DNA from: a bacterium
Lineage (GTDB): Bacteria > JAGOBX01
DNA length: 64,000 nt
Reading direction: 5' to 3'
Assembly (NCBI GenBank): GCA_029551925.1
Contig: JAKPEO010000034.1
Coordinates: forward strand, 30,196-94,195
The notes under the pieces: generated by a model
What the model saw: only the letters and a program-made list of their open reading frames with translations
Told to the model about the DNA's origin: nothing
Databases searched by the model: none
In this document: piece after piece, positions 1 through 64,000 of the stretch
How the letters are laid out: each line of letters starts with the position of its first letter
Numbering within the stretch: position 1 is the first letter of the stretch
Position numbers and translations under genes: made by a program

Positions 1-49
1 ATAATGTTTTATTTCCATTTTTATTATAATCATTCTTGTAAGTTTTCAT
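1..49 (-). CDS. 5' end of an unidentified gene cut by the left window edge
   Basis: On the minus strand an ATG at 49 opens a frame that stays open to the window edge (16 codons, starting MKTYKNDYNKNG). An AAGGA ribosome binding site lies 7 nt upstream. The fragment is too short to recognise. It is divergent from the DUF1015 gene at 324. Confidence 0.45.
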   Translation of the reverse strand, partial: MKTYKNDYNKNGNKTL

Positions 50-152
50 ATTTTGTTCCTTGCAAATAATTCAAGTGTTCTGATTGCTATTATAACAAAT
101 AATTATTTTTATAATTAATTTGTAATTTGGTGATTTTTTTTTATGGATTAAC

Positions 153-180
153 AGTATACTGAATTTACATTTTTTTACAA
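153..180 (-). promoter_or_regulatory. possible sigma-70 promoter for the left-edge gene
   Basis: Minus-strand TTGTAA (180-175), 16-nt spacer, TATACT (158-153). It points toward the partial gene that starts at 49. In such AT-rich DNA chance matches are common. Apart from this and the divergent promoter, the stretch 50-323 holds only poly-A/T sequence. Confidence 0.3.
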
Positions 181-232
181 TAATTTTCTTAAAAACATCT
201 TTCAGAAAAAAACAAAAAAATAAAGAAATATT

Positions 233-261
233 TTGACTTATAATAAAATGTAATATAAAAT
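233..261 (+). promoter_or_regulatory. sigma-70 promoter of the DUF1015 gene
   Basis: TTGACT at 233-238, 17-nt spacer, TAAAAT at 256-261. The predicted transcript start is near 268, giving a leader of about 55 nt with a strong AGGGAGGA ribosome binding site at 308-315. Confidence 0.55.
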
Positions 262-323
262 GAAATGCTTTTTTCAAAAAAATAATTCAAAATAAATTCA
301 TTTAATTAGGGAGGAAAAATAAA

Positions 324-1601
324 ATGTCAAAAATTAAAGCATTTAAAGGATTACGCCCGAAACCGGAAATAGCTGCGAAATTAAGTGTATTACCTTACGA
401 TGTTGTAAGTTCAGAAGAAGCCGCACAACTTGCCAAAGGCAATAAATACAGTTTTTTTCATATTACCAAACCAGAAATAGATTTAGATAAAAATATAGAT
501 TTATACGCTGATATAGTATATGAAACAGCTAAAAAAAACTTTAATGAATTTATTAAAAAGGGTTATTTTATAATTGAAAATAAAGATTGTTTATATTTAT
601 ACAAACAAATAATGAATAATCGCGCGCAAATAGGATTATTCGCCTGTGCGTCAGTTGACGAATATGAGCAGGACTTAATCAAAAAACACGAATTAACAAG
701 AAAAGATAAAGAAGACGATCGCGCTCGTCATGTATATGAAACCAATTGCAATGCTGGTCCTGTATTTTTAACATATCGCGCAAAAAAAGAAATTGACGAG
801 GTTATCAATAATTTTTTAAAGACCGCTCAACCTATATGCGATTTTGTAGCCACGGACAGCGGAGTAGAAGTGCGTCATATATTTTACATAATTTCAGATG
901 ACAATTTAATAAAAAAGTTAATTGACTTATTCAAAGAAGTGCCGTGTTTATATGTTGCTGACGGTCATCATCGCGCCGCATCTGGTTATAGAGTGCGCGC
1001 TATGCGCCGCGCGCAAAATCCGAATCATACTGGCAATGAAGAATATAATTATTTTCTAACTGCGTTATTTCCACACAATCAATTGAATATTATGCCATAC
1101 AATAGAGTAGTTAAAAATCTGAATGGTTTAAATGAAAATTCATTATTAGAAAAAATAAAAGAAAAATTCGATATAAAGGAATTACAAATTAAAAATTATT
1201 CGCCAAATAAAACAAAAAATATCGGAATGTATCTAAATAAAAAATGGTATAACTTAATGCCAAAAGCAAATACTTTTAATGTTAATTCTCCGATTGATAC
1301 GTTAGATGTCTCGATTCTACAAAACAATTTATTAAAACCATTATTAGGCATAGATGATCCGCGCACATCTAAACGGATAAATTTTATCGGAGGAATACGC
1401 GGCCCGCAGGAATTAGAAAAACTTGTAGATTCAGGCGAGTATGAAATTGCATTTTCTATGTATCCGACATCAGTTGAAGAATTAATGAAAATCGCTGACG
1501 CCGGCGAAATAATGCCGCCAAAATCCACTTGGTTTGAACCGAAATTACGAAGCGGATTAGTTGTGCATTTATTGGACGATGTTTCAATTTTAAAAAAATA
1601 G
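324..1601 (+). CDS. DUF1015 family protein
   Basis: A 425-residue cytoplasmic protein without signal peptide or membrane segment. The N-terminal GLRPKPE and LPYDVVSSEEA stretch and the central VADGHHRAASGYR stretch (about residues 210-225) are hallmarks of DUF1015 (PF06245), and the length is normal for that family. The biochemical function is not established. In many anaerobes family members sit near serine biosynthesis genes, which are not visible here. The start is fixed by an AGGGAGGA site 8 nt upstream. The gene is monocistronic: it has its own promoter and a perfect terminator hairpin immediately behind it. Family call firm, function unknown. Confidence 0.9.
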   Translation: MSKIKAFKGLRPKPEIAAKLSVLPYDVVSSEEAAQLAKGNKYSFFHITKPEIDLDKNIDLYADIVYETAKKNFNEFIKKGYFIIENKDCLYLYKQIMNNRAQIGLFACASVDEYEQDLIKKHELTRKDKEDDRARHVYETNCNAGPVFLTYRAKKEIDEVINNFLKTAQPICDFVATDSGVEVRHIFYIISDDNLIKKLIDLFKEVPCLYVADGHHRAASGYRVRAMRRAQNPNHTGNEEYNYFLTALFPHNQLNIMPYNRVVKNLNGLNENSLLEKIKEKFDIKELQIKNYSPNKTKNIGMYLNKKWYNLMPKANTFNVNSPIDTLDVSILQNNLLKPLLGIDDPRTSKRINFIGGIRGPQELEKLVDSGEYEIAFSMYPTSVEELMKIADAGEIMPPKSTWFEPKLRSGLVVHLLDDVSILKK

Positions 1602-1612
1602 CATTTATTTTT

Positions 1613-1672
1613 AGTTCATCAGATTAGTCAAAAAACAAATAAAACTAATCTGATGAGTTTATTTTTTTTATA
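1613..1672 (+). terminator. rho-independent terminator after the DUF1015 gene
   Basis: A perfect 12-bp stem (1617-1628 pairing with 1644-1655, arm CATCAGATTAGT) with a 15-nt A-rich loop is followed by a T-rich tail from 1658. No T-tract exists on the other side, so it works in the plus direction only. Confidence 0.85.
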
Positions 1673-1690
1673 TATTATGGGCTAATAATT

Positions 1691-4600
1691 ATGGCTGCTG
1701 AACGACAATTATTTTTAATATCTGATTTACAAGACACAGATGAATATTTAGAATATTCGATAGGACGCTACAAATATTCATTTTCGTTAAATCAAGTATT
1801 TGAAGTTATTGAAAAAAAATATTATGAAGTAGTGCCCGGTCAATTACTTTATGCTCTAATTCCTACTAATCCCGAAAATTCCAAAATCAATGCAAAAAAA
1901 AAAATAATGCCCGGCAAAAATACTGCCATCACCAAAGACGGAACGCGTATTTATTCAGCATTTTCAGGTATATTGCAATGGCGAAATAATTTTATAAATG
2001 TTTTGCCATTAATAGAAATAAACAGTGATTTATCCGTAGAATATGGAACAGGTAATATTATATTTGATGGAAGCATTATAGTATTAGGCGCTATTGATAA
2101 TGGCGCTATTGTAGATGTTACAGGCGACATTTACGCTTTAAAAATATTCGACGCTGAAATAAAATGCGGCGGCAATATTTATGTTCGCGATGGAATTTTT
2201 GATATACACAATGGCCATATAAAATGCTCGGGAAATATTAAAACTAATAAAATCATTGATTCTAATAATATTGAAGCAAACGGCTTGATAATAGTTGAAG
2301 ACACAATCAGAAACAGCAAAATCAAGACAGAATCTTCCGTAATAGTGACAGGTCCGGGCGATAGAACAATTATTCGTTCAGAGATTTTTGCACGTGAAAT
2401 GGTTATGGCTAATATTATTGGCAGCAAACGCGAGACAATATACACATTAGAAACCGGCTTTGACGAAAGCAAATTCAAAGAATTTTTGGAAGATATATAT
2501 TCCTACGAACAATTATTAAAAGAAATCGACGATATAAAAAATTTACAAAAAACAATAACAGACGAAAAACGCATTGAAGAATATAATAAAAGCATAAACG
2601 CATTAGAAACACGCGCAAATTCAATAAAATCTAAAATTGATGAAATTTATAATAAAATAAATTTCAAAGGAATTAATGAATATTTTGAAAAATACGCGAC
2701 TAACACAGAAGAAATCGAATTGCGCGACGAATTAAAATTTATAGTTAAAAGAATAAACGAAAAAATTAAATTAATAGAATTAGACATCAAAAATCTACTT
2801 GAAGAAAAAGAAAAAATCGAAAGCGGTATGCTGGACGATAAAATGCTCGAGCGATTAGAACAAATCGAAAGCAGCGTCAATTCAATGCAGGCAAAAATCA
2901 AATATTTTAAAGAGCTTCTGAATCTCGCTTATTTGCCAAAAGACAAGACAAAAGTTGTTCAGCATTTTGAAGAATGTTTTATAAATATTGGTTTAACAGT
3001 TGAAGAACGCGAAGATTACGACAAATTAATAGACCAAAAAAAATTCTGTCTTCGCAATATTTCAAATTTAAAAACAGAAAATGAAAAATTACAACAGCAA
3101 GCGGAAAACGATAATAGAGCAGCAAATCAATTAAAAAGAAATTTAGAGACAATTAAACAAATAGAAAGCACTTTATCTGAATTAGCAGTCAAACTTGAAC
3201 CATACGAGACATTTATAAAAAATAGAAAATTTTGTAAATTATCTATTGAAGATGAAATAATCGAAGGGACGATAATCAAATTAGACGGTAAAAAAGTGGA
3301 ATTAAATAAAAGACCTGAAAGATTATCTTTTGTTAGCAATATAGAAAACATAACAATCGAAGGCTTCATAAAAATAGAAATTTCAGAGTTATTTCCTGAA
3401 TATCACAATTCAAACGAGATATCTAATGTTAAATTCGAAGATTTGAAATTGCGCAGAAATATATTAATCGAAGGGATAGACAACCAAAATATTTATCAAT
3501 ATTCGACTAAATTACTAAATATCCCGCCAACACTTGCGTTATTCATCGATTTAGAAAGATATATGCAGCAAACAAAAAAAATCATTAGATTAAATACTAT
3601 ACTATTGGCGAAAAACGAAGATAAAAATCAAGTGCGGCAGTCATTCTTCAAAATTAAAAATAGTTATCCGATACAAGTCGTAGGCGCGACAGTAAAAGAA
3701 TGTTTAGAAAAAGCCGCTGATCATTTTAAATGTTCAACGGAAGATTTAGACTATGAAATTCTGCAATATCCATCTAAAAGTTTTATTTCATTAAAGAAAC
3801 AAAGTTATGTATTAAAAGTCTCGCGCAAAGGCAAAGAAAAAAAAGATATAGACGGATTTTTTGTTATTTTAAATACTATCAATGGCTTGATTTTCACTGT
3901 ATTTCCGCCACGCGGGCTCGGTAAAAAAGCAAAATATGAAGATGTAATCCAACAATTAAAAGAATTCGGTTATGAAAAAGATATAGATTTTAATATGATC
4001 CAGCGCGAAATAGAAACAATGTCTGCTGAAGAACGAAAAATAGCGCCGCGCCAGCCGGAACCTGAATTAGACGGAAAATTTTTTATTAATATTTCATCAG
4101 ATAAAATGCAAGCGATTTTGACTGTGCTGCCGCCGCAATTTGGCGGACTGCCAGTTGCTATTGAAGACATCGCTACTAAAATCAAAGAACTAAATTTAAC
4201 AAATGTCAATTTTGATATAATACAAAAAGCATTAAAAAATCAGAAAAAAAAAGTAGAATTAATAATCTGTCAAGGTGTAGAGCCGACTGCCGGCGTTGAT
4301 GCACAATTAATGCTGCCATTTTTAAGCGAAGACAAATCAGAAGAAGAAAAAAAAATCGAAGAGATATTTGGAATTGTCCCGCTCGGCAATGTCAAAAAAT
4401 CAGATTTAATCGCTAAAAAAATTCCGCCGCAAGACGGCAAACCGGGCCGCAATATTTTCGGTGAAGAAATACCAGCGCCAAAAGGTAAAAATTTCAAATT
4501 GCGCGTTGGCCACAATGCAAACTTAAGCGATGATGAAAATAAGATTTTTGCTTTAATCAGCGGAATGGCATTTAGAGAAGGCTATAAATTTTATGTTGAA

Positions 4601-5494
4601 GAAGCGCTGCGCATCCCCGGCGATGTAGATAATCATACAGGAGATATCGATTTCCCGGGCACAGTTATAATTTCCGGCGCAATCAAAGACGGCTTTAAAG
4701 TTAAGGCAGGCGGCGATATCTATGTTTCAAATATAGAAAGCGCAGAGGTAGAATGCGGTAGAAATTTGTATATCAGACGCGGCGTAGCTGGAAATTATAA
4801 GTGCCGAATAACTGTTCAAGGCAATATAATAACAAATTTTATTGAACAAGCCACTATATTTTGCAAACGCAATGTCATCGTAGCAAATGCAATAATGCAC
4901 AGCGTGATAAATGCGTCGGAAAATATTTTAGTATTAACTGGGGGCAATGGTCTAATAGTCGGTGGCATCATCCGCGCAGGAAAATCAGTATTTGCTAAAA
5001 TTATTGGTTCGCGTACCGCGACAGTTACAACAATCGAAGCCGGCTCTGACCCTGAAAATTTTGAAAAATTAAAAAAATTAGATAATTTTCTTGTGCAATT
5101 AGATAAATTTTATAAAAGCAATAGATTAAATATCAAAAAATTATTGATACTTCAAAAGACCGGCAAATTTACTGAAAAACATCAAGAAATGCTCGAAAAA
5201 TTAAAATATCAAGATCGTGAAATGATTGACCGCATAAAAAAAATATTGCCTGAACGCAATAAATTATTAGAAATTATCGAAGCAGGCAAAGACGGCAAAA
5301 TCTGCGTAAAAGAACGCTGTTATACCGGCGTGCGCATCACTATCTCGCGCGCTAAAATAAAAGTTGATAAAGTTACTGATTTTGTCACTTTCTTTTATTT
5401 AGATATGCAAGTGCGCATAAAACCTTATGAACCGCCGGTCGAAGCGTTATTGGCTGAATTAAAAAAAGAAAATATACAATTGCGGACTATATAA
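1691..5494 (+). CDS. giant FapA/DUF342 protein with two polymer-binding beta-helices, coiled coil and Jag_N-like domain
   Basis: A 1267-residue protein with an unusual duplicated layout. Residues about 80-255 form a first FapA-type right-handed beta-helix, with repeating GNIxxxG/GDIYxxx units ending in an ANIIGSKRET segment. Residues about 260-500 are charged heptad sequence predicted to be coiled coil. Residues about 658-715 resemble the Jag_N domain (VGATVKECLEKAADHF, then LDYEILQYPSKSF). Residues about 860-1125 form a second, better conserved FapA domain (PQDGKPGRNIFG, GDVDNHTGDIDFPG, then repeats ending in AKIIGSRTATV). A short coiled coil follows. FapA proteins are known from flagellar or polysaccharide-related polymerisation contexts (Vibrio FapA). 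No flagellar gene lies in this window, so the role is open. It follows a terminator and is followed 7 nt later by the nucleosidase-like gene. Confidence 0.85.
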   Translation: MAAERQLFLISDLQDTDEYLEYSIGRYKYSFSLNQVFEVIEKKYYEVVPGQLLYALIPTNPENSKINAKKKIMPGKNTAITKDGTRIYSAFSGILQWRNNFINVLPLIEINSDLSVEYGTGNIIFDGSIIVLGAIDNGAIVDVTGDIYALKIFDAEIKCGGNIYVRDGIFDIHNGHIKCSGNIKTNKIIDSNNIEANGLIIVEDTIRNSKIKTESSVIVTGPGDRTIIRSEIFAREMVMANIIGSKRETIYTLETGFDESKFKEFLEDIYSYEQLLKEIDDIKNLQKTITDEKRIEEYNKSINALETRANSIKSKIDEIYNKINFKGINEYFEKYATNTEEIELRDELKFIVKRINEKIKLIELDIKNLLEEKEKIESGMLDDKMLERLEQIESSVNSMQAKIKYFKELLNLAYLPKDKTKVVQHFEECFINIGLTVEEREDYDKLIDQKKFCLRNISNLKTENEKLQQQAENDNRAANQLKRNLETIKQIESTLSELAVKLEPYETFIKNRKFCKLSIEDEIIEGTIIKLDGKKVELNKRPERLSFVSNIENITIEGFIKIEISELFPEYHNSNEISNVKFEDLKLRRNILIEGIDNQNIYQYSTKLLNIPPTLALFIDLERYMQQTKKIIRLNTILLAKNEDKNQVRQSFFKIKNSYPIQVVGATVKECLEKAADHFKCSTEDLDYEILQYPSKSFISLKKQSYVLKVSRKGKEKKDIDGFFVILNTINGLIFTVFPPRGLGKKAKYEDVIQQLKEFGYEKDIDFNMIQREIETMSAEERKIAPRQPEPELDGKFFINISSDKMQAILTVLPPQFGGLPVAIEDIATKIKELNLTNVNFDIIQKALKNQKKKVELIICQGVEPTAGVDAQLMLPFLSEDKSEEEKKIEEIFGIVPLGNVKKSDLIAKKIPPQDGKPGRNIFGEEIPAPKGKNFKLRVGHNANLSDDENKIFALISGMAFREGYKFYVEEALRIPGDVDNHTGDIDFPGTVIISGAIKDGFKVKAGGDIYVSNIESAEVECGRNLYIRRGVAGNYKCRITVQGNIITNFIEQATIFCKRNVIVANAIMHSVINASENILVLTGGNGLIVGGIIRAGKSVFAKIIGSRTATVTTIEAGSDPENFEKLKKLDNFLVQLDKFYKSNRLNIKKLLILQKTGKFTEKHQEMLEKLKYQDREMIDRIKKILPERNKLLEIIEAGKDGKICVKERCYTGVRITISRAKIKVDKVTDFVTFFYLDMQVRIKPYEPPVEALLAELKKENIQLRTI

Positions 5495-5501
5495 CTTTTC
5501 T

Positions 5502-6266
5502 ATGATGACGCACAGCGAAAAAAAAATTTATATATGCGCGGCATTAAAATCAGAACTTACAGCATTAAAAAAAAAAATAAAATGCGCATTAAAAAAAAAA
5601 TCTGAAAAAATAATAGATAATGCTGAAATTTTTAAAAGTTCGACTAATCTAACTTTTATATTTGAAACTTTGAATATCGGCAAAATTAACGCGACTTTAA
5701 AAACTTGCGCCGCGATAAACAAATATCAGCCGGATATAATTGTTCATTTTGGCTGCTGCGGAGTATTAAAGGAAAATATAAAATTAGGCGCAATAATTTT
5801 GCCTAATAAATTGCGCGAGTGCGATAGTCAGTGCGTTATTGATTCAAATATTCTAACAATAAAATTAAATCAAGAGATGCCCGCTAATGCTAATATAAAA
5901 AAAATGCCGAGCGGCTTTGATTATAAAAGCGAGGGAATATTAAGCGCGGACACGATTTTATTAGATAAAAAATTAAGAGATAATTTATCTGAAAAATTTA
6001 ATGGATTTATCGGCTATGATATGGAATCTTATGCTGTTGCGCGAACCGCTAATTTTTTTAAAACACCAATAATTTTAGCCAAAATAGCAATTGATTATTG
6101 CGCGATTGCTAATAAAAATTTAAAATTTGACAATTCAAAAATTTATGATATTAATGAAATAGTAAAAATTTATAATCAGTTTAACAGCGAAAATTTATTT
6201 AAAAAAAATATGGATTTATTAGCGGAATTTTTATTTGAATTATTAATACAAAACATTGATGGATAA
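5502..6266 (+). CDS. nucleoside phosphorylase/nucleosidase superfamily protein (MTA/SAH nucleosidase or futalosine hydrolase-like)
   Basis: A 254-residue cytosolic protein of the PNP_UDP_1 fold. It shows HFGCCGVL (the glycine-rich ribose/phosphate loop, about residue 81), ILSADTILLD (about 147) and the diagnostic GYDMESYAVA (about 170), whose Met-Glu pair contacts the ribose, followed by KIAIDY with the aspartate expected to protonate the purine. These residues are consistent with N-glycosidic cleavage of an adenosine-type nucleoside. Divergence is too high to choose between MTA/SAH nucleosidase and futalosine hydrolase. There is a 7-nt gap from the FapA gene, and it overlaps the DUF4186 gene, suggesting co-transcription. 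Confidence 0.7.
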   Translation: MMTHSEKKIYICAALKSELTALKKKIKCALKKKSEKIIDNAEIFKSSTNLTFIFETLNIGKINATLKTCAAINKYQPDIIVHFGCCGVLKENIKLGAIILPNKLRECDSQCVIDSNILTIKLNQEMPANANIKKMPSGFDYKSEGILSADTILLDKKLRDNLSEKFNGFIGYDMESYAVARTANFFKTPIILAKIAIDYCAIANKNLKFDNSKIYDINEIVKIYNQFNSENLFKKNMDLLAEFLFELLIQNIDG

Positions 6267-6636
6267 TTATTCAGTTGAAAAATTTGAAAATATATTAGCC
6301 AAACTATCAAAATCTAAATTTCGCAATTCTTTTAAATTATCAGCAAAAGACAAAAACTATATTTCTTCAAAAGGAATGGCTGCGATTAAAAAACACGCAT
6401 TAGATTTTTTTATTAAAAGATTGAGCAGTATTTATAATTCAAAATTAAAAGATGGCAAACAGACGCCATTTAAGGGACATCCTGTTTTTATCGCGCAGCA
6501 TTCGCTTGCTTTGTGCTGCCGCAAATGTTTGAAAAAATGGCATAATATTGAAGAAAACAGAGAACTAACCGCAGCAGAAATAAATTATTGCGTTGATTTA
6601 ATAATGTATTGGCTGCAAAAACATCACCATAATTAA
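6259..6636 (+). CDS. DUF4186 family protein
   Basis: A 125-residue protein matching DUF4186 (PF13811). It has a KDGKQTPFKGHPVFIAQHSLALCCRKCLKKWH-like core (described by its parts: GKQTP, GHPVF.AQH, CC..CL.KWH) followed by an Ile-Met-xx-Trp-Leu end. The His and Cys residues (CCRKC) look metal-binding, but no function is known for the family. I start at ATG 6259; a TTG lies one codon earlier. The first 8 nt overlap the stop of the nucleosidase-like gene, indicating translational coupling. Confidence 0.8.
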   Translation: MDNYSVEKFENILAKLSKSKFRNSFKLSAKDKNYISSKGMAAIKKHALDFFIKRLSSIYNSKLKDGKQTPFKGHPVFIAQHSLALCCRKCLKKWHNIEENRELTAAEINYCVDLIMYWLQKHHHN

Positions 6637-6663
6637 TTATTACTTTGCAATAGTTTATTTTTT

Positions 6664-6722
6664 CATTCTTTTTCTGCGTCTCTGCAAGATATTTTTTTCG
6701 CAAAGAGCCATAGAGATTATAA
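6664..6722. repeat. degenerate dispersed intergenic repeat (TCTGCGTCTCTGC type)
   Basis: TTTCTGCGTCTCTGCAAG followed by a T-run and CGCAAAGAGCCATAGAG. It resembles the widespread intergenic CTCTGCGTCTCTGCG / CGCAGAG sequences and is related to a second copy at 18996-19030. It lies between the DUF4186 gene and the tRNA. No coding potential. Confidence 0.4.
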
Positions 6723-6804
6723 TAGACTAAAAAAATTAGGAAATTAATAATGATAAAATTGTTATGATAAAAATAAAATTGGTTATTAAAAATACATCGA
6801 AAAA

Positions 6805-6881
6805 TGGCGGGAGCGACGAGACTTGAACTCGCGGCCTCCTGCGTGACAGGCAGGCGTTCTAACCAGCTGAACTACGCCCCC
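6805..6881 (-). tRNA. tRNA-Asp (anticodon GTC)
   Basis: A 77-nt cloverleaf on the minus strand. Acceptor stem GGGGGCG pairs with CGCTCCC (one G-U), then U8-A9, D arm with GTTC, anticodon arm CCTGC-CTGTCAC-GCAGG giving GTC, T arm with GTTCAAGTC, discriminator G and an encoded CCA end at 6807-6805. The G73 discriminator is the usual aspartate identity element. Confidence 0.95.
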
Positions 6882-6902
6882 GCAAACAAAAAATGTTTTT
6901 CT

Positions 6903-6930
6903 AATATATAATACAAAAAAAAAAATGCAA
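6903..6930 (-). promoter_or_regulatory. possible promoter of tRNA-Asp
   Basis: Minus-strand TTGCAT (6930-6925), 16-nt spacer, TATATT (6908-6903). The predicted transcript start lies about 15 nt before the mature tRNA 5' end at 6881. Confidence 0.4.
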
Positions 6931-6993
6931 GTATTTTTTTTTATTTTTTTCATTTTTTTATAGAATAATAGAATGCAAAATACATAAAATTTA

Positions 6994-7021
6994 TTGACAA
7001 AAATTATGATTGGAATATAAT
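6994..7021 (+). promoter_or_regulatory. consensus sigma-70 promoter for the regulator block
   Basis: Perfect TTGACA (6994-6999) and TATAAT (7016-7021) with a 16-nt spacer. The -10 box ends only 8 nt before the ATG at 7030, so the transcript should be leaderless or nearly so. No Shine-Dalgarno sequence is visible. Confidence 0.75.
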
Positions 7022-7029
7022 AAAAATTT

Positions 7030-8385
7030 ATGGAATTTATGGAAAAAATACTTATTGTAGATGATGATAAATGGATTGCTAAAATGCTAATTGATAAATT
7101 AGACAGCAATCAATATATTGTCAGACATTCAGAAAATGGACAATTAGCATTTAAAGAATTAGAAACATTTATCCCGGATATCGTTATACTTGATATTATG
7201 ATGCCAGTAATGAATGGTTACGAATTTTTAGAAAAATTTCGTAATACTGCTGCATTTACCACTATTCCTGTTTTAATTCTCTCTTCGAAAGGAAAAGAAC
7301 AAGATATAATCAAAGGTTTTGAATATGGCGCTGATAATTATATTATAAAACCTTGTTCGCCGTCAATTATGATTACGCATATAAAGCATACTTTAGAATT
7401 ACGACAAAAACTTACCGGACTTAATCCGTTAAGTGGTCTACCAGGAAATAATATAATTTCTAAATATACAAACGATTTACTTACTAAAAATAAAAATTTT
7501 TATTTTTGTTATATTGATTTAGATAATTTTAAAGTTTATAATGACTATTATGGTTTTGATAAAGGCGATAAAGTTATTTTATTTACTGCTGATTGTCTAA
7601 AAAAAATATTTGGCGCAAATAAAAATAATTTTATTGGACATATAGGCGGTGATGATTTTGTTTTGATTTTACAAGCTGAAAATTTTGAGAAACAACTACA
7701 AACTTTCATAAAAGAATTTGATGATGGTATAAAACAATTTTATAATCCAATAGATATTAGAAACTGTGGAATAACTGCCGTTGGCAGAGATGGAATAAAA
7801 CGTAAATATGATTTAGTATCATTATCAATTGGAGTGGTGCCATCAATTAACTATAAATTTCATTCGTTATTCGAAATTTCTGATGTTGCTGTGATGGTAA
7901 AAAAAAAAGCAAAATCCATTAAAGGCAGTAATTATTATATAGACCAGCGTAAAAATAATGAATATGAAAATATTAAAACTAAATTGACTGATATAAAAAT
8001 TTTATTAAATGAACAACAATACTCAATCAGAATAATAAAACATTTATTAACGCCTTTTAATTTTAATATTATTGATATTCCTAATCAAACCGAATTTTTA
8101 AACACCTATATAAAATCTGAGCCAGACGCTGTTATTATTGATTTGCCGACAACAGAATTAATAGATAACATAAAAAAAATTCGTGATTACGAACAAAAAG
8201 TTGTATTACCGAAATCGTATATACTTGCAGTTTGCGAACAGATTACGCAAACTGATGTTATAGAAATTATAAAAGCAGGCGCAGATAATATAATCGCCAA
8301 ACCTATTCGCGCCGAAGCAGTAGTAAATAAAATAAAAGAAATAATTAAAACCCGACAATATAAAAATTTAGAAAAAGAGGTTTAA
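7030..8385 (+). CDS. response regulator with REC, GGDEF and a second REC-like domain
   Basis: A 451-residue cytoplasmic regulator. Residues 4-125 form a receiver (acidic DDD at 11-13, phospho-acceptor D55 in VILDIMMP, Lys in IIKP). Residues about 135-305 are a GGDEF domain with GGDDF at the signature position, preceded by IDLDNF, so diguanylate cyclase activity is plausible. Residues about 320-445 look like a second, divergent receiver (AVIIDLP, later AKPIRAE). No classical RxxD inhibitory site is seen just before GGDDF. ATG 7030 follows the -10 box by 8 nt; ATG 7039 is an alternative start and would give a more usual N-terminus. First gene of a signalling and glycan block. Confidence 0.85.
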   Translation: MEFMEKILIVDDDKWIAKMLIDKLDSNQYIVRHSENGQLAFKELETFIPDIVILDIMMPVMNGYEFLEKFRNTAAFTTIPVLILSSKGKEQDIIKGFEYGADNYIIKPCSPSIMITHIKHTLELRQKLTGLNPLSGLPGNNIISKYTNDLLTKNKNFYFCYIDLDNFKVYNDYYGFDKGDKVILFTADCLKKIFGANKNNFIGHIGGDDFVLILQAENFEKQLQTFIKEFDDGIKQFYNPIDIRNCGITAVGRDGIKRKYDLVSLSIGVVPSINYKFHSLFEISDVAVMVKKKAKSIKGSNYYIDQRKNNEYENIKTKLTDIKILLNEQQYSIRIIKHLLTPFNFNIIDIPNQTEFLNTYIKSEPDAVIIDLPTTELIDNIKKIRDYEQKVVLPKSYILAVCEQITQTDVIEIIKAGADNIIAKPIRAEAVVNKIKEIIKTRQYKNLEKEV

Positions 8386-8390
8386 TATTT

Positions 8391-8759
8391 ATGGCTAATT
8401 TTTTACTCGCTGATGATGAAAAACAAGTAGAACAACTGATTAGATTTAAATTAACCAAAGAAGGACATAGTTTAGATTATGTAGAAAACGGCGAAGACGC
8501 GTTAAAAAAAGTTTTAGATAAAAATAATAAATACGACATTATAATATTAGACATTATGATGCCGGTATATGATGGCATTTATGCTTTGAAAAAAATTCGC
8601 GAATTAGAATCCTATAAAAAGACGCCGATTATTATGTTGACCGCTAAAAGCAATGAAAATGATGTAATCCAAGGTTATGATTTAGGCGCTACTGAATACA
8701 TCACCAAACCGTTTAGTCCGTCAGAATTTTATGCGCGCATAAAAAAATATTTGAGTTAA
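8391..8759 (+). CDS. single-domain response regulator
   Basis: A 122-residue stand-alone receiver of CheY/Spo0F type: acidic pair at 8-9, phospho-acceptor D54 in IILDIMMP, Thr in MLTAKS and Lys in ITKPFSPSE. There is no output domain, so it probably passes phosphate on, the likely partner being the HPt protein 15 nt downstream, or it binds a target protein. It starts 5 nt after the REC-GGDEF gene with a GAGG site upstream. Confidence 0.9.
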   Translation: MANFLLADDEKQVEQLIRFKLTKEGHSLDYVENGEDALKKVLDKNNKYDIIILDIMMPVYDGIYALKKIRELESYKKTPIIMLTAKSNENDVIQGYDLGATEYITKPFSPSEFYARIKKYLS

Positions 8760-8774
8760 TAAATCGTGATATTT

Positions 8775-9716
8775 ATGCTTAAAGATAAATTCTTGAAACA
8801 AAAATACGAGATTTCTTTTACTGACGAAGATTATGAATATTTTAATTCTGTTAGAGAAAATTATTTAACTGATATTCTTGAAAAATTATATAAATTAGAA
8901 ACTTCTCTTTTTTTCTTATCAGAACAAAAAGAATTAATCGAACATAAAGATTTGATTTATGAATGCAACCGTTTAGCGCATTCTATAAAGGGCACTGGCT
9001 ATTCATTCGGTTTTAAGTTTATTAGCGAAGTAGCCTTTTGCATTGAAGAATTACTTGCTTTTGTTTTAGATAATTTTAACGATACATCAGAAAAAAATAA
9101 AACTATTTTTTTGCAAGCTATACTTTTTAACGATCTATTAATTGATGTAATAAAAAATTATTTTTTAAAAACAAATGAATTTGAGACTACAAAAGATTAT
9201 AAAACTAAATTAATCAATTTAATAAAAATTACAGACAATATTTTAAAGTCAAATGATAATAACAAACGCGCTCAAACTGCACAAAACCAAAATGAAAACG
9301 AAAAATCTCAAAAAGAAAATGATAAATTACTAATACAAAAACAACCATCACAAAAAAAAATCAAAATATTACTTTGCGGCGAGACGCATTTGATTTTTAA
9401 TAATCTTATAAGAATATCTCAAACAAACAATGCTTTATATGCTTTTTATTATGCGCCCGGTTTTTTAGATGCATTTTATGAAATAACTAATAAACCAATT
9501 GATTTCATTTTTTCAGAATTTCAACTCAAAGATTTTACAGCAATCGATATTTATAATGTTTTGAAGAACACGCAAAAGTATCAAAATATTCCATTTTATT
9601 TTATAGTATCCGATTTTAATAAATTAGAAAATTATAAAATAGATAGCAATTTAATCGTAAAAAAAGATCAGGATTTATTTAAAAACATCTTAAAAATAAT
9701 AAATGCAAATGTATAA
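8775..9716 (+). CDS. HPt phosphotransfer protein with C-terminal receiver-like domain
   Basis: About 313 residues. The N-terminal four-helix HPt domain carries AHSIKGTGYSFG with the phosphorylatable His near residue 69. A Gln/Asn/Lys-rich linker (about 155-195) leads to a C-terminal domain that folds like a receiver but has Glu (FIFSEF) where the phospho-Asp would be, so it is probably a non-phosphorylatable pseudo-receiver. I chose ATG 8775 over GTG 8766; the GTGAT just upstream can pair with the 16S 3' end. Its place after two receivers and in the same unit as a hybrid kinase supports a phosphorelay role. Confidence 0.7.
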   Translation: MLKDKFLKQKYEISFTDEDYEYFNSVRENYLTDILEKLYKLETSLFFLSEQKELIEHKDLIYECNRLAHSIKGTGYSFGFKFISEVAFCIEELLAFVLDNFNDTSEKNKTIFLQAILFNDLLIDVIKNYFLKTNEFETTKDYKTKLINLIKITDNILKSNDNNKRAQTAQNQNENEKSQKENDKLLIQKQPSQKKIKILLCGETHLIFNNLIRISQTNNALYAFYYAPGFLDAFYEITNKPIDFIFSEFQLKDFTAIDIYNVLKNTQKYQNIPFYFIVSDFNKLENYKIDSNLIVKKDQDLFKNILKIINANV

Positions 9717-9748
9717 AATATCGATTATATGTTAAATGCCTTTTAACA

Positions 9749-11317
9749 ATGCCAAAACCAATACATAAAATAAAACCAATTTATATTTTTTGGGCAATAA
9801 TAATTTTCCAAATAATTTTATTAGGATTTGATAGATTACAAGAAATTAGAAATATCTGGACTTATCATAAATTTTATTCATTAGCGCCTTATTATTTGGT
9901 AGTTTGTATTTTGTTTCTATTAATCAACATTCATAAATCCAGAAAAGAACCTATATTTTATGAAAAAATTGAATATAAATCTTTTTCATTCATCGCTGTA
10001 ATTTGCGCGTTAGTTTTATTTTATCTATCATTCTTTTGGCTAAAAAAAAAAGCAAACAACGAATATTCTAATTATTTTTTATATTTTTTACAAATACCGA
10101 TTCTGATTTGCGTCAGCATTTTATTTATAAAAAAAATATACCTTCATATTTTTATTAAATTCTATCTTTTATTAATTCCAATTATACCATTGCCATATTT
10201 CAAAAATAAATTTATTTCCGATTATTTGAAAAATATATCAGCGGTAGAAAAACTAAAAATATCAAAAGATTTAAAGTTAATGATGTATATTATATTGGCG
10301 ATGTTTATTTTTATAATAATAACTTTTTTTGTTTTGATTATCAGACGCAAAATTTCAGAAAAAAATATGCGGTTAAAATCAAAATTAAAATCCGAATATT
10401 TTGACGCGATAAATAATTTTTTATATGAAAATATAGGATTGCCTGAAACTATCGAAAAAATTATGCCGATCAATTATCCGATTTATCTAATGACAATTGA
10501 TGATATTTTGAATATAGTCAAAGGCGATTTTCATAATAAAATAATAGAATTAAGCAAATCGCTAAAAGTTTATGATTTTTTGATAGATGAAACAAATAGC
10601 AAAAAATGGTGGATAAAAGTAAAAGCGTTATATCATTTAGGTCGTTTGAATTATATTGACGGCTTGAAAAACGGTTTATACGATAAACTAATTGCAGACA
10701 AATCCGCGGATGTTCGGACTGCGCTTGTAATGGCTTTATCTTATTTAGACAACGAAAAAGCAATAGAAATAATTAGCAAATTGTTATTTGACCAAAGTAG
10801 CATAGTCAGAGAAAAAGCAAAAGAAGCATTACTCAAATTTAACAATAAATCTTACAATTTTTTAGTCAATTTATTAAAAGATACTAACGATATAGAAAAA
10901 ATAGTTATAATACTAAAAATATTAGCGCTCATCAGAACTTATAATTTTATAAGTGAATTAGATAAGTATATAAACAATGAAGATTTGCGGATTCAAATAG
11001 CAGCGATCGAAGTTGCCGGCGCGTTAGAATATCCGATAACATCTGATATTCTAAAAGAAAAACTAAAAAAGAATGATGATAATCTAATCAAAGCCATTTT
11101 GAAAAATATAACTAATATTTCAGATGCAAGCGCAATTGATTTAATAAAAGATTATATTTCGCATAGAGATTGGGAAATTAGATATTACACGGCGCGCGGA
11201 TTATATAGTTTAGGCGAAAAAGGCAAAAAAGAGTTGGAGCAAATAAAAAATACTACAAACGATAAGTATGCAATTGATATGATACATATGGTAATTGACG
11301 AGATGAAATTTGCTTAA
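9749..11317 (+). CDS. membrane protein with C-terminal HEAT repeats
   Basis: A 522-residue protein. About six hydrophobic segments occupy residues 10-195, followed by a soluble half. From about residue 285 to the end, helical pairs of HEAT/PBS type recur (WWIKVKALYHLG, ADVRTALVMALSYL, SIVREKAKEALL, WEIRYYTARGLYSLG), a scaffold for protein contacts. No catalytic motif is visible. HEAT-repeat membrane proteins are often adjacent to GT2 and YaiO genes, which is the arrangement here, so it may be an inner-membrane partner of the glycosyltransferase 32 nt downstream. No clear ribosome binding site precedes ATG 9749. Confidence 0.7.
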   Translation: MPKPIHKIKPIYIFWAIIIFQIILLGFDRLQEIRNIWTYHKFYSLAPYYLVVCILFLLINIHKSRKEPIFYEKIEYKSFSFIAVICALVLFYLSFFWLKKKANNEYSNYFLYFLQIPILICVSILFIKKIYLHIFIKFYLLLIPIIPLPYFKNKFISDYLKNISAVEKLKISKDLKLMMYIILAMFIFIIITFFVLIIRRKISEKNMRLKSKLKSEYFDAINNFLYENIGLPETIEKIMPINYPIYLMTIDDILNIVKGDFHNKIIELSKSLKVYDFLIDETNSKKWWIKVKALYHLGRLNYIDGLKNGLYDKLIADKSADVRTALVMALSYLDNEKAIEIISKLLFDQSSIVREKAKEALLKFNNKSYNFLVNLLKDTNDIEKIVIILKILALIRTYNFISELDKYINNEDLRIQIAAIEVAGALEYPITSDILKEKLKKNDDNLIKAILKNITNISDASAIDLIKDYISHRDWEIRYYTARGLYSLGEKGKKELEQIKNTTNDKYAIDMIHMVIDEMKFA

Positions 11318-11349
11318 TTCAAAAATTAAAAATAAAATTGTTGTTTATT

Positions 11350-12744
11350 ATGTTATCAGAAATTTTTAATAAATTTATTCTTTATTATTTTATTTTGCTA
11401 AACTTCGTATATACATTAATGTTATTTTTGTCTTTATACGGCGTGATTTGTTATCTTCGCAAACTACGGCTTGTGAATTTCAAAGAATATTTTAGATACC
11501 GTATTATTCCGCCGATTTCTATAATCGCGCCGGCATATAATGAAGAGTTAACAGTAGTAGAAAGCGTGAAATCGCTATTGATGTTAGAATATCCCGAATA
11601 TGAATTAATTGTAGTTAATGACGGTTCAAAAGATAAAACATTAGAAGTATTAATAAAAAATTTTGATTTGGAAATAAGCAGGAAAGCAGTGCGTTTGCAA
11701 TTAGAACATAAACCGATAAAAAATATTTATCGTTCAAAAATCTATAAAAATCTGGTAGTAGTAGATAAAGAAAACGGCAGAAAAGCAGACGCGCTTAATG
11801 CCGGTATCAATTGCGCGAAATACAATCATTTTTGTTCGATAGATGCTGATTCTATTTTAGAGCGCGATTCGCTTTTAAGATGTATGCGTCCTTTTATCGA
11901 AGAGCCGGAAAAGACAGTAGCAGTCGGCGGTATAGTGCGTATAGCGAACGGCTGTGAAATAAAAGCCGGGCAAGTAATAAAAATTTCATTGCCGAATACA
12001 GCGCTGCCAATGTTTCAAATTATCGAATATTTTCGCGCGTTTTTAGCAGGCAGGATTGCGTTTGATATATTGAATAGTTTATTGATAATCTCCGGCGCGT
12101 TCGGTATGTTTAGAAAAGATATTGTTTTGAAATGCGGCGGCTATTCGCATAATACAGTCGGCGAAGATATGGAACTTGTAGTAAAGATACATAAATATTG
12201 TCTTGAAAATAAGATACCTTACAAAATCGCATTCACGCCGGATCCTGTCTGCTGGACAGAAGCACCGGATAATACAATAATACTTGGCAGACAGCGCAGC
12301 CGCTGGCAGCGCGGCACAATGGAAACAATATTTAAACATAAAAAAATGTTGTTTAATCCAAAATATAAAATAGTCGGGTTATTCGGGTTTCCGTTTTTTT
12401 TAATCTTTGAAATGCTTGGTCCAGTTGTAGAACTCGCCGGTTATATTTACGCGTTCATCGCATTGATAATCGGCACTATAAATTTTAATTTTGCAATAAT
12501 GCTTTTTATAGTGGCGTATTGTTGGGGCGTGTTAATTTCAATATTATCTATATTTATCGAAGAATTTTCATTTAAAAAATATCCGCGATTATCCGATATT
12601 TTAAAAATAGTATATTATTCATTTTTAGAAAATTTAGGATATAGACAATTAACGCTTGTTTGGCGTTTGCAAGGAATAATAGATTATTTCAGCAATGTGC
12701 AAACTTGGGGTGAAATGACGCGCGCTGGTTTTAATAAAAAATAA
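11350..12744 (+). CDS. processive glycosyltransferase family 2 (PgaC/cellulose-synthase-like)
   Basis: A 464-residue inner-membrane GT2. One N-terminal membrane segment (residues 9-35) precedes a cytosolic GT-A domain with all motifs of processive synthases: APAYNEE, VVNDGSKD, the DAD metal motif in SIDADS, GED (VGEDMEL) as catalytic-base region, and QRSRW, preceded by TEAP. About three membrane helices follow near the C-terminus. It likely polymerises a sugar from a UDP-sugar and extrudes it. The polymer cannot be named; a beta-1,6-GlcNAc-like product is one option. I start at ATG 11350 (two TTG codons precede it). No PilZ domain is fused, so any c-di-GMP control would need a partner. Confidence 0.85.
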   Translation: MLSEIFNKFILYYFILLNFVYTLMLFLSLYGVICYLRKLRLVNFKEYFRYRIIPPISIIAPAYNEELTVVESVKSLLMLEYPEYELIVVNDGSKDKTLEVLIKNFDLEISRKAVRLQLEHKPIKNIYRSKIYKNLVVVDKENGRKADALNAGINCAKYNHFCSIDADSILERDSLLRCMRPFIEEPEKTVAVGGIVRIANGCEIKAGQVIKISLPNTALPMFQIIEYFRAFLAGRIAFDILNSLLIISGAFGMFRKDIVLKCGGYSHNTVGEDMELVVKIHKYCLENKIPYKIAFTPDPVCWTEAPDNTIILGRQRSRWQRGTMETIFKHKKMLFNPKYKIVGLFGFPFFLIFEMLGPVVELAGYIYAFIALIIGTINFNFAIMLFIVAYCWGVLISILSIFIEEFSFKKYPRLSDILKIVYYSFLENLGYRQLTLVWRLQGIIDYFSNVQTWGEMTRAGFNKK

Positions 12745-12832
12745 TAAAAATATTTTATATTTATTTCTTGAAAAATATATAATATAATAAATTTTCATTG
12801 TTAAAATTATAAAAGAAAGGATATACCGATTT

Positions 12833-14098
12833 ATGAAAAAATATTTTTGTTTTTTATTAATATTTTTATCTTTAATTTTTAATGGCTGCGGGAATAATAA
12901 TGATTTAACTAATCGCGTTTATAGCGGGGCATTATTAAGCAGTCAAATTATTAATGACGAATATTTATTACAGCAATATATAACTTATCGTAATGACGAG
13001 ATTTTAGTATCAGATACAGCGCAAACTATCAATCCAGCGCCGTTATATGCAAGTAAAATAAAATATTCCGCTAAGAAAATAGACGGCGTGACGCTTACAT
13101 TAGTAGCGGATATTGCGGCGCCGGTTCATAATGGCGTAACATTACAAGCGACTAATATCTGCGAAAAAGCGAATTATGTGTTTGTAAGTTATAATACTGC
13201 GGGCGATAGTTTTATCGGTGCAATACAAGATATCCAACTTACAAACGCGCGAAGTCCAAGATTGATATCGCAAGTAATTTATCATAATTCGGATGTATCT
13301 GCTATAACTTTGAACGGTTCGCGCGAAGTGATTTTGGCAATGGCTACTGACATTGACGCAAACACGCAATTTACTAGACCGGCGCTTATGGGCGCAATCA
13401 GTTTGAACGCGCAATTCGCTTTTGCAAACAATAAAGTATTCAAAGAGATGCTCGGTTATGCCGCAGTATCAGTAGAAGTTTGGGATAACAAAATTTTTGT
13501 GTTATCCGGCGATAACGCTGGTCTAAATGTTTTTGACGCTGACAGTTATGACAGCATTGCATACATTCCAATTCCAGACGCACGTGATATTGCGTTTTAT
13601 AATAATTTTATTTATGTATATTCCGGCGCGCCCGGAACTTTATACAAAATCAATCCTTCAAATTATACGATAACTAATACTTATTTTTTAGGAGGCTCAA
13701 ATAAAACGCAAGAAAAATCGTCGATTGTAATTTCAGGCAAATACGCATTTATTGCGGCAAATGACAGCGGTGTGCAGATAGTTAATTTAGATAACGGCAG
13801 TTTAGTTTATACGATAAATAATCCGACAGTAGCAGGATTATCTGCTGATAGCGTGGTCGCTAATTCTGTCACTGTTAATGGCAGTTATATTTTTGTCGCA
13901 AATGGCGAAGCCGGCGTGCGAGTTTTTAAAAACACTACTGGCAATATAAGCGTTGCAAATTCTTTAAATATCCAATCAGAAGGTTTTTTGATTTTAGGAC
14001 TAAAACAATCGGCTAACGAAATTTATTGTTATAATGATTATTTAGTCGTAGCGTCAGGTATCGGCGGCATAAAAATAATCGCGGTTTCAGGAATGTAA
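12833..14098 (+). CDS. predicted lipoprotein with LVIVD-type beta-propeller
   Basis: A 421-residue exported protein. Residues 1-19 are a hydrophobic signal ending in FNGC, a weak but usable lipobox with Cys19. The rest is built of repeated beta-strand blades with LVIVD-like ends (GLNVFDADS, GVQIVNLDNG, GVRVFKNT, GGIKIIAVSG), typical of seven-bladed propellers that bind proteins or glycans. It is encoded between the GT2 and the YaiO-like barrel, so a periplasmic role in polymer handling is possible. An AAAGG site lies 12 nt before the ATG. A TTTATA/TATAAT pair near 12754-12783 could be a weak internal promoter. Confidence 0.7.
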   Translation: MKKYFCFLLIFLSLIFNGCGNNNDLTNRVYSGALLSSQIINDEYLLQQYITYRNDEILVSDTAQTINPAPLYASKIKYSAKKIDGVTLTLVADIAAPVHNGVTLQATNICEKANYVFVSYNTAGDSFIGAIQDIQLTNARSPRLISQVIYHNSDVSAITLNGSREVILAMATDIDANTQFTRPALMGAISLNAQFAFANNKVFKEMLGYAAVSVEVWDNKIFVLSGDNAGLNVFDADSYDSIAYIPIPDARDIAFYNNFIYVYSGAPGTLYKINPSNYTITNTYFLGGSNKTQEKSSIVISGKYAFIAANDSGVQIVNLDNGSLVYTINNPTVAGLSADSVVANSVTVNGSYIFVANGEAGVRVFKNTTGNISVANSLNIQSEGFLILGLKQSANEIYCYNDYLVVASGIGGIKIIAVSGM

Positions 14099-14122
14099 AT
14101 ATTTTATAATTGAGGCATTAAA

Positions 14123-15550
14123 ATGAGAAATAAATTATTCAAAAAAAATATAATGATTTTTATTTTGATATTAGTGTTTTTTCTTAAAATAAGCAGTATT
14201 CCTATTTTCGCTGATTTGAATAAATTTTTAGAATTGCGTAATGCCGGCAATTACAATGCCGCGCTTTTAGAAATTGAAAACCAACTAAAAACAGAACCGG
14301 AAAATGCGGATTATAAATTGCATAAATCTATAATATTAAGTTGGCAAAATAAATACGCCGAAGCGATTGAAATTTTGAAAGGTATAATAGCCAAACATCC
14401 GAATTATATTGATGCGCATATAACGCTCGCGCGGATTTATTACTGGCAAAAAAAATATGATATTGCGTTAAATCAAATTAATGATTTTGTATTATCAAAA
14501 AATCCTGATAACCAAGAAGCGATTGATTTATCTAATAAAATCAAACAAGCGCAAGATGAAGAATATATCAAGAATAAATTTATTGATAACACTTTATCTG
14601 ATAAAAATAATAACAAAGATATTGCGTTGATAAAATCTGATATGCAAAATAAAAAAATAAATTTAGTTTCTACAATCAATGTCTTGCGCGATTATGAGCC
14701 GATATTAAATAAATATCCATACAAAGAAATCACTTTCCGCGCCGGCGCAGCTTATAACACATTATTAAATCAAAAGTCGCTTACGATTTTTTATAAGACA
14801 GGTTTTATAAAACAAATCAATAATACTTGGCAAGATAACGAATATTTTTTATCGTTAAATTCGCTGGCATTAAATAGCGAGTATTATTTTAAAAAACTAT
14901 ATTTATCATCAACCTTAAATTTGCAGCATTATAATAATTACGGCGCAGCATATTTCAAGGCAAAATCTAATACAATAAAAATCAGACCGTTCATTCTGGC
15001 GAGCAATGAAATAACGGATTTCTATAAAATATATTTTGCTTACTCTCTTGAAGATTGGTATAATAAAGAAATTTTTTCGCGCAGATTATTTATCGAAGAT
15101 TTGCATACTTTATCTTTTTCTAATTTGTTCTTTTATCGCAAAAATTATTATTCTTTTGATATTTTACGCGCGATTTATTCTAATGGAGCATTGCGGAATT
15201 ATACTGATTTTATCCTGCAAACTAATCAATTATTAATATCAACCAAAACTTCAAATTTACATCTAAATTTGAAATATAAATATCGCGATTATAAAAATTC
15301 GCATTTGCATTTTTATTCGCTAAAAAATGAATTTTCATCAAAGAACAATTTGAAATTAAATTATAATCTCGGTTATGAATTAAGTTTGGTAAAACCTTAT
15401 ACTTCTATTGGTCATAAATTTGAAGCGCAAACGACTATCAAATTAAAACAAAATATAAATTTAATAACTGCCGGCGATTATTTCTTTCACGCGGCAAAAG
15501 ACAAAGATAGAGAATATAATTTTCGTATAAATTTAGAATATAAATATTAA
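14123..15550 (+). CDS. TPR protein with YaiO-family outer-membrane beta-barrel
   Basis: A 475-residue exported protein. A signal peptide (residues 1-31, ending PIFA) precedes three TPR motifs (about 35-140; NAGNYNAALLEIENQL, NKYAEAIEILKGII, KKYDIALNQINDFV) and then a linker. Alternating, aromatic-rich beta-strands fill 180-475, ending in a terminal aromatic (LEYKY) as in outer-membrane barrels. The architecture matches the YaiO family and recalls the export porins PgaA and NfrA, which also join TPR and barrel. With the GT2 two genes upstream it is the best candidate for the outer-membrane exit of the polymer. GAGG lies 9 nt before the start. Confidence 0.75.
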   Translation: MRNKLFKKNIMIFILILVFFLKISSIPIFADLNKFLELRNAGNYNAALLEIENQLKTEPENADYKLHKSIILSWQNKYAEAIEILKGIIAKHPNYIDAHITLARIYYWQKKYDIALNQINDFVLSKNPDNQEAIDLSNKIKQAQDEEYIKNKFIDNTLSDKNNNKDIALIKSDMQNKKINLVSTINVLRDYEPILNKYPYKEITFRAGAAYNTLLNQKSLTIFYKTGFIKQINNTWQDNEYFLSLNSLALNSEYYFKKLYLSSTLNLQHYNNYGAAYFKAKSNTIKIRPFILASNEITDFYKIYFAYSLEDWYNKEIFSRRLFIEDLHTLSFSNLFFYRKNYYSFDILRAIYSNGALRNYTDFILQTNQLLISTKTSNLHLNLKYKYRDYKNSHLHFYSLKNEFSSKNNLKLNYNLGYELSLVKPYTSIGHKFEAQTTIKLKQNINLITAGDYFFHAAKDKDREYNFRINLEYKY

Positions 15551-15561
15551 CAGAAAAATTT

Positions 15562-18500
15562 ATGTATTATATTTTATTAATTTTATCAATTTCTCTGAAT
15601 TTTATTAAAATCCCGCTTTTTTACGGCGTTGATATACTATTTGGCAGTATAATAGTTTTTTATATTTTACAACATTATTCTTTGACTAAAACTTTAATCG
15701 CAGCATTTTTAACTGCATTAGTTACTTATTATCATTGGCAGCATTTTTATTCTGTAATAACATTTTTTTGCGAAGCGTTATTCGTAGGTCTGCTATTCAA
15801 AAGATATAAGAATATAGTTATAACTAATCTGCTTTTTTGGTTATTTTTTGGCGCTGCGTTTGTGTTCATATTTTATCATTTTTTCTTGAATGTTTCAGGC
15901 GCTGCGTTAATTATAGTAATCTTAAAACAAAGTATAAACGGCGTTTTTAATGCGCTTATCGCTTTCTTTGCTTATAGAATTTTACGGCCGTTAATTTTTT
16001 TAAAAAAAGAAAATATAAAAATAAAATTACAAGATGTTTTGTTTGGCATATTGATTCTATTTATAATGCTGCCTGTTTTATTTTTGATTATTAATTCTTC
16101 GCATTATAATTTGAAATATTTAGAAAACGAATTTAAAATAAAACTTGAACATACTATTGATGTATATATAAAAAGTTTAGAACATCTTTTAGAAACGCAA
16201 GAAAATATACCGGCGATTGACGATTTATTAAACCAAAAATTACAAAAAAATTTAGAGATAACAAAAAAAAATAATGTTAATATTTTAATAATAGATAATC
16301 AAAGGAATATAATTTTTTCTACAAATAACAAATTTAATCAATCGCTGAAATTTGATGATTTTAAAGATTATGAGCATATACTTATTGCTGATAATTTCAA
16401 AAAAATATTTCCAGTCGCCAAAAACCTTTCGCCTATACGGCGTTGGAATGAAAGCAAGTATATTATGCTAAAAAATATTGAGATTAATAATTGGCGTATT
16501 TGCGCTTTTATCGAAGCAGGTCCGTATCAGCATTGGTTATTCAACGAAATTAAATATACTATTATTATCATCAGTATTCTTACAATATTAGCAATAACAA
16601 TTTCGTATATAACCACAAATTCATTTTTATACGATCTAAATCATTTTAATTTGATGACAGAAAATATAATTGAGCGTGTTAATAATGATCAAAAGATAGA
16701 TTGGATAAATCCTAAATTTTCAGAATTTCAAGAATTAAATAATCGTTTTAAAAATATGTATGATAAATTAGGCGAATATATTGCAATTTTAAAAGAAACG
16801 CAAAATAAATTAGAACAGCGCGTAGCAGATAGAACACAAGAATTAGCGGAAATAAATAAAAAATTACAAACTGAAATATTTGAAAAAAATAAATTAATAG
16901 ATACTCTTAAATTACACGATAGCGCAATCGCGGCTTCAAATGAATCTATTATTATTACTGACGCATTAGACGATAACAAAATTATTTTTGTTAATAATGC
17001 TTTTGAGCGTATTAGTGGTTATACCAAAGAAGAAGCATTAGGTAGAAATCCGCGATTTTTGCATAATACAAACGCGGATAAAACTGCGATTGAAAAATTA
17101 AGAACAGCAATAAAAAATAAAGAAGCAGTATCAACTGAATTATTAAACTGCAAAAAAGACGGGCAAGAATACTGGATTTTTTTATCAATTGCGCCTATAA
17201 AGAATCAGGAAGGTATTGTGACTAATTTTGTTGGAATAACGCAAGATATTTCATATCATAAAAAAATCGAACGCCATCTAAAACATGCAAAAGAACAAGC
17301 GGAACAGGCAAATAAGATTAAGAGTCAATTTTTGGCAAATATTAGTCACGAATTGCGGACACCGTTAAACGCAATATTAAACATTGCGCATTTTTTAGAG
17401 ACTACTGAATTAACCGAAAAACAAAAAGAATATTTACAAGTTTTGAGAAATTCGAGTAATAATTTGTTTTATTTAATAAACCAAATTTTAGATATTCAAA
17501 TATTAGAAAGTCAAGAGTTGCAATTAAATTTTATAGCATTTGACTTTGTTGAATTTATTAATTCTGTTAAAACGCATATCAATGAAGTAGTAACAAAAAA
17601 AAATTTAGATTTTATTGTCGCACTCGACCAAAATATTCCTAAAATACTTATCGGCGATCAAAACAGAATCCGCCAAATTTTATTGAATATTTTATTTAAT
17701 GCTATTAAATTTACTGATGACGGATATATTAAATTAGAAATCAAACTATTATCTAAAACTAATGATTCTTGCGAAATTTTATTTGTTATTGCAGATACAG
17801 GTATTGGTATTAACGACGAAAACAAAAAAATTATTTTTGATAATTTTATGCAAGTAGATAATTCTAATATCCGCAGATATGGCGGTATCGGCATCGGACT
17901 AAGTATTAGTAAAAAATTAATAACTCTAATGAATGGCAATATATCAGTAGAAGATAATAACCCCAAAGGAACTGTTTTTAAATTTAATATTACTCTCAAA
18001 CTTGACGAAAAAATTCAAGATTTAAAAATTGAAAAAATGCTTTTTGATTTAAAAGATAATTATAAGATTTTAGTAGCTGAAGACGATAAAACCAATCAAT
18101 TTATTATTAAAAATTTATTCAATGATTTAAATAATTTTTCTGTTGATATTGTTGAAAATGGAAAAGACGCGGTTGAATATTACAAAACAAATAAATACAA
18201 TTTAATCTTAATGGATATTCAGATGCCAGAAATGGACGGATTAACAGCGTTAGAATATATCCGCAATTTCGAAAAACAAAATAATTTAGTTGCTGCGCCT
18301 GCGTTTATTTTAAGCGCAACCGCTATCGAACAATTTAAAGATAAAATCGAAAAATTAAATATAACAGGTTATATAGCAAAACCAATTTATCCTCGTTCGT
18401 TTTACAATCAAATCGCTAAAATTTTGAAAATAAAAAATTCGTTACATCCGCAAAAATCGGAAAAAACAATTGAGACAAATAACATAGTGCCTGAAAAAAT

Positions 18501-18876
18501 TGAAGAAAATAATTTAAGTAGATTATTGAAATTATCTAACGAAACAATTGATATTAACAAAGCGTTAGCGAATATAGATAACGAAGTAGATTTATATTTT
18601 ATATTAGCAAATCAATATTATTCTGACTATGGTTCAAAGATTGCCGAAATAAAAACAATATTTGAAAATAACCAATACGATAAAATGATTTTCTTTTCGC
18701 ATAAATTAGTAACTGCCGCCGCTAATATCGGCGCTTACAAACTTTCTAAAATGTCAAAACAAATTGAAAATATATTAAATGATAAACAAGAATTATCCGC
18801 TGAATTATATGTTGCATATATTTCTGAACTTGAAAAAGTAAATGAAATGCTCAAAGAAATAAAACAAATCGGATAA
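15562..18876 (+). CDS. hybrid sensor histidine kinase (membrane sensor, PAS, HisKA, HATPase, REC, HPt)
   Basis: A 1104-residue inner-membrane kinase. Four or more helices in residues 1-185 are followed by an extracytoplasmic sensing loop (about 185-330) and a closing helix (about 332-352). Then come a HAMP-like or coiled-coil stretch (390-450), a PAS domain (453-570), HisKA with SHELRTPLN (about 594-602), HATPase with ADTGIGI and GGIGIGLS (about 690-813), a receiver with LMDIQMPEMDG (833-956) and a C-terminal HPt with SHKLVTAAANIGA (1000-1104). All phosphorelay residues are present. It ends the regulator/glycan block and is the obvious input for the REC and HPt proteins encoded upstream. Confidence 0.9.
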   Translation: MYYILLILSISLNFIKIPLFYGVDILFGSIIVFYILQHYSLTKTLIAAFLTALVTYYHWQHFYSVITFFCEALFVGLLFKRYKNIVITNLLFWLFFGAAFVFIFYHFFLNVSGAALIIVILKQSINGVFNALIAFFAYRILRPLIFLKKENIKIKLQDVLFGILILFIMLPVLFLIINSSHYNLKYLENEFKIKLEHTIDVYIKSLEHLLETQENIPAIDDLLNQKLQKNLEITKKNNVNILIIDNQRNIIFSTNNKFNQSLKFDDFKDYEHILIADNFKKIFPVAKNLSPIRRWNESKYIMLKNIEINNWRICAFIEAGPYQHWLFNEIKYTIIIISILTILAITISYITTNSFLYDLNHFNLMTENIIERVNNDQKIDWINPKFSEFQELNNRFKNMYDKLGEYIAILKETQNKLEQRVADRTQELAEINKKLQTEIFEKNKLIDTLKLHDSAIAASNESIIITDALDDNKIIFVNNAFERISGYTKEEALGRNPRFLHNTNADKTAIEKLRTAIKNKEAVSTELLNCKKDGQEYWIFLSIAPIKNQEGIVTNFVGITQDISYHKKIERHLKHAKEQAEQANKIKSQFLANISHELRTPLNAILNIAHFLETTELTEKQKEYLQVLRNSSNNLFYLINQILDIQILESQELQLNFIAFDFVEFINSVKTHINEVVTKKNLDFIVALDQNIPKILIGDQNRIRQILLNILFNAIKFTDDGYIKLEIKLLSKTNDSCEILFVIADTGIGINDENKKIIFDNFMQVDNSNIRRYGGIGIGLSISKKLITLMNGNISVEDNNPKGTVFKFNITLKLDEKIQDLKIEKMLFDLKDNYKILVAEDDKTNQFIIKNLFNDLNNFSVDIVENGKDAVEYYKTNKYNLILMDIQMPEMDGLTALEYIRNFEKQNNLVAAPAFILSATAIEQFKDKIEKLNITGYIAKPIYPRSFYNQIAKILKIKNSLHPQKSEKTIETNNIVPEKIEENNLSRLLKLSNETIDINKALANIDNEVDLYFILANQYYSDYGSKIAEIKTIFENNQYDKMIFFSHKLVTAAANIGAYKLSKMSKQIENILNDKQELSAELYVAYISELEKVNEMLKEIKQIG

Positions 18877-18897
18877 ATCGCGCAAATATTTTATAAT

Positions 18898-18940
18898 AAA
18901 ATCACATTAATTCACTTCCGTTCATCTGTTAAAATAAAAA
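18898..18940 (+). repeat. imperfect direct repeat, copy A
   Basis: About 42 nt beginning AAAATCACATTAATTCACTT and containing TTCATCTGTTAAAA. It aligns with copy B at 19279-19321 with about eight mismatches. Similar TTCATCTGT sequences are common dispersed intergenic repeats. It overlaps the terminator hairpin at 18912. Confidence 0.45.
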
Positions 18941-18977
18941 AAACATACTAACTGTTGTGAATAGAAGTGATTTTTTT
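18912..18977 (+). terminator. probable terminator of the kinase unit
   Basis: TCACTTC (18912-18918) pairs with GAAGTGA (18964-18970), directly followed by seven T. The long loop has two further pairable blocks (TTCA/TGAA and GTTA/TAAC), giving a stepped hairpin. Confidence 0.5.
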
Positions 18978-18995
18978 AATGCGAAATTTAAATTA

Positions 18996-19030
18996 TCTCA
19001 CAGAGCAGAGCCGCAGAGTTCACAAAAAAA
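18996..19030. repeat. degenerate CAGAG-type intergenic repeat
   Basis: TCTCACAGAGCAGAGCCGCAGAG followed by TTCACAAAAAAA. It is a relative of the repeat at 6664-6722 on the other strand. It is part of a gene-free stretch, 18877-19436, that holds only repeats and hairpins. Confidence 0.4.
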
Positions 19031-19037
19031 GAATAAG

Positions 19038-19062
19038 TATGTCAAGCATCTTGCTTGACATA
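19038..19062. repeat. perfect 11-bp hairpin
   Basis: TATGTCAAGCA (19038-19048), loop TCT, TGCTTGACATA (19052-19062). A short T-rich stretch follows, so it might terminate transcription, but it looks more like a REP-type dispersed hairpin. Confidence 0.55.
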
Positions 19063-19090
19063 TATTTTTATAGCATCGTAAAATACACCA

Positions 19091-19108
19091 CGCAAATTAA
19101 AATTTGCG
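19091..19108. repeat. 8-bp palindrome
   Basis: CGCAAATT, two A, AATTTGCG, followed by ACTACAAT. A short perfect inverted repeat inside the repeat island; no link to a gene. Confidence 0.45.
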
Positions 19109-19187
19109 ACTACAATAATGTAAAATAATCATATCATCAAATCAACCGCAAATAAAAAAAATATTTTCTTCTTCATGGCTTATTTTA

Positions 19188-19250
19188 ACTTCGAGTCTTC
19201 GTGTTTATTTTTTTTAAACACAAAGGCACAAAGTTAGACAAAGACTCAAA
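19188..19250. repeat. degenerate CTTCGTGT/ACACAAAGGCACAAAG repeat with nested hairpin
   Basis: GAGTC (19193-19197) pairs with GACTC (19243-19247), and inside it GTGTTTA (19201-19207) pairs with TAAACAC (19215-19221). The sequence resembles the CTTCGTGTCTTTGTG repeats dispersed in many bacterial genomes. Confidence 0.45.
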
Positions 19251-19278
19251 GAAAAAACGCAATAATAAAACTTATAAA

Positions 19279-19321
19279 AAAATCACTTTTATTCATTTTC
19301 ATTTATCTATTAAAAATTTAA
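19279..19321 (+). repeat. imperfect direct repeat, copy B
   Basis: About 42 nt beginning AAAATCACTTTTATTCATTT and ending ATCTATTAAAA, the partner of copy A at 18898-18940, in the same orientation. Confidence 0.45.
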
Positions 19322-19436
19322 TCGCAAATTTTAATAAATTAATTGACTATTTTGAATAATAGTGTTAAAATCACAAATCGAAAATTTTAAAATTTGGAAA
19401 CGGTAAAATATTAAGTAATTTATAATTTTGACAAAT

Positions 19437-20372
19437 ATGAACAGCAAGAAAAAAGTATTAATTATTAAATTAGGGTATTCAGAAACATTAGATGCAGAAA
19501 TCGGCAATACTTGCAGTTTAGGCGATGTATTGCGCACTACTGTTATTCTGCATATTTATAAAGATTATGATGTTACTTGGCTGACAGACGAAAAAGCACT
19601 GCAATTATTGCGCGGGAATCGTTATATCAAAAGAATTTTAACTTTTGATTTAATGTCCGTGTTATTATTGCTCGGCGAAAAATTTGATATAATGATAAAT
19701 TTAGAAAAGATACCGGGCATTTGCGCGCTTGCTGATAAAATTGACGCTTGGCAGAAATACGGATTTAGATTAGATAGAGATAAAGGCTCAGCAGAAGCGT
19801 ATGAATATTCGCAAGCGGCATTAAACATTGCCACCCAAGAAGACGAAAAAAAACGCAATAACAAATGCTGGCAAGAAATATTATTTGAAATGCTTAATAA
19901 AAAATGGACTAATGAAAATTATATATTATCTTATAAACCAAAAACAAAAGAAATATATGACATTGGATTTAATATGTATGTCGGGCCAAAATTTCCAATA
20001 AAACAATGGCCATTAGACAACTGGAAAAAATTAGCGAATAAATTAGAAAAAAAATACAGCATTACATATCAAGAAAGTTTAGACAATATTTACGGCTATA
20101 TTGACTGGCTGAACAAATCAAAATTAATAATCACAAATGATTCATTGGGGTTGCATATAGCGGCGGCATTGAATAAAAAAATTATCGCGCTCATTGGGCC
20201 TACTTCAACTACTGAAATTCCGCATTTGCCAAATATATTAATAGTCAAACCTAAAAAAAAATTAAAATGTATTCCGTGTTTTAAAGAGTATTGCAAATTA
20301 AATGATACCTGTATGAATTATATAGATGTTGATGATGTCGTTCAAGCGGTTCATAAAATTTTAAAAAAATAA
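19437..20372 (+). CDS. glycosyltransferase family 9 (LPS heptosyltransferase-like)
   Basis: About 311 residues, GT-B fold of family GT9. The N-terminal half starts VLIIKLGYSETLDAE and has SLGDVLRTT, the usual acceptor-side loop. The C-terminal half has the donor-site segment TNDSLGLHIAAAL followed by ALIGPTSTTE, and a KCIPC...C......CM cluster that is common in this family. The usual substrate is ADP-heptose in LPS core assembly, but the sugar here is unproven. I start at ATG 19437 (TTG 19428 is the longer option). A TATAAT at 19421-19426 ends 10 nt before this ATG and no ribosome binding site is seen. It is paired with the radical SAM gene 25 nt downstream. Confidence 0.8.
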   Translation: MNSKKKVLIIKLGYSETLDAEIGNTCSLGDVLRTTVILHIYKDYDVTWLTDEKALQLLRGNRYIKRILTFDLMSVLLLLGEKFDIMINLEKIPGICALADKIDAWQKYGFRLDRDKGSAEAYEYSQAALNIATQEDEKKRNNKCWQEILFEMLNKKWTNENYILSYKPKTKEIYDIGFNMYVGPKFPIKQWPLDNWKKLANKLEKKYSITYQESLDNIYGYIDWLNKSKLIITNDSLGLHIAAALNKKIIALIGPTSTTEIPHLPNILIVKPKKKLKCIPCFKEYCKLNDTCMNYIDVDDVVQAVHKILKK

Positions 20373-20397
20373 TTTTTTCAGCGAAATATTAAAAAAA

Positions 20398-21465
20398 ATG
20401 AAGCCAAAATTATTATTAGATTCGCATAAATTATTATGGCATCTTGATAGATTGAAAGATTGGCTTGACGGCAAACGCATCGCGCCGATACATATAGATA
20501 TGGGATTAAGTAAAGATTGTAATTTACGCTGTTTATATTGTTATGGTAAAGTCCAAAAATTAGATAAGTCAGTAATACCGCGCGAGCCATTATTAAATTT
20601 TTTGCGAGATGCTGCTGAAATAGGCGTAAAAAGTGTGGCTATGATAGGCGATGGCGAACCGCTGATGAATCCTGCTGTATATGACGCAGTAGATTGCGGC
20701 TATGATTGTGGATTAGATTTATCTATGGGCACGAACGGAATATTATTAAAAGATGATAAACTCCCGAAACTATTGAAAAAATTAGTATATTTAAGATTCA
20801 ATATCAGTGCGGCGGCACCGCAAGCTTACAGCAAAATCCATTTATGTCCTGAACGAATGTTTAATATTGCGATTGAAAAAATCAGAAAGTGCGTTGAGAT
20901 AAAAAAAAAACTGTCTTTAAAAATTACAATTGGTATGCAGATGGTGCTGATACCCGAATGCGCTGACCAGATTATACCATTGTCAAAATTAGGCGCGGAA
21001 TTAGGCGTAGATTATTTAGTAATTAAACATTGCAGCGACAGCGAAGACAGAGAATTAAATATCCCATTAGAGCAATATCCAAAATACGAGCGCGATTTAA
21101 AAGAAGCGGAACAGTATTCAAATGACAATTATCAAGTAATAGTAAAATGGCGTAAAATTATGGCGCTCGGTAAAAAGAAATACGATAGATGTCTTGGTAT
21201 TCCGTTTTTACTGCAAATTTCAGGAAACGGCGATGTCAAGCCGTGCGGTTTTTTATTTCCTAAAAAAGGTTATTTAATGGGCAACATAATAAAACAATCA
21301 TTTAAAGAAATATTTTACGGCGAAGAATATTGGAATGTTATAAAACATTTAGCAACTGACTTTGATGTGCATACTCAATGCGGCACCGCTTGCCGTCAAG
21401 ATTATATAAACGAATTTTTATGGAATCTTCTTTACAACAAACCTGACCATATTAATTTTATTTGA
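20398..21465 (+). CDS. radical SAM protein with SPASM-like C-terminus
   Basis: A 355-residue protein. The 4Fe-4S SAM-cluster motif CNLRCLYC sits at about residue 41 (MGLSKDCNLRCLYCYG), with a GDGEPLMN SAM-binding stretch near 85. The C-terminal part has a CLGIPF...GDVKPCGF segment and a later QCGTAC, as in SPASM domains binding auxiliary clusters. Such enzymes modify peptides, cofactors or sugars; no substrate can be inferred. It is encoded directly behind the GT9 gene, so an envelope-glycan modification is one possibility. The -35 box of the next promoter overlaps its stop codon. Confidence 0.8.
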   Translation: MKPKLLLDSHKLLWHLDRLKDWLDGKRIAPIHIDMGLSKDCNLRCLYCYGKVQKLDKSVIPREPLLNFLRDAAEIGVKSVAMIGDGEPLMNPAVYDAVDCGYDCGLDLSMGTNGILLKDDKLPKLLKKLVYLRFNISAAAPQAYSKIHLCPERMFNIAIEKIRKCVEIKKKLSLKITIGMQMVLIPECADQIIPLSKLGAELGVDYLVIKHCSDSEDRELNIPLEQYPKYERDLKEAEQYSNDNYQVIVKWRKIMALGKKKYDRCLGIPFLLQISGNGDVKPCGFLFPKKGYLMGNIIKQSFKEIFYGEEYWNVIKHLATDFDVHTQCGTACRQDYINEFLWNLLYNKPDHINFI

Positions 21466-21490
21466 TTTTTTATTAATTTTTTAGTATAAT
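21462..21490 (+). promoter_or_regulatory. sigma-70 promoter before the nucleotidase unit
   Basis: TTGATT (21462-21467), 17-nt spacer, TATAAT (21485-21490). The -35 overlaps the radical SAM stop codon. The leader is about 36 nt with AGGGA 9 nt before ATG 21533. Confidence 0.65.
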
Positions 21491-21532
21491 TTTTTCTTTA
21501 AAAATTTTAAATTTGTATAGGGAAAAATATTT

Positions 21533-23077
21533 ATGAATAAAAACCGCAATTTTAAAATCATAATGTTGGTTTTAGTATTTCAATTCATTTTTATTTTTAA
21601 TTTATTTGCCGAACAAGTAAAATTAACATTTTTTTATACTAATGATATACACGGAAATATTAAACCATATAATATTATGCGCCGCGATTTAGAAAAGCCG
21701 TTTTTAGGTGGCGGCTTCTCAATAATGAAAAAGTATATTGATGATTACAAAAAAAATAATAAAAACCGAATTATAATTTTAGTTGATGCCGGCGATATAT
21801 TTCAAGGCACGCCGGAAGGCGATTTGACTGACGGAACGCTGGTAATTGAGACAATGAATAAAATGAATTATACTGCCGCGACATTAGGCAATCATGAATT
21901 TGACAGAGGCGAAGATAAACTTTTAAAATTAATTGATAAAATGAAATTCGCCGCAGTATCTGCAAATATCACAGCGCCGTCAAAATCAAAACTAAAAAAA
22001 TATGCTATAAAAAATTTTAATAATAAAATCAGAATAGCATTTACAGGATTATTGACAACAGAAACAAAAAAAATATTAGGAGCCGGAGCATTAAAAAAAT
22101 TTGATATTTTAGATGAGATGAGTTCATTAAAAAATGTCTTGAATTTATTAAAGAAAGAAAAATACGATATGTTAGTATTATTGTCTCACTGCGGGACAGC
22201 GACTGATTCAGCGATAGTTTCAGAAATTGGCGATTTTGATGTGATATTCGGCGGTCACGACCATTCAGCAAAATTAGAGCCATTAATTGTGGAAAACAGA
22301 AAAACCTTGGTTTTTAGCACTTACGGCAGATTGTCGCAAATAGGGCAGTTAGAAATTGATTATGACAAAAAATCAAAGAAAATAGTAAACTTTAAAAATG
22401 CGATGATAGATTTAAAAGAAGAAATAGGTCAAGATAAAGCGCTTCAAAAATTTATAACAGAAAAAAGCAAAAATATAGATAAAATAATGAATGTCAAAAT
22501 TGGTTACAGTGAAATTGATTTAGCAAGAAATGCTGTTGACGACAGTTATTATTCCAGTTCTGTATTAGGAAATATTTTAACTGATGTATTGCGCGAAAAA
22601 TCAGGAGCGCAGATAGCGTTTTATAATAACAGTGGTATTAGGAGTTCGATAGCAGCAGGTACTGTAAAATTTCGCGATGCTTATCAAGTTGAGCCATTCG
22701 GCAATACAATTTATACAATGAAATTAAAAGGTTCTGATATTCGTCAATTTATTAGCGAAGTTTTAAATGACGCATATCATTCAGTTCAAATTAGCGGTTT
22801 AAAAATAGAATATTATCAAGATGCAAGCGATAGTAAATTTTATTTATCGAAAATTGTATTAGACAACGGTTCTTTGCTGAACGACGCCGAATATTATTTA
22901 ACTGCAACTCCAAATTATATAGGTGCTGGAAACGACGGATATCTTGTATTTTTGAAAGGTATCGAAAAAAAAGATTTATTGATTTCGATATTAGATTCGT
23001 TTGTCGAAAAATTAAAAAGCAACGAAAAATACAATTATGTTTTTAAAAATCGAATTGAATTTATAGGAATAAAATAA
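21533..23077 (+). CDS. secreted 5'-nucleotidase/UshA-family metallophosphatase
   Basis: A 514-residue protein with a signal peptide (1-26, cleavage after LFA). The N-terminal metallophosphatase domain has all metal motifs: TNDIHG, DAGD, GNHEFD, LLSHCG and GGHDH. The C-terminal 5'-nucleotidase domain (about 325-510) has NNSGIRSSI and GNDGYLVF substrate-binding stretches. It should hydrolyse nucleotides (or UDP-sugars) in the periplasm to nucleosides and phosphate. It heads a unit that also contains a CNT nucleoside transporter five genes later, a sensible salvage pairing. Confidence 0.9.
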   Translation: MNKNRNFKIIMLVLVFQFIFIFNLFAEQVKLTFFYTNDIHGNIKPYNIMRRDLEKPFLGGGFSIMKKYIDDYKKNNKNRIIILVDAGDIFQGTPEGDLTDGTLVIETMNKMNYTAATLGNHEFDRGEDKLLKLIDKMKFAAVSANITAPSKSKLKKYAIKNFNNKIRIAFTGLLTTETKKILGAGALKKFDILDEMSSLKNVLNLLKKEKYDMLVLLSHCGTATDSAIVSEIGDFDVIFGGHDHSAKLEPLIVENRKTLVFSTYGRLSQIGQLEIDYDKKSKKIVNFKNAMIDLKEEIGQDKALQKFITEKSKNIDKIMNVKIGYSEIDLARNAVDDSYYSSSVLGNILTDVLREKSGAQIAFYNNSGIRSSIAAGTVKFRDAYQVEPFGNTIYTMKLKGSDIRQFISEVLNDAYHSVQISGLKIEYYQDASDSKFYLSKIVLDNGSLLNDAEYYLTATPNYIGAGNDGYLVFLKGIEKKDLLISILDSFVEKLKSNEKYNYVFKNRIEFIGIK

Positions 23078-23094
23078 TTTTTTGGGGGTTATAG

Positions 23095-24648
23095 ATGTCG
23101 AGCGTAAATTCTAAAAAAATCGAGGAGTTAAAAGCAAAGCGTAAAAAGATTTTGGAGATGGGCGGCATTGAAAAAATCGAGAAGCGTAAAAAAACAGGGA
23201 AATTAACGGCGCGCGATCGTATAGAATATTTATTAGATGAAAATACTTTTAATGAAATAGATGCGTTTATTAAACATCGTTCACAAGATTTTGATATGGA
23301 CAAAACCGAAGCTCCTGCTGACGGCGTAATAACCGGCTATGGCTCAATTAATGGCAGAAAGGTATTTGTTTATTCGCAAGATTTTACAGTTATCGGCGGG
23401 TCATTAGGCGAAATGCACGCGAAAAAAATCTGTAAAATTTTAGATATGGCATTAAGTTATGGTTGTCCAGTAGTAGGCATAAACGATTCAGGCGGCGCGC
23501 GAATACAAGAAGGCATAGATTCATTAGCTGGATATGGCGAAATTTTTTTTCGTAATACCAAAGCGTCAGGCGTAATACCGCAGATATTAGCGGTAATGGG
23601 GCCGTGCGCGGGCGGCGCAGTTTATTCGCCGGCAATTATGGATTTTATTTTTATGGTAAATAAAACAGCGCAGATGTTTGTTACAGGTCCGCAGGTTATA
23701 AAAGCAGTGACTGGCGAAGATGTGACGATAAACGAATTAGGCGGCGCTATTACTCATAATACCAAAAGTGGCGTAGCGCATTTTATTGCGCCTGACGAAT
23801 ATAGTTGTCTTGATATGATAAAACAGATATTTGAATTTATACCATCAAATAATTTAGACGACCCTCCATTTGAATATCAAGACGAATTTTATTATGAAAT
23901 ACCTGAATTAAATGAAATTTTACCGGACGAATCGAACAAATCGTATGATATGAAAAATATAATTTTGAAAATAATAGACGATTCTGATTTTATGGAAGTA
24001 CAGCAGCATTTTGCTCAAACGATAATCGTCGGATTTGCTAAAATCGCCGGGCGCTCGATTGGAATAATAGCAAATCAGCCAAAGATAAACGCCGGAGTAT
24101 TGGATTATAATTCATCAGATAAAGCCTCAAGATTTATTAGATTTTGCGATGCTTTTAATATTCCGCTTATAACATTCACAGATGTGCCCGGTTATTTGCC
24201 CGGCGTATATCAAGAACATAACGGTATAATTCGGCACGGCGCAAAATTACTATATGCTTATTCTGAAGCCACTGTGCCTAAAATAAATATTATTATCCGC
24301 AAAGCGTATGGCGGCGCTTATATTGCGATGAGCAGTAAGCATTTAGGCGCTGATTTTGTCTATGCTTGGCCTACCGCTGAAATTGCGGTGATGGGACCGG
24401 ACGGCGCGGCTAATATAATTTTCAAAAACGAAATTAGCGCATCGGAAAATCCGATAGAGATGCGCAAACAAAAAATAGCAGAATACACTGAAAAATTTGC
24501 CAATCCGTATGTTGCTGCAGCTCGCGGATATGTAGATGATGTAATTGAACCAAAAGATACACGCAATAAAATAATTTCCGCTTTGAAGATAGCGCGCTCA
24601 AAACGCGAGTATCGTCCGACGCGCAAACACGGAAATATACCTTTATAA
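23095..24648 (+). CDS. acyl-CoA carboxyltransferase subunit (propionyl-CoA carboxylase beta / methylmalonyl-CoA decarboxylase alpha)
   Basis: A 517-residue crotonase-fold carboxyltransferase of normal length. It shows KLTARDRI near the start, the acyl-CoA site INDSGGARIQEG with oxyanion glycines, GPCAGGAVYSPA, and in the C-terminal half the biotin site DVPGYLPG and RKAYGGAYIAM. It transfers carboxyl between biotin and propionyl-/methylmalonyl-CoA. No biotin carboxylase or biotin carrier gene lies nearby, so it could belong to a sodium-pumping methylmalonyl-CoA decarboxylase or a dispersed carboxylase. GGGGG lies about 7 nt before the start; 17 nt after the nucleotidase gene. Confidence 0.85.
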   Translation: MSSVNSKKIEELKAKRKKILEMGGIEKIEKRKKTGKLTARDRIEYLLDENTFNEIDAFIKHRSQDFDMDKTEAPADGVITGYGSINGRKVFVYSQDFTVIGGSLGEMHAKKICKILDMALSYGCPVVGINDSGGARIQEGIDSLAGYGEIFFRNTKASGVIPQILAVMGPCAGGAVYSPAIMDFIFMVNKTAQMFVTGPQVIKAVTGEDVTINELGGAITHNTKSGVAHFIAPDEYSCLDMIKQIFEFIPSNNLDDPPFEYQDEFYYEIPELNEILPDESNKSYDMKNIILKIIDDSDFMEVQQHFAQTIIVGFAKIAGRSIGIIANQPKINAGVLDYNSSDKASRFIRFCDAFNIPLITFTDVPGYLPGVYQEHNGIIRHGAKLLYAYSEATVPKINIIIRKAYGGAYIAMSSKHLGADFVYAWPTAEIAVMGPDGAANIIFKNEISASENPIEMRKQKIAEYTEKFANPYVAAARGYVDDVIEPKDTRNKIISALKIARSKREYRPTRKHGNIPL

Positions 24649-24671
24649 AAAAACGGGGAGAAATTGAAATT

Positions 24672-25319
24672 ATGATAAATTTGCATTGTCATACTTATTT
24701 TAGCGACGGAATATTGGGTCCTGCAGAATTACTTACGCGCTGTATAAAAAAAAGATATCGTGCAGTAGCGCTAACTGACCATATTGATGAAAGTAATTTT
24801 GAAAATGTTCTAAAAAATGTAAAAAAAGTAACTGACGAATTTAATAAAAGTTTAAATTTTCGTGCGCTTTGCGGCGCAGAATTGACTTATGTTTTACCTA
24901 AAAATATTGATAAAATAGCGAAAGAATGTAGAAAATTAGGCGCTGAAATAATTGTCGTGCACGGTGAAACATTAGTAGAGCCGGTGCCAGAAGAAACTAA
25001 TATTTATGCGGCGCAATCTAAAAATATTGATATTATAGCGCATCCAGGTTTGATTTGCTCAAAATCTGTAAAATACGCAAAAAAAAATAATATTTCATTA
25101 GAGATAACTTCACGCAAAGGTCATTCTTTAAGTAATGGTTATGTTGCGAATATCGCGCAACAATATGATATTAATATGGTAATATCAACTGATGCTCATT
25201 GCCCAGAAGATTTGATAGATGAAAATTTTGCGATGCAGGTATTAATAGGCGCAGGCTTAACAAAAAAATCTATTATAAATCTTTGGAAAAATATGATCAG
25301 ATTAGCTGGATTAAAATAA
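24672..25319 (+). CDS. PHP-domain phosphoesterase
   Basis: A 215-residue stand-alone PHP domain. Metal-binding motifs appear in order: HCHTYFSDG (residues 4-12), LTDHID, VVHGE, IAHPG and STDAH. The family contains histidinol phosphatases and other phosphoesterases; the substrate is not evident. GGGGAG lies upstream of the ATG, and the gene is 23 nt after the carboxyltransferase. Confidence 0.8.
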   Translation: MINLHCHTYFSDGILGPAELLTRCIKKRYRAVALTDHIDESNFENVLKNVKKVTDEFNKSLNFRALCGAELTYVLPKNIDKIAKECRKLGAEIIVVHGETLVEPVPEETNIYAAQSKNIDIIAHPGLICSKSVKYAKKNNISLEITSRKGHSLSNGYVANIAQQYDINMVISTDAHCPEDLIDENFAMQVLIGAGLTKKSIINLWKNMIRLAGLK

Positions 25320-25328
25320 ATAAATAAA

Positions 25329-26078
25329 ATGGTTTGTGCTCAAATATCGATTGTTATACCTGTTTATAATGAGACACAGAGAATAGATAATTCATTATTC
25401 GAACTAAAAGATTATTTTTCAAATTTTAAATATGATTATGAAATTATTTTTGTTGATGACGGCAGCAGCGATAATACCGCTGAAAAACTCGAAAAGTTTA
25501 TAAATAATAATTTACTAAAAAAATTTAAACTATTGAAATTGCCTAAAAATTGCGGAAAAGGAGCAGCAGTAAAACACGGTATGTTGAATGCAATGGATAA
25601 TTCAGATTTATATTTTTTTATGGACGCTGATTTATCTACGCCCCTGAGTGAAATTAATAAATTTATTGAATATTATGAAACGCATAAAACTGATATTTTA
25701 ATTGGCTCGCGCAGTTTGGCTGATTCAAATGTCGTAGTGCATCAAAAAATCTATCGAGAATTGATGGGCAAGATATTCAATAAAATTTTGAAAATTTTGA
25801 TATTCACCGAATTTATAGATACACAGTGCGGATTTAAATTATTCAGTCCGCGCGCTCGTAAAAAAATATTTAAAAATTTAAAAATACAGAGATTCGCATT
25901 TGATGTTGAAATAGTATTTTTAGCGAAAAAATACAATATTTCAATTGAAGAATTGCCTGTGACTTGGGTGAATAAAGAAAATAGCCGCGTGCATATTATT
26001 AAAGATTCATTCAATATGCTTTGCGATGTAATAAAATTACAGATAAATTGGTTATTAGGAAAATATGAAAAAAAATAA
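25329..26078 (+). CDS. glycosyltransferase family 2, polyprenyl-phosphate sugar transferase type
   Basis: A 249-residue single-domain GT2 with VIPVYNE, FVDDGSSDNT, GKGAAVKHGM and MDADLST, then DTQCGFKLF and RFAFDVE. This pattern is typical of dolichyl/undecaprenyl-phosphate glucosyl- or mannosyltransferases (ALG5/DPM1-like). No membrane helix is present. It likely makes a lipid-linked sugar donor; GT-C enzymes such as the one at 60505 use such donors. It overlaps the next gene by 14 nt. Confidence 0.8.
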   Translation: MVCAQISIVIPVYNETQRIDNSLFELKDYFSNFKYDYEIIFVDDGSSDNTAEKLEKFINNNLLKKFKLLKLPKNCGKGAAVKHGMLNAMDNSDLYFFMDADLSTPLSEINKFIEYYETHKTDILIGSRSLADSNVVVHQKIYRELMGKIFNKILKILIFTEFIDTQCGFKLFSPRARKKIFKNLKIQRFAFDVEIVFLAKKYNISIEELPVTWVNKENSRVHIIKDSFNMLCDVIKLQINWLLGKYEKK

Positions 26079-26829
26079 TTTTTCAAAAATTTTAATTTTA
26101 TTTTTTTTGAGTTTTTTTATTTTATCATCTGCGTCTGAAAATTTAGCGGACGACGAATATTTTTTCGGACCTGGCGATATTGTAAAAATAGATTTTTTAG
26201 CTGTGCGTTATATGACTGCAACTTATACGATAGACAATTACGGCGAGATAATTTTACCGGTATTTGGCAAATATAAAATCGCTAATAAATCAATAAATTT
26301 TGTAAAAAACGAATTAATAAAAATGTATTCGGGACACTTAAAAAATCCTGAAATTGAAGTTATATTAGTCAAATCATATAAAAGCGAGCAATCAGAGCAA
26401 AACCGCGTATTTTTAGAAAAATTAGAGACAATCAAACACAATTATTTTTTGAGAAATTACGAAAGCGTGGTATCTGAAACTTTGAAATTACTTGATTTTA
26501 TTGTTGATACTACCAAACGCGATAAACAGGTTTTTGGCGGTAAAAGTTTAGAATTAGAAATTTTAGATTTTGATTATTCTCTAAAAAATGGATTTTATGA
26601 AATAAAAGGAAGACTCCGAAATAATGTTTCGGCAAAATATAATTGGGTAAAATGCTCGTTTAAATTTTATTCAGCAAATGATAAATTATTAACTGAACGC
26701 GAGCATTATTTAGTGCGCGATGTGCCGATTTATCAGACACAGATTGCGCCATTTGAATTTAAAGGCGTAGCGCATAAAGAAGCAGTGAGAATAAAATATG
26801 AAATTACTGATTTTAGGATAGAAGAATAA
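26065..26829 (+). CDS. exported protein with polysaccharide-export (Wza N-terminal) domain and FxLYD-like domain
   Basis: A 254-residue protein. A signal peptide (1-29) is followed by a Poly_export-like segment (FGPGDIVKIDFL, then TIDNYGEIILPVFGKYKI, about 32-115). A helical stretch leads to a C-terminal beta domain (about 170-250) with the pattern GFYEIKGRLRNN, a tryptophan and FKFYSANDKLL, as in FxLYD domains. Only the first part of a Wza protein is present; the helical barrel is missing, so it is not a complete export channel. Overlap with the GT2 gene suggests a joint role at the envelope. Confidence 0.6.
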   Translation: MKKNNFSKILILFFLSFFILSSASENLADDEYFFGPGDIVKIDFLAVRYMTATYTIDNYGEIILPVFGKYKIANKSINFVKNELIKMYSGHLKNPEIEVILVKSYKSEQSEQNRVFLEKLETIKHNYFLRNYESVVSETLKLLDFIVDTTKRDKQVFGGKSLELEILDFDYSLKNGFYEIKGRLRNNVSAKYNWVKCSFKFYSANDKLLTEREHYLVRDVPIYQTQIAPFEFKGVAHKEAVRIKYEITDFRIEE

Positions 26830-26936
26830 CAAAAAAAAATGGACATAAAAAATAATAATAGCAGACAGCAAAAAGATGTTAAAAATTTTAAGATTAAAAA
26901 ATAAAAGAAAATAAATTATTTAAGGAGGAATTTTTT

Positions 26937-28868
26937 ATGAAACATCAAAAATTATTATTATTATGCGGTGTTCTCGGAATTTTAGTTTCAGCGGCGTTTT
27001 TGAAAAGTAGTTATGTTATTCCAATGCTTGCAGTTTTGACTGTTTTACTTTTTATAACAGGCATAAAATATGTATATTCTTTTAGCGCAACAAAATATTA
27101 TAAAATTTGGTTAGCGGCAAGTTTTATTTTTGTGATTGTAATATCAATAGGATTATTTAGTAAAATGATAAGGCCAGTATCAGCGGAAACTCAAACTGCC
27201 GCAGCGCAGGTTGTTGACACTGCCGCGATTGCAGAACAATCAGCCGCAGCGGCGGCGGCGAAGCAGCCGGAGAATTTACAAGCAACTGAACAGAGCACTA
27301 AAAAATTAAAACGCGAACGGCTCGATACTCCGTTAAAAGATAGATTGATAAGTTTTTTAGGAATATTCATTTTAATTTTGATTAGCTGGCTAATGTCAGT
27401 TAATCGTAAAGGTATAAAATGGCGTCCTGTAATTTGGGGTATTGCATTACAAATAATTTTTGGGTTGATAGTAATATCAGACACAGCCGGAGCATTTTTC
27501 TTTAATGTAGTAGATGGCGCGGTGGGACAATTATTAGCGTTTAGCGAAGAAGGCGCGGCATTTGTATTTGGCAAACTCGCATATGGTCCGGTAGATGAAC
27601 GCGGATTAAAACAAGGTATGTTTTTCTTTTTTGCTGTGCTGCCGACTATAATATTTTTTTCGTCATTAATGACTTTATTATATCATATCGGAGTAATGGG
27701 CTATGTCGTAAAATTTTTCGCTAAAATAATGCAACGCACGATGAAGACGAGCGGCGCGGAATCATTATCAGCTGCTGCAAATATTTTTGTCGGACAGACC
27801 GAAGCGCCGTTGTTAGTAAAACCATTTGTTAGCAGAATGACAGTCAGCGAACTGCACGCTGTAATGACTGGCGGCTTTGCTACTGTCGCTGGCGGCGTAA
27901 TGGCTGCGTATGTTGTATTTCTCAAAGATTTTATTCCTAATATTGCCGGGCATTTAGTGACTGCGAGTATAATGAGCGCGCCTGCGGCATTAGCGATCTC
28001 AAAAATTGTTTATCCAGAAACAGAAGAATCAGTAACAGCCGGTGATGTAAAGATACATATAGAAAAACCAGATGCTAATATGATAGAAGCTGCGGCGCGC
28101 GGCGCAACAGAAGGTATGACGCTTATGCTGAATGTTGCGGCAATGTTAGTGGCGTTTGTCGCGCTTATTGCCGCTGTTAATTTTTGTTTTGAAAAATCGA
28201 GCGATTTGATTAATGCAATAGCAGGTAAAAGCCAATATGCTGTAAGTTTATCACCCGATACGATTGCGCAAGTAAAAGAAGGCGATACCTTAAAAATTAT
28301 TAAACCGACAAAATCAATAGAATTAAAAATTGAAGAAATAAACAGCGCTGAAAATATTGTAAAAGTAAATAACCGTATAACAGAAAAACTGACAAATCAA
28401 AAATTTGAAATCTCGCGAAATGGCGGCGTTATCATATCCGGCGAAAATCTCAATACAACAGGCGGAGTATTATTCGTCAACTTGTCAATTTTATTCGGCT
28501 GGATATTCGCTCCGATTTCATTAGCAATGGGCGTAGCGTGGAAAGATTGTATGGTAGTCGGCAGGTTATTAGGCGAAAAATTAATTTTAACAGAATTTAT
28601 CGCATATCTGAATTTGTCTGATATTTTGAGAAATGGCTTTGAAACAACATCAGGCGCGATAGAATTTTTATCGCAGCGTTCAGCTGTAATCGCTTCGTAT
28701 GCTCTTTGCGGATTCGCTAACTTTGCATCAATCGGCATACAAATCGGCGGGATCGGTGGTATTGCTCCTAATCGCCGTGCAGATTTAGCGCGCATTGGTT
28801 TGCGCTCAATGTTCGCAGGCGCAATTGCAGCGTGTTTAACAGGAAATATTGTTGGAATATTTATATAA
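26937..28868 (+). CDS. concentrative nucleoside transporter (CNT/NupC family) with extra domains
   Basis: A 643-residue membrane protein, much longer than the usual 400-430. The CNT core is recognisable: N-terminal region from about residue 134 (GIFILILISWLMSVNRK), gate domain with GQTEAPLLVKPF (about 284), and C-terminal EAAARGATEGMTL with later GFANFASIGIQIGG. Added parts are an N-terminal extension with three hydrophobic segments and an Ala/Gln-rich linker (80-130), and a polar beta-rich insertion at about 429-508. Cation-coupled nucleoside uptake fits with the 5'-nucleotidase in the same unit. A strong AAGGAGGA site lies upstream. The 107 nt before it hold no gene I trust. Confidence 0.85.
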   Translation: MKHQKLLLLCGVLGILVSAAFLKSSYVIPMLAVLTVLLFITGIKYVYSFSATKYYKIWLAASFIFVIVISIGLFSKMIRPVSAETQTAAAQVVDTAAIAEQSAAAAAAKQPENLQATEQSTKKLKRERLDTPLKDRLISFLGIFILILISWLMSVNRKGIKWRPVIWGIALQIIFGLIVISDTAGAFFFNVVDGAVGQLLAFSEEGAAFVFGKLAYGPVDERGLKQGMFFFFAVLPTIIFFSSLMTLLYHIGVMGYVVKFFAKIMQRTMKTSGAESLSAAANIFVGQTEAPLLVKPFVSRMTVSELHAVMTGGFATVAGGVMAAYVVFLKDFIPNIAGHLVTASIMSAPAALAISKIVYPETEESVTAGDVKIHIEKPDANMIEAAARGATEGMTLMLNVAAMLVAFVALIAAVNFCFEKSSDLINAIAGKSQYAVSLSPDTIAQVKEGDTLKIIKPTKSIELKIEEINSAENIVKVNNRITEKLTNQKFEISRNGGVIISGENLNTTGGVLFVNLSILFGWIFAPISLAMGVAWKDCMVVGRLLGEKLILTEFIAYLNLSDILRNGFETTSGAIEFLSQRSAVIASYALCGFANFASIGIQIGGIGGIAPNRRADLARIGLRSMFAGAIAACLTGNIVGIFI

Positions 28869-28897
28869 AAATTTAGGATAAGGAATTTAATGAAAAA

Positions 28898-30295
28898 ATG
28901 AAAATTGAAAATTTAGATAGCGAAAAGAAATTTGCGCGGAGCGACCGCGTAGCGGAATTATTAAAACGCGCAATTTCTGAAATTATTCAAAATAAACTCA
29001 AAGATTCGCGCGTCGGCTTTACGACAGTGAGCGCTGTAAAAGTATCAAATGATTTGCGTATAGCAAATGTTTATGTCAGCGTATTCGGCAAAAATTACGA
29101 AAAAAAACAGACGCTCGAAGCGCTCGAAGATTCCAAGCAATTTATTAGAACGCTTATCGGCAAAAATGTAATTTTAAAATATTTGCCGGATTTGCATTTT
29201 TTTATTGATGATTCGCTTGATTACAGCGAAAAAATGACAAATATTATTTCTGGAATAAAACAGCAGTCATCAGAAAATTTAAAGAAAAAAATCGGTTTGG
29301 AATTGACTGATGACGATATTCAAAAATTGAAAAATATCAATAATCGCTTAATGAACGCTGAAAGAATATTGCTTACTACTCATTTACGCGCAGACGGCGA
29401 CGCGTTTGGATCATTGATGTCTATTTATAATTATTTAGATGGTCTGAATAAAAAAGTAAAAGTGGTTATTGACCACGGCTGCCCGCAGTATTTAGCGTGG
29501 CTGCCTGACAGCGGTTTGATTGAAGACAATAAAAATTTGTTGATTGACAAAAATTTTGATTTGTATGTCTGTATTGATTCTGACTTTGAAAAACGAGTTG
29601 GCTATCCTTATGAAATTTTCAAAGATAAAGTAAACGATAATAATTTAATTGTCATTGACCATCATCCTGAAACAATAGCAAATACTAATTTAAAAATTCT
29701 AAAAACAGAAGCAGCTGCGGCTGCTGAAATAATCTATTATTTTTTTAAAGTTAATGATATTCCGCTAAATGATAAAATTGCGCTGTATCTTTATGTGGGA
29801 TTATTGACAGATACTTGGATGTTTAGTCAGGAAAATACTACTTCTACTACTTTATATATTGCTTCTGAATTATTAAAATTTGAGACAGTTCAGCCCTATC
29901 AATTGACTATGCGGCTATTTGAAAATAAAACATTAGGTCAGACGAAATTATTAGGAAAACTAATAGAAACAATTGAAGTTGATGAAAAATATAAAATAGG
30001 CATAGGGCATATCTCATTAGAAATGTTTAAAGAAACAAACACAACCGAAGAGGACACCGAGGGTTTTGTAAATATTATTAGAGCGTTGAAAGGAGTAAAT
30101 ATCGCTGTTTTATTAAAACAGCAAAAAGATGGAAAATTCAAAGTAAATTTGCGCAGTAAAGATAAATTTAATTTGCTGCCATTTGTAAAAAAAATGGGCG
30201 GCGGCGGACATATCAAAGCAGCAGGTTTTACTTCGGAATTACCATTAATTGAAACCAAAAAAATTATTTTAGAAGAATTGAGGAAAATGTTGTGA
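28898..30295 (+). CDS. fusion of ribosome-binding factor A and NrnA-type DHH phosphoesterase
   Basis: A 465-residue single reading frame. Residues 14-120 are RbfA (RSDRVAELLKRAISEII, the KH-like ...VKVSNDLRIANVYVSV, ending SEKMTNIISG), a 30S maturation factor. Residues 150-460 are a DHH/DHHA1 phosphoesterase like NrnA: H162 with RADGD (D166, D168), D227, DHH 254-256 and GGGGH at 434-438, which degrades nano-RNA and 3'-phosphoadenosine 5'-phosphate. The two are normally adjacent genes before truB. Upstream, AAGGA is ideally placed for ATG 28890, which encodes only Met-Lys-Lys before a TGA overlapping this start (ATGA), suggesting coupling through a three-codon leader. It overlaps truB by 4 nt. 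Confidence 0.9.
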   Translation: MKIENLDSEKKFARSDRVAELLKRAISEIIQNKLKDSRVGFTTVSAVKVSNDLRIANVYVSVFGKNYEKKQTLEALEDSKQFIRTLIGKNVILKYLPDLHFFIDDSLDYSEKMTNIISGIKQQSSENLKKKIGLELTDDDIQKLKNINNRLMNAERILLTTHLRADGDAFGSLMSIYNYLDGLNKKVKVVIDHGCPQYLAWLPDSGLIEDNKNLLIDKNFDLYVCIDSDFEKRVGYPYEIFKDKVNDNNLIVIDHHPETIANTNLKILKTEAAAAAEIIYYFFKVNDIPLNDKIALYLYVGLLTDTWMFSQENTTSTTLYIASELLKFETVQPYQLTMRLFENKTLGQTKLLGKLIETIEVDEKYKIGIGHISLEMFKETNTTEEDTEGFVNIIRALKGVNIAVLLKQQKDGKFKVNLRSKDKFNLLPFVKKMGGGGHIKAAGFTSELPLIETKKIILEELRKML

Positions 30296-31197
30296 TAAAA
30301 TTAGACGGAGCATTTATAGTAGATAAACCAGAGAAATATACATCATTTGATATTGTTAATATTTTAAAAAAAAAATTTAAGTTAAAAAAAGCTGGGCATA
30401 CTGGCACACTCGACGGATTAGCAACAGGCGTGTTGATTGTTTGTGTGAATAATGCCACCAAACTTGTAGATTATTTGATAAACGATGATAAAGATTATTC
30501 TGTTGTTTTAAGATTGGGCTATAAATCTGATACATTTGACAGAGACGGCAAAGTAGAAAAAGCGCTGCTGCCTCCTCAGATTACTGATTTAGAAATAAGA
30601 AAAACCGTGCTCTCTTTTATAGGCGAACAAGACCAAATTCCGCCTATGTATTCAGCGAAAAAAAAAGACGGTAAAAAACTTTATAAATTAGCGCGGCAAG
30701 GCATAGAAGTAACGCGCGAACCGCAACGCATAAAAATTGATTTTTTGAAAATTAACAAAATTGTTAGAGCGCAGGATAATGATTACATTGACATTCATTT
30801 TGATGCTACTGTCAGCAAAGGAACATATATACGGACACTATGCGCTGATATTGCTAAAAAATTAGGGACAAGCGGTATAATGCAGGATTTAAGACGCACG
30901 CGCGTCGGAAAATTTACAATTGATAATGCTAAACCGCTTAAAGAAATTACAGAAAACGATTTACTCGATATTTCGCAAATATCAAATTTGCCTATTTTAG
31001 ACATACCATTACAATCAGTTCAAAAATTTATGAACGGCGGCTATTTAACTGATTTTGAATTGAACGACTGCGAATTTCAGAAATATATAAATTCAACTGT
31101 GTTAGTTCGCAGTAAAGGCGATATTGTTATAGGTATAGCAAATGTCACAGAGATAAAATACAGACGAATTCAGCCGGTAAAAGTTTTTACATTTTAA
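30292..31197 (+). CDS. truB: tRNA pseudouridine-55 synthase TruB
   Basis: A 301-residue protein of normal length. It has GAFIVDKPEKYTSFD, the catalytic motif GHTGTLDGLATG with Asp41, YSAKKKDGKKLYKLAR and GTYIRTLCADIA, followed by a short C-terminal domain. It isomerises U55 in the T-loop of tRNAs. The GTG start overlaps the TGA of the RbfA-NrnA gene (GTGA), so translation is coupled. This preserves the common rbfA-nrnA-truB order. It is the last gene of the unit. The 92 nt to the convergent SDR gene show no clear terminator. Confidence 0.95.
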   Translation: MIKLDGAFIVDKPEKYTSFDIVNILKKKFKLKKAGHTGTLDGLATGVLIVCVNNATKLVDYLINDDKDYSVVLRLGYKSDTFDRDGKVEKALLPPQITDLEIRKTVLSFIGEQDQIPPMYSAKKKDGKKLYKLARQGIEVTREPQRIKIDFLKINKIVRAQDNDYIDIHFDATVSKGTYIRTLCADIAKKLGTSGIMQDLRRTRVGKFTIDNAKPLKEITENDLLDISQISNLPILDIPLQSVQKFMNGGYLTDFELNDCEFQKYINSTVLVRSKGDIVIGIANVTEIKYRRIQPVKVFTF

Positions 31198-31289
31198 AAT
31201 CAATTTTCTGCGCTGATGACTGTCTATTTTTGTTTCGCTTATCCCAACTTTTTTACAAAATGGAGTAAAAGCCAAATAAAAATATTTTT

Positions 31290-32282
31290 TCAAAGCATAT
31301 TGTTTTGTTTATACCATTCATAGGTTTCAAATAATGCTATTTTTATATCGGTAAATCTAAATTCTGGAAAATTAGCCAAAAATTTAGAATTTGAACACAG
31401 CCAATATTTTTTCTGTAATTCATTTAATTTTTCTTTATTTAATAATAACGGCTTTTTTAAAATATTACTGATGAAATCTTGTATTATCCCTAATATTCGC
31501 ACAATAAATAACGGCAGCCCTATACATATTGGCTGCTTTTTCATTATTTCAGCAATAAGCAATGCAAATTCTTTAACTGTATAATTTTCGCTATTACATA
31601 CAAAAAATATTTCGCCGCTCTGTATTTTATCTGATTCTGCAATTAAAATTGTTGCTTTAACTAAATCGCGGACATACACAACTGAAAATTTTAAATCGCC
31701 TTTGCTGACATATAAAACAATATTATTTTTTATCATCTTGAAATAAGTATAAATATCTTTTTCAGCTGCGCCAAATACTGCTGGCGGGCGAATAATAACA
31801 TAATTTAATTTATCTTTGACGCTTGCTAAATATTCTTCAGCTAAAAATTTTGATTTGCCATAACTATTCAGCGGCTGACATTGAGCATTTTCATCTAATA
31901 ATTCACCGCTATCAGCGCTCGGCCCGGCAGCAGCTTGACTCGAACAAAATACAAATCTCTTTAATCTCAAATTATTAATTTTCAATAATCGCTCTACTAA
32001 TTTTTTTGTATAACCGCAATTGACTTTATAATATTCGTTTTTATCATAATGTTTCGTCAGTCCAGCAAAATGATAAATATAATCAAACTGTCTAAAATAT
32101 TCATCTGATAATTCATCAATTTTATCAAATTCTGCATTTATTAGTTTAACTTTATCCAGTGGCAATATCCCATTACTTTTTTTAGAGCGGACAATACAAT
32201 ATACTTCACAGCCATTATTAACTAATTGTTTCGCTAAATGACTGCCGATAAATCCAGTAGCGCCGGTAATCAATATCTTCAT
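31290..32282 (-). CDS. extended SDR (NAD-dependent epimerase/dehydratase family), probable ceramide reductase CerR
   Basis: A 330-residue extended SDR. The nucleotide-binding GATGFIGSH lies at 7-15, the active-site serine region at 113-122 (CSSQAAAGPS), and the catalytic YGKSK at 141-145; a substrate domain rich in hydrophobic residues follows. The SSxAAAGPS context matches SDRs of the 3-beta-HSD/ceramide-reductase type. In Caulobacter, CerR, annotated as an NAD-epimerase, reduces 3-oxo-ceramide in the bacterial ceramide pathway. It is the last gene of a tight operon (2-nt gap) behind the GNAT and serine palmitoyltransferase genes, which is the main reason for the call. An SDR-type threonine dehydrogenase is the main alternative. 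Confidence 0.7.
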   Translation of the reverse strand: MKILITGATGFIGSHLAKQLVNNGCEVYCIVRSKKSNGILPLDKVKLINAEFDKIDELSDEYFRQFDYIYHFAGLTKHYDKNEYYKVNCGYTKKLVERLLKINNLRLKRFVFCSSQAAAGPSADSGELLDENAQCQPLNSYGKSKFLAEEYLASVKDKLNYVIIRPPAVFGAAEKDIYTYFKMIKNNIVLYVSKGDLKFSVVYVRDLVKATILIAESDKIQSGEIFFVCNSENYTVKEFALLIAEIMKKQPICIGLPLFIVRILGIIQDFISNILKKPLLLNKEKLNELQKKYWLCSNSKFLANFPEFRFTDIKIALFETYEWYKQNNML

Positions 32283-32284
32283 TT

Positions 32285-33409
32285 TTATTCTATTTTATTC
32301 TCAAAAATTCTGTAGGTCTTATAATGCTTTAAACCAAAATTTATTAATATTTTATTCATTACAAGATTATCTTCTAATATCCACGATAATTCTGTGCCTG
32401 CGTTAAATCTTTCGCCATTATATTTTATTGCTTGCTGAATTAAATAAATATCAATTGCTCGCCGACGAAATTTATGCGATATTCCTAATGTAATAACTCT
32501 ACCGCGATTAATTTTTTTAAAATTCAATAATATTTTCAGCCAGCCGAACGGCAATAATCTGCCATTAATTTTTTTCAATATAAAATTAAAATCCGGCAGC
32601 GCAATCAAAAAACCAGCCGGTTGATCCTCAGTATACGCTAATAACACGCACTCTTCTGGCACAAATGTTTTTAATTCTTTGCCCATATTATAAAATTCGC
32701 GGTAAGTCATCGGCACAAATCCCCAGTTTTTTTCCCAAGCGTCATTATATATTTCATTTAATATTTTAATTTCATCTTCAAATTTTCGAAAATTAATTTT
32801 TCTACAAGTTAATTTATAGCGGTTGATGAATTTTGAAATATCTACAGCCATTATTTTTTTATATGTCTCATAATCTAAATAATATGCCCATAAATCCTTG
32901 ACTTTATAATGCCCTAATTCTATTAATAACTTTTCATAATATTCAAAATTATACGGCATCATTATCAGCGGTGCGCTGTCAAATGAATCAACTAATAATC
33001 CAGATATTTCATTTGTCGAAAATGTAAATGGTCCGCGCACAATTTTTATATCATTTTTTTTGAAAAATTCATAAACTGCACTAAATAATTTTTCTGCTGC
33101 TGTTTTATCGTTTATAATTTCAAAACTACCCCAAAAACCAATTTGTTCATTATGAAAAGAATTATAATTTTCATTAATATTAGCGGATATTCTACCAACT
33201 ACCTGATTATCTTTCAAACATAAAAATAATTTTACTTTTGAATGTTCGAAAAACGCATTCTTTTTAGAATTGTAAAATTCGATTTCCTGTAATTTTAATG
33301 GCGGAACCCAATATTTGTTTTTTTTATATAATTTATAAGGAAAATCAATAAATTCTTTTAATTGTTGTTTGGTGATAACTTCAATTACTTGATAATCGGC
33401 AAAACTCAT
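32285..33409 (-). CDS. GNAT-fold acyltransferase, probable bacterial ceramide synthase (bCerS)
   Basis: A 374-residue soluble protein with features of a large GNAT-like family: KYWVPPL (32-38), FFEHSKVKLFLC, VGRISA (71-76), GFWGSFE (91-97), RGPFTFSTNEISGLLVD (125-141) and MPYNFEYYEKL (151-161), plus a C-terminal acyltransferase-like half. Proteins of this family were shown in Caulobacter to N-acylate the long-chain base; the founding member was annotated as an N-acetyltransferase. The start ATG overlaps the stop of the serine palmitoyltransferase gene (ATGA), and the SDR gene follows after 2 nt. Function is inferred from family plus operon; the acyl donor is unknown. Confidence 0.7.
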   Translation of the reverse strand: MSFADYQVIEVITKQQLKEFIDFPYKLYKKNKYWVPPLKLQEIEFYNSKKNAFFEHSKVKLFLCLKDNQVVGRISANINENYNSFHNEQIGFWGSFEIINDKTAAEKLFSAVYEFFKKNDIKIVRGPFTFSTNEISGLLVDSFDSAPLIMMPYNFEYYEKLLIELGHYKVKDLWAYYLDYETYKKIMAVDISKFINRYKLTCRKINFRKFEDEIKILNEIYNDAWEKNWGFVPMTYREFYNMGKELKTFVPEECVLLAYTEDQPAGFLIALPDFNFILKKINGRLLPFGWLKILLNFKKINRGRVITLGISHKFRRRAIDIYLIQQAIKYNGERFNAGTELSWILEDNLVMNKILINFGLKHYKTYRIFENKIE

Positions 33410-34587
33410 ATAATATTATTTTGCTTTGCTACTATTTTCATTTTTTCCAAAGTATAATCGATTTCAGCGAAGGTATGCGAAGCCATCAAACTCAATCTAA
33501 TCAACGCATTTCCCGGCGACACAGCTGGCGCAACAGCAGGATTAACAAATATCCCATGCTCTTGCAATTCTTTACACACTTTAAACGCCAGCATATCATC
33601 GCCAATAAGGACAGGCAATATCGGCGTCTCGCCAGCGCTGGTCTTAAGGCCGGCGTCAACTAATCCTTTATGCATATATTTTGTATTTTCCCAAAGTTTA
33701 ACAATTCGTTCTGGTTCTTTTTGCATAATTTCAAGAGCGGCCGCTGCTGCTGCTACTGACGCTGGCGGCATACTCGCGCTAAAAATAAACGACCGAGAAT
33801 TATGTTTTATATAATGTATAACTTCTTCTTCTCCTGCTATAAATCCGCCGATTGACGCTAATGATTTACTAAATGTGCCCATTATCAAATCTACATCTGA
33901 TGTCAAGTTAAAATGGTTGACTATCCCTGCGCCATTTTTTCCGAATACTCCGATACTGTGCGCCTCGTCCACCATTAAAACTGCGTTATATTTTTTCTTT
34001 AATTCAACCAGTCCTTTAAGATCAGCGTAATCGCCGTCCATACTAAACACGCCGTCGCAAGCAATCATTAATCCATTTTTTATTTCATACTTTTGCAATG
34101 TCTTTTCCGCGTCTTCTATATTATTATGCTCGTATCTTAATAATTTGCAGTGGCTCATCTGCGCGCCTGCTATCAAACTCGCATGATTTAATTTATCCAT
34201 CAAACAATAATCTTTTGGTCCGACTAAACACGATATTACGCCAACATTTGTTTGATATCCGGTAGGAAATAACAATGCCGCTTCTTTTCCGACAAATGCC
34301 GCTAATTTTTCTTCTAATTCTACATGTATATCTAATGTGCCGTTTAAAAATCGCGAGCCGGCGCAGCCAGTGCCGTATTTTCTTATCGCTTCAGCAACCG
34401 CTTCCTTTACTTTTGGATGATTGGTCAGCGCTAAATAACTATTCGATCCAAACATTATAACTTTTTTGCCATTAATAATAACAGAAGTGTCTATATCTGA
34501 GCTAATTTCACGAAAATACGGATATATTCCCATTTTCTGAACTTCACGCGCTATCGTAAACCGCTTACATTTATCTAATAGTCCCAT
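33406..34587 (-). CDS. spt: serine palmitoyltransferase-type alpha-oxoamine synthase
   Basis: A 393-residue PLP enzyme of fold type I. It has GSNSYLALTNHP (47-58), GTGCAGSRFLNGT (72-84), His135 stacking on PLP, DEAHSIG (207-213) and the Schiff-base lysine K241 in GTFSKSL. The GTFSKS context is that of serine palmitoyltransferases. Glycine C-acetyltransferase (Kbl) and BioF have TLGKA at this point, which argues against the usual automatic annotation. It should condense serine (or a related amino acid) with a long-chain acyl thioester to 3-ketosphinganine. First gene of the three-gene minus-strand operon, with a promoter at 34667-34639. Confidence 0.82.
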   Translation of the reverse strand: MGLLDKCKRFTIAREVQKMGIYPYFREISSDIDTSVIINGKKVIMFGSNSYLALTNHPKVKEAVAEAIRKYGTGCAGSRFLNGTLDIHVELEEKLAAFVGKEAALLFPTGYQTNVGVISCLVGPKDYCLMDKLNHASLIAGAQMSHCKLLRYEHNNIEDAEKTLQKYEIKNGLMIACDGVFSMDGDYADLKGLVELKKKYNAVLMVDEAHSIGVFGKNGAGIVNHFNLTSDVDLIMGTFSKSLASIGGFIAGEEEVIHYIKHNSRSFIFSASMPPASVAAAAAALEIMQKEPERIVKLWENTKYMHKGLVDAGLKTSAGETPILPVLIGDDMLAFKVCKELQEHGIFVNPAVAPAVSPGNALIRLSLMASHTFAEIDYTLEKMKIVAKQNNII

Positions 34588-34625
34588 TTTTTTAACCTAA
34601 ACATAATGTTTTGCCAAAATTTTAT

Positions 34626-34652
34626 ATTAAAAGTTAATATTTTACTTTTAAT
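34626..34652. repeat. inverted repeat overlapping the lipid-operon promoter
   Basis: ATTAAAAGT (34626-34634), 9-nt spacer, ACTTTTAAT (34644-34652). It covers the -10 box of the minus-strand promoter, a suitable operator position. AT-rich palindromes also arise by chance. Confidence 0.4.
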
Positions 34653-34667
34653 AATTTTAAAAGTCAA
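34639..34667 (-). promoter_or_regulatory. sigma-70 promoter of the ceramide-type operon
   Basis: Minus-strand TTGACT (34667-34662), 17-nt spacer, TAAAAT (34644-34639). The predicted start near 34632 gives a leader of about 45 nt before ATG 34587. Confidence 0.6.
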
Positions 34668-34744
34668 GTTTTTTTTATTTTTTCAATAAAAAAATTGCAG
34701 ATAATCTCGTTCAAAAAAGTTCCAATATTTTTTATAAAAAACAA

Positions 34745-34773
34745 TTGCAATTAATTTGATTTTAGTATATAAT
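34745..34773 (+). promoter_or_regulatory. sigma-70 promoter of the aminopeptidase/regulator unit
   Basis: TTGCAA (34745-34750), 17-nt spacer, TATAAT (34768-34773). AAGGA at 34802-34806 precedes ATG 34814. It is divergent from the lipid-operon promoter. Confidence 0.6.
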
Positions 34774-34813
34774 ATTCCGCTTAAAATTAAGTATTTTTTT
34801 CAAGGACAAAACT

Positions 34814-35905
34814 ATGCTTGACAAACAATTATTAAATAAATATGCGCAATTACTTGTTGACTATTGCGTGAATGTCAAAAAAAACGAACAAATTGCGATA
34901 CAGGGCGGAATAGCGGCAGCTCCGCTAATCGAAAAAATTTATATTGAAGTATTAAAACGCGGCGCTTTTCCGTTTAATAGAATCACGCTCAATAACCAAT
35001 CAGAATTATTTTTTAAATATGCGCAAGATCAGCATTTGACTATGCTGCCGAAACTGCCGCTGCTCGAAGCAAAAGAATTCGACGCCACAATAATTTTATA
35101 TTCTGAAACGAATACTAAATCATTATCAAATATTGAGCCGACAAAACAATCGCAATTCAGAAAAACATATAAACCTGTAAGCGATATAAGATTAAAAAAA
35201 GATAGATGGGTATTGGCGCTTTATCCGACGGAAGCATATTCGCAGGATGCTGAGATGTCATTATCAGAATTTGAAGATTTTGTCGTAAATGCTGTAAAAA
35301 TCAATAAACCTAATCCGATAAAAGAATGGCAAGCACTCGAAAGATATCAGCAAAAAATTGTTGATAAATTAAAAAACGCGGATATTGTAAGAATAGTAGG
35401 TAAAGAAACCGACTTAACATTAAGTGTCAAAAATAGAAAATTTATTAATAGCTGCGGAAAAAGCAATATGCCGAGCGGCGAAGTATTTACAGGTCCGCTC
35501 GAAAATTCTGCAAACGGCAAAATATATTTTGAATTTCCAGTATGCACGAGCGGCAATGAAATCAGCGGAATCAGATTAGAATTTAAAGACGGCAAAGTTA
35601 TAAAAGCATCAGCTGAAAAAAACGAAAATTATCTATTAAAAATATTAGAAACCGATAAAGGCGCACGGTATTTAGGCGAATTTGCAATAGGTTTAAATTA
35701 TTCTATCCAAAAATTCACAAAAAATATTTTATTTGACGAAAAAATTGGCGGAACAATCCATTTAGCAATTGGCAGTTCTTATGAAGAAACCGGCGGCAAA
35801 AACAAATCCGCTATACATTGGGATATGATAAAAGATTTGCGGACAGAAGGCGAATTATATATAGACGATAAATTATTTATGAAAAAAGGCAAAATTCTAT
35901 TATGA
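34814..35905 (+). CDS. M29-family metallo-aminopeptidase
   Basis: A 363-residue cytoplasmic protein of the thermophilic-aminopeptidase family (AmpS/AmpT, M29). Metal-binding residues are seen in GEVFTGP, LGEFAIGLN, IHLAIGSSY and HWDMI, in the family order. It removes N-terminal residues from peptides using two divalent metals. It has its own promoter and overlaps the NtrC-type regulator by 4 nt (ATGA). No link with the regulator function is obvious. Confidence 0.85.
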   Translation: MLDKQLLNKYAQLLVDYCVNVKKNEQIAIQGGIAAAPLIEKIYIEVLKRGAFPFNRITLNNQSELFFKYAQDQHLTMLPKLPLLEAKEFDATIILYSETNTKSLSNIEPTKQSQFRKTYKPVSDIRLKKDRWVLALYPTEAYSQDAEMSLSEFEDFVVNAVKINKPNPIKEWQALERYQQKIVDKLKNADIVRIVGKETDLTLSVKNRKFINSCGKSNMPSGEVFTGPLENSANGKIYFEFPVCTSGNEISGIRLEFKDGKVIKASAEKNENYLLKILETDKGARYLGEFAIGLNYSIQKFTKNILFDEKIGGTIHLAIGSSYEETGGKNKSAIHWDMIKDLRTEGELYIDDKLFMKKGKILL

Positions 35906-37242
35906 AAAAAAAAATACTGATTATAGACGACGATGCTGCTGTTTGCACTTTTTTAAGCGATTTATTAAGCGACGAGTATAAAATTGAGGCATTCGTAAAT
36001 CCTAAAAAAGCGCTTGAATATTTAGAAAAAAAATCTACTGATATTGTGCTGTTAGATATAAGAATGCCTGAACTATCAGGCGAAGAGGTCTTAAAAATCC
36101 TAAAAGAAAAATACGAATATCTGCCTGTTGTAATGATAACAGCAATAGATGATTTAAAAACAGCCGTGCGCTGCATAAAATTAGGCGCTTGTGAATATCT
36201 TACAAAACCGTTTCATATTGAAGAAATACGACATACTATCAAACATATACTCTATGTTATTGATATTGAAAATCAATTAGATTACTATAAAACACCGAAT
36301 ATCCAACAGCCGCGTATTTACGAATATCAAACAAACTCTTCAAAAATGCAAGAAATATTGAAAATAATCAATAAAATCGCACCGCAAGATGTGACTGTAT
36401 TATTAACAGGCGAAAGCGGTGTTGGTAAAGAAATAATGGCTAATTATATTCATAATAACAGCCCTCGTAAAAAACAGGCATTTATTGCTATTGACTGCGG
36501 CGCTATACCTTCAACATTAATACAATCTGAATTATTTGGTTATGAAAAAGGCGCATTTACCGGTGCAGTCTCAACAAAAAAAGGAAAATTAGAATTGGCG
36601 AACGGCGGCACTTTGTTTTTAGATGAAATCAATAATATGGATTTTGACTCGCAGGCAAAATTATTAAGAGTCATACAAAACCGTCAAATTGAGCGATTAG
36701 GCGGCACCTCGACAATTGATATTGATGTTAGATTGATTGTTGCAAGCAATAAAAATTTATGGCAAGAAGTAGAAAACAAAAAATTTCGCGAAGATTTATT
36801 TTATCGAATAAATGTAATACATATTGTATTGCCTCCGTTACGCGAAAGATTAGAAGATATTGAATTATTAACAAAACATTTTATAGAAAAATCAAGTCAA
36901 AAGAATCGCAAAAAAATCAACGGTATAACGCAAGTTGCGATTGACTTATTAAAAAAATACGATTGGCCCGGCAATATCAGAGAATTAGAAAACATAATAG
37001 AAAAAGCTGTAATTTTGACAAAAAATAATATTTTGGATTTGCAAGATTTCAGCGATTTAGAATATAGATTGGAATTAAAAAATATTTTGCCGCTGGATAA
37101 AGCGACAGAAAAATTTCAAAAAGAATACATACGCAATATTTTTACATCATCTGATAAAAATATCGAAAAAACAAGTGAATTACTCAATATCACGACGAAA
37201 CAATTGCAAATGCTATTAAAAAAATATGAAATTAATTATTAA
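35902..37242 (+). CDS. NtrC-family sigma-54-dependent response regulator
   Basis: A 446-residue protein. Receiver (1-120) with acidic DDD at 9-11, D52 in LLDIRMPE and Lys in LTKPF. AAA+ domain with Walker A GESGVGKE (about 170), the sigma-54 contact loop GAFTGA (about 217), Walker B LFLDEI (about 240) and the arginine region FREDLFYRIN. A short Fis-type helix-turn-helix occupies about 405-446. It activates sigma-54 promoters when phosphorylated. I found no convincing -24/-12 site in the intergenic stretches of this window, and no cognate kinase adjoins it. Confidence 0.9.
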   Translation: MKKKILIIDDDAAVCTFLSDLLSDEYKIEAFVNPKKALEYLEKKSTDIVLLDIRMPELSGEEVLKILKEKYEYLPVVMITAIDDLKTAVRCIKLGACEYLTKPFHIEEIRHTIKHILYVIDIENQLDYYKTPNIQQPRIYEYQTNSSKMQEILKIINKIAPQDVTVLLTGESGVGKEIMANYIHNNSPRKKQAFIAIDCGAIPSTLIQSELFGYEKGAFTGAVSTKKGKLELANGGTLFLDEINNMDFDSQAKLLRVIQNRQIERLGGTSTIDIDVRLIVASNKNLWQEVENKKFREDLFYRINVIHIVLPPLRERLEDIELLTKHFIEKSSQKNRKKINGITQVAIDLLKKYDWPGNIRELENIIEKAVILTKNNILDLQDFSDLEYRLELKNILPLDKATEKFQKEYIRNIFTSSDKNIEKTSELLNITTKQLQMLLKKYEINY

Positions 37243-38746
37243 ATTTTTTTTTATTTCTTTTTTATTTGTATTAATATTTCGTTATTCTATTGGAATATCG
37301 CGCGCGCAAATTATCGACCGCGCTTATAATTTTCTTAAATCTAATGATTTAGAAAATTTTAAAGATTATTTAGATGTTATGCAGCTTGATATTGAACATC
37401 TAAACGATACTGAAAAAAATCAATTGAATTTTTTATACGGCATATATTATTTCAGGACCAACGATTATAATCAAGCGATAGAATACTTTAAAAAAAGCAC
37501 CGATGCTTTTCCATCAGAAGCGAATTATTATCTAAATAGATGCTATTTATACACGCAAAAAGAAATATCACAAATAGAAGTCAAGCCTGATATTTTTGAT
37601 TTAATAGAAATGCCTAAACAACCTAAAAAAATCGCAGGCATTGATAAATTTGAAAAAACAAATATTTTAAAAAGAAACTATATCCGCGTATTAATAACTA
37701 ACGCGGCAAGATTAACATTAGAACTTCCTGAAAATACAAAAATATTAGATGAAACTGATAATCTCATCACAACAATAAAAGATAATACTAAAATTACAAT
37801 CACTGCCAAATCGTCAAATTTTTTTAAAGTATCTGATTTAGGCGATTATTCATTTATAAAAATTGCGCCGCAGTCATATTTAAAAATAAACGATAATATT
37901 TATAAATATCCATTAGAACTCAAAACAAACGGCAAATCGCAAAATATATTAGCAATATTAGAAGTGCCGCTTGAAAATTATCTTAAATATGTCGTGCCAA
38001 AAGAAATTTCAGCAAACTGGCCAATTGAAATGATTAAAGCTCAAAGTATCGCTGCGCGAACATACGCGGTGTATCAAATACTAACAACGGATCATTTGCC
38101 ATTCGATGTAAAATCCGACCAAACTTCACAAGTTTTTGGCGACAGCAAATCCCGCAGAAAAGTAACTGACGATGCTGTAGATGCAACTACTGGAATTATT
38201 ATGACATACGGCGGCAGTCCGATAGCTGCGTTTTTCTACTCTGATTCCGGCGGCGCTACAGAAGAACCACATATAATTTGGGGCGGCAAAAAATATCCGT
38301 ATTTCAAAACAGAAATAGATGAATTTGCACCGCCTGTATCGCACAGTAAATGGAAATACACTGTTAAAGAATCAACGCTTCGCAAAACAATAGAAAATCT
38401 AAAAAAAACAAATATTGGCAGAATCCAAAAAATCTATCCGATCCGCACGACCAAAAACGGGCGATGGATAGAATTAGCGGTAGAATGCTCTGAAAATAAA
38501 ATCACAAAAGTAGATGCTTATGCCTTACGCATTGCGTTGGGGTCGCAATATAATTTTAAAAGTTTATTAATCACAGATTTTTATCAATCCGGCGATTCAT
38601 TCACATTTGAGGGCTTGGGCTTCGGACACGGAGTAGGCCTGCCGCAATGGAGCGGCAAACGAATGGCAGAAGCAAATTATTCATATTCTGACATATTAAG
38701 AAGATATTATAAAGGTATTGATTTTGCCACGCTCGTCTATGACTAA
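37226..38746 (+). CDS. SpoIID/LytB-domain protein with N-terminal TPR
   Basis: A 506-residue exported or anchored protein. One N-terminal hydrophobic segment (3-22) is followed by a TPR-like stretch (about 60-110; FLYGIYYFRTNDYNQAIEYFKKS). The SpoIID domain occupies about 225-500, with SIAARTYAVYQI, TSQVFGD, FFYSDSGGATEEP and the C-terminal GFGHGVGLPQWSG. SpoIID proteins cleave or help amidases act on peptidoglycan glycan strands. Non-sporulating bacteria have them as cell-wall or division factors. It overlaps the regulator by 17 nt and the DUF58 gene by 8 nt. Confidence 0.85.
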   Translation: MKLIIKFFFISFLFVLIFRYSIGISRAQIIDRAYNFLKSNDLENFKDYLDVMQLDIEHLNDTEKNQLNFLYGIYYFRTNDYNQAIEYFKKSTDAFPSEANYYLNRCYLYTQKEISQIEVKPDIFDLIEMPKQPKKIAGIDKFEKTNILKRNYIRVLITNAARLTLELPENTKILDETDNLITTIKDNTKITITAKSSNFFKVSDLGDYSFIKIAPQSYLKINDNIYKYPLELKTNGKSQNILAILEVPLENYLKYVVPKEISANWPIEMIKAQSIAARTYAVYQILTTDHLPFDVKSDQTSQVFGDSKSRRKVTDDAVDATTGIIMTYGGSPIAAFFYSDSGGATEEPHIIWGGKKYPYFKTEIDEFAPPVSHSKWKYTVKESTLRKTIENLKKTNIGRIQKIYPIRTTKNGRWIELAVECSENKITKVDAYALRIALGSQYNFKSLLITDFYQSGDSFTFEGLGFGHGVGLPQWSGKRMAEANYSYSDILRRYYKGIDFATLVYD

Positions 38747-39629
38747 TTCCTATTTTGATAATGCTCTGCTATTAAAAATCGGGCAATATACTCTAACAGC
38801 CAAAACAATAATGGACAATCTTTTTACTGGCGGGCATAAAAGCAAATTAACTGGTTTTAATATCGAATTCGCCGAATATCAACAGTTTAATGACTACGAA
38901 GACACGAAATTTATAGATTGGAAACTCTACGCCAAAACCGAAAAATTATTTGTAAAAAAATATGAAGAGGATAATGCTCTAAATATTTCTATTTTGCTGG
39001 ACTCTTCAAACTCTATGAGTTTTCAATCTTCTTATTCTTTAAATAAATTAGAATATTCAAAATTTATTTGCGCGTGCATCATATACAAAACAATCAAACA
39101 AAATGATTGCTTTGAATTAAAGACATTTAACAGCGAACTGCAAACCATAATAAATTTTACAAATAATCCTATAATTTTAAAACAAACAGATAACGAACTC
39201 AAAAAAATCGAAGCGTCCTCGCAAACTAAATACGGCAAAATATTTAGCGAATATATGACTAATCTAAAAAAACGGCAGATGATAATTATTATATCTGATT
39301 TCTTATTTGATGACGATAATGAATTTGAAAACGCTTTAAAGATTATCAGGCAGTTATCAAAAAACGGCAATTCTATTTTATTTATACATATCCTCGACGA
39401 TTTTGAAATTAACTTTGATTTTCCGAATACCGCTATTGAATTTCGCGGGCTAGAAACTAACAATAAAATAACTATAATCCCAGAAAAAATAAAAAATAAA
39501 TATATCAGTATAATGAATGAATATCTAAAAATGATATATAACGAATGTTCAAACAGCGGAATTTACTATACTTTGATGAATACAAATATTCCATTAGAAA
39601 AAAATATCCAAAAGATTTTCAAGAGTTAG
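38739..39629 (+). CDS. DUF58 protein (vWA-like, MoxR-associated type)
   Basis: About 296 residues. The N-terminal GGHKSKLTGFNIEFAEYQQ and the central YEDTKFIDWKLYAKTEKLFVK-type segment (residues about 50-85, key W and K/Y) define DUF58. It is followed by a von Willebrand A-like part with LLDSSNSMSF (a MIDAS-like DxSxS). Such proteins act with MoxR AAA+ ATPases as chaperone-like factors, but no MoxR gene is adjacent here. ATG 38739 lies inside the end of the SpoIID gene; a longer TTG start at 38718 is less likely. Confidence 0.8.
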   Translation: MTNSYFDNALLLKIGQYTLTAKTIMDNLFTGGHKSKLTGFNIEFAEYQQFNDYEDTKFIDWKLYAKTEKLFVKKYEEDNALNISILLDSSNSMSFQSSYSLNKLEYSKFICACIIYKTIKQNDCFELKTFNSELQTIINFTNNPIILKQTDNELKKIEASSQTKYGKIFSEYMTNLKKRQMIIIISDFLFDDDNEFENALKIIRQLSKNGNSILFIHILDDFEINFDFPNTAIEFRGLETNNKITIIPEKIKNKYISIMNEYLKMIYNECSNSGIYYTLMNTNIPLEKNIQKIFKS

Positions 39630-39633
39630 ATAT

Positions 39634-41529
39634 ATGAATTTGAAATTTGCAAATATATACTTTTTATACGCATTGCCGTTAATAATTATCCCTATTATCA
39701 TTCACATTCTAAATAAACAAAAAAATAAAATAGTATATTTTTCTAATATGCGCATTTTATCACTGGCAGCGTCAAATTTTGCATATAACATAAAATTGCT
39801 GAATATTTTGAGTTTAATAATAAGAATATTAATTTTAATTTTTTTAATTTTATATTTTGCAGCACCGCAATTAGAAAAAAAATCAAAAGAAAAACTGATG
39901 TTTAACGAATATCATTTTTATCTTGATAATTCAGAATATATGTCCGCAAAAATTGAAAATCAAAATAATCTTGAATTTTACAAAGATTTATTAACTAAAT
40001 TTTTAACTGACAAAAAATACGGACATTTGCATAATAAAATCAAAATTATCGAGCTCGATAAAAATAATAATAAAATAATACAGCATTCCACTATCAATGC
40101 TAAATTGCAATACATTCATAATTTAAAGTTAGATGAATCTAACTTTTTATTTAGCCAATTGCAAAAAAAATACGATAATCAAAGCGATACTCTGCTGATA
40201 ATCTTAACTAATAATAGAATAAACGATAAATTGCTAAAAAATACTAACAATATAATTTTATGCGCTCCGCAATTTGATTTTAAAAATACAGCCATAACCA
40301 AAATCAATGCGGTAAAAAAAACTTTATTAATTAACGAACCAATCGATTTAGAAATCGAAATATATTCTGATACAACCGAACAAAATATACTGACAATTTA
40401 CGGAATATCAGAAAACGGCGGAATAAAACAAACATTAGCAAATTTCAATATAACTCTCAGCAAAGGACTTAATACTTTAAATCTAAAATTTCAGCAGCCG
40501 AGTAATATTTTTAAATTCGCATTAGCGGAATTGCAGCCGGATGCTATCGACTACGATAATTATTATTATTTTACGCTGCCGGTCAAAAATCCATATAATA
40601 CGCTATTGATAGAAGATAACAAGGATACCAATACTACTTATCAACTGCTTTCTGCGACTAATCATAAAATTACAAAAATCAACTATTCTGATTTTTTGAA
40701 AAATACCGATAAATTTTCCAATAACTATGAATTAGCGGTTTTCAATAATCTGCTTAATTTCGATAATACGCTGATTGATTTTATAAAAAAAACATTACAA
40801 AACGGCGCGCATATTTTTATAATACCAGATGAAAATATTAATCTATCAATAATAAATGATTATTTAGGCAGACAATATATAAACGAAGAGCCGCTGCTGC
40901 CTATTTATTTCAGCGGCAAAAGCAGCGGCAGATCGTTTCAAAGAGAAAATATAAAATTTCTTGAAAGATTATACGCTTACAATATTGACAATATTTTCAA
41001 CGCCAAACCATATATAGAATTTGACCATAAAATTCTTGCAGTTTTTGACAATAATAATCCTGCGGCTGTTATAAAAAAATACAATAACGGCTGCATATTA
41101 ATATTTACTTTCAATCACAAATTAAAAAATAGCGCGGTTTTTTTAACGCCTGAATATTTCTATAAATTCAATTCCATTATTTCAGAATTATATCAAAATA
41201 AAAATATTGAAATAATCTCGTCATTAAAAAAAATAGATGCAAAAAAAAATGAAAAATTAATCAATATTCACGAACCAGCGAAAAACACTGATTTTCCCAA
41301 ACAAGCGATTTATAAAATTGAAGATAACAGCGCTGGACAGCAATATAAATTATTAAACATTCCAGCTTCTCAAAAATCTAATGAAGATTTTTGGCATTTT
41401 GACAAGATAACAGAACAACTGACAAGCGATCAAAAAAATATTCCGTTAGCGCATTATTTTATCTATGCTTTGTTAGTTTTATTTATTGCTGATTTATTAG
41501 TATTTATTATTCGCGCAAAATATTTTTAA
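39634..41529 (+). CDS. BatA-like membrane protein (aerotolerance-regulator N-terminal domain)
   Basis: A 631-residue protein. The N-terminal BatA segment has two helices (about 8-27 and 55-78) flanking IHILNKQKNKIVYFSNMRIL. A large extracytoplasmic part follows, with a vWA/GATase-like region (ELAVFNNLL...IDFIKKTLQNGAHIFIIPDE, residues about 365-400), and a C-terminal helix at about 607-627. Such proteins are partners of DUF58. The molecular role is unknown. The gene begins 4 nt after DUF58 and its end overlaps the convergent thiC by 4 nt with no terminator between. Confidence 0.75.
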   Translation: MNLKFANIYFLYALPLIIIPIIIHILNKQKNKIVYFSNMRILSLAASNFAYNIKLLNILSLIIRILILIFLILYFAAPQLEKKSKEKLMFNEYHFYLDNSEYMSAKIENQNNLEFYKDLLTKFLTDKKYGHLHNKIKIIELDKNNNKIIQHSTINAKLQYIHNLKLDESNFLFSQLQKKYDNQSDTLLIILTNNRINDKLLKNTNNIILCAPQFDFKNTAITKINAVKKTLLINEPIDLEIEIYSDTTEQNILTIYGISENGGIKQTLANFNITLSKGLNTLNLKFQQPSNIFKFALAELQPDAIDYDNYYYFTLPVKNPYNTLLIEDNKDTNTTYQLLSATNHKITKINYSDFLKNTDKFSNNYELAVFNNLLNFDNTLIDFIKKTLQNGAHIFIIPDENINLSIINDYLGRQYINEEPLLPIYFSGKSSGRSFQRENIKFLERLYAYNIDNIFNAKPYIEFDHKILAVFDNNNPAAVIKKYNNGCILIFTFNHKLKNSAVFLTPEYFYKFNSIISELYQNKNIEIISSLKKIDAKKNEKLINIHEPAKNTDFPKQAIYKIEDNSAGQQYKLLNIPASQKSNEDFWHFDKITEQLTSDQKNIPLAHYFIYALLVLFIADLLVFIIRAKYF

Positions 41530-42800
41530 AATACATCCTTTAATTTTTTGACTGCGCAAAATTCAGAGCACATTGTGCAGACATCTTTATCAACCGGTTT
41601 ACTGCTTTCTCTATATTTTTCGACATATTCAGGGTCAATAGCGCATTTTATTTGTTTCTGCCAATCGAGCGAATATCTTGCAAACGCCATTTGATTGTCA
41701 ATATCAATCGCGCCTTTTATACCTTTTGCAATATCCGCTGCGTGCGCGGCGATACGCGATGCGATTACGCCCTGTTTGACATCTTCAAGCGACGGCAACC
41801 GCAAATGTTCAGCGGGCGTGACATAGCACAAAAAATCTGCGCCATAAGCTGCGGCAAGTGCTCCGCCAATCGCAGAAGTAATATGATCATAGCCAGGCGC
41901 AATATCAGTCACAAGCGGACCTAACACATAAAACGGCGCATTATGACATAATGACTTTTGTAGTTCTATATTGCTCTTGATTTGATTTAGCGGCATATGC
42001 CCAGGACCTTCAATCATCACTTGTGCGCCTGCATTTTGCGCTATTTGCGTGAGTTCGCCTAATAATATCAGTTCTTGTATTTGCGCTCTATCAGTAGCGT
42101 CAGCCAAACACCCTGGTCTTAATCCATCTCCTAACGACAATGTCACATCATATTTTTTAGCTATTTTTAATAATCTATCAAAATCTTCATAAAGCGGATT
42201 TTCTTTTTTATTTTTTTCTATCCACGCGGCTAAAATAGCGCCGCCGCGACTCACTATATTTAATATTCTCTTTTCTATTTTCAACCGTTCAATTGTCTGT
42301 TGGGTTACGCCGCAGTGAACTGTAATAAAATCTACGCCTTGCTCGCAATGTTTCTCAATAATATCAAACATCAATTCTTTATCTATTTTATTTGTATCTC
42401 CGTATTTTTCGAGCGCTATAACAGCCATTTCATAAATAGGAACAGTGCCAACGCAAATGCTGCTTTTTTCTATTACCAATTTTCTAATTTTATCTAAATC
42501 GCCGCCTGTGCTTAAATCCATTATTGCATTAGCTCCGTATTTTTCGGCGATTTCAAGTTTTTTTAATTCATAATCTATATTTTGGCAATCGCGCGATGTG
42601 CCGATATTGGCGTTTATTTTTGTAGTTAACCCGCGACCTATGCCGACAGCTTTAAATTTATGATTTACATTTTTAGGTATTACTACCACTCCGTCTTTTA
42701 CTGCTTGCAATAATTCTTGCGCGGCAATATTTTCAGCGGCAGCCACTTGTTTCATCTCATCAGTTAAAATATCTTGTCGAGCATATTCTAATTGCGTCAT
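41526..42800 (-). CDS. thiC: phosphomethylpyrimidine synthase ThiC
   Basis: A 424-residue enzyme, the short bacterial form. It has NANIGTSRDCQN, IMDLSTGGDLD, VHCGVTQQ, DGLRPGCLADA, EGPGHMP and the C-terminal cluster motif CTMCSEFC, which binds the 4Fe-4S cluster for SAM radical chemistry. It converts aminoimidazole ribotide to the thiamine pyrimidine. No TPP riboswitch fits in the 33 nt between it and proB, and no other thi gene is near; it appears to be transcribed from the long dapA unit. GGAG precedes the start. Confidence 0.97.
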   Translation of the reverse strand: MTQLEYARQDILTDEMKQVAAAENIAAQELLQAVKDGVVVIPKNVNHKFKAVGIGRGLTTKINANIGTSRDCQNIDYELKKLEIAEKYGANAIMDLSTGGDLDKIRKLVIEKSSICVGTVPIYEMAVIALEKYGDTNKIDKELMFDIIEKHCEQGVDFITVHCGVTQQTIERLKIEKRILNIVSRGGAILAAWIEKNKKENPLYEDFDRLLKIAKKYDVTLSLGDGLRPGCLADATDRAQIQELILLGELTQIAQNAGAQVMIEGPGHMPLNQIKSNIELQKSLCHNAPFYVLGPLVTDIAPGYDHITSAIGGALAAAYGADFLCYVTPAEHLRLPSLEDVKQGVIASRIAAHAADIAKGIKGAIDIDNQMAFARYSLDWQKQIKCAIDPEYVEKYRESSKPVDKDVCTMCSEFCAVKKLKDVF

Positions 42801-42833
42801 TTTTTATTCTCCAAATTTAGATTTTTAGAAATT

Positions 42834-43970
42834 TTAATTAATCAATACCATATTATCAATATGCAGCGCTTCATCAGCATCGTAAAAATCAAATTTTTTC
42901 TTTATTTCAGAAGTTTTCAGTCCCTTAATTTGCAGCAATTCAAACTTATTATAATTGCATAAGCCTTTGGCTATTTTTTCATTATTTGAATTATATACGC
43001 CCACGCAATCGCCTGCATCAAAATCACCAGTAACATTTACTATTCCAGAGGGCAATAAACTCTTATTATTTTTTAATGCTTTAACCGCGCCGTCGTCAAT
43101 TATTATTTTTCCGCGCGGTTTTAAATTATATTTTATCCAATGCTTGCGCGGCGCCAATGTCTTTTTCGCCGGATAAAAAAATGTGCCGCGATATGATAAA
43201 GTTAATACTTTATCAATAATTTTATCATCATAGCCATTACAAATTATCATCGGAATGCCAGCAGACATTGTAATTTCAGCAGCGCGTAACTTGGAAATCA
43301 TTCCGCCGGTAGTAGTAGATTTTGAAGCACTGCCAGCAATTTTCAATAATTCGTCATCTATTGCGCTCACATCTTCTATCAACGAATTTTTATCATTCAA
43401 ATTTTTAAACAATCCGTCAATATTTGACAAAATAATCAATAAATCAGCGTTTATCATAGTTGCAACCATTGCACCTAATTTATCGTTATCTCCAAACTTT
43501 ATTTCTTCTACCGCAACAGTATCATTTTCATTTATAATAGGTATCGCCTTTAATTTGAATAATGCATTTAATGTATTTACCGCATTCAAATAGCGCTGTC
43601 TGTGCATTATGCCGGTCTGTGTTAATAATATCTGCGCTACAACTTTATTATATTTTGCAAATAACTTGTCATACATTTGCATTAATTTATTTTGACCAAT
43701 CGCCGCTGCTGCCTGTTTTAGCGCTAATTGTTTAGGTTTGGCCTTTAAATTTAAAACAGACATTCCAAAACCAATTGCGCCTGATGATACTATCGTAAAA
43801 TTACGAGCATCGCTGTATTTTACAATTTGCTCAACTATCGGTTTTATGTGCTTATCAGTAATTTGCGGATATCCGTCAATTATATCAGTCAAAATGCTTG
43901 TTCCAATTTTTACAACAATATTTTTTGATTTTTTTATTAAATCATATTTGTTCGGCATCATAATAGTCAA
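42834..43970 (-). CDS. proB: glutamate 5-kinase ProB with PUA domain
   Basis: A 378-residue protein. The kinase domain (about 10-260) has VVKIGTSIL, IVSSGAIGFG, INENDTVAVEEIKFGDNDKLGA and STTTGGMISKLRAA. A C-terminal PUA domain (about 280-378) has GKIIIDDGAVKALKNN. It phosphorylates glutamate as the first step of proline synthesis; proA is not in the window. The start is probably TTG 43970, because AGGAGAG is 8 nt upstream of it; ATGs at 43961 and 43958 are too far from that site. It overlaps the end of obg by 29 nt. Confidence 0.92.
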   Translation of the reverse strand: MTIMMPNKYDLIKKSKNIVVKIGTSILTDIIDGYPQITDKHIKPIVEQIVKYSDARNFTIVSSGAIGFGMSVLNLKAKPKQLALKQAAAAIGQNKLMQMYDKLFAKYNKVVAQILLTQTGIMHRQRYLNAVNTLNALFKLKAIPIINENDTVAVEEIKFGDNDKLGAMVATMINADLLIILSNIDGLFKNLNDKNSLIEDVSAIDDELLKIAGSASKSTTTGGMISKLRAAEITMSAGIPMIICNGYDDKIIDKVLTLSYRGTFFYPAKKTLAPRKHWIKYNLKPRGKIIIDDGAVKALKNNKSLLPSGIVNVTGDFDAGDCVGVYNSNNEKIAKGLCNYNKFELLQIKGLKTSEIKKKFDFYDADEALHIDNMVLIN

Positions 43971-45249
43971 ACTGCTGCTCTCCTATATAAACTATATCGC
44001 CATTAACAGCGCCTAATTTCTTTAATAGATAATTTATATTATATTTTTCTAAAATTCTATTAAATTTTGTCAAGCCGTCGTCTGTATTAATATTTATTCT
44101 ATTTATTGCTTTTAAAATTTGCGTGCCTGTAATTTCAAAAAAACCGTCGCCCAATTTTTTTACTTTTATCGGCTCTTCTTCTTCAAATTTGTATTCTTTG
44201 ATAATAGTATCTTCTATTTTAACATTTTCTTTTTCTAATTTTAAATATTCGTCTTTTATTCTAAAAAGCAATTCCGATATATTTATTTTTGCAGCCGCTG
44301 AAATCGCTAATACATCTACAATATTATCATATTTTGCGCAATATTTTTTTAAAGATTTCTTTTTTGCCGTCAAATCTTTTTCAATAATACAATCAATTTT
44401 ATTTAAAACTACTATCTGTTTTTTTTTCAAAAGTTTTTCATTATACAATTTCAGTTCATTATAAATCACATCGAAATCTTTTATAACATTATCTGAATTG
44501 GCGTCTATCAAATGCACAAAAAAATTTGCACGCTCGATATGTCTCAAAAACCGCGTGCCTAATCCTGCGCCGTTATGAGCATTTTCAATCAATCCTGGAA
44601 TATCGGCAAATGTCAACGCTAATTCGTCGTCTATTTTAACAACGCCTAAATTTGGAACAAGTGTAGTAAATGGATAATCAGCTATTTTTGGTCGCGCCGC
44701 TGAAATAATAGACAGCAGCGTAGATTTACCGGCATTCGGCAGCCCGATAATTGCTATATCTGCTAATAATTTAAGTTCGAGTATTACTTCTAATTTTTCG
44801 CCTATTTCGCCACGCTCGCAATAATCAGGAGAACGATTAGTTGATGATTTAAACATCGCATTACCGCGACCACCGCGACCACCGCACGCAGCAATAAACA
44901 GCGCATTATCAGTCACTAAATCCGCCAATACTTCGCCGGTCTCCGCATTTTTTATAACTACGCCAACCGGCACTTTTATTATTAAATCTTCACCGCTTGC
45001 GCCGGTTTTATTAGATTTCATTCCATTACTGCCATTTTGCGCTTTGAATTTGCGCTTGTATTTAAAATCTATCAATGTTTTGATTTTTTTGTCTGATACA
45101 AATATTATATTTCCGCCGCGGCCGCCGTTGCCGCCGTCCGGTCCGCCTTTTGGCACAAATTTTTCGCGATGAAAACTTGAACAGCCGTCACCGCCTTTAC
45201 CTGCTTCTATCATTATTTTAGCATAATCAATAAACAACTTTTCAGTCAT
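43942..45249 (-). CDS. obg: Obg GTPase (ObgE/CgtA)
   Basis: A 435-residue protein with the three Obg domains. The N-terminal glycine-rich Obg fold (1-157) contains GKGGDGCSSFHREKFVPKGG-like sequence with GPDGGNGGRGG. The G domain (158-335) has GLPNAGKSTLL, DIPGLIENAHNGAGLG and NKID. A C-terminal OCT domain follows (about 355-425). It is a ribosome-associated, essential GTPase. It lies between mutL and proB in a long unit; the obg-proB pairing is common in bacteria. Confidence 0.96.
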   Translation of the reverse strand: MTEKLFIDYAKIMIEAGKGGDGCSSFHREKFVPKGGPDGGNGGRGGNIIFVSDKKIKTLIDFKYKRKFKAQNGSNGMKSNKTGASGEDLIIKVPVGVVIKNAETGEVLADLVTDNALFIAACGGRGGRGNAMFKSSTNRSPDYCERGEIGEKLEVILELKLLADIAIIGLPNAGKSTLLSIISAARPKIADYPFTTLVPNLGVVKIDDELALTFADIPGLIENAHNGAGLGTRFLRHIERANFFVHLIDANSDNVIKDFDVIYNELKLYNEKLLKKKQIVVLNKIDCIIEKDLTAKKKSLKKYCAKYDNIVDVLAISAAAKINISELLFRIKDEYLKLEKENVKIEDTIIKEYKFEEEEPIKVKKLGDGFFEITGTQILKAINRININTDDGLTKFNRILEKYNINYLLKKLGAVNGDIVYIGEQQFDYYDAEQI

Positions 45250-45274
45250 ATTTTATTCACTTTTTTATATTTTA

Positions 45275-47056
45275 TTATGTGCGTTTAAATGTTTTTTCCA
45301 ATTCGGCAAAAGATAAATTAATAAATGTCGGTCGTCCGTGTGGACAGGTCTTAATATCTTTATCTTGCAATATATGTTCCACTATCTCTTGCATTTCAGA
45401 AACTAATAATCTACTCCCTGATTTTATTGCTGATTTACAGGACATCAGCGCAACTATATTATGCAATTTTTCGTCAATCGTATGTATCTTGCCTAATGCC
45501 AGTATATCATCAATCAAATCCAACAATAATCTTTTATCATCAGCGCGGCTGCCAATAAATAACGGCACACTGCGTAAAATCAAAGTGTTTCCGCCGAAAT
45601 CTTCAAGAATCATTCCCATTTTCTCAAATACATCAAGCCATTGATTTATTAATATTTTTTCTGATTGAGTTAATTCTATTGTCAGCGGCAGCAGCAGCAT
45701 CTGCGCTTCAATTTTTTCTTTTGATTTGATTATTTTCATAAATTTATTATATAAAATTCGCTCGTGCGCAGCGTGCTGGTCTATTATCTTTATGCCGTCA
45801 TCACATTCGACAATTATATATAAATTATTAATCTGCCCGATTATCCGATAATTCAGTTCAAGATTTTCAGCGGATTTTTCAGTTATTGCTAATTCAATAT
45901 TTTCAGTTTTTTGCTGCGCCTCATCTGATTTTTGTTCTAATTCTAATGAATAATTCTGTATTTTTTTTACAGAACTTTGTTCTAATTCCAAAGCAATATT
46001 TGACAGTTGTTCTTTTTTTAATTCTGCAACAGAATATGTTTTTAATTTAATGTTCGGATTGATTTTTTCGCTTGTTTGCAATGCATCAGTAAATACATTT
46101 TCTAAAATATTCTTAATTTTAATATTATCTACAAATCGCACTTCGATTTTTGTCGGATGAATGTTAACATCAATTTGTTCGGCAGGCAAATCAATAAATA
46201 CTATATACATCGGATGTTCGTTTACTCCCAATAATGTTTTATAGGAATTATAAACCGCGGCATTTATCATTGTATTTCTTATAAATCGATTATTAACAAA
46301 AATTTTCTGACGATCGCGCGATTTTCGCGAAAGTTTCGGATTGCCAAAATACGCTTCAATATTAACATCTTCTATTTTTTTATTTACAACAATTAAATCA
46401 TCTTTTATTGAATAGCCGTATAAATTTAATAATGCTTCTAATCTTGACGTTACTTTCGGCGATTCAAATATTAATTTATTTTCATTATAAAATTTAAAAT
46501 TTATATGCGGATAAGCAAGCGAATGATTTGTTATAACATTCAAAAAATGCGCAGTTTCTGTTGCTTCGGTTTTTAAAAATTTTTTGCGGACCGGCGTGTT
46601 GAAAAATAAATCTTCTACTATTATTTCTGTGCCTGTCTGCATTCCCACAATATTTTTATTTTTTACTATTCCAGATTTGATTATTAACTCAATACCTTCA
46701 TTAGCGTTTTCAGGTTTGCTGCGTATAGTCATTTTTGACACAGCAGCGATACTCGCTAATGCTTCGCCGCGAAACCCGTGAGTCGTAATTTTATATAAAT
46801 CTTGCGCTTCTTTTATTTTACTTGTAGCGTGCCGTTCAATACATAAAAAAATATCTTCTTCGTCCAATCCGCAACCATTATCTATTATTCCTATTTTTTT
46901 TTTGCCGGCATTTTCAATAAATATTGTTATTTCTGTGGCGCCTGCGTCTATTGAATTGTCTATTAATTCTTTAATAACAGACGCAGGTCTTTCAATTACT
47001 TCGCCTGCCGCAATTTTATTGATTAAATTTTCATCTAAAATGTGAATCTTTGCCAT
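45275..47056 (-). CDS. mutL: DNA mismatch repair protein MutL
   Basis: A 593-residue protein. The GHKL ATPase N-terminus has IAAGEVIERPASVIKELIDNS, DNGCGLD, TSKI and THGFRGEALASI, then a linker. The C-terminal dimerisation/endonuclease domain has DQHAAHER (D426, H428, E432), CKSAIKSG and CPHGRP. In the usual DQHAxxExxxxE motif the last Glu is Asn (N437). The other metal residues remain, so nicking activity is likely but untested. No mutS is in the window. It begins 2 nt upstream of the response regulator's stop, within the dapA-thiC unit. Confidence 0.95.
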   Translation of the reverse strand: MAKIHILDENLINKIAAGEVIERPASVIKELIDNSIDAGATEITIFIENAGKKKIGIIDNGCGLDEEDIFLCIERHATSKIKEAQDLYKITTHGFRGEALASIAAVSKMTIRSKPENANEGIELIIKSGIVKNKNIVGMQTGTEIIVEDLFFNTPVRKKFLKTEATETAHFLNVITNHSLAYPHINFKFYNENKLIFESPKVTSRLEALLNLYGYSIKDDLIVVNKKIEDVNIEAYFGNPKLSRKSRDRQKIFVNNRFIRNTMINAAVYNSYKTLLGVNEHPMYIVFIDLPAEQIDVNIHPTKIEVRFVDNIKIKNILENVFTDALQTSEKINPNIKLKTYSVAELKKEQLSNIALELEQSSVKKIQNYSLELEQKSDEAQQKTENIELAITEKSAENLELNYRIIGQINNLYIIVECDDGIKIIDQHAAHERILYNKFMKIIKSKEKIEAQMLLLPLTIELTQSEKILINQWLDVFEKMGMILEDFGGNTLILRSVPLFIGSRADDKRLLLDLIDDILALGKIHTIDEKLHNIVALMSCKSAIKSGSRLLVSEMQEIVEHILQDKDIKTCPHGRPTFINLSFAELEKTFKRT

Positions 47057-47058
47057 TA

Positions 47059-48180
47059 TTATTTGTTGATATAAGCCATTGCGCTTTCCAAATCAGTATA
47101 AATCTCGAATTTTGTGATAAAACCGCCTTCTTTTAATTGCGTGATTAAATTTTGTGATTTGATTATTAAAACAATTTTACCTTCGTTTTTTATTACTAAA
47201 TTTGTTTGATATTTCATTAATACACCAGCCAATCGCGCAGGCACCGCATCTGTATTATTAAAATCAACTATTATTCGCTTGCGATTGTATCTAAATAATT
47301 CCAATATACAATTATCAAGCAAATCTATCTGTTCTGGGGTAGGCGCGACAAAAAATTTTATTATAGGCACACCGCTGTTAAATAAAACTGGCAGCGGATA
47401 TTTTGCATCTTCCGCTGTTATTTTTTTTGTATTTTCTATCTCAGAAACATCTATATCTGGCGGCAACGCCGCAGACATTTCAGTAAAAATTTCAAATGTC
47501 GATAGCATATGCGCTTCTTTAAAAAATGATTCGATTTCTGAGTTCATAACTACTAAACTGACTTTTATATGCCGCTCATTTAATTTGGCTATTAAGTTAT
47601 CAAAAAATACAACATTTAAATTATCTATTGTTTTATTTTCTTTTAAATTTAATATTACTTGCGAAATTTCTTCTTTAAATTTTGTTATTGAATTCGAGAT
47701 TTTTTTTATGTATTCTAATGAAATAAAATCATTCGGGCAATTCATTACAACTACATAATTTTTATAAAATATTGGAAATGTATCGTGCTTTTCTATTTCT
47801 GTGGATTGATTGAGTTTTTTGAAAACTTCCGCTATTTTCAATTTCGCTATATCTAAATTAAACGGCTTGGTAATATAATCAATCGCACCTAAACTTATCG
47901 CTTCCAATATATGCGATTTTTGTGAAAGAGCGCTTAATATTATAACAGGAATTTTACGAGTATTGTCATCGCTTTTCAATAATTTCAATGTTTCAAAACC
48001 ATTTAATACCGGCATCATAATATCGAGCAATATCAAATCCGGCTTTTCGCTTTTCGCTAAATCATACCCGATTTTGCCATTTTCTGCGACAACAGTATCA
48101 TATCCGATTTTTCGTAAATTCAATGATACAATACTGCTAATAAATTTTTGGTCTTCTACTATTAATATTTTCTTGCTCAA
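47059..48180 (-). CDS. response regulator with REC and two STAS-like domains
   Basis: A 373-residue cytoplasmic protein. The receiver (1-125) has acidic residues at 9-10, D53 in LLDIMMP and Lys in ITKPF. After a linker, two beta-alpha units look like STAS (anti-anti-sigma) folds: about 146-245 (VVVMNCPNDFIS...QVILNLKENKTIDNLNVVFFD) and about 262-371 (RIIVDFNNTDAVPARLAGVL). Such an output would act by partner switching rather than by DNA binding. The start is TTG 48180, which overlaps the sppA stop (TTGA). The assignment of both STAS units is by pattern only. Confidence 0.7.
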   Translation of the reverse strand: MSKKILIVEDQKFISSIVSLNLRKIGYDTVVAENGKIGYDLAKSEKPDLILLDIMMPVLNGFETLKLLKSDDNTRKIPVIILSALSQKSHILEAISLGAIDYITKPFNLDIAKLKIAEVFKKLNQSTEIEKHDTFPIFYKNYVVVMNCPNDFISLEYIKKISNSITKFKEEISQVILNLKENKTIDNLNVVFFDNLIAKLNERHIKVSLVVMNSEIESFFKEAHMLSTFEIFTEMSAALPPDIDVSEIENTKKITAEDAKYPLPVLFNSGVPIIKFFVAPTPEQIDLLDNCILELFRYNRKRIIVDFNNTDAVPARLAGVLMKYQTNLVIKNEGKIVLIIKSQNLITQLKEGGFITKFEIYTDLESAMAYINK

Positions 48181-49195
48181 AATAAATCACCAGTTAATTG
48201 ATACAGAAATTTTATCTTATTGTTATTATCATAATTTTTAGCATCAATATATCGTAAATATTCAGGAAATTTTATTGAATTAAATATAGACGAATATCTA
48301 AATAATCTATTCCAAAAATCTGATGGCTGCGTTTCATAAATCTGAGGTGCGCCGGTATTTCCGGTAATTTTCCATAAATAATCCAATGCTTCATAATATA
48401 ACCTCCTGTAAAATCAGCAAGACCATTTTGAACTGCATCAGCGCCTGTAAACATTCTGCCGTCAAACAAAATTTTATCTTCTGCTTTTATTTTTCCTGAA
48501 CGCCCTGTTTTTACTGCTTCGACAAATTGTTTATACAATGCATTAATAGCGTCTTGAAAAATTTTCTTTTCTTCTGCCGTGGCTTCGCGATAAGGCGAAC
48601 CCATATCTTTATGCTTATCGCTCACATAAACATTTGGCTCGACACCGACTTTATCAAGTAATTTTTTTATATTAACGCCTGTCATTATCACTCCAATATT
48701 ACCTACTATCGACGATTGGTTAACGAATATCGTATCGGCTGCGGCGGAAATATAATACGCGCCACTCGCTGCTAAATCAGCAACTGATACTACAACAGGT
48801 TTTTTGGTTTTTTCTCTAAATTTTAATAAGCCATTATATATCTCTTGCGAAGCTGCTACTGTCCCCCCCGGCGAATTTATACGCAATAGCAATCCGACAA
48901 TATTTTCTTCTTCGATTGTCGCATTTAATTCTTCGACAATATTATCAGCGCCCGATTTTTCACCGAAAAAATTCTGTTCATCTGTAAAATATATCGGACC
49001 ATAGATATTTATAACTTTTATTGATTTATCAGCCAAAACTTTTTTTTTGCTTAAAATCGAAAAATCTATTTTTGCTTTTGAAGGAGATTTAGATGATGTT
49101 GTAATGTTTTTCGAACTAAATAAATTTATAATAATTAACAAAATTGATATAATCACTAAAAAAATCAAAAATGTAAATATTTTAGGCGTCTTCAT
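48177..49195 (-). CDS. sppA: signal peptide peptidase SppA (S49), interrupted by a -1 frameshift
   Basis: A membrane-anchored serine protease that degrades signal peptides. An N-terminal helix (8-26) is followed by VVVSVADLAASGAYYIS with nucleophile Ser144, and KHKDMGSPYR with the catalytic Lys196. The frame from 49195 stays homologous up to NGLADFTGG and then runs into unrelated sequence ending at 48272. The frame one base back continues as YYEALDYLWKITG...GAPQIYETQP, a normal SppA end, and stops at 48177, overlapping the next gene by 4 nt. A one-base loss near 48400 (at GGAGGTTATATT) would explain this: sequencing error, mutation or programmed slippage. Confidence 0.8.
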
Positions 49196-49214
49196 TTTTA
49201 TGAACCAATCAATA

Positions 49215-49442
49215 TTACTGAAAAATTTCTATTCCTATAATTTTTTCTGTTTTGCAATCTTTTTGTAAGACTATTGTGGCGCCGTTTTCCGCTTCAAACA
49301 TAATTGTATCTACGCCTTTATCTCGAACAATTTTAGCGGTTGTATCAGAAAAATCAATTATCACTGTTTTTTCAAATATTCCGCTATCGTCTTTATTTTT
49401 ATTTGATTGATTAAATAACTCGACAATTGGTATAACCTTCAT
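49215..49442 (-). CDS. small uncharacterised protein, possibly DUF2283-like
   Basis: A 75-residue acidic protein, starting MKVIPIVELF at ATG 49442 (a TTG three codons earlier is possible). It is predicted to be mostly beta-strand and ends KIIGIEIFQ, which recalls the GxIVGIEIL end of DUF2283 proteins; the rest is too divergent to be sure. It sits 16 nt after the O-antigen-ligase gene and 19 nt before sppA in the same direction, so it is likely expressed. Function unknown. Confidence 0.55.
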   Translation of the reverse strand: MKVIPIVELFNQSNKNKDDSGIFEKTVIIDFSDTTAKIVRDKGVDTIMFEAENGATIVLQKDCKTEKIIGIEIFQ

Positions 49443-49458
49443 AAAAAACAATAACTCG

Positions 49459-51894
49459 CTAAATATTTTTTAAGAATTCTGCTATTTCATTATTAGTAGG
49501 CACAAGTTTTCGCGCTTCTTCCCCTAATAATTTCGCATTTGTATTATTTCCTATAATCTTATAGGATTTAGATATACATAATAACAACTTCGCTTTCGAT
49601 TCATTATTATTTTGAACATCAGCCATCATTGAATTTAATAATGGAATCATTTCATTAAATAATTGATGACTTATCGCTGATTTTGAATAAGTTTTATTCA
49701 AATAATCAAAATATCTTTTTACATAATTTATATCTTTTGTTCTAATAAGATAACTCATCATTATCAATTTATTCCGAACATCTTGCGGCTCTAAATCAAT
49801 CGCTAATGTTATCCAATTAACAGCTGATTTTAAATTGCCTTTTTCCGCGCGGATTGTAGAAATATCCTTTATCGAATTTATATAGCGTTGCTTTTGCGTA
49901 TTATAATCATTCGTATATCTTTCAGCGTTTTGCTTTATCATTTCTGGTGATAGGCGCAAAAGTTCCCCAAAAAAATAACTCGATTGGAGACGCTGCACCG
50001 CTCGTTCTTTTTCTTCGCGCGCTACTTCTTTTAGCATAAACGCGTGATAAAATGCGAACCCTGTAAATTTTCGTTGCATATAATAATGTATTAGATTCTC
50101 ATGATTACGCTCGTTATTTTCTAATATCGTAGCCCATTCAAATTGCCTCATCGCTTCATAATAATTACCTAATTGTAAATACAGCATTCCAATATTATTA
50201 TGTATCTGCGCGTAATTTGGCGCCATTTTAATTATTTCATTATACATTTCGAGCGCTTTATGCAGATTTTTGATACCTTCGGCATTTTTGCCTGCTCTCA
50301 AATCATTAGTGCCTTTTTGCAAATATACAAAGCCTAATTTATAATAACTCGATAAATCATAAGGATACAACAATATCGAACGAGATAAATATACTTCCGC
50401 TTCATTCAAAACTTGCGGAGAATTAGGAGAATTATCAACGCGCACCATTCCCATTTTTAAATAAAAATCTGACTGCGCTAATTTATAACAAAATTTTATA
50501 AAATAAAAAAATACAATAATCAATACAATAAACAAAATGATTTTTAAAGGCGTTAAAGTATTAGTATTAACAGCCTTCTTTTTTATAGATATATTAGGTT
50601 CCGCTGATTTTACAGCATAACACAAAGCAACTGATAACCCAAATACGAACCAATGCTGCGTAGCAGGACCAATCCATCGATAGTTAACTGACATTAAATT
50701 TTCAACAATAAAACCAATAGTTGATACAAATAGCGGAATTTGTAAATTTCTAAAATATTGCGATTTGACATTTATCAACATATGCATAACAAATATAAAA
50801 TAAGCGACAAATAACCAAGCAAAATGCGTAATACCCAATAATCCCAATTCTGCAAACCATTCCATAAATTCATTATGCGCATGCATTGTATTATGACTTA
50901 CGCCAGACCGATGATAATTAGACGGGCGATAGCGCGGAAATGTTAATTGAAATGTCCCCTGCCCTTGCCCCAATATCGGCGCATCTCTAAGCATTCTACC
51001 TGCGCCAGTCCACATTTTTTTACGAACTAAATTCGTGCTTTCTGTAGTCTGAAATATAGTATTCATACGCATTGCAAAATACGGACTTGTTTTATAAGCA
51101 ACATAGAAAAGTGCTATCGCTAATATTATCGATATAATAGAAAAACCGAAAAATAACCGTTTTTTTTTCAATAAAAATCTTAATACGCCAAACCGAATAC
51201 TTAGTATTATAAAAAATACATTTTCAAAAGCAAAGCCAATCATAGCACTGCGGTTGCCAGAATATAAGATACACCATCCGCATAAAATATATGTCAACAA
51301 CGAAAGCAATCTTAACGCTATATTTTTTGTCGTAAATAATATTGCTAAACAAATCGGCGCCGCTACTACTAAATAGCCGCCAAAAAAGTTTTGGTTGCCA
51401 AATGTAGAAACATACGGTGCCGGCTCTATCCCCCACTTAATAAAATCTACATTGTATATTTGCAATATCCCATACAGACAAGTCAGCAATGTCACAAATA
51501 ATATCATTATTAAATAATATTCTACACATCTCACTGTTTTGCAATAAGCTATTAATGTCAAAATAATAGCAAAAAAACTCAAAAATCGCGATGTTTCTTC
51601 AATATTATAATACCAAAAATATGGCGTGAAAAATGTAGATATAACAAAAATTACAACTATCATTACAATTGGCAAAACAACTGGCACACTCGGCATTCTA
51701 AACTTATCTGTATTATAAATAGAATGACCTATCCATATAAAAAACAATAGCATCGCAAGCGCAGTCAATATTATCTGTTTATTTAAAACTATATTTTGCG
51801 TAAATGTATTAAAATACAACGCTACAGCAGTAAATAATACTCCTAATGTAATCAATACAAATTTCTCAATTGCGCCTTCATAATTATTTTGCAT
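49459..51894 (-). CDS. O-antigen ligase/polymerase-family membrane protein with TPR domain
   Basis: About 811 residues. Ten or more hydrophobic segments in residues 1-470 contain the Wzy_C region with GQGQGTFQLTFPRYRP (a periplasmic loop, about residue 315) and HAHNEFMEWFAELGLLG, the signature of O-antigen ligases and related polymerases. From about 490 to 620 there are TPR motifs (YDLSSYYKLGFVYLQKG, AQIHNNIGMLYLQLGNYYEAMRQF), and helical repeats continue to the end. The ligase joins or polymerises lipid-linked glycans in the periplasm. I start at ATG 51894; a TTG three codons earlier is closer to the AGGAATGG site. Second gene of the dapA unit. Confidence 0.8.
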   Translation of the reverse strand: MQNNYEGAIEKFVLITLGVLFTAVALYFNTFTQNIVLNKQIILTALAMLLFFIWIGHSIYNTDKFRMPSVPVVLPIVMIVVIFVISTFFTPYFWYYNIEETSRFLSFFAIILTLIAYCKTVRCVEYYLIMILFVTLLTCLYGILQIYNVDFIKWGIEPAPYVSTFGNQNFFGGYLVVAAPICLAILFTTKNIALRLLSLLTYILCGWCILYSGNRSAMIGFAFENVFFIILSIRFGVLRFLLKKKRLFFGFSIISIILAIALFYVAYKTSPYFAMRMNTIFQTTESTNLVRKKMWTGAGRMLRDAPILGQGQGTFQLTFPRYRPSNYHRSGVSHNTMHAHNEFMEWFAELGLLGITHFAWLFVAYFIFVMHMLINVKSQYFRNLQIPLFVSTIGFIVENLMSVNYRWIGPATQHWFVFGLSVALCYAVKSAEPNISIKKKAVNTNTLTPLKIILFIVLIIVFFYFIKFCYKLAQSDFYLKMGMVRVDNSPNSPQVLNEAEVYLSRSILLYPYDLSSYYKLGFVYLQKGTNDLRAGKNAEGIKNLHKALEMYNEIIKMAPNYAQIHNNIGMLYLQLGNYYEAMRQFEWATILENNERNHENLIHYYMQRKFTGFAFYHAFMLKEVAREEKERAVQRLQSSYFFGELLRLSPEMIKQNAERYTNDYNTQKQRYINSIKDISTIRAEKGNLKSAVNWITLAIDLEPQDVRNKLIMMSYLIRTKDINYVKRYFDYLNKTYSKSAISHQLFNEMIPLLNSMMADVQNNNESKAKLLLCISKSYKIIGNNTNAKLLGEEARKLVPTNNEIAEFLKNI

Positions 51895-51923
51895 ACTAGT
51901 CAACCATTCCTATTTTTTGAGAT

Positions 51924-52802
51924 TTATTTTTTTATTAGATTATATTGTTCTAAAACTTTTACTAAACTATTATAATTTTCTTTTTTCAAATTACATAACG
52001 GCAATCTTATTTCAAATTCGCAAAGCCCCATTAATGCCGCCGCTGTTTTTACTGGTATCGGATTTGTTTCAATAAACATTGCTTTTATGATAGGCAATAA
52101 TTCCAATTGCAAATTACGCGCAGTTTCAAAATCGCGATTTTCAAATGCTTCATATAATTTTACCATAGCAGATGGCATAATATTAGCTAAAACAGATATT
52201 ACACCGCGACCGCCTAATGCTAGTATTGGAAAAAATAATCCGTCATCACCAGATATTACATTTATTTTTTTGCCGCATAATCTAATAATTTCAGAAACTT
52301 GCGCTATATCGCCAGATGCTTCTTTTATCGCTACAATATTCGGTATTTCTGATAATTTGGCAACTGTTTCCGGCAGCATATTAACTCCTGTTCTTCCCGG
52401 CACATTATATAATACGATTGGTATATCTACATTTTCAGCAATTGTTTTAAAATGACGATACAGCCCTTCCTGTGTGGGTTTATTATAGTAAGGCGTAATT
52501 ACCAAAGCGCCGTCCGCGCCGGAGGTCTTGGCATGCATTGTCAAACGCACTGCGTCATTAGTAGAATTTGAGCCGGAACCCGCTATTATCTTAACTTTAT
52601 TTTTTGCGCGTTTGATTGCCAATTCTATAACATATTCGTGTTCTTCTAATGACAAAGTCGATGACTCACCTGTCGTGCCGCAAGGCACAATGCCATTAAC
52701 ATTGTTTGCAATCTGCATATCAATAATTTTTTCATAACTATTCTCATCAATTTTTCCGTTTTTAAACGGAGTAATTACAGCGGTATATACGCCTTCAAAC
52801 AT
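51924..52802 (-). CDS. dapA: 4-hydroxy-tetrahydrodipicolinate synthase DapA
   Basis: A 292-residue TIM barrel of normal length. It has GTTGESSTLS (42-51), Tyr132 in LYNVPGRTG, and the Schiff-base Lys160 in AIKEASGD, followed by ISGDDG. It condenses pyruvate with aspartate semialdehyde for lysine and diaminopimelate synthesis. A strong AGGGGG site and a consensus promoter (52870-52841) precede it, so it heads the long minus-strand unit. No other dap gene is in view. The active-site context (Thr, Tyr, Arg, Lys) is that of DapA rather than N-acetylneuraminate lyase. Confidence 0.93.
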   Translation of the reverse strand: MFEGVYTAVITPFKNGKIDENSYEKIIDMQIANNVNGIVPCGTTGESSTLSLEEHEYVIELAIKRAKNKVKIIAGSGSNSTNDAVRLTMHAKTSGADGALVITPYYNKPTQEGLYRHFKTIAENVDIPIVLYNVPGRTGVNMLPETVAKLSEIPNIVAIKEASGDIAQVSEIIRLCGKKINVISGDDGLFFPILALGGRGVISVLANIMPSAMVKLYEAFENRDFETARNLQLELLPIIKAMFIETNPIPVKTAAALMGLCEFEIRLPLCNLKKENYNSLVKVLEQYNLIKK

Positions 52803-52840
52803 TTTAACCCCCTAATTTTTTTGAAACATAAAATCAAAAT

Positions 52841-52870
52841 ATTATATATCATTTTCAATATATCTGTCAA
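52841..52870 (-). promoter_or_regulatory. consensus sigma-70 promoter of the dapA unit
   Basis: Minus-strand TTGACA (52870-52865), 18-nt spacer, TATAAT (52846-52841). Both hexamers are perfect. It lies in the 83-nt gap after proS and should drive dapA and the closely packed genes down to thiC. No lysine-riboswitch-sized leader is present. Confidence 0.75.
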
Positions 52871-52885
52871 TATAATTTGACAAAA

Positions 52886-54598
52886 TTATTTTTCGTATAA
52901 TAACTCTTCTATTTTTTCTGATACTTCGCTAATTTTTACTAATATTTTTTCGCCGGTTTTTCTAATACCTATTTCTATCGACTGTTCATTTAAACTTTTC
53001 GCACCGACAATTATTTGATAAGGTATTCCTATTAATTCAGCGTCTTTAAATTTAAAGCCTGGGCCTACCGCTCTATCATCTAATACAACATCAATATTTT
53101 TAATTTTAATTTCATTATAGATCTTCTCGGCAATTTTAAATTCTTCGCTGTTCGGTTTATTTAATGGCAAAATAATAACAGAAAACGGCGCTATATTCAA
53201 TGGCCAGACAATTCCTTTTTCATCATTATTTTGTTCTATTGCCGCAGCAACTATTCTCGTTATTCCTATACCATAACAGCCCATCACAAACGGCTTTAAT
53301 TTGCCGTCTTCCGCATTATACACTGCGTTCATTTTAGCGGAATATTTAGTACCTAATTTAAAAATTTGGCCTACTTCTATTCCGCGATATTCTTCTAATA
53401 CAGCATCACAATTTATGCATCTATCGCCAGGATTCGCTAATCTAATATCATAAAATTTTTCAATTTTAAAATCGCGCTGATGATTAACATTTATATAATG
53501 CTTATCTTTTTCGTTTGCGCCGACAACAAAATTAGTCAATTGTTTCAGCGATGAATCGCATATCAATTTAATCTGTTTCTTTAAATTCAGCGGTCCGGCA
53601 TAGCCCGGCTCGCAACCGCTAATTTCTTCAATTGTTTTATCGTCCGCAAGTTCAAGATTTATCGTATTCAATATATGTTTTAATTTTATTTCATTTACTT
53701 CGCAATCTCCGCGAATTAACGCAGCCGCTACGCCGTCATCGTATTTATAAAGCAAAGTTTTGACAAGTTTATATTTCGGCAATTTCAAAAAATTACTCAC
53801 TTCTTCTATTGATTTCTGCGATGGTGTATCTACTAATCGCAATTCTAAAAATTCTTCTTTTTCCGGCTGAAATATTTTAGATTTCGCCGTTTCATCTGTC
53901 GCAGCATATCCGCAATTATCGTTCGGACAACTAATAACCCGCGATTCGCCGGACTGCGCTAATACCATAAATTCGTGAGTATTATCTCCACCTATCGCAC
54001 CAGAATCAGCGAGCACCGCGCGAAAACGCAATCCGCATCTTTTGAAAATATTGCTGTATGCTTCATACATTATTTGATAATAATTATCCAGACATTTTTC
54101 GCTCGAATGAAATGAATACGCATCTTTCATTATAAATTCGCGGCTGCGCATTACTCCAAAACGTGGACGCACCTCATCGCGAAATTTATCTTGTATTTGA
54201 TATAAACATAAAGGCAATTGTTTATATGATTTCACTTCGTTTCGCGCAAGCGCTGTAATTACTTCTTCATGTGTAGGACCTAACGCATATTCGTTTTCGT
54301 GTCTGTCTTGCATTCTCATTAATTCTTTACCGTAAACCGTCCAACGTCCGGATTCTTGCCATAATTCAGCGGGCGTTAATATAGGCATAAGTAATTCTAA
54401 TGCCCCGGCTTTATCCATTTCATCTCTTACTATATTTTCTATTTTTTTTATAACGCGCAAACACAACGGCAAATAATTATAAATGCCTGCGCTTACTTTT
54501 CTCAACATCCCGGCACGTATCATTAATTTATGACTAGTTATTTCAGCATCAGCTGGCGTCTCTTTTAATGTCGGCAATAAATATTTACTCAACAACAT
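52886..54598 (-). CDS. proS: prolyl-tRNA synthetase
   Basis: A 570-residue class II synthetase of the bacterial type. It has motif 1 around PLCLRVIKKIENIVRDEMDK, motif 2 with LGPTHEEVIT and FRDEVRPRFGVMRSREF, the inserted editing domain (about 224-407; YKLVKTLLYKYDDGVAAALIRGD-like, with a GYAGP segment), motif 3 GCYGIGITRIVAA, and the anticodon-binding domain (about 470-570). The editing domain removes mischarged Ala-tRNA(Pro). GGAGAT lies upstream of the ATG. It lies 30 nt downstream of the dehydrogenase gene and is probably co-transcribed with it. Confidence 0.97.
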   Translation of the reverse strand: MLLSKYLLPTLKETPADAEITSHKLMIRAGMLRKVSAGIYNYLPLCLRVIKKIENIVRDEMDKAGALELLMPILTPAELWQESGRWTVYGKELMRMQDRHENEYALGPTHEEVITALARNEVKSYKQLPLCLYQIQDKFRDEVRPRFGVMRSREFIMKDAYSFHSSEKCLDNYYQIMYEAYSNIFKRCGLRFRAVLADSGAIGGDNTHEFMVLAQSGESRVISCPNDNCGYAATDETAKSKIFQPEKEEFLELRLVDTPSQKSIEEVSNFLKLPKYKLVKTLLYKYDDGVAAALIRGDCEVNEIKLKHILNTINLELADDKTIEEISGCEPGYAGPLNLKKQIKLICDSSLKQLTNFVVGANEKDKHYINVNHQRDFKIEKFYDIRLANPGDRCINCDAVLEEYRGIEVGQIFKLGTKYSAKMNAVYNAEDGKLKPFVMGCYGIGITRIVAAAIEQNNDEKGIVWPLNIAPFSVIILPLNKPNSEEFKIAEKIYNEIKIKNIDVVLDDRAVGPGFKFKDAELIGIPYQIIVGAKSLNEQSIEIGIRKTGEKILVKISEVSEKIEELLYEK

Positions 54599-54628
54599 TT
54601 CATATCTCCAATTTTTATTTTTTCTATG

Positions 54629-55834
54629 TTAAAGAGCTGGCGGATTAAATGTCTCATGCCATGGCAGTCCGTGAATATTCAATTTCTCCATAAACGGTTC
54701 CGGATCAAATTCTTCAACATTATAGACGCCAGGTCGATGCCAAACCTTTGTCAGCATCAACATTGCGCCAATTACCGCAGGCACGCCTGTTGTATAAGAT
54801 ATTGCTTGTGATTTTACTTCTTTATAACATTCTTCGTGGTCACAAATATTATAAACATAATATTTTAAGTTTTTACCGTCTTTAACTCCTTCTATCACAC
54901 AACCGATACAAGTTTTGCCTTTTGTGCGCGGACCTAATGACGCTGGATCAGGCAGCACCGCTTTTAAAAATTGCAGCGGCACAATTTCCATACCATTATA
55001 ATTTATCGGATTTATTGATGTCATTCCTACATTCTGTAAAACTTTTAAATGCGTTAAATAATTATCTGAAAATGTCATCCAAAATCTTATGCGCTTCACT
55101 CCTTTTATGTTCTGCGCTAATGATTCTAATTCCTCGTGATATAATAAATAAATCTTTTTCGGACCTATTACAGGAAAATCAAATACTTTATTTATTTCCA
55201 ATGGCTCGGTTATTTTCCAGTCGCCATTTTCAAAATATCTGCCTTTTGCTGTAACTTCGCGAATATTTATTTCAGGATTGAAATTAGTGGCAAACGGATA
55301 ACCGTGATCGCCTGCATTTGCGTCAATTATATCTATATAGTGTATTTCATCAAAATATTTTTTCTGAGCGTATGCGCAAAAAATATTTGTCACGCCCGGA
55401 TCAAACCCGCAACCCAATAATGCCATTATTCCTTTTTTTTTAAATTTATCTCTATATGCCCACTGCCATTTATATTCAAATTTTGCTGTATCAGGCGGCT
55501 CGTAATTCGCAGTATCTAAATAATCTGCACCTGTTGCTAAACACGCATCCATAATCGGCAAATCTTGATAAGGCAGCGCGACATTTATCACTATATCAGG
55601 TTTGTATCTATTTATTAATGCTACTAATTCTTCCACATTATCAGCATTAACTTGCGCTGTCTCAATATTTGTCTTAGGTTTCTGCATCTCAATTATTTCA
55701 GTTTTTAATTTATCACATTTTGATAATGTTCGGCTTGCTATACATATATCGCTGAATACTTCCGGTATCTGACAGCATTTATGCGCAACTACACTACCCA
55801 CTCCGCCCGCGCCAATAATTAATGCTCTACTCAT
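54629..55834 (-). CDS. carboxynorspermidine dehydrogenase (saccharopine dehydrogenase family)
   Basis: About 401 residues. Rossmann start ALIIGAGGVGSVVAHKC, then CIASRTLSKC and IVINVALPYQD, ATGADYLDTANYEPP, LLGCGFDPGVTNIFCAYA and DANAGDHGYPFATNFNPEINIREV, the pattern of carboxynorspermidine (carboxyspermidine) dehydrogenases rather than of fungal saccharopine reductases. It reductively joins aspartate semialdehyde with a diamine in the alternative spermidine route. Its partner decarboxylase is not in the window. ATG 55834 is chosen because GGAGGGG is 7 nt upstream. The 97-nt upstream gap has a TTGACT but no good -10. Confidence 0.88.
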   Translation of the reverse strand: MSRALIIGAGGVGSVVAHKCCQIPEVFSDICIASRTLSKCDKLKTEIIEMQKPKTNIETAQVNADNVEELVALINRYKPDIVINVALPYQDLPIMDACLATGADYLDTANYEPPDTAKFEYKWQWAYRDKFKKKGIMALLGCGFDPGVTNIFCAYAQKKYFDEIHYIDIIDANAGDHGYPFATNFNPEINIREVTAKGRYFENGDWKITEPLEINKVFDFPVIGPKKIYLLYHEELESLAQNIKGVKRIRFWMTFSDNYLTHLKVLQNVGMTSINPINYNGMEIVPLQFLKAVLPDPASLGPRTKGKTCIGCVIEGVKDGKNLKYYVYNICDHEECYKEVKSQAISYTTGVPAVIGAMLMLTKVWHRPGVYNVEEFDPEPFMEKLNIHGLPWHETFNPPAL

Positions 55835-55937
55835 ATTCAAGCCCCTCCTTATTTTTCTTAATCTTTGCTAAAAAAAATACAAAGTCAAATTGTAATTATT
55901 TATTTCCGTTTTTCAAGATTTTTTTGTTTTATTTTAT

Positions 55938-56690
55938 TCAAATTATAAATTCGTCGCCGTCTCTGCCTGCGACAGCATTATCAAAAATCTGATGCGCTAT
56001 TTTTTCGGCATTATTGCGTTTGTCAAAATTATCATATACTTCCGCATCAAAATGCACTAACACCAATTTTTTTGCTGATGCTTCTTTTGCTATTTGTGCG
56101 GCTGTCTCTGGATTTAGATGCGGCCAGTTAGGATTTGTATAGCCGCTAGGATTAGCGCATTCAGTCAATAATATATCAGCATTTTTTGATAATTTCACGG
56201 CATTTTCGCAATACCCTGTATCCGGACAATATGTTATTACTTTGCCAGATACTTCTATTCTTATACCTTGACAATATATAGAATGTCTCATCGCTAATAT
56301 TTCGCAATCAAATGGTATTTTTTGATAGTCAATCGGCATTTCTAAAATTTCAATCGGGTATTTTATATCTTTCAACGGAGTAGTAAATGGCGCTTCTATA
56401 AAAAACTTAAAAAATTTTTTGGCATTATTTGGCCCTATTATAAAAAGTTTATTTTTTATTTTAAATTTCGGCAGTATGTGCAGACCTACAGTATGGTCTA
56501 AATGATAATGACTTATAAATAAATAAACCGGTTTATCTTCTATTAAATAATTGTCTAATTTATAAATGCCGTTACCTGCATCTAAAACAATATAATAATT
56601 CGGAATATCTACAAGTATTGATATTGTATTACCTGTTGCCGTATCATACCAGCCATTTGTTCCGAGTAATATTACTTTACAATTATTCAT
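55938..56690 (-). CDS. MBL-fold metallohydrolase
   Basis: A 250-residue beta-lactamase-fold protein related to RNase Z-like and phosphodiesterase-type hydrolases. The metal motif SHYHLDHTVG (about 79-88) is complete; TYCPDTGYCENA and LLTECAN supply further ligands, and LVLVHFDAEVYD ends the site. No signal peptide or RNA-binding exosite is seen, so the substrate is open. It is encoded 5 nt downstream of the MFS permease and is probably co-expressed. Confidence 0.8.
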   Translation of the reverse strand: MNNCKVILLGTNGWYDTATGNTISILVDIPNYYIVLDAGNGIYKLDNYLIEDKPVYLFISHYHLDHTVGLHILPKFKIKNKLFIIGPNNAKKFFKFFIEAPFTTPLKDIKYPIEILEMPIDYQKIPFDCEILAMRHSIYCQGIRIEVSGKVITYCPDTGYCENAVKLSKNADILLTECANPSGYTNPNWPHLNPETAAQIAKEASAKKLVLVHFDAEVYDNFDKRNNAEKIAHQIFDNAVAGRDGDEFII

Positions 56691-56695
56691 AAAAT

Positions 56696-57868
56696 TTACC
56701 TCGTCTTATTTTTTTCGAGTCCAAATATCAACCGCAATTTCTTACGAAATATCAAAATTACAAACGCTAATAAAATAATAAATATTCCATTAAAATAAAA
56801 AGGCATTGAATAATCATTTTTTTTACTTAAAATGCCGCTGATATATGAAAATGGTATAGATGCCGCAAGTTGCGCCATTAAAAAAAATCCGAAACTAAAG
56901 CCCAATCTGTTTTTATTAAATACAAAAGTTACAAGGATACCGAGCATCAGCGTGCATACTGCATCGCCAAATGTATGAAGTAATCTACAAATTATAAACG
57001 AATAAAATTGTTCGCTATATCCAGTCAAAAACTGAAAAACCCCGCATAAAATCAAACCAAATGCATATGCTAATACAAGATATTTTGTCTTTAAAATTTT
57101 ACCGATTATCAATGTTACAGCCGCTATCCAAAAACCGAGAATTATAAAAATATTGCCTATCTGAACATCAGTAAGTTTAATATTATTCTTCATCAATAAA
57201 GTATATGATGTCTGCTCAACTCCATAATGCGAATAAAAAATCGCTGTTATTAAAATAAACAAAATAACTTTTAAATTTTTTATATCTTGCAAATAATCTG
57301 ATATTTTAAACTGCACTTTTTGGGGCAATTGACTTTTATAGATAAAAATAAAAATCAACAAGATTATCAAAATATCAAATTTAAAAACTTGCGGATATTC
57401 AAAATATTTTGTTAATATTCCGGCAGTAAAAGGTCCGACCATAAATCCCAAAGTTGCACAAATATAAAAAAGCGTAATATATGTTGTGTTTGATTGTTCA
57501 TCAAGCGCAGAATAAAATGCGGTATTCAGCGATATAAGAAATAAGACAGAACCGATACCGCCAAAAAAATATGCAATTAAAAAAAATAAAAAACTATCAA
57601 AAAACGCTATGCCAGCCAGCCAAAGCAATATGCCTATTGCGCCAACCACAATAATTTTTCGAGAGCCTAAATAATCTGTTAATATTCCAAACGGCAGCAT
57701 TGTAATCAACGATATCACATTAAATAGCGTAAATATTAAGCCGATATTAACATCTGGAATATCTAATGACTTTGCATACAGCGGAAAATATATCATCAAA
57801 AACCAAATATGAAAATAATATAAAAAATGCAAAATATAATAATTCAAATATTTTCGATAATTTTCCAT
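56696..57868 (-). CDS. major facilitator superfamily transporter
   Basis: A 390-residue protein with about 12 hydrophobic segments. The loop between helices 2 and 3 has PFGILTDYLGSRKIIVVG, the MFS signature (GxxxDxxGxRxxxxxG). The substrate cannot be told. The 152 nt between it and hisG upstream are AT-rich with a TCGATTTTCGATTCGATT run and no clear terminator or gene. Confidence 0.8.
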   Translation of the reverse strand: MENYRKYLNYYILHFLYYFHIWFLMIYFPLYAKSLDIPDVNIGLIFTLFNVISLITMLPFGILTDYLGSRKIIVVGAIGILLWLAGIAFFDSFLFFLIAYFFGGIGSVLFLISLNTAFYSALDEQSNTTYITLFYICATLGFMVGPFTAGILTKYFEYPQVFKFDILIILLIFIFIYKSQLPQKVQFKISDYLQDIKNLKVILFILITAIFYSHYGVEQTSYTLLMKNNIKLTDVQIGNIFIILGFWIAAVTLIIGKILKTKYLVLAYAFGLILCGVFQFLTGYSEQFYSFIICRLLHTFGDAVCTLMLGILVTFVFNKNRLGFSFGFFLMAQLAASIPFSYISGILSKKNDYSMPFYFNGIFIILLAFVILIFRKKLRLIFGLEKNKTR

Positions 57869-58020
57869 AATAAATAAAAAAGTTCTAATTTGATTTTTTT
57901 CGATTTTCGATTCGATTAGTATTTTTGTATTTTATTTGTTTTATTTTTTATTCATAAGATATTTTTATTTTTTTGTAGTTAAGTTATTGGTTATTTAATA
58001 CGCAATATACCATCGCTTAT

Positions 58021-58893
58021 TTACGGTATAACTTTATTCAATGGATATTCAACAATATCCACTGCCCCAGCTTCTTTTAATTGAATTATTATTTTACGCG
58101 CTTCACGCTCGTCAATAACAGTATTAACGGCGCACCATTCGCTATTTGCAAGCGTATTAATTGTCGGAGATTTCATCGCAGGCAAAACTTTTAATACCTT
58201 ATCCAAATCAAATTTCAAAACATTGCACATCAGTCCTACTTTCGTCTCGCTCTCTATCGCTGATTTCAAAAGCATTGCGATTGTTTCTATTTTTTTGCGT
58301 TTCCATTCATCATTATACGCTTCTTTATTCATTATTAGCCGCGTAGTCGAAACCATTATTTCGTCAATTATCACTAATTTATTAGCACGCAGCGAACTAC
58401 CTGTTTCAGTAACCTCAACAATAGCATCGGCTAAATGCGGAGGCTTGACTTCTGTCGCGCCCCAACTAAATTCCACTTTTGCTGTCACTCCATGTTTCTT
58501 TAAATAATCAGTTGTTAAATTTACTACCTCCGTCGCTATTCGCTTGCCTTCTAAATCCTTCACGCTTTTTATATTAGAATTTTCAGGAGCCGCTAATACC
58601 CAACGCACCGGCTTGCTCGTGGCTTTGGAATACATTAATTCCGCTATTTCTATAACATCTGCACGATTTTCTGCTATCCAATCAGCGCCCGTTATTCCAG
58701 CATCTAATACTCCGTCTTGCACATAACGCGCCATTTCCTGCGCACGTATCATCATACAAGATATTTCGTCATCGTCAATCGTAGGAAAATACGAACGCGA
58801 CGATACTGTTATTTTAAATCCAGCTTTATTAAAAACATTTACAGTAGCATCTGATAAACTGCCTTTTGGTATTCCTAATTTTATCTGTTTCAT
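58021..58893 (-). CDS. hisG: ATP phosphoribosyltransferase, long form
   Basis: A 290-residue enzyme of the long HisG type, which includes the C-terminal regulatory domain (about 215-290) that binds histidine. It has LGIPKGSL at the start, [10 protein letters not shown], a [11 protein letters not shown] segment and the phosphate loop [14 protein letters not shown]. It catalyses the first step of histidine synthesis and does not need HisZ. It is 24 nt downstream of hisI in one unit; other his genes are absent. Confidence 0.95.
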
Positions 58894-58917
58894 CTTTTAT
58901 TATCGCTCCCTTTATAC

Positions 58918-59262
58918 TTACATAATTTCTATTAATTTGCCCTCTTCTACTTTTCGATAAAAACAACTGCGTTTATTTGTATGACACGCAGCACCACCAA
59001 TTTGTTCGACTTTTAATACCACAGTATCTAAATCGCAATCTACTAATATTTCCTTAACTTTTTGAGTATTTCCAGATGTCAACCCTTTTGTCCATAACTC
59101 GTTTCTTGACCTGCTCCAATAAGTAGCCAAGCCTGTCTCAAGCGTTTTTTTCCACGCTTCTTCATTCATAAACGCAACCATTAATATTTCACCTGTTTTA
59201 TAATCCTGCGCTATCGCCGGCAGTAATCCGCCGTTAATTTTACTAAAATCTAATTTTATCAT
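58918..59262 (-). CDS. hisI: phosphoribosyl-AMP cyclohydrolase
   Basis: A 114-residue stand-alone HisI domain with no HisE fusion. It has [32 protein letters not shown], the metal site CDLDTVV and [11 protein letters not shown]. It opens the ring of PR-AMP in histidine synthesis. A strong GAGGTGAT site lies 7 nt before the ATG, and a promoter is seen at 59321-59294. Confidence 0.95.
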
Positions 59263-59293
59263 AAATTACTATCACCTCATAATTTTTTTTTTA

Positions 59294-59321
59294 ATATTAA
59301 TATTTATAAAAAATTAGTCAA
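59294..59321 (-). promoter_or_regulatory. sigma-70 promoter of hisI-hisG
   Basis: Minus-strand TTGACT (59321-59316), 16-nt spacer, TAATAT (59299-59294). The predicted start is near 59287, about 25 nt before the hisI ATG. No his-leader peptide or attenuator fits in this space. Confidence 0.5.
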
Positions 59322-59332
59322 TCATTTTTTTA

Positions 59333-59361
59333 TTTCAATTTTTTTTGTTTTCTAATATAAT
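59333..59361 (+). promoter_or_regulatory. possible promoter of the GT4/GT-C pair
   Basis: A perfect TATAAT at 59356-59361 with a weak -35 (TTTCAA, 59333-59338) at 17 nt. The -10 ends 13 nt before ATG 59375, so the leader would be very short; no ribosome binding site is seen. Confidence 0.4.
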
Positions 59362-59374
59362 TCCCTATTAATTT

Positions 59375-60508
59375 ATGAAAATTACAATTGATGCAACTTA
59401 TATTTTAAATAATAAAACAGGCATCGGCTATTATACCGAAGGACTTATAAATTCTTTAATACAATACGACAAAACAAACGACTATACTCTTTTTTATAAT
59501 TGCTTGAAACCGCAAAAATACCGTATTCCTGCAAATCTCCCGCAAAATTTTAAAAATAAATTCTTCAAAATTCCGCGACGCTATCTTATGAAATTATGGA
59601 ATCTCAATATTTTTCCTAATACTTTTATTTTAGGCAATCCTGATATTTTTATATGCACTGGCTTGCACATCCCTTGCAATCTCAAATCTAAAAAATTATC
59701 TATTGTTTACGATTTATCTTTTTTAGTTGATGATTTTACTTATACGCTTGACCAAAAAAAAAAATTAGATGCGCTCATTAAAAAAATTCTCGATGTCTCG
59801 AATTTCATTATTACTACTTCAATTAATACAAAAAACGATTTAATTAAATTTTATCAATATCCACAAAATAAAATTGAGGTGGTATATGGCGCGCTTATTA
59901 ATATGCCAAATATAGATAATTTAAAAAATTCCGAAAACATACAAATCACTAATATTTTAAATAATGAAAAAATTACAATTAATAATTTCAATTATTTCTT
60001 ATTTGTCGGCTCGCTCGAAAAAAGAAAAAATTTATCAATTATTATAAAAGCGGTAAAATTATTAAATGATAAATCGAATACTAAATTTATATTCGCCGGC
60101 AAACCTGATAATGACTATGAAAATCTAAAAAAACTAATTTTTCAATATAATCTAACAAATAAATTTATCTTTACCGGCTATATTGACAACCAAACTAAAT
60201 GGCGTCTTTATAAAAATTGTTGTGCGGTTCTATATCCGTCGGTATATGAAGGCTTCGGTTATCCAATACTTGAAGCGTATTATTTTAATAAACCTATTAT
60301 CACTACACGCTGTGGGTCAATACCCGAACTCGCAGGAGAGACCTCACTATATATTGAATTTGACAAACCAGAACAATTATCTATAATTATCCAAAAATTT
60401 ATTGAAAATCAAATTACAATAAATTATACTGAAATAAAATCACAATTATCAAAATTTAATTGGCGATTATCAATATCTAAATTTTTAGAAATCTACAATA
60501 AATTATGA
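59375..60508 (+). CDS. glycosyltransferase family 4
   Basis: A 377-residue GT-B enzyme without membrane helices. It starts ITIDATYILNNKTGIGYYTEGL, the sugar-acceptor loop of GT4 enzymes, and has FLFVGSLEKRKNL (about 209), FTGYIDNQTKWRLYKNC and the donor-binding EGFGYPILEAYYFNKPIITTRCGSIPE region (about 290-315, with the EX7E glutamates). Mannosyl- or glucosyl-transfer from a nucleotide sugar is likely. It overlaps the membrane GT-C-like gene by 4 nt (ATGA). Confidence 0.85.
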   Translation: MKITIDATYILNNKTGIGYYTEGLINSLIQYDKTNDYTLFYNCLKPQKYRIPANLPQNFKNKFFKIPRRYLMKLWNLNIFPNTFILGNPDIFICTGLHIPCNLKSKKLSIVYDLSFLVDDFTYTLDQKKKLDALIKKILDVSNFIITTSINTKNDLIKFYQYPQNKIEVVYGALINMPNIDNLKNSENIQITNILNNEKITINNFNYFLFVGSLEKRKNLSIIIKAVKLLNDKSNTKFIFAGKPDNDYENLKKLIFQYNLTNKFIFTGYIDNQTKWRLYKNCCAVLYPSVYEGFGYPILEAYYFNKPIITTRCGSIPELAGETSLYIEFDKPEQLSIIIQKFIENQITINYTEIKSQLSKFNWRLSISKFLEIYNKL

Positions 60509-62124
60509 TAAAATTATTAACACGCATTATTTATTTTTCGCTGTTTTTCGGCGCGCTATTAAAATCTTTTCAATATTCGGCTGAAACGCTGAATATTAAT
60601 TTCACTACTATTCATCTATTAGTATTTTTATTCAGTTTTATGATTATTGTAAATACCATAAAATTCTCTCTGTATTTTATTATGCAAATTGAAGAAAATA
60701 AAATTAATGATATTCTATATTTTATGTGTCTGCCGTTTTTCACTCTGTATTTCCAGCCACAGATACATCAGTATTTCAAAAATTATTTTAAATTCGACTC
60801 GAGCGCAATAAAATATCATTTTTATTTTGTAATCTTTACGGCGCTGCTAATTTTATTTGGTAATCTGCTTTTAATAATATATAAAAACCGCGAAAAATTA
60901 AATAACTCCAAATCCGCTGATAAAATATATAAATATTATCTTTTACTTTTTTTAATTTTGATTTATGGGTTTTTAATGATTACTTCTCAAATTCACGGTA
61001 TTCACGGCGACGAAATTAATCATATCTGGCTCGCAGACTCGCTAAAAAATGATTTTGATGTTAATCTGATAAACAATACTCCACAAAATCAATATTTTCT
61101 CATAGCGCATTATTTCTTTAAAAATAATAATTCGCAAGTATATACAAGTGTAATGCCGGGAACCGCACTATTTTCTATGCCTTTATATTTTTTATTAAAA
61201 ACTCTCGGAATACGCATATTTATTTTCATATGCTCAATAATATTAGCGGTATTTCTTTATAATTATCTAATTTATAAAAATATTAAGCCGTTTTTCGCAT
61301 TTATTGCGATATTAGTTAGTTTATCATTACATCCAATAAATGTCTATTCTTCGCAAATATACCCTGAATTAATTGCGGCATTATTATCGCTCTTAACAAT
61401 TATTTTTTTTGAAAAAGCCAAACCGATATTTTCCGCGCTATTCTGCGCATTACTAATTTATTTTCATATAAAATATATTGCGCTCATCGGATTATTAATA
61501 GCGATTATTTTATTTTTCTATCGTTCTACTCCGCAAAAAAATAAATTTGTTTTTTTGATTTTTTTGGCGATATTCTCAATCCCTTTTGAATTATACATTT
61601 TTAATATTTACAATTCGTTCAATCCTTTTAGTCCGTATATTTTCGGAAGCGACAGCGCGCCGTATTCGTTCTTCCAGCTACTAAAATTAAATGTGCTATC
61701 AAATAATTTTTTTAAACAATTATATTTGAATTTATTTGATTTACAATTCGGACTATTTATAAATAATCCTCTGTATTTATTTATTTTCTTCGCTATTATA
61801 ACAATTTCATTAAAAAACCCAAAAAAATATGGGCATTTTTTGATTTTAATATTCGGCTATACATTCTATCTATTTTTAAATAATCAAAATTATAACGGTT
61901 ATTCGCCATTTAATAGATTATTAACTCCGATATTACCATTTAGCGCAGTTTTTTTTGCCGAATATCTTCAATCTTTAACAAATAAAAAAATTAAAATTTT
62001 ATTAATTGCAGGATTTATTATTTCTTTTACAATTTCCAGTATTTTTATTCTTTTGCCTATTTCGCGCTATCCGAATTTTTATGGATACAATAGCATTTAC
62101 AATCTTATACGAAATAAAAAATAA
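60505..62124 (+). CDS. polytopic membrane protein, GT-C glycosyltransferase-like
   Basis: A 539-residue protein with about 11-13 hydrophobic segments. After about helix 4 the first extracytoplasmic loop carries IHGIHGDEINHI (about residue 163-168), with an acidic pair in the position of the GT-C catalytic acid, then a later SSQIYPELIA segment. The layout fits the PMT/ArnT-like GT-C class using polyprenyl-phosphate sugars. No Pfam-level signature is certain. Overlap with the GT4 gene supports a glycan role. Its 3' end faces surE across 22 nt. Confidence 0.6.
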   Translation: MIKLLTRIIYFSLFFGALLKSFQYSAETLNINFTTIHLLVFLFSFMIIVNTIKFSLYFIMQIEENKINDILYFMCLPFFTLYFQPQIHQYFKNYFKFDSSAIKYHFYFVIFTALLILFGNLLLIIYKNREKLNNSKSADKIYKYYLLLFLILIYGFLMITSQIHGIHGDEINHIWLADSLKNDFDVNLINNTPQNQYFLIAHYFFKNNNSQVYTSVMPGTALFSMPLYFLLKTLGIRIFIFICSIILAVFLYNYLIYKNIKPFFAFIAILVSLSLHPINVYSSQIYPELIAALLSLLTIIFFEKAKPIFSALFCALLIYFHIKYIALIGLLIAIILFFYRSTPQKNKFVFLIFLAIFSIPFELYIFNIYNSFNPFSPYIFGSDSAPYSFFQLLKLNVLSNNFFKQLYLNLFDLQFGLFINNPLYLFIFFAIITISLKNPKKYGHFLILIFGYTFYLFLNNQNYNGYSPFNRLLTPILPFSAVFFAEYLQSLTNKKIKILLIAGFIISFTISSIFILLPISRYPNFYGYNSIYNLIRNKK

Positions 62125-62146
62125 TTTTTGCGATTAATTTATTAAT

Positions 62147-62911
62147 TTATTTACGCTGGCATTTTTTTAAATAATTTTGGTCTGTAATATCCAATACCAA
62201 AGGCGTAATTGACGCATATTTATTTGAAATAGCATTATAATCGCTGTCCGGCGAATTTTGCCAAATAGGAGGCGCGCCGCCGAGCCAATAATAACTATGC
62301 CCTCCGCTATCTTTACGCTCTATAACTTGTTCTGGATATTTTCGCGAATCTAATTTTGTAAATTTCAAGCCCTTAATTTGCTTTAATGACTGAACTGCCG
62401 GAATATTCAAATTAAATGTTTTTATTTTTTCATCTCTGCCTTTATTACTACTGCAAAAATATTTTTTTATTACATTTACAGCGTATTTCGCAGCGATGTC
62501 AAATCTAAATCTTTTTTTAGAATTATTAGCCGGCTGCATTGACACAGCGATACCATTGAGATTGTGCATTCTTGCTTCAATCACTGCTCCGACAGTGCCT
62601 GAATAAAAAACATCTTCAGCTAAATTTGCGCCTGCATTAATTCCAGACACTACCAAATCCAATTTTTTGGTTTGAAATAATTTATACAAGCCCAATGCCA
62701 CGCAATCAGCAGGAGTGCCGTCTGAAATATATATATTTTTTTTTAACTGAATCAATCGTAATGGCTTGTGAATGCTTAATGATACGCCGACCGCGCTTCG
62801 CTGCGTTTCAGGCGCGATAATAATTACATCAGCGATTTTTTTCAATGCTTCCGCCAATAAATGCAAACCGTCAGAATGTATGCCGTCATCGTTTGTCAAT
62901 AAAATATTCAT
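62147..62911 (-). CDS. surE: 5'/3'-nucleotidase SurE
   Basis: A 254-residue protein of normal length. It has ILLTNDDGIHSDGL at the N-terminus (metal-binding Asp-Asp), IIAPETQRSAVGVSL, SDGTPADCV, VVSGINAGANLAEDVFYSGTVGAVIEA (Ser and Asn metal and phosphate contacts). It dephosphorylates nucleoside monophosphates, often in stationary phase. It lies 24 nt downstream of the dihydropyrimidinase-type gene in the same direction. Confidence 0.95.
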   Translation of the reverse strand: MNILLTNDDGIHSDGLHLLAEALKKIADVIIIAPETQRSAVGVSLSIHKPLRLIQLKKNIYISDGTPADCVALGLYKLFQTKKLDLVVSGINAGANLAEDVFYSGTVGAVIEARMHNLNGIAVSMQPANNSKKRFRFDIAAKYAVNVIKKYFCSSNKGRDEKIKTFNLNIPAVQSLKQIKGLKFTKLDSRKYPEQVIERKDSGGHSYYWLGGAPPIWQNSPDSDYNAISNKYASITPLVLDITDQNYLKKCQRK

Positions 62912-62935
62912 AATATATTCTCAAAAATTATTTTT

Positions 62936-64000
62936 TTAAGATTTTACAATATTTCCGTCAAATATCACAAGTTCAATTTTACCGTTAACTTTACAATTCT
63001 CGAATTGATTAAAATCTGAATTTATCAGCCAATTTTTATATGAAAGCATCTGCGTTTCTTTGGGATTATATACAAATAAATCCGCTTTTGAATTTTCTTT
63101 TAATACTCCTAATTGCGGATACAAATTAAAATATTTCGCCGCATTAGTTGACAATAATCTACTTATCAAAGGATAATCGAATTTTCTTTTCCGCATTTCT
63201 GAAATCATCAAAATCGGCGAAAATTCAATACCCGGCAAGCCGTAAACATAATTTATAAAACTATCGGAAAATTTCTTTTTCTGCGCTTTTGTAAACGGAC
63301 AGTGGTCAGTGCCAATAAATCTAATAACTTCATTTTTTAGATATTTCCATAATATTTCATTATCTGTTTTTTTTCTAAACGGCGGCGTGCAGGTATATAA
63401 ATATCCATCTTTTTTACTATAAATTTCATCTGTTAATAATAAATACTGCGGACAGGTCTCAACATTAATCTTTATATTTTTTTTCTGCGCTTCGGCAATA
63501 AATTCAGCGCCTTTACCGGTTGATAAATGCACTACATAAATATCTGCATCTGTCGCTTCCGCTAAAATAGCGCAAGATACAATTGAATGATATTCCAAAA
63601 AATCCGGTCTGCTCAACGGAATATATTTAGCGCTTCGTTTATTTTCATTATGCAGTTTTTTCTTTAAATATTCAACAATCTGCGCATCTTCGCAATGTAT
63701 TAAAACCTTAGCTTTTAATTTTGCAGTCTGTTTAAATACTCGATAAATTAGTTCAGTTGTTGTTCTTATATTATTCAAATAAATTTTAAATGATTTCACT
63801 CCTAATTTAACAGCGGCAGTTATTTGTTTTTCTAAATCATCGCTTAACCGCATAATACCGCCGTGTAAATATACGCGAGTCTTCGCTTTTTCCGCTAATT
63901 TTCGCGTGCGAACAATCGCCTGCGCCAGAGTTTCATTTTCCGCTTCTTGATGAGCAAAATCAAAAATAGTAGTGACTCCACCGTTCAGCGCGGCGCGCGT
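62936..64000 (-). CDS. dihydropyrimidinase/hydantoinase-family amidohydrolase, 5' part beyond the window
   Basis: The frame is open to the last base of the window. The first visible residues, TRAALNGGVTTIFDFAHQ, are already inside the enzyme, so the Met at 63853 is internal. Visible motifs are KSFKIYL (lysine normally carboxylated to bridge two metals), VLIHCED, VVHLSTGKGAE, VETCPQYLLL, TPPFRKKTD and FIGTDHCPF, in the order typical of dihydropyrimidinases and hydantoinases; dihydroorotase is less similar. The HxH metal pair would lie outside the window. At least 355 residues are present. It hydrolyses cyclic imides or ureides. Confidence 0.85.
   Translation of the reverse strand, partial: TRAALNGGVTTIFDFAHQEAENETLAQAIVRTRKLAEKAKTRVYLHGGIMRLSDDLEKQITAAVKLGVKSFKIYLNNIRTTTELIYRVFKQTAKLKAKVLIHCEDAQIVEYLKKKLHNENKRSAKYIPLSRPDFLEYHSIVSCAILAEATDADIYVVHLSTGKGAEFIAEAQKKNIKINVETCPQYLLLTDEIYSKKDGYLYTCTPPFRKKTDNEILWKYLKNEVIRFIGTDHCPFTKAQKKKFSDSFINYVYGLPGIEFSPILMISEMRKRKFDYPLISRLLSTNAAKYFNLYPQLGVLKENSKADLFVYNPKETQMLSYKNWLINSDFNQFENCKVNGKIELVIFDGNIVKS

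Follow-up and report, generated by a model that had tools for sequence, protein, structure and literature searches.

Sphingolipids have long been regarded as rare in bacteria. In Caulobacter crescentus, their backbone involves Spt (CC_1162), bCerS (CC_1154) and CerR (CC_1164). According to passages of PMC11324152, this organism also needs AcpR and AasR and carries cerS in another transcription unit, and the same passages contain the claim that cerS in bacteria is invariably placed in an operon apart from spt and cerR, on which a salvage idea is built. A passage of PMC11087976 assigns Caulobacter CerR to the periplasm, a compartment that lacks free NADH, and part of PMC9278070 describes spt and the reductase gene of B. 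thetaiotaomicron as unclustered. Excerpts of a 2024 paper report Spt-like proteins in 38 phyla, together with uncultured bacteria of the Black Sea in which Spt, bCerS and CerR cluster (PMC11334938). Here we describe a 64-kb stretch of bacterial DNA (the window) in which three adjacent genes, with predicted activities of the same kinds, likely build a ceramide backbone in three steps.

All three genes lie on the minus strand. Gene 1 (33406..34587) encodes an SPT (serine palmitoyltransferase)-type alpha-oxoamine synthase of 393 aa, gene 2 (32285..33409) a putative bCerS-like N-acyltransferase (374 aa; predicted tandem GNAT), and gene 3 (31290..32282) a CerR-like extended short-chain dehydrogenase/reductase (SDR) of 330 aa. 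Genes 1 and 2 share a 4-nt ATGA stop/start overlap (33406..33409) and genes 2 and 3 are separated by a 2-nt spacer (32283..32284). An earlier note on this DNA had proposed this order, overlap and gap; the ORF list and the sequence confirm all of them, and every motif that it quoted for the three genes is present in the translations. The result is a compact unit of overlapping or near-abutting genes that is presumably transcribed as a single operon. Promoter-like sites (24 found vs. a shuffle mean of 22.4) and terminator-like sites (2 found vs. 2.8 in shuffles) are close to the numbers in shuffled sequence, and we claim neither a promoter nor a terminator. A search of the 64-kb window for RNA families returned one tRNA and nothing else, and by eye we recognised no head-group or transport gene beside the three-gene unit.

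Gene 1 encodes an SPT-type enzyme, for which we predict condensing activity. Its best solved relative is the Sphingobacterium SPT 3a2b (E 1.8e-138; 54% identity over 386 aligned residues, gapless), with a cysteate acyltransferase structure at 4.8e-71. In the alignment, the catalytic residues Asn49, His135, Asp207, His210, Lys241 and Arg364 are all present, Lys241 being the PLP lysine of the GTFSKS motif (codon at 33865..33867, minus strand) and a lysine in 82 of 82 rows, the window protein and its own copies (L001, L002) included. The best NCBIfam match is NF047600 (SPT of the CFB group), at 578.9 bits against a cut-off of 640 and 683.8 bits for a Parabacteroides control. The earlier description of the operon as hidden under generic annotations is therefore too strong, given that the best match already reads "serine palmitoyltransferase", although this match stays under the cut-off. 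Gene 1 also falls below the Kbl and BioF cut-offs (TIGR01822, 314.7 of 493; TIGR00858, 405.4 of 426.45), which E. coli Kbl and a BioF, respectively, exceed in the same test, and a different gene of the genome, the BioF-like L003, scores 407 bits, itself under the cut-off. A quick tree of 75 rows, from which seven of the 82 had been dropped (three duplicates, three fragments and L111), places gene 1 in a 67-row SPT clade (SH-aLRT 98) with both reference SPTs. The outcome that had been named beforehand as contrary to an SPT identity, a grouping of the PLP enzyme with Kbl/BioF, is not what this tree gives, as Kbl and BioF fall outside. The diagnostic alignment column likewise contains Ala in gene 1, as in SPT, and Thr or Asn in Kbl/BioF. 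With GTFSKS present and the tree joining gene 1 to the SPTs, the proposed identity as SPT rather than Kbl/BioF is upheld.

The choice of amino acid substrate decides which lipid would be made. Passages of PMC9304779 and PMC11211663 indicate that sulfonolipid and ceramide pathways share enzyme types, so that the unit might condense cysteate and then N-acylate and reduce the product by the capnine pathway; a sulfonolipid made from cysteate had been allowed for in the earlier note. In gene 1, Ala271 (codon at 33775..33777, minus strand), 30 residues past the PLP lysine, takes the position of Lys281 of the cysteate acyltransferase SulA, a position that we located by residue count, at +30 of the PLP lysine, with the SulA sequence outside the alignment; the role of this active-site lysine in SulA-type enzymes is taken from a passage of PMC9304779. 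A Persicobacter enzyme (L117), tried as a route to the SulA sequence, gave no match at 1e-80. This alanine disfavours sulfonolipids as the product and, together with the far lower scores of the cysteate acyltransferase structures relative to SPT, makes them very improbable. Use of alanine or glycine in place of serine, giving 1-deoxyceramides by the same three steps, is unlikely to a lesser degree: 1-deoxysphingolipids are reported from anoxic Black Sea water in part of PMC11334938 and the residues checked cannot separate serine from alanine use, but among characterised enzymes the nearest relative uses serine, and it agrees with gene 1 at each of the seven positions compared.

For gene 2, the proposed membership of the bCerS family is supported by homology over nearly the full length. 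The protein is 34.9% identical, across 97% of its length (E 7e-67), to an E. coli protein annotated as YghO, the E. coli counterpart listed for CC_1154 in part of PMC9386255, and 32% identical (E 6e-70; one comparison) to a Sphingomonas protein in a Caulobacter-like lptF/lptG setting. The E. coli strain BL21 carries such a set of its own according to PMC9386255. The motifs WVPPL (residues 34-38), GRISA (72-76), GFWGSFE (91-97) and RGPFTFSTNE (125-134; 33008..33037, minus strand) are all found in the translation, and Gly126 and Pro127 of the last are invariant in 27 aligned sequences. An AlphaFold2 model (mean pLDDT 94.4) has two-domain GNATs as its best fold matches. A single-sequence search for related solved structures found none at E up to 10, and a profile search gave weak matches (best 0.016), nearly all of them to the C-terminal GNAT part. 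The GNAT relatives in phage records are all distant (22.8-29.8% identity) and lie on six phage contigs from human faecal samples. We consider gene 2 to encode a bCerS-like, predicted N-acyltransferase, related by sequence to counterparts of CC_1154.

Gene 3 matches the Pfam Epimerase family at 124.6 bits and has a GATGFIGSH nucleotide-binding loop (32238..32264, minus strand; G7, G10 and G13) and the triad S115, Y141 and K145, in an alignment whose counts include the window protein and the copies L001 and L002. The catalytic Tyr141 and Lys145 belong to YGKSK (31848..31862, minus strand), and both features previously ascribed to this SDR, SSQAAAGPS and YxxxK, are present. Its relationship to SDRs of Caulobacter-like clusters is real but distant, with 24% identity and 98 bits to the Klebsiella protein and 21% identity and 52 bits to that of Roseomonas. 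No more than 10 residues fit ahead of the Rossmann loop, which leaves no room for a signal peptide and bears on where the reductase acts. No threonine-dehydrogenase model appears among the 25 NCBIfam matches listed of 27, and no solved structure was found at 1e-12. The best NCBIfam match is HpnA, far under its cut-off; a hopanoid role is unlikely because a squalene-hopene cyclase search of the draft gave no match. This HpnA match and the near-threshold BioF score of the PLP enzyme are what could be said for a generic assembly, in which a Kbl/BioF-type synthase merely adjoins a GNAT with no relation to it and an epimerase of the sugar or hopanoid type. Against it stand the tree, the alanine in place of the Thr/Asn of Kbl/BioF, the separate L003, the Kbl and BioF controls that pass their own cut-offs and the draft's lack of a cyclase match, and we regard it as extremely improbable.

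The ceramide reading gains further weight from the company that relatives of gene 2 keep. From one genome scan we took the best 80 of at least 582 confirmed GNAT relatives, a set biased to close relatives and to which all locus counts refer. An SPT-type gene, defined by a score of 100 bits or more against the window protein, lies within 3 kb of the GNAT gene in 52 of the 80 loci (L046 and L063, two of these, have fragments that were excluded from the tree, and the gene of a third, L077, carries Cys in the diagnostic column and falls outside the SPT clade). It is immediately upstream on the same strand in 46, and the three-gene order of the window recurs on one strand in 12. Among the remaining 28 loci, 26 have an SPT-grade protein elsewhere in the genome. 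In total, 77 of the 80 loci are in genomes with an SPT-grade gene, a figure that joins two criteria: 51 nearby SPT-type genes with the alanine and 26 genomes in which a protein encoded elsewhere scores 337 bits or more, a line drawn by eye where scores in a 60-genome control drop from 344.8 to 312.5, with a few second matches near 340 bits being ambiguous. The other three (L072, L077 and L081) have the GNAT without an SPT-grade gene. An SDR of the gene-3 family accompanies the SPT-type gene within 3 kb in 32 of the 52 loci and is absent from that distance in the other 20. Such SDRs (at least 80 bits) number 34 in the 421,604 flanking bases within 3 kb of the GNAT vs. one in 509,700 farther bases, and this single far SDR (L029) adjoins an SPT. 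Neither neighbour was found at 26 loci, eight of which have less than 3 kb upstream; since some neighbourhoods are truncated by the end of a contig, the adjacency figures are minimum values.

Co-occurrence extends to whole genomes. In the 60-genome control, 15 genomes have both GNAT and SPT, seven only the GNAT, two only the SPT and 36 neither (Fisher p 3e-7, or 8e-7 without the window's own genome, kinship being ignored). On the GNAT tree, SPT adjacency is clustered without forming one clade (24 changes vs. 37.1 in shuffles, near-copies included). The start of the cerS-type gene overlaps the stop of the spt-type gene in 16 of 45 measured loci, the 45 being same-strand cases that pass the gap filter (46 by another filter), with start codons guessed as those nearest to the aligned start. 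The gene set is found together in more than 10 bacterial phyla, and its association is beyond chance. The GNAT family may nonetheless have further substrates, as seven of the 22 GNAT-bearing genomes in the 60-genome control are without an SPT-grade gene. These genomes, the weak SDR homology to known clusters and the 20 loci without a nearby SDR would also fit a scheme in which the SPT step is right and the GNAT or SDR acts on another substrate, so that the end product would be either a free long-chain base or 3-keto ceramide, or else a different N-acyl lipid; the overlapping genes and the repeated three-gene order argue otherwise, and we hold this scheme to be improbable.

Homology, residues, the tree and gene association together support the three-enzyme ceramide route advanced in the earlier note. 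Gene 1 would be the condensing enzyme, the SPT class joining serine and a palmitoyl thioester; the tandem-GNAT protein is predicted to acylate the amine with a second fatty acyl chain, and the extended SDR to carry out an NAD(P)H-dependent reduction of the 3-keto group, yielding dihydroceramide. The last two steps could come in either order. The gene order, homologies, residues, tree and association are computed, and from them we infer what each enzyme does, which acyl donor is used and in what sequence the steps run. Neither an acyl-carrier-protein gene nor an AMP-binding (acyl-CoA synthetase family) gene is found in the 64-kb window, consistent with the absence noted before: the genome's single PP-binding match is on another contig (C89) of a draft that is 86% complete, and its five AMP-binding matches are all on other contigs as well. 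Passages of PMC9386255 and PMC11324152 describe the link of acpR/aasR to spt for the alpha/beta/gamma-proteobacterial branch, whose five-gene system has acpR immediately ahead of spt, so the missing genes are unsurprising here. In a sister genome of the phylum (87% complete), neither the GNAT nor an SPT-grade gene was found. As to the envelope, the genome has two LptF/LptG-family genes, and so no second pair; an LPS-free envelope, considered separately, was rejected because LpxC is present.

The host is probably a new carrier of a known pathway rather than the owner of a new one, and a complete backbone set in a phylum with two genomes in the searched collection adds another host lineage. The three-gene cassette also offers a convenient system for studying the order and place of the steps. 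One possibility, which we put forward tentatively and with more doubt than confidence, is a one-compartment, co-translated machine in which the SPT, the N-acyltransferase and a signal-peptide-less NAD(P)H reductase, made from one transcript, work jointly in the cytoplasm. If this were true, the tight overlap that recurs in several phyla would be the general bacterial arrangement and the Caulobacter layout an exception.

Compared with described systems, the unit has the same three enzyme types as Caulobacter, gene 2 being homologous to a listed counterpart of CC_1154; its cerS-type gene, however, is flanked by spt and cerR, and neither a carrier nor a ligase gene occurs in the window. The Sphingobacterium multivorum SPT (3a2b), for which the enzyme alone was compared, has the same catalytic residues, whereas SulA/CFAT (7u7h, 28eh), of the same superfamily according to part of PMC9304779, differ in having the active-site lysine in place of Ala271. 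As in the Black Sea clusters, where excerpts of PMC11334938 locate bCerS and CerR close to Spt-like genes on the scaffold, the three genes are neighbours. The three-gene order is also that of two Bacteroidota loci (L078 and L088), and plasmid operons of the Actinomycetota Rubrobacter radiotolerans (L005) and Streptomyces NBC_01001 (L007) share order and strand; their genes overlap slightly or are spaced by 13 nt, and their SPT identities are 45% and 40%, respectively. A cerS-type gene inside an spt-cerR unit, as in the window, runs counter to the always-separate cerS stated in passages of PMC11324152.

Three adjacent genes on the minus strand of the window form a well-supported predicted ceramide backbone operon: an SPT (serine palmitoyltransferase)-type PLP enzyme (gene 1, 33406-34587, 393 aa), a bCerS-like GNAT protein (gene 2, 32285-33409, 374 aa) and a CerR-like extended SDR (gene 3, 31290-32282, 330 aa). 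The ORFs, coordinates and strand proposed in an earlier note, with an ATGA overlap between genes 1 and 2 and a 2-nt gap before gene 3, are all borne out in the window sequence. Both flanking ORFs, a TruB-like one (30292-31197) and another at 34814-35905, lie on the plus strand, making genes 1-3 an isolated minus-strand unit. Promoter and terminator scans of the window gave site numbers not above those of shuffled sequence, and the term "operon" therefore depends on the gene overlaps. Immediately before the TruB-like ORF, a 465-aa ORF (28898-30295, plus strand) carries a ribosome-binding factor A domain at residues 14-117, fused to the DHH and DHHA1 phosphoesterase domains that occupy residues 156-451. 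Elsewhere in the window, 1691-5494 (plus strand) encodes a protein of 1267 aa, in which FapA N-terminal and beta-solenoid domains lie near the C terminus, accompanied by a Jag-N domain and another stretch of FapA type.

The host genome is a 2.96-Mb draft in 131 contigs, 86.3% complete. It encodes LpxC and two LptF/LptG-family proteins, so that the host probably bears an outer membrane with LPS. Two genomes of its phylum were searched, this one and a sister genome (87% complete); in the sister, a GNAT search gave no match and the sole alpha-oxoamine synthase match is 36% identical.

Pfam assigns gene 1 to aminotransferase I/II. Its top NCBIfam model is the Bacteroidota-type SPT (578.9 bits, below the cut-off of 640), with the remaining models, including Kbl/BioF types, at 406.2, 405.4 bits and below; for calibration, a Parabacteroides enzyme scores 683.8 bits on the same SPT model, and E. 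coli Kbl and Alicyclobacillus BioF score 746.7 and 479.8 on their own. The closest solved structures are of Sphingobacterium SPT (3a2b; E 1.8e-138, 54% identity over 386 aligned residues with zero gaps); cysteate acyltransferase 28eh reaches only 4.8e-71. Gene 1's seven-residue signature Asn/His/Asp/His/Lys/Ala/Arg is common to 68 of 82 aligned rows, which include gene 1 itself and two copies of it. Thr or Asn replaces the diagnostic Ala in the rows named as Kbl/BioF. According to the available text of PMC9304779, SulA differs from Spt at a single active-site position, Lys281, whereas gene 1 has Ala271 there, as placed by counting +30 from the PLP lysine. The earlier reading of gene 1 as an SPT and not Kbl/BioF was upheld by a 75-row tree, built by a quick method and with some long branches flagged: gene 1 falls within 67 SPT-type rows holding both reference SPTs (SH-aLRT 98), and Kbl, BioF and the host's second enzyme lie outside. 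The sister row (support 88) is an Acidobacteria enzyme, itself part of a three-gene unit with the same order. The host's second alpha-oxoamine synthase (locus L121, contig C93, 7726-8874) is BioF-like (407 bits vs a cut-off of 426) with Thr at the diagnostic column; it lies near ATP synthase-like genes, and inspection of its neighbours by eye recognised no biotin gene.

For gene 2, a single-sequence search found at least 6,240 homologues among 7,998 candidates scored. The 120 listed are mainly unnamed, "GNAT" or "hypothetical", and named ones often come from uncultured phyla. Gene 2 is 34.9% identical, over 97% of its length, to an E. coli record annotated YghO, which the available text of PMC9386255 lists among counterparts of Caulobacter CC_1154, a gene needed to make dihydroceramide. 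In Sphingomonas parapaucimobilis, a relative (32%, E 6e-70) adjoins lptF/lptG and has SPT and acyl carrier protein genes in its vicinity, closely resembling the Caulobacter region as far as it is described in the accessible part of PMC11324152. AlphaFold2 models gene 2 with high confidence (mean pLDDT 94.4, pTM 0.90), and the model best matches two-domain GNATs, among them a glucosamine N-acetyltransferase (TM 0.62 normalised by query length, at 15% identity); this is support for a tandem GNAT fold and not for any particular substrate. A distant relative in a Bacteroides finegoldii record (L011, 4983-6119; 27.6% over 85%) has a DNA topoisomerase IV subunit gene and coaD as neighbours; the surrounding 11 kb contain no SPT, and the protein is perhaps a candidate N-acyltransferase of Bacteroides.

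Gene 3 has the Rossmann loop (Gly7, Gly10, Gly13), Ser115, Tyr141 and Lys145 of an extended SDR, and these six residues are common to 47 of 55 aligned rows. Its top NCBIfam match is HpnA (98.3 bits vs a cut-off of 367.65). Since HpnA also ranks first for the cluster SDRs of Rubrobacter, Streptomyces, Klebsiella, Roseomonas and Aureispira, the label is generic to the family; a search of the 86.3% complete host draft for squalene-hopene cyclase gave no match. At 24% and 21% identity, gene 3 is a relative, though not necessarily an orthologue, of the SDRs in the Klebsiella and Roseomonas clusters. At most 10 residues can precede its Rossmann glycine, leaving no space for a signal peptide.

A scan of a species-genome collection gave at least 582 confirmed relatives of gene 2, the best 80 of which formed our locus set. 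In 52 of these best 80, an SPT-type gene lies within 3 kb of the GNAT gene (32 with and 20 without the SDR); two have only the SDR nearby and 26 neither. SPT is directly upstream on the same strand in 46 of the 80, and 12 have all three genes in the window's order on one strand. An SPT-grade protein is encoded elsewhere in 24 of the 26 genomes with neither gene nearby and in both with only the SDR. Thus, genomes with an SPT-grade enzyme hold 77 of the 80 loci; the three failing are L072, L081 and L077, the last left out for a Cys at the diagnostic column. Among the best 80, loci with a nearby SPT-type gene span 18 named phyla, and those with SPT and SDR 11, plus unnamed ones in each case. Among 45 loci in which the distance from SPT stop to GNAT start was measured, the two overlap in 16, of which 10 have the window's 4-nt overlap; in 27 they either overlap or are no more than 20 nt apart. 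An independent 60-genome sample contained 15 genomes with GNAT and SPT, seven with GNAT only, two with SPT only and 36 with neither. The seven (G015, G025, G036, G041, G048, G054, G057) hint that for part of the GNAT family the acyl acceptor is not a sphingoid base.

A literature search found no report that could be tied to this genome. In the portions available to us, PMC11334938 reports that MAGs from 38 phyla encode Spt-like proteins; it presents Spt, bCerS and CerR as the established backbone pathway, "often found clustered", with its Cloacimonadota MAGs lacking such clustering. Our four Cloacimonadota loci (L017, L022, L024, L033) agree, with a GNAT and no SPT nearby, L017 having only 893 upstream bases; each genome has an SPT-grade gene elsewhere, and L024 has two adjacent GNATs. 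The Bacteroides thetaiotaomicron reductase, as excerpted from PMC9278070, is the SDR BT_0972, picked for similarity to the yeast enzyme. PMC9386255, as far as its text was available, distinguishes a Bacteroidetes/delta-proteobacterial SPT group from one using AcpR and AasR. The carrier protein and acyl-CoA synthetase that the earlier note called missing are indeed absent from the window; this is unremarkable, since gene 1 groups with Bacteroidota SPT rows (support 83) and the host's single PP-binding gene is unlinked to the unit. The predicted three-gene ceramide set is of a known kind in a new host, and its compact layout is informative for the debate on the order and place of the ceramide synthesis steps. 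The available part of PMC11324152 states that bacterial cerS is always in a different operon from spt and cerR; the window and the 16 loci with an overlap are evidence against this statement as a general rule.
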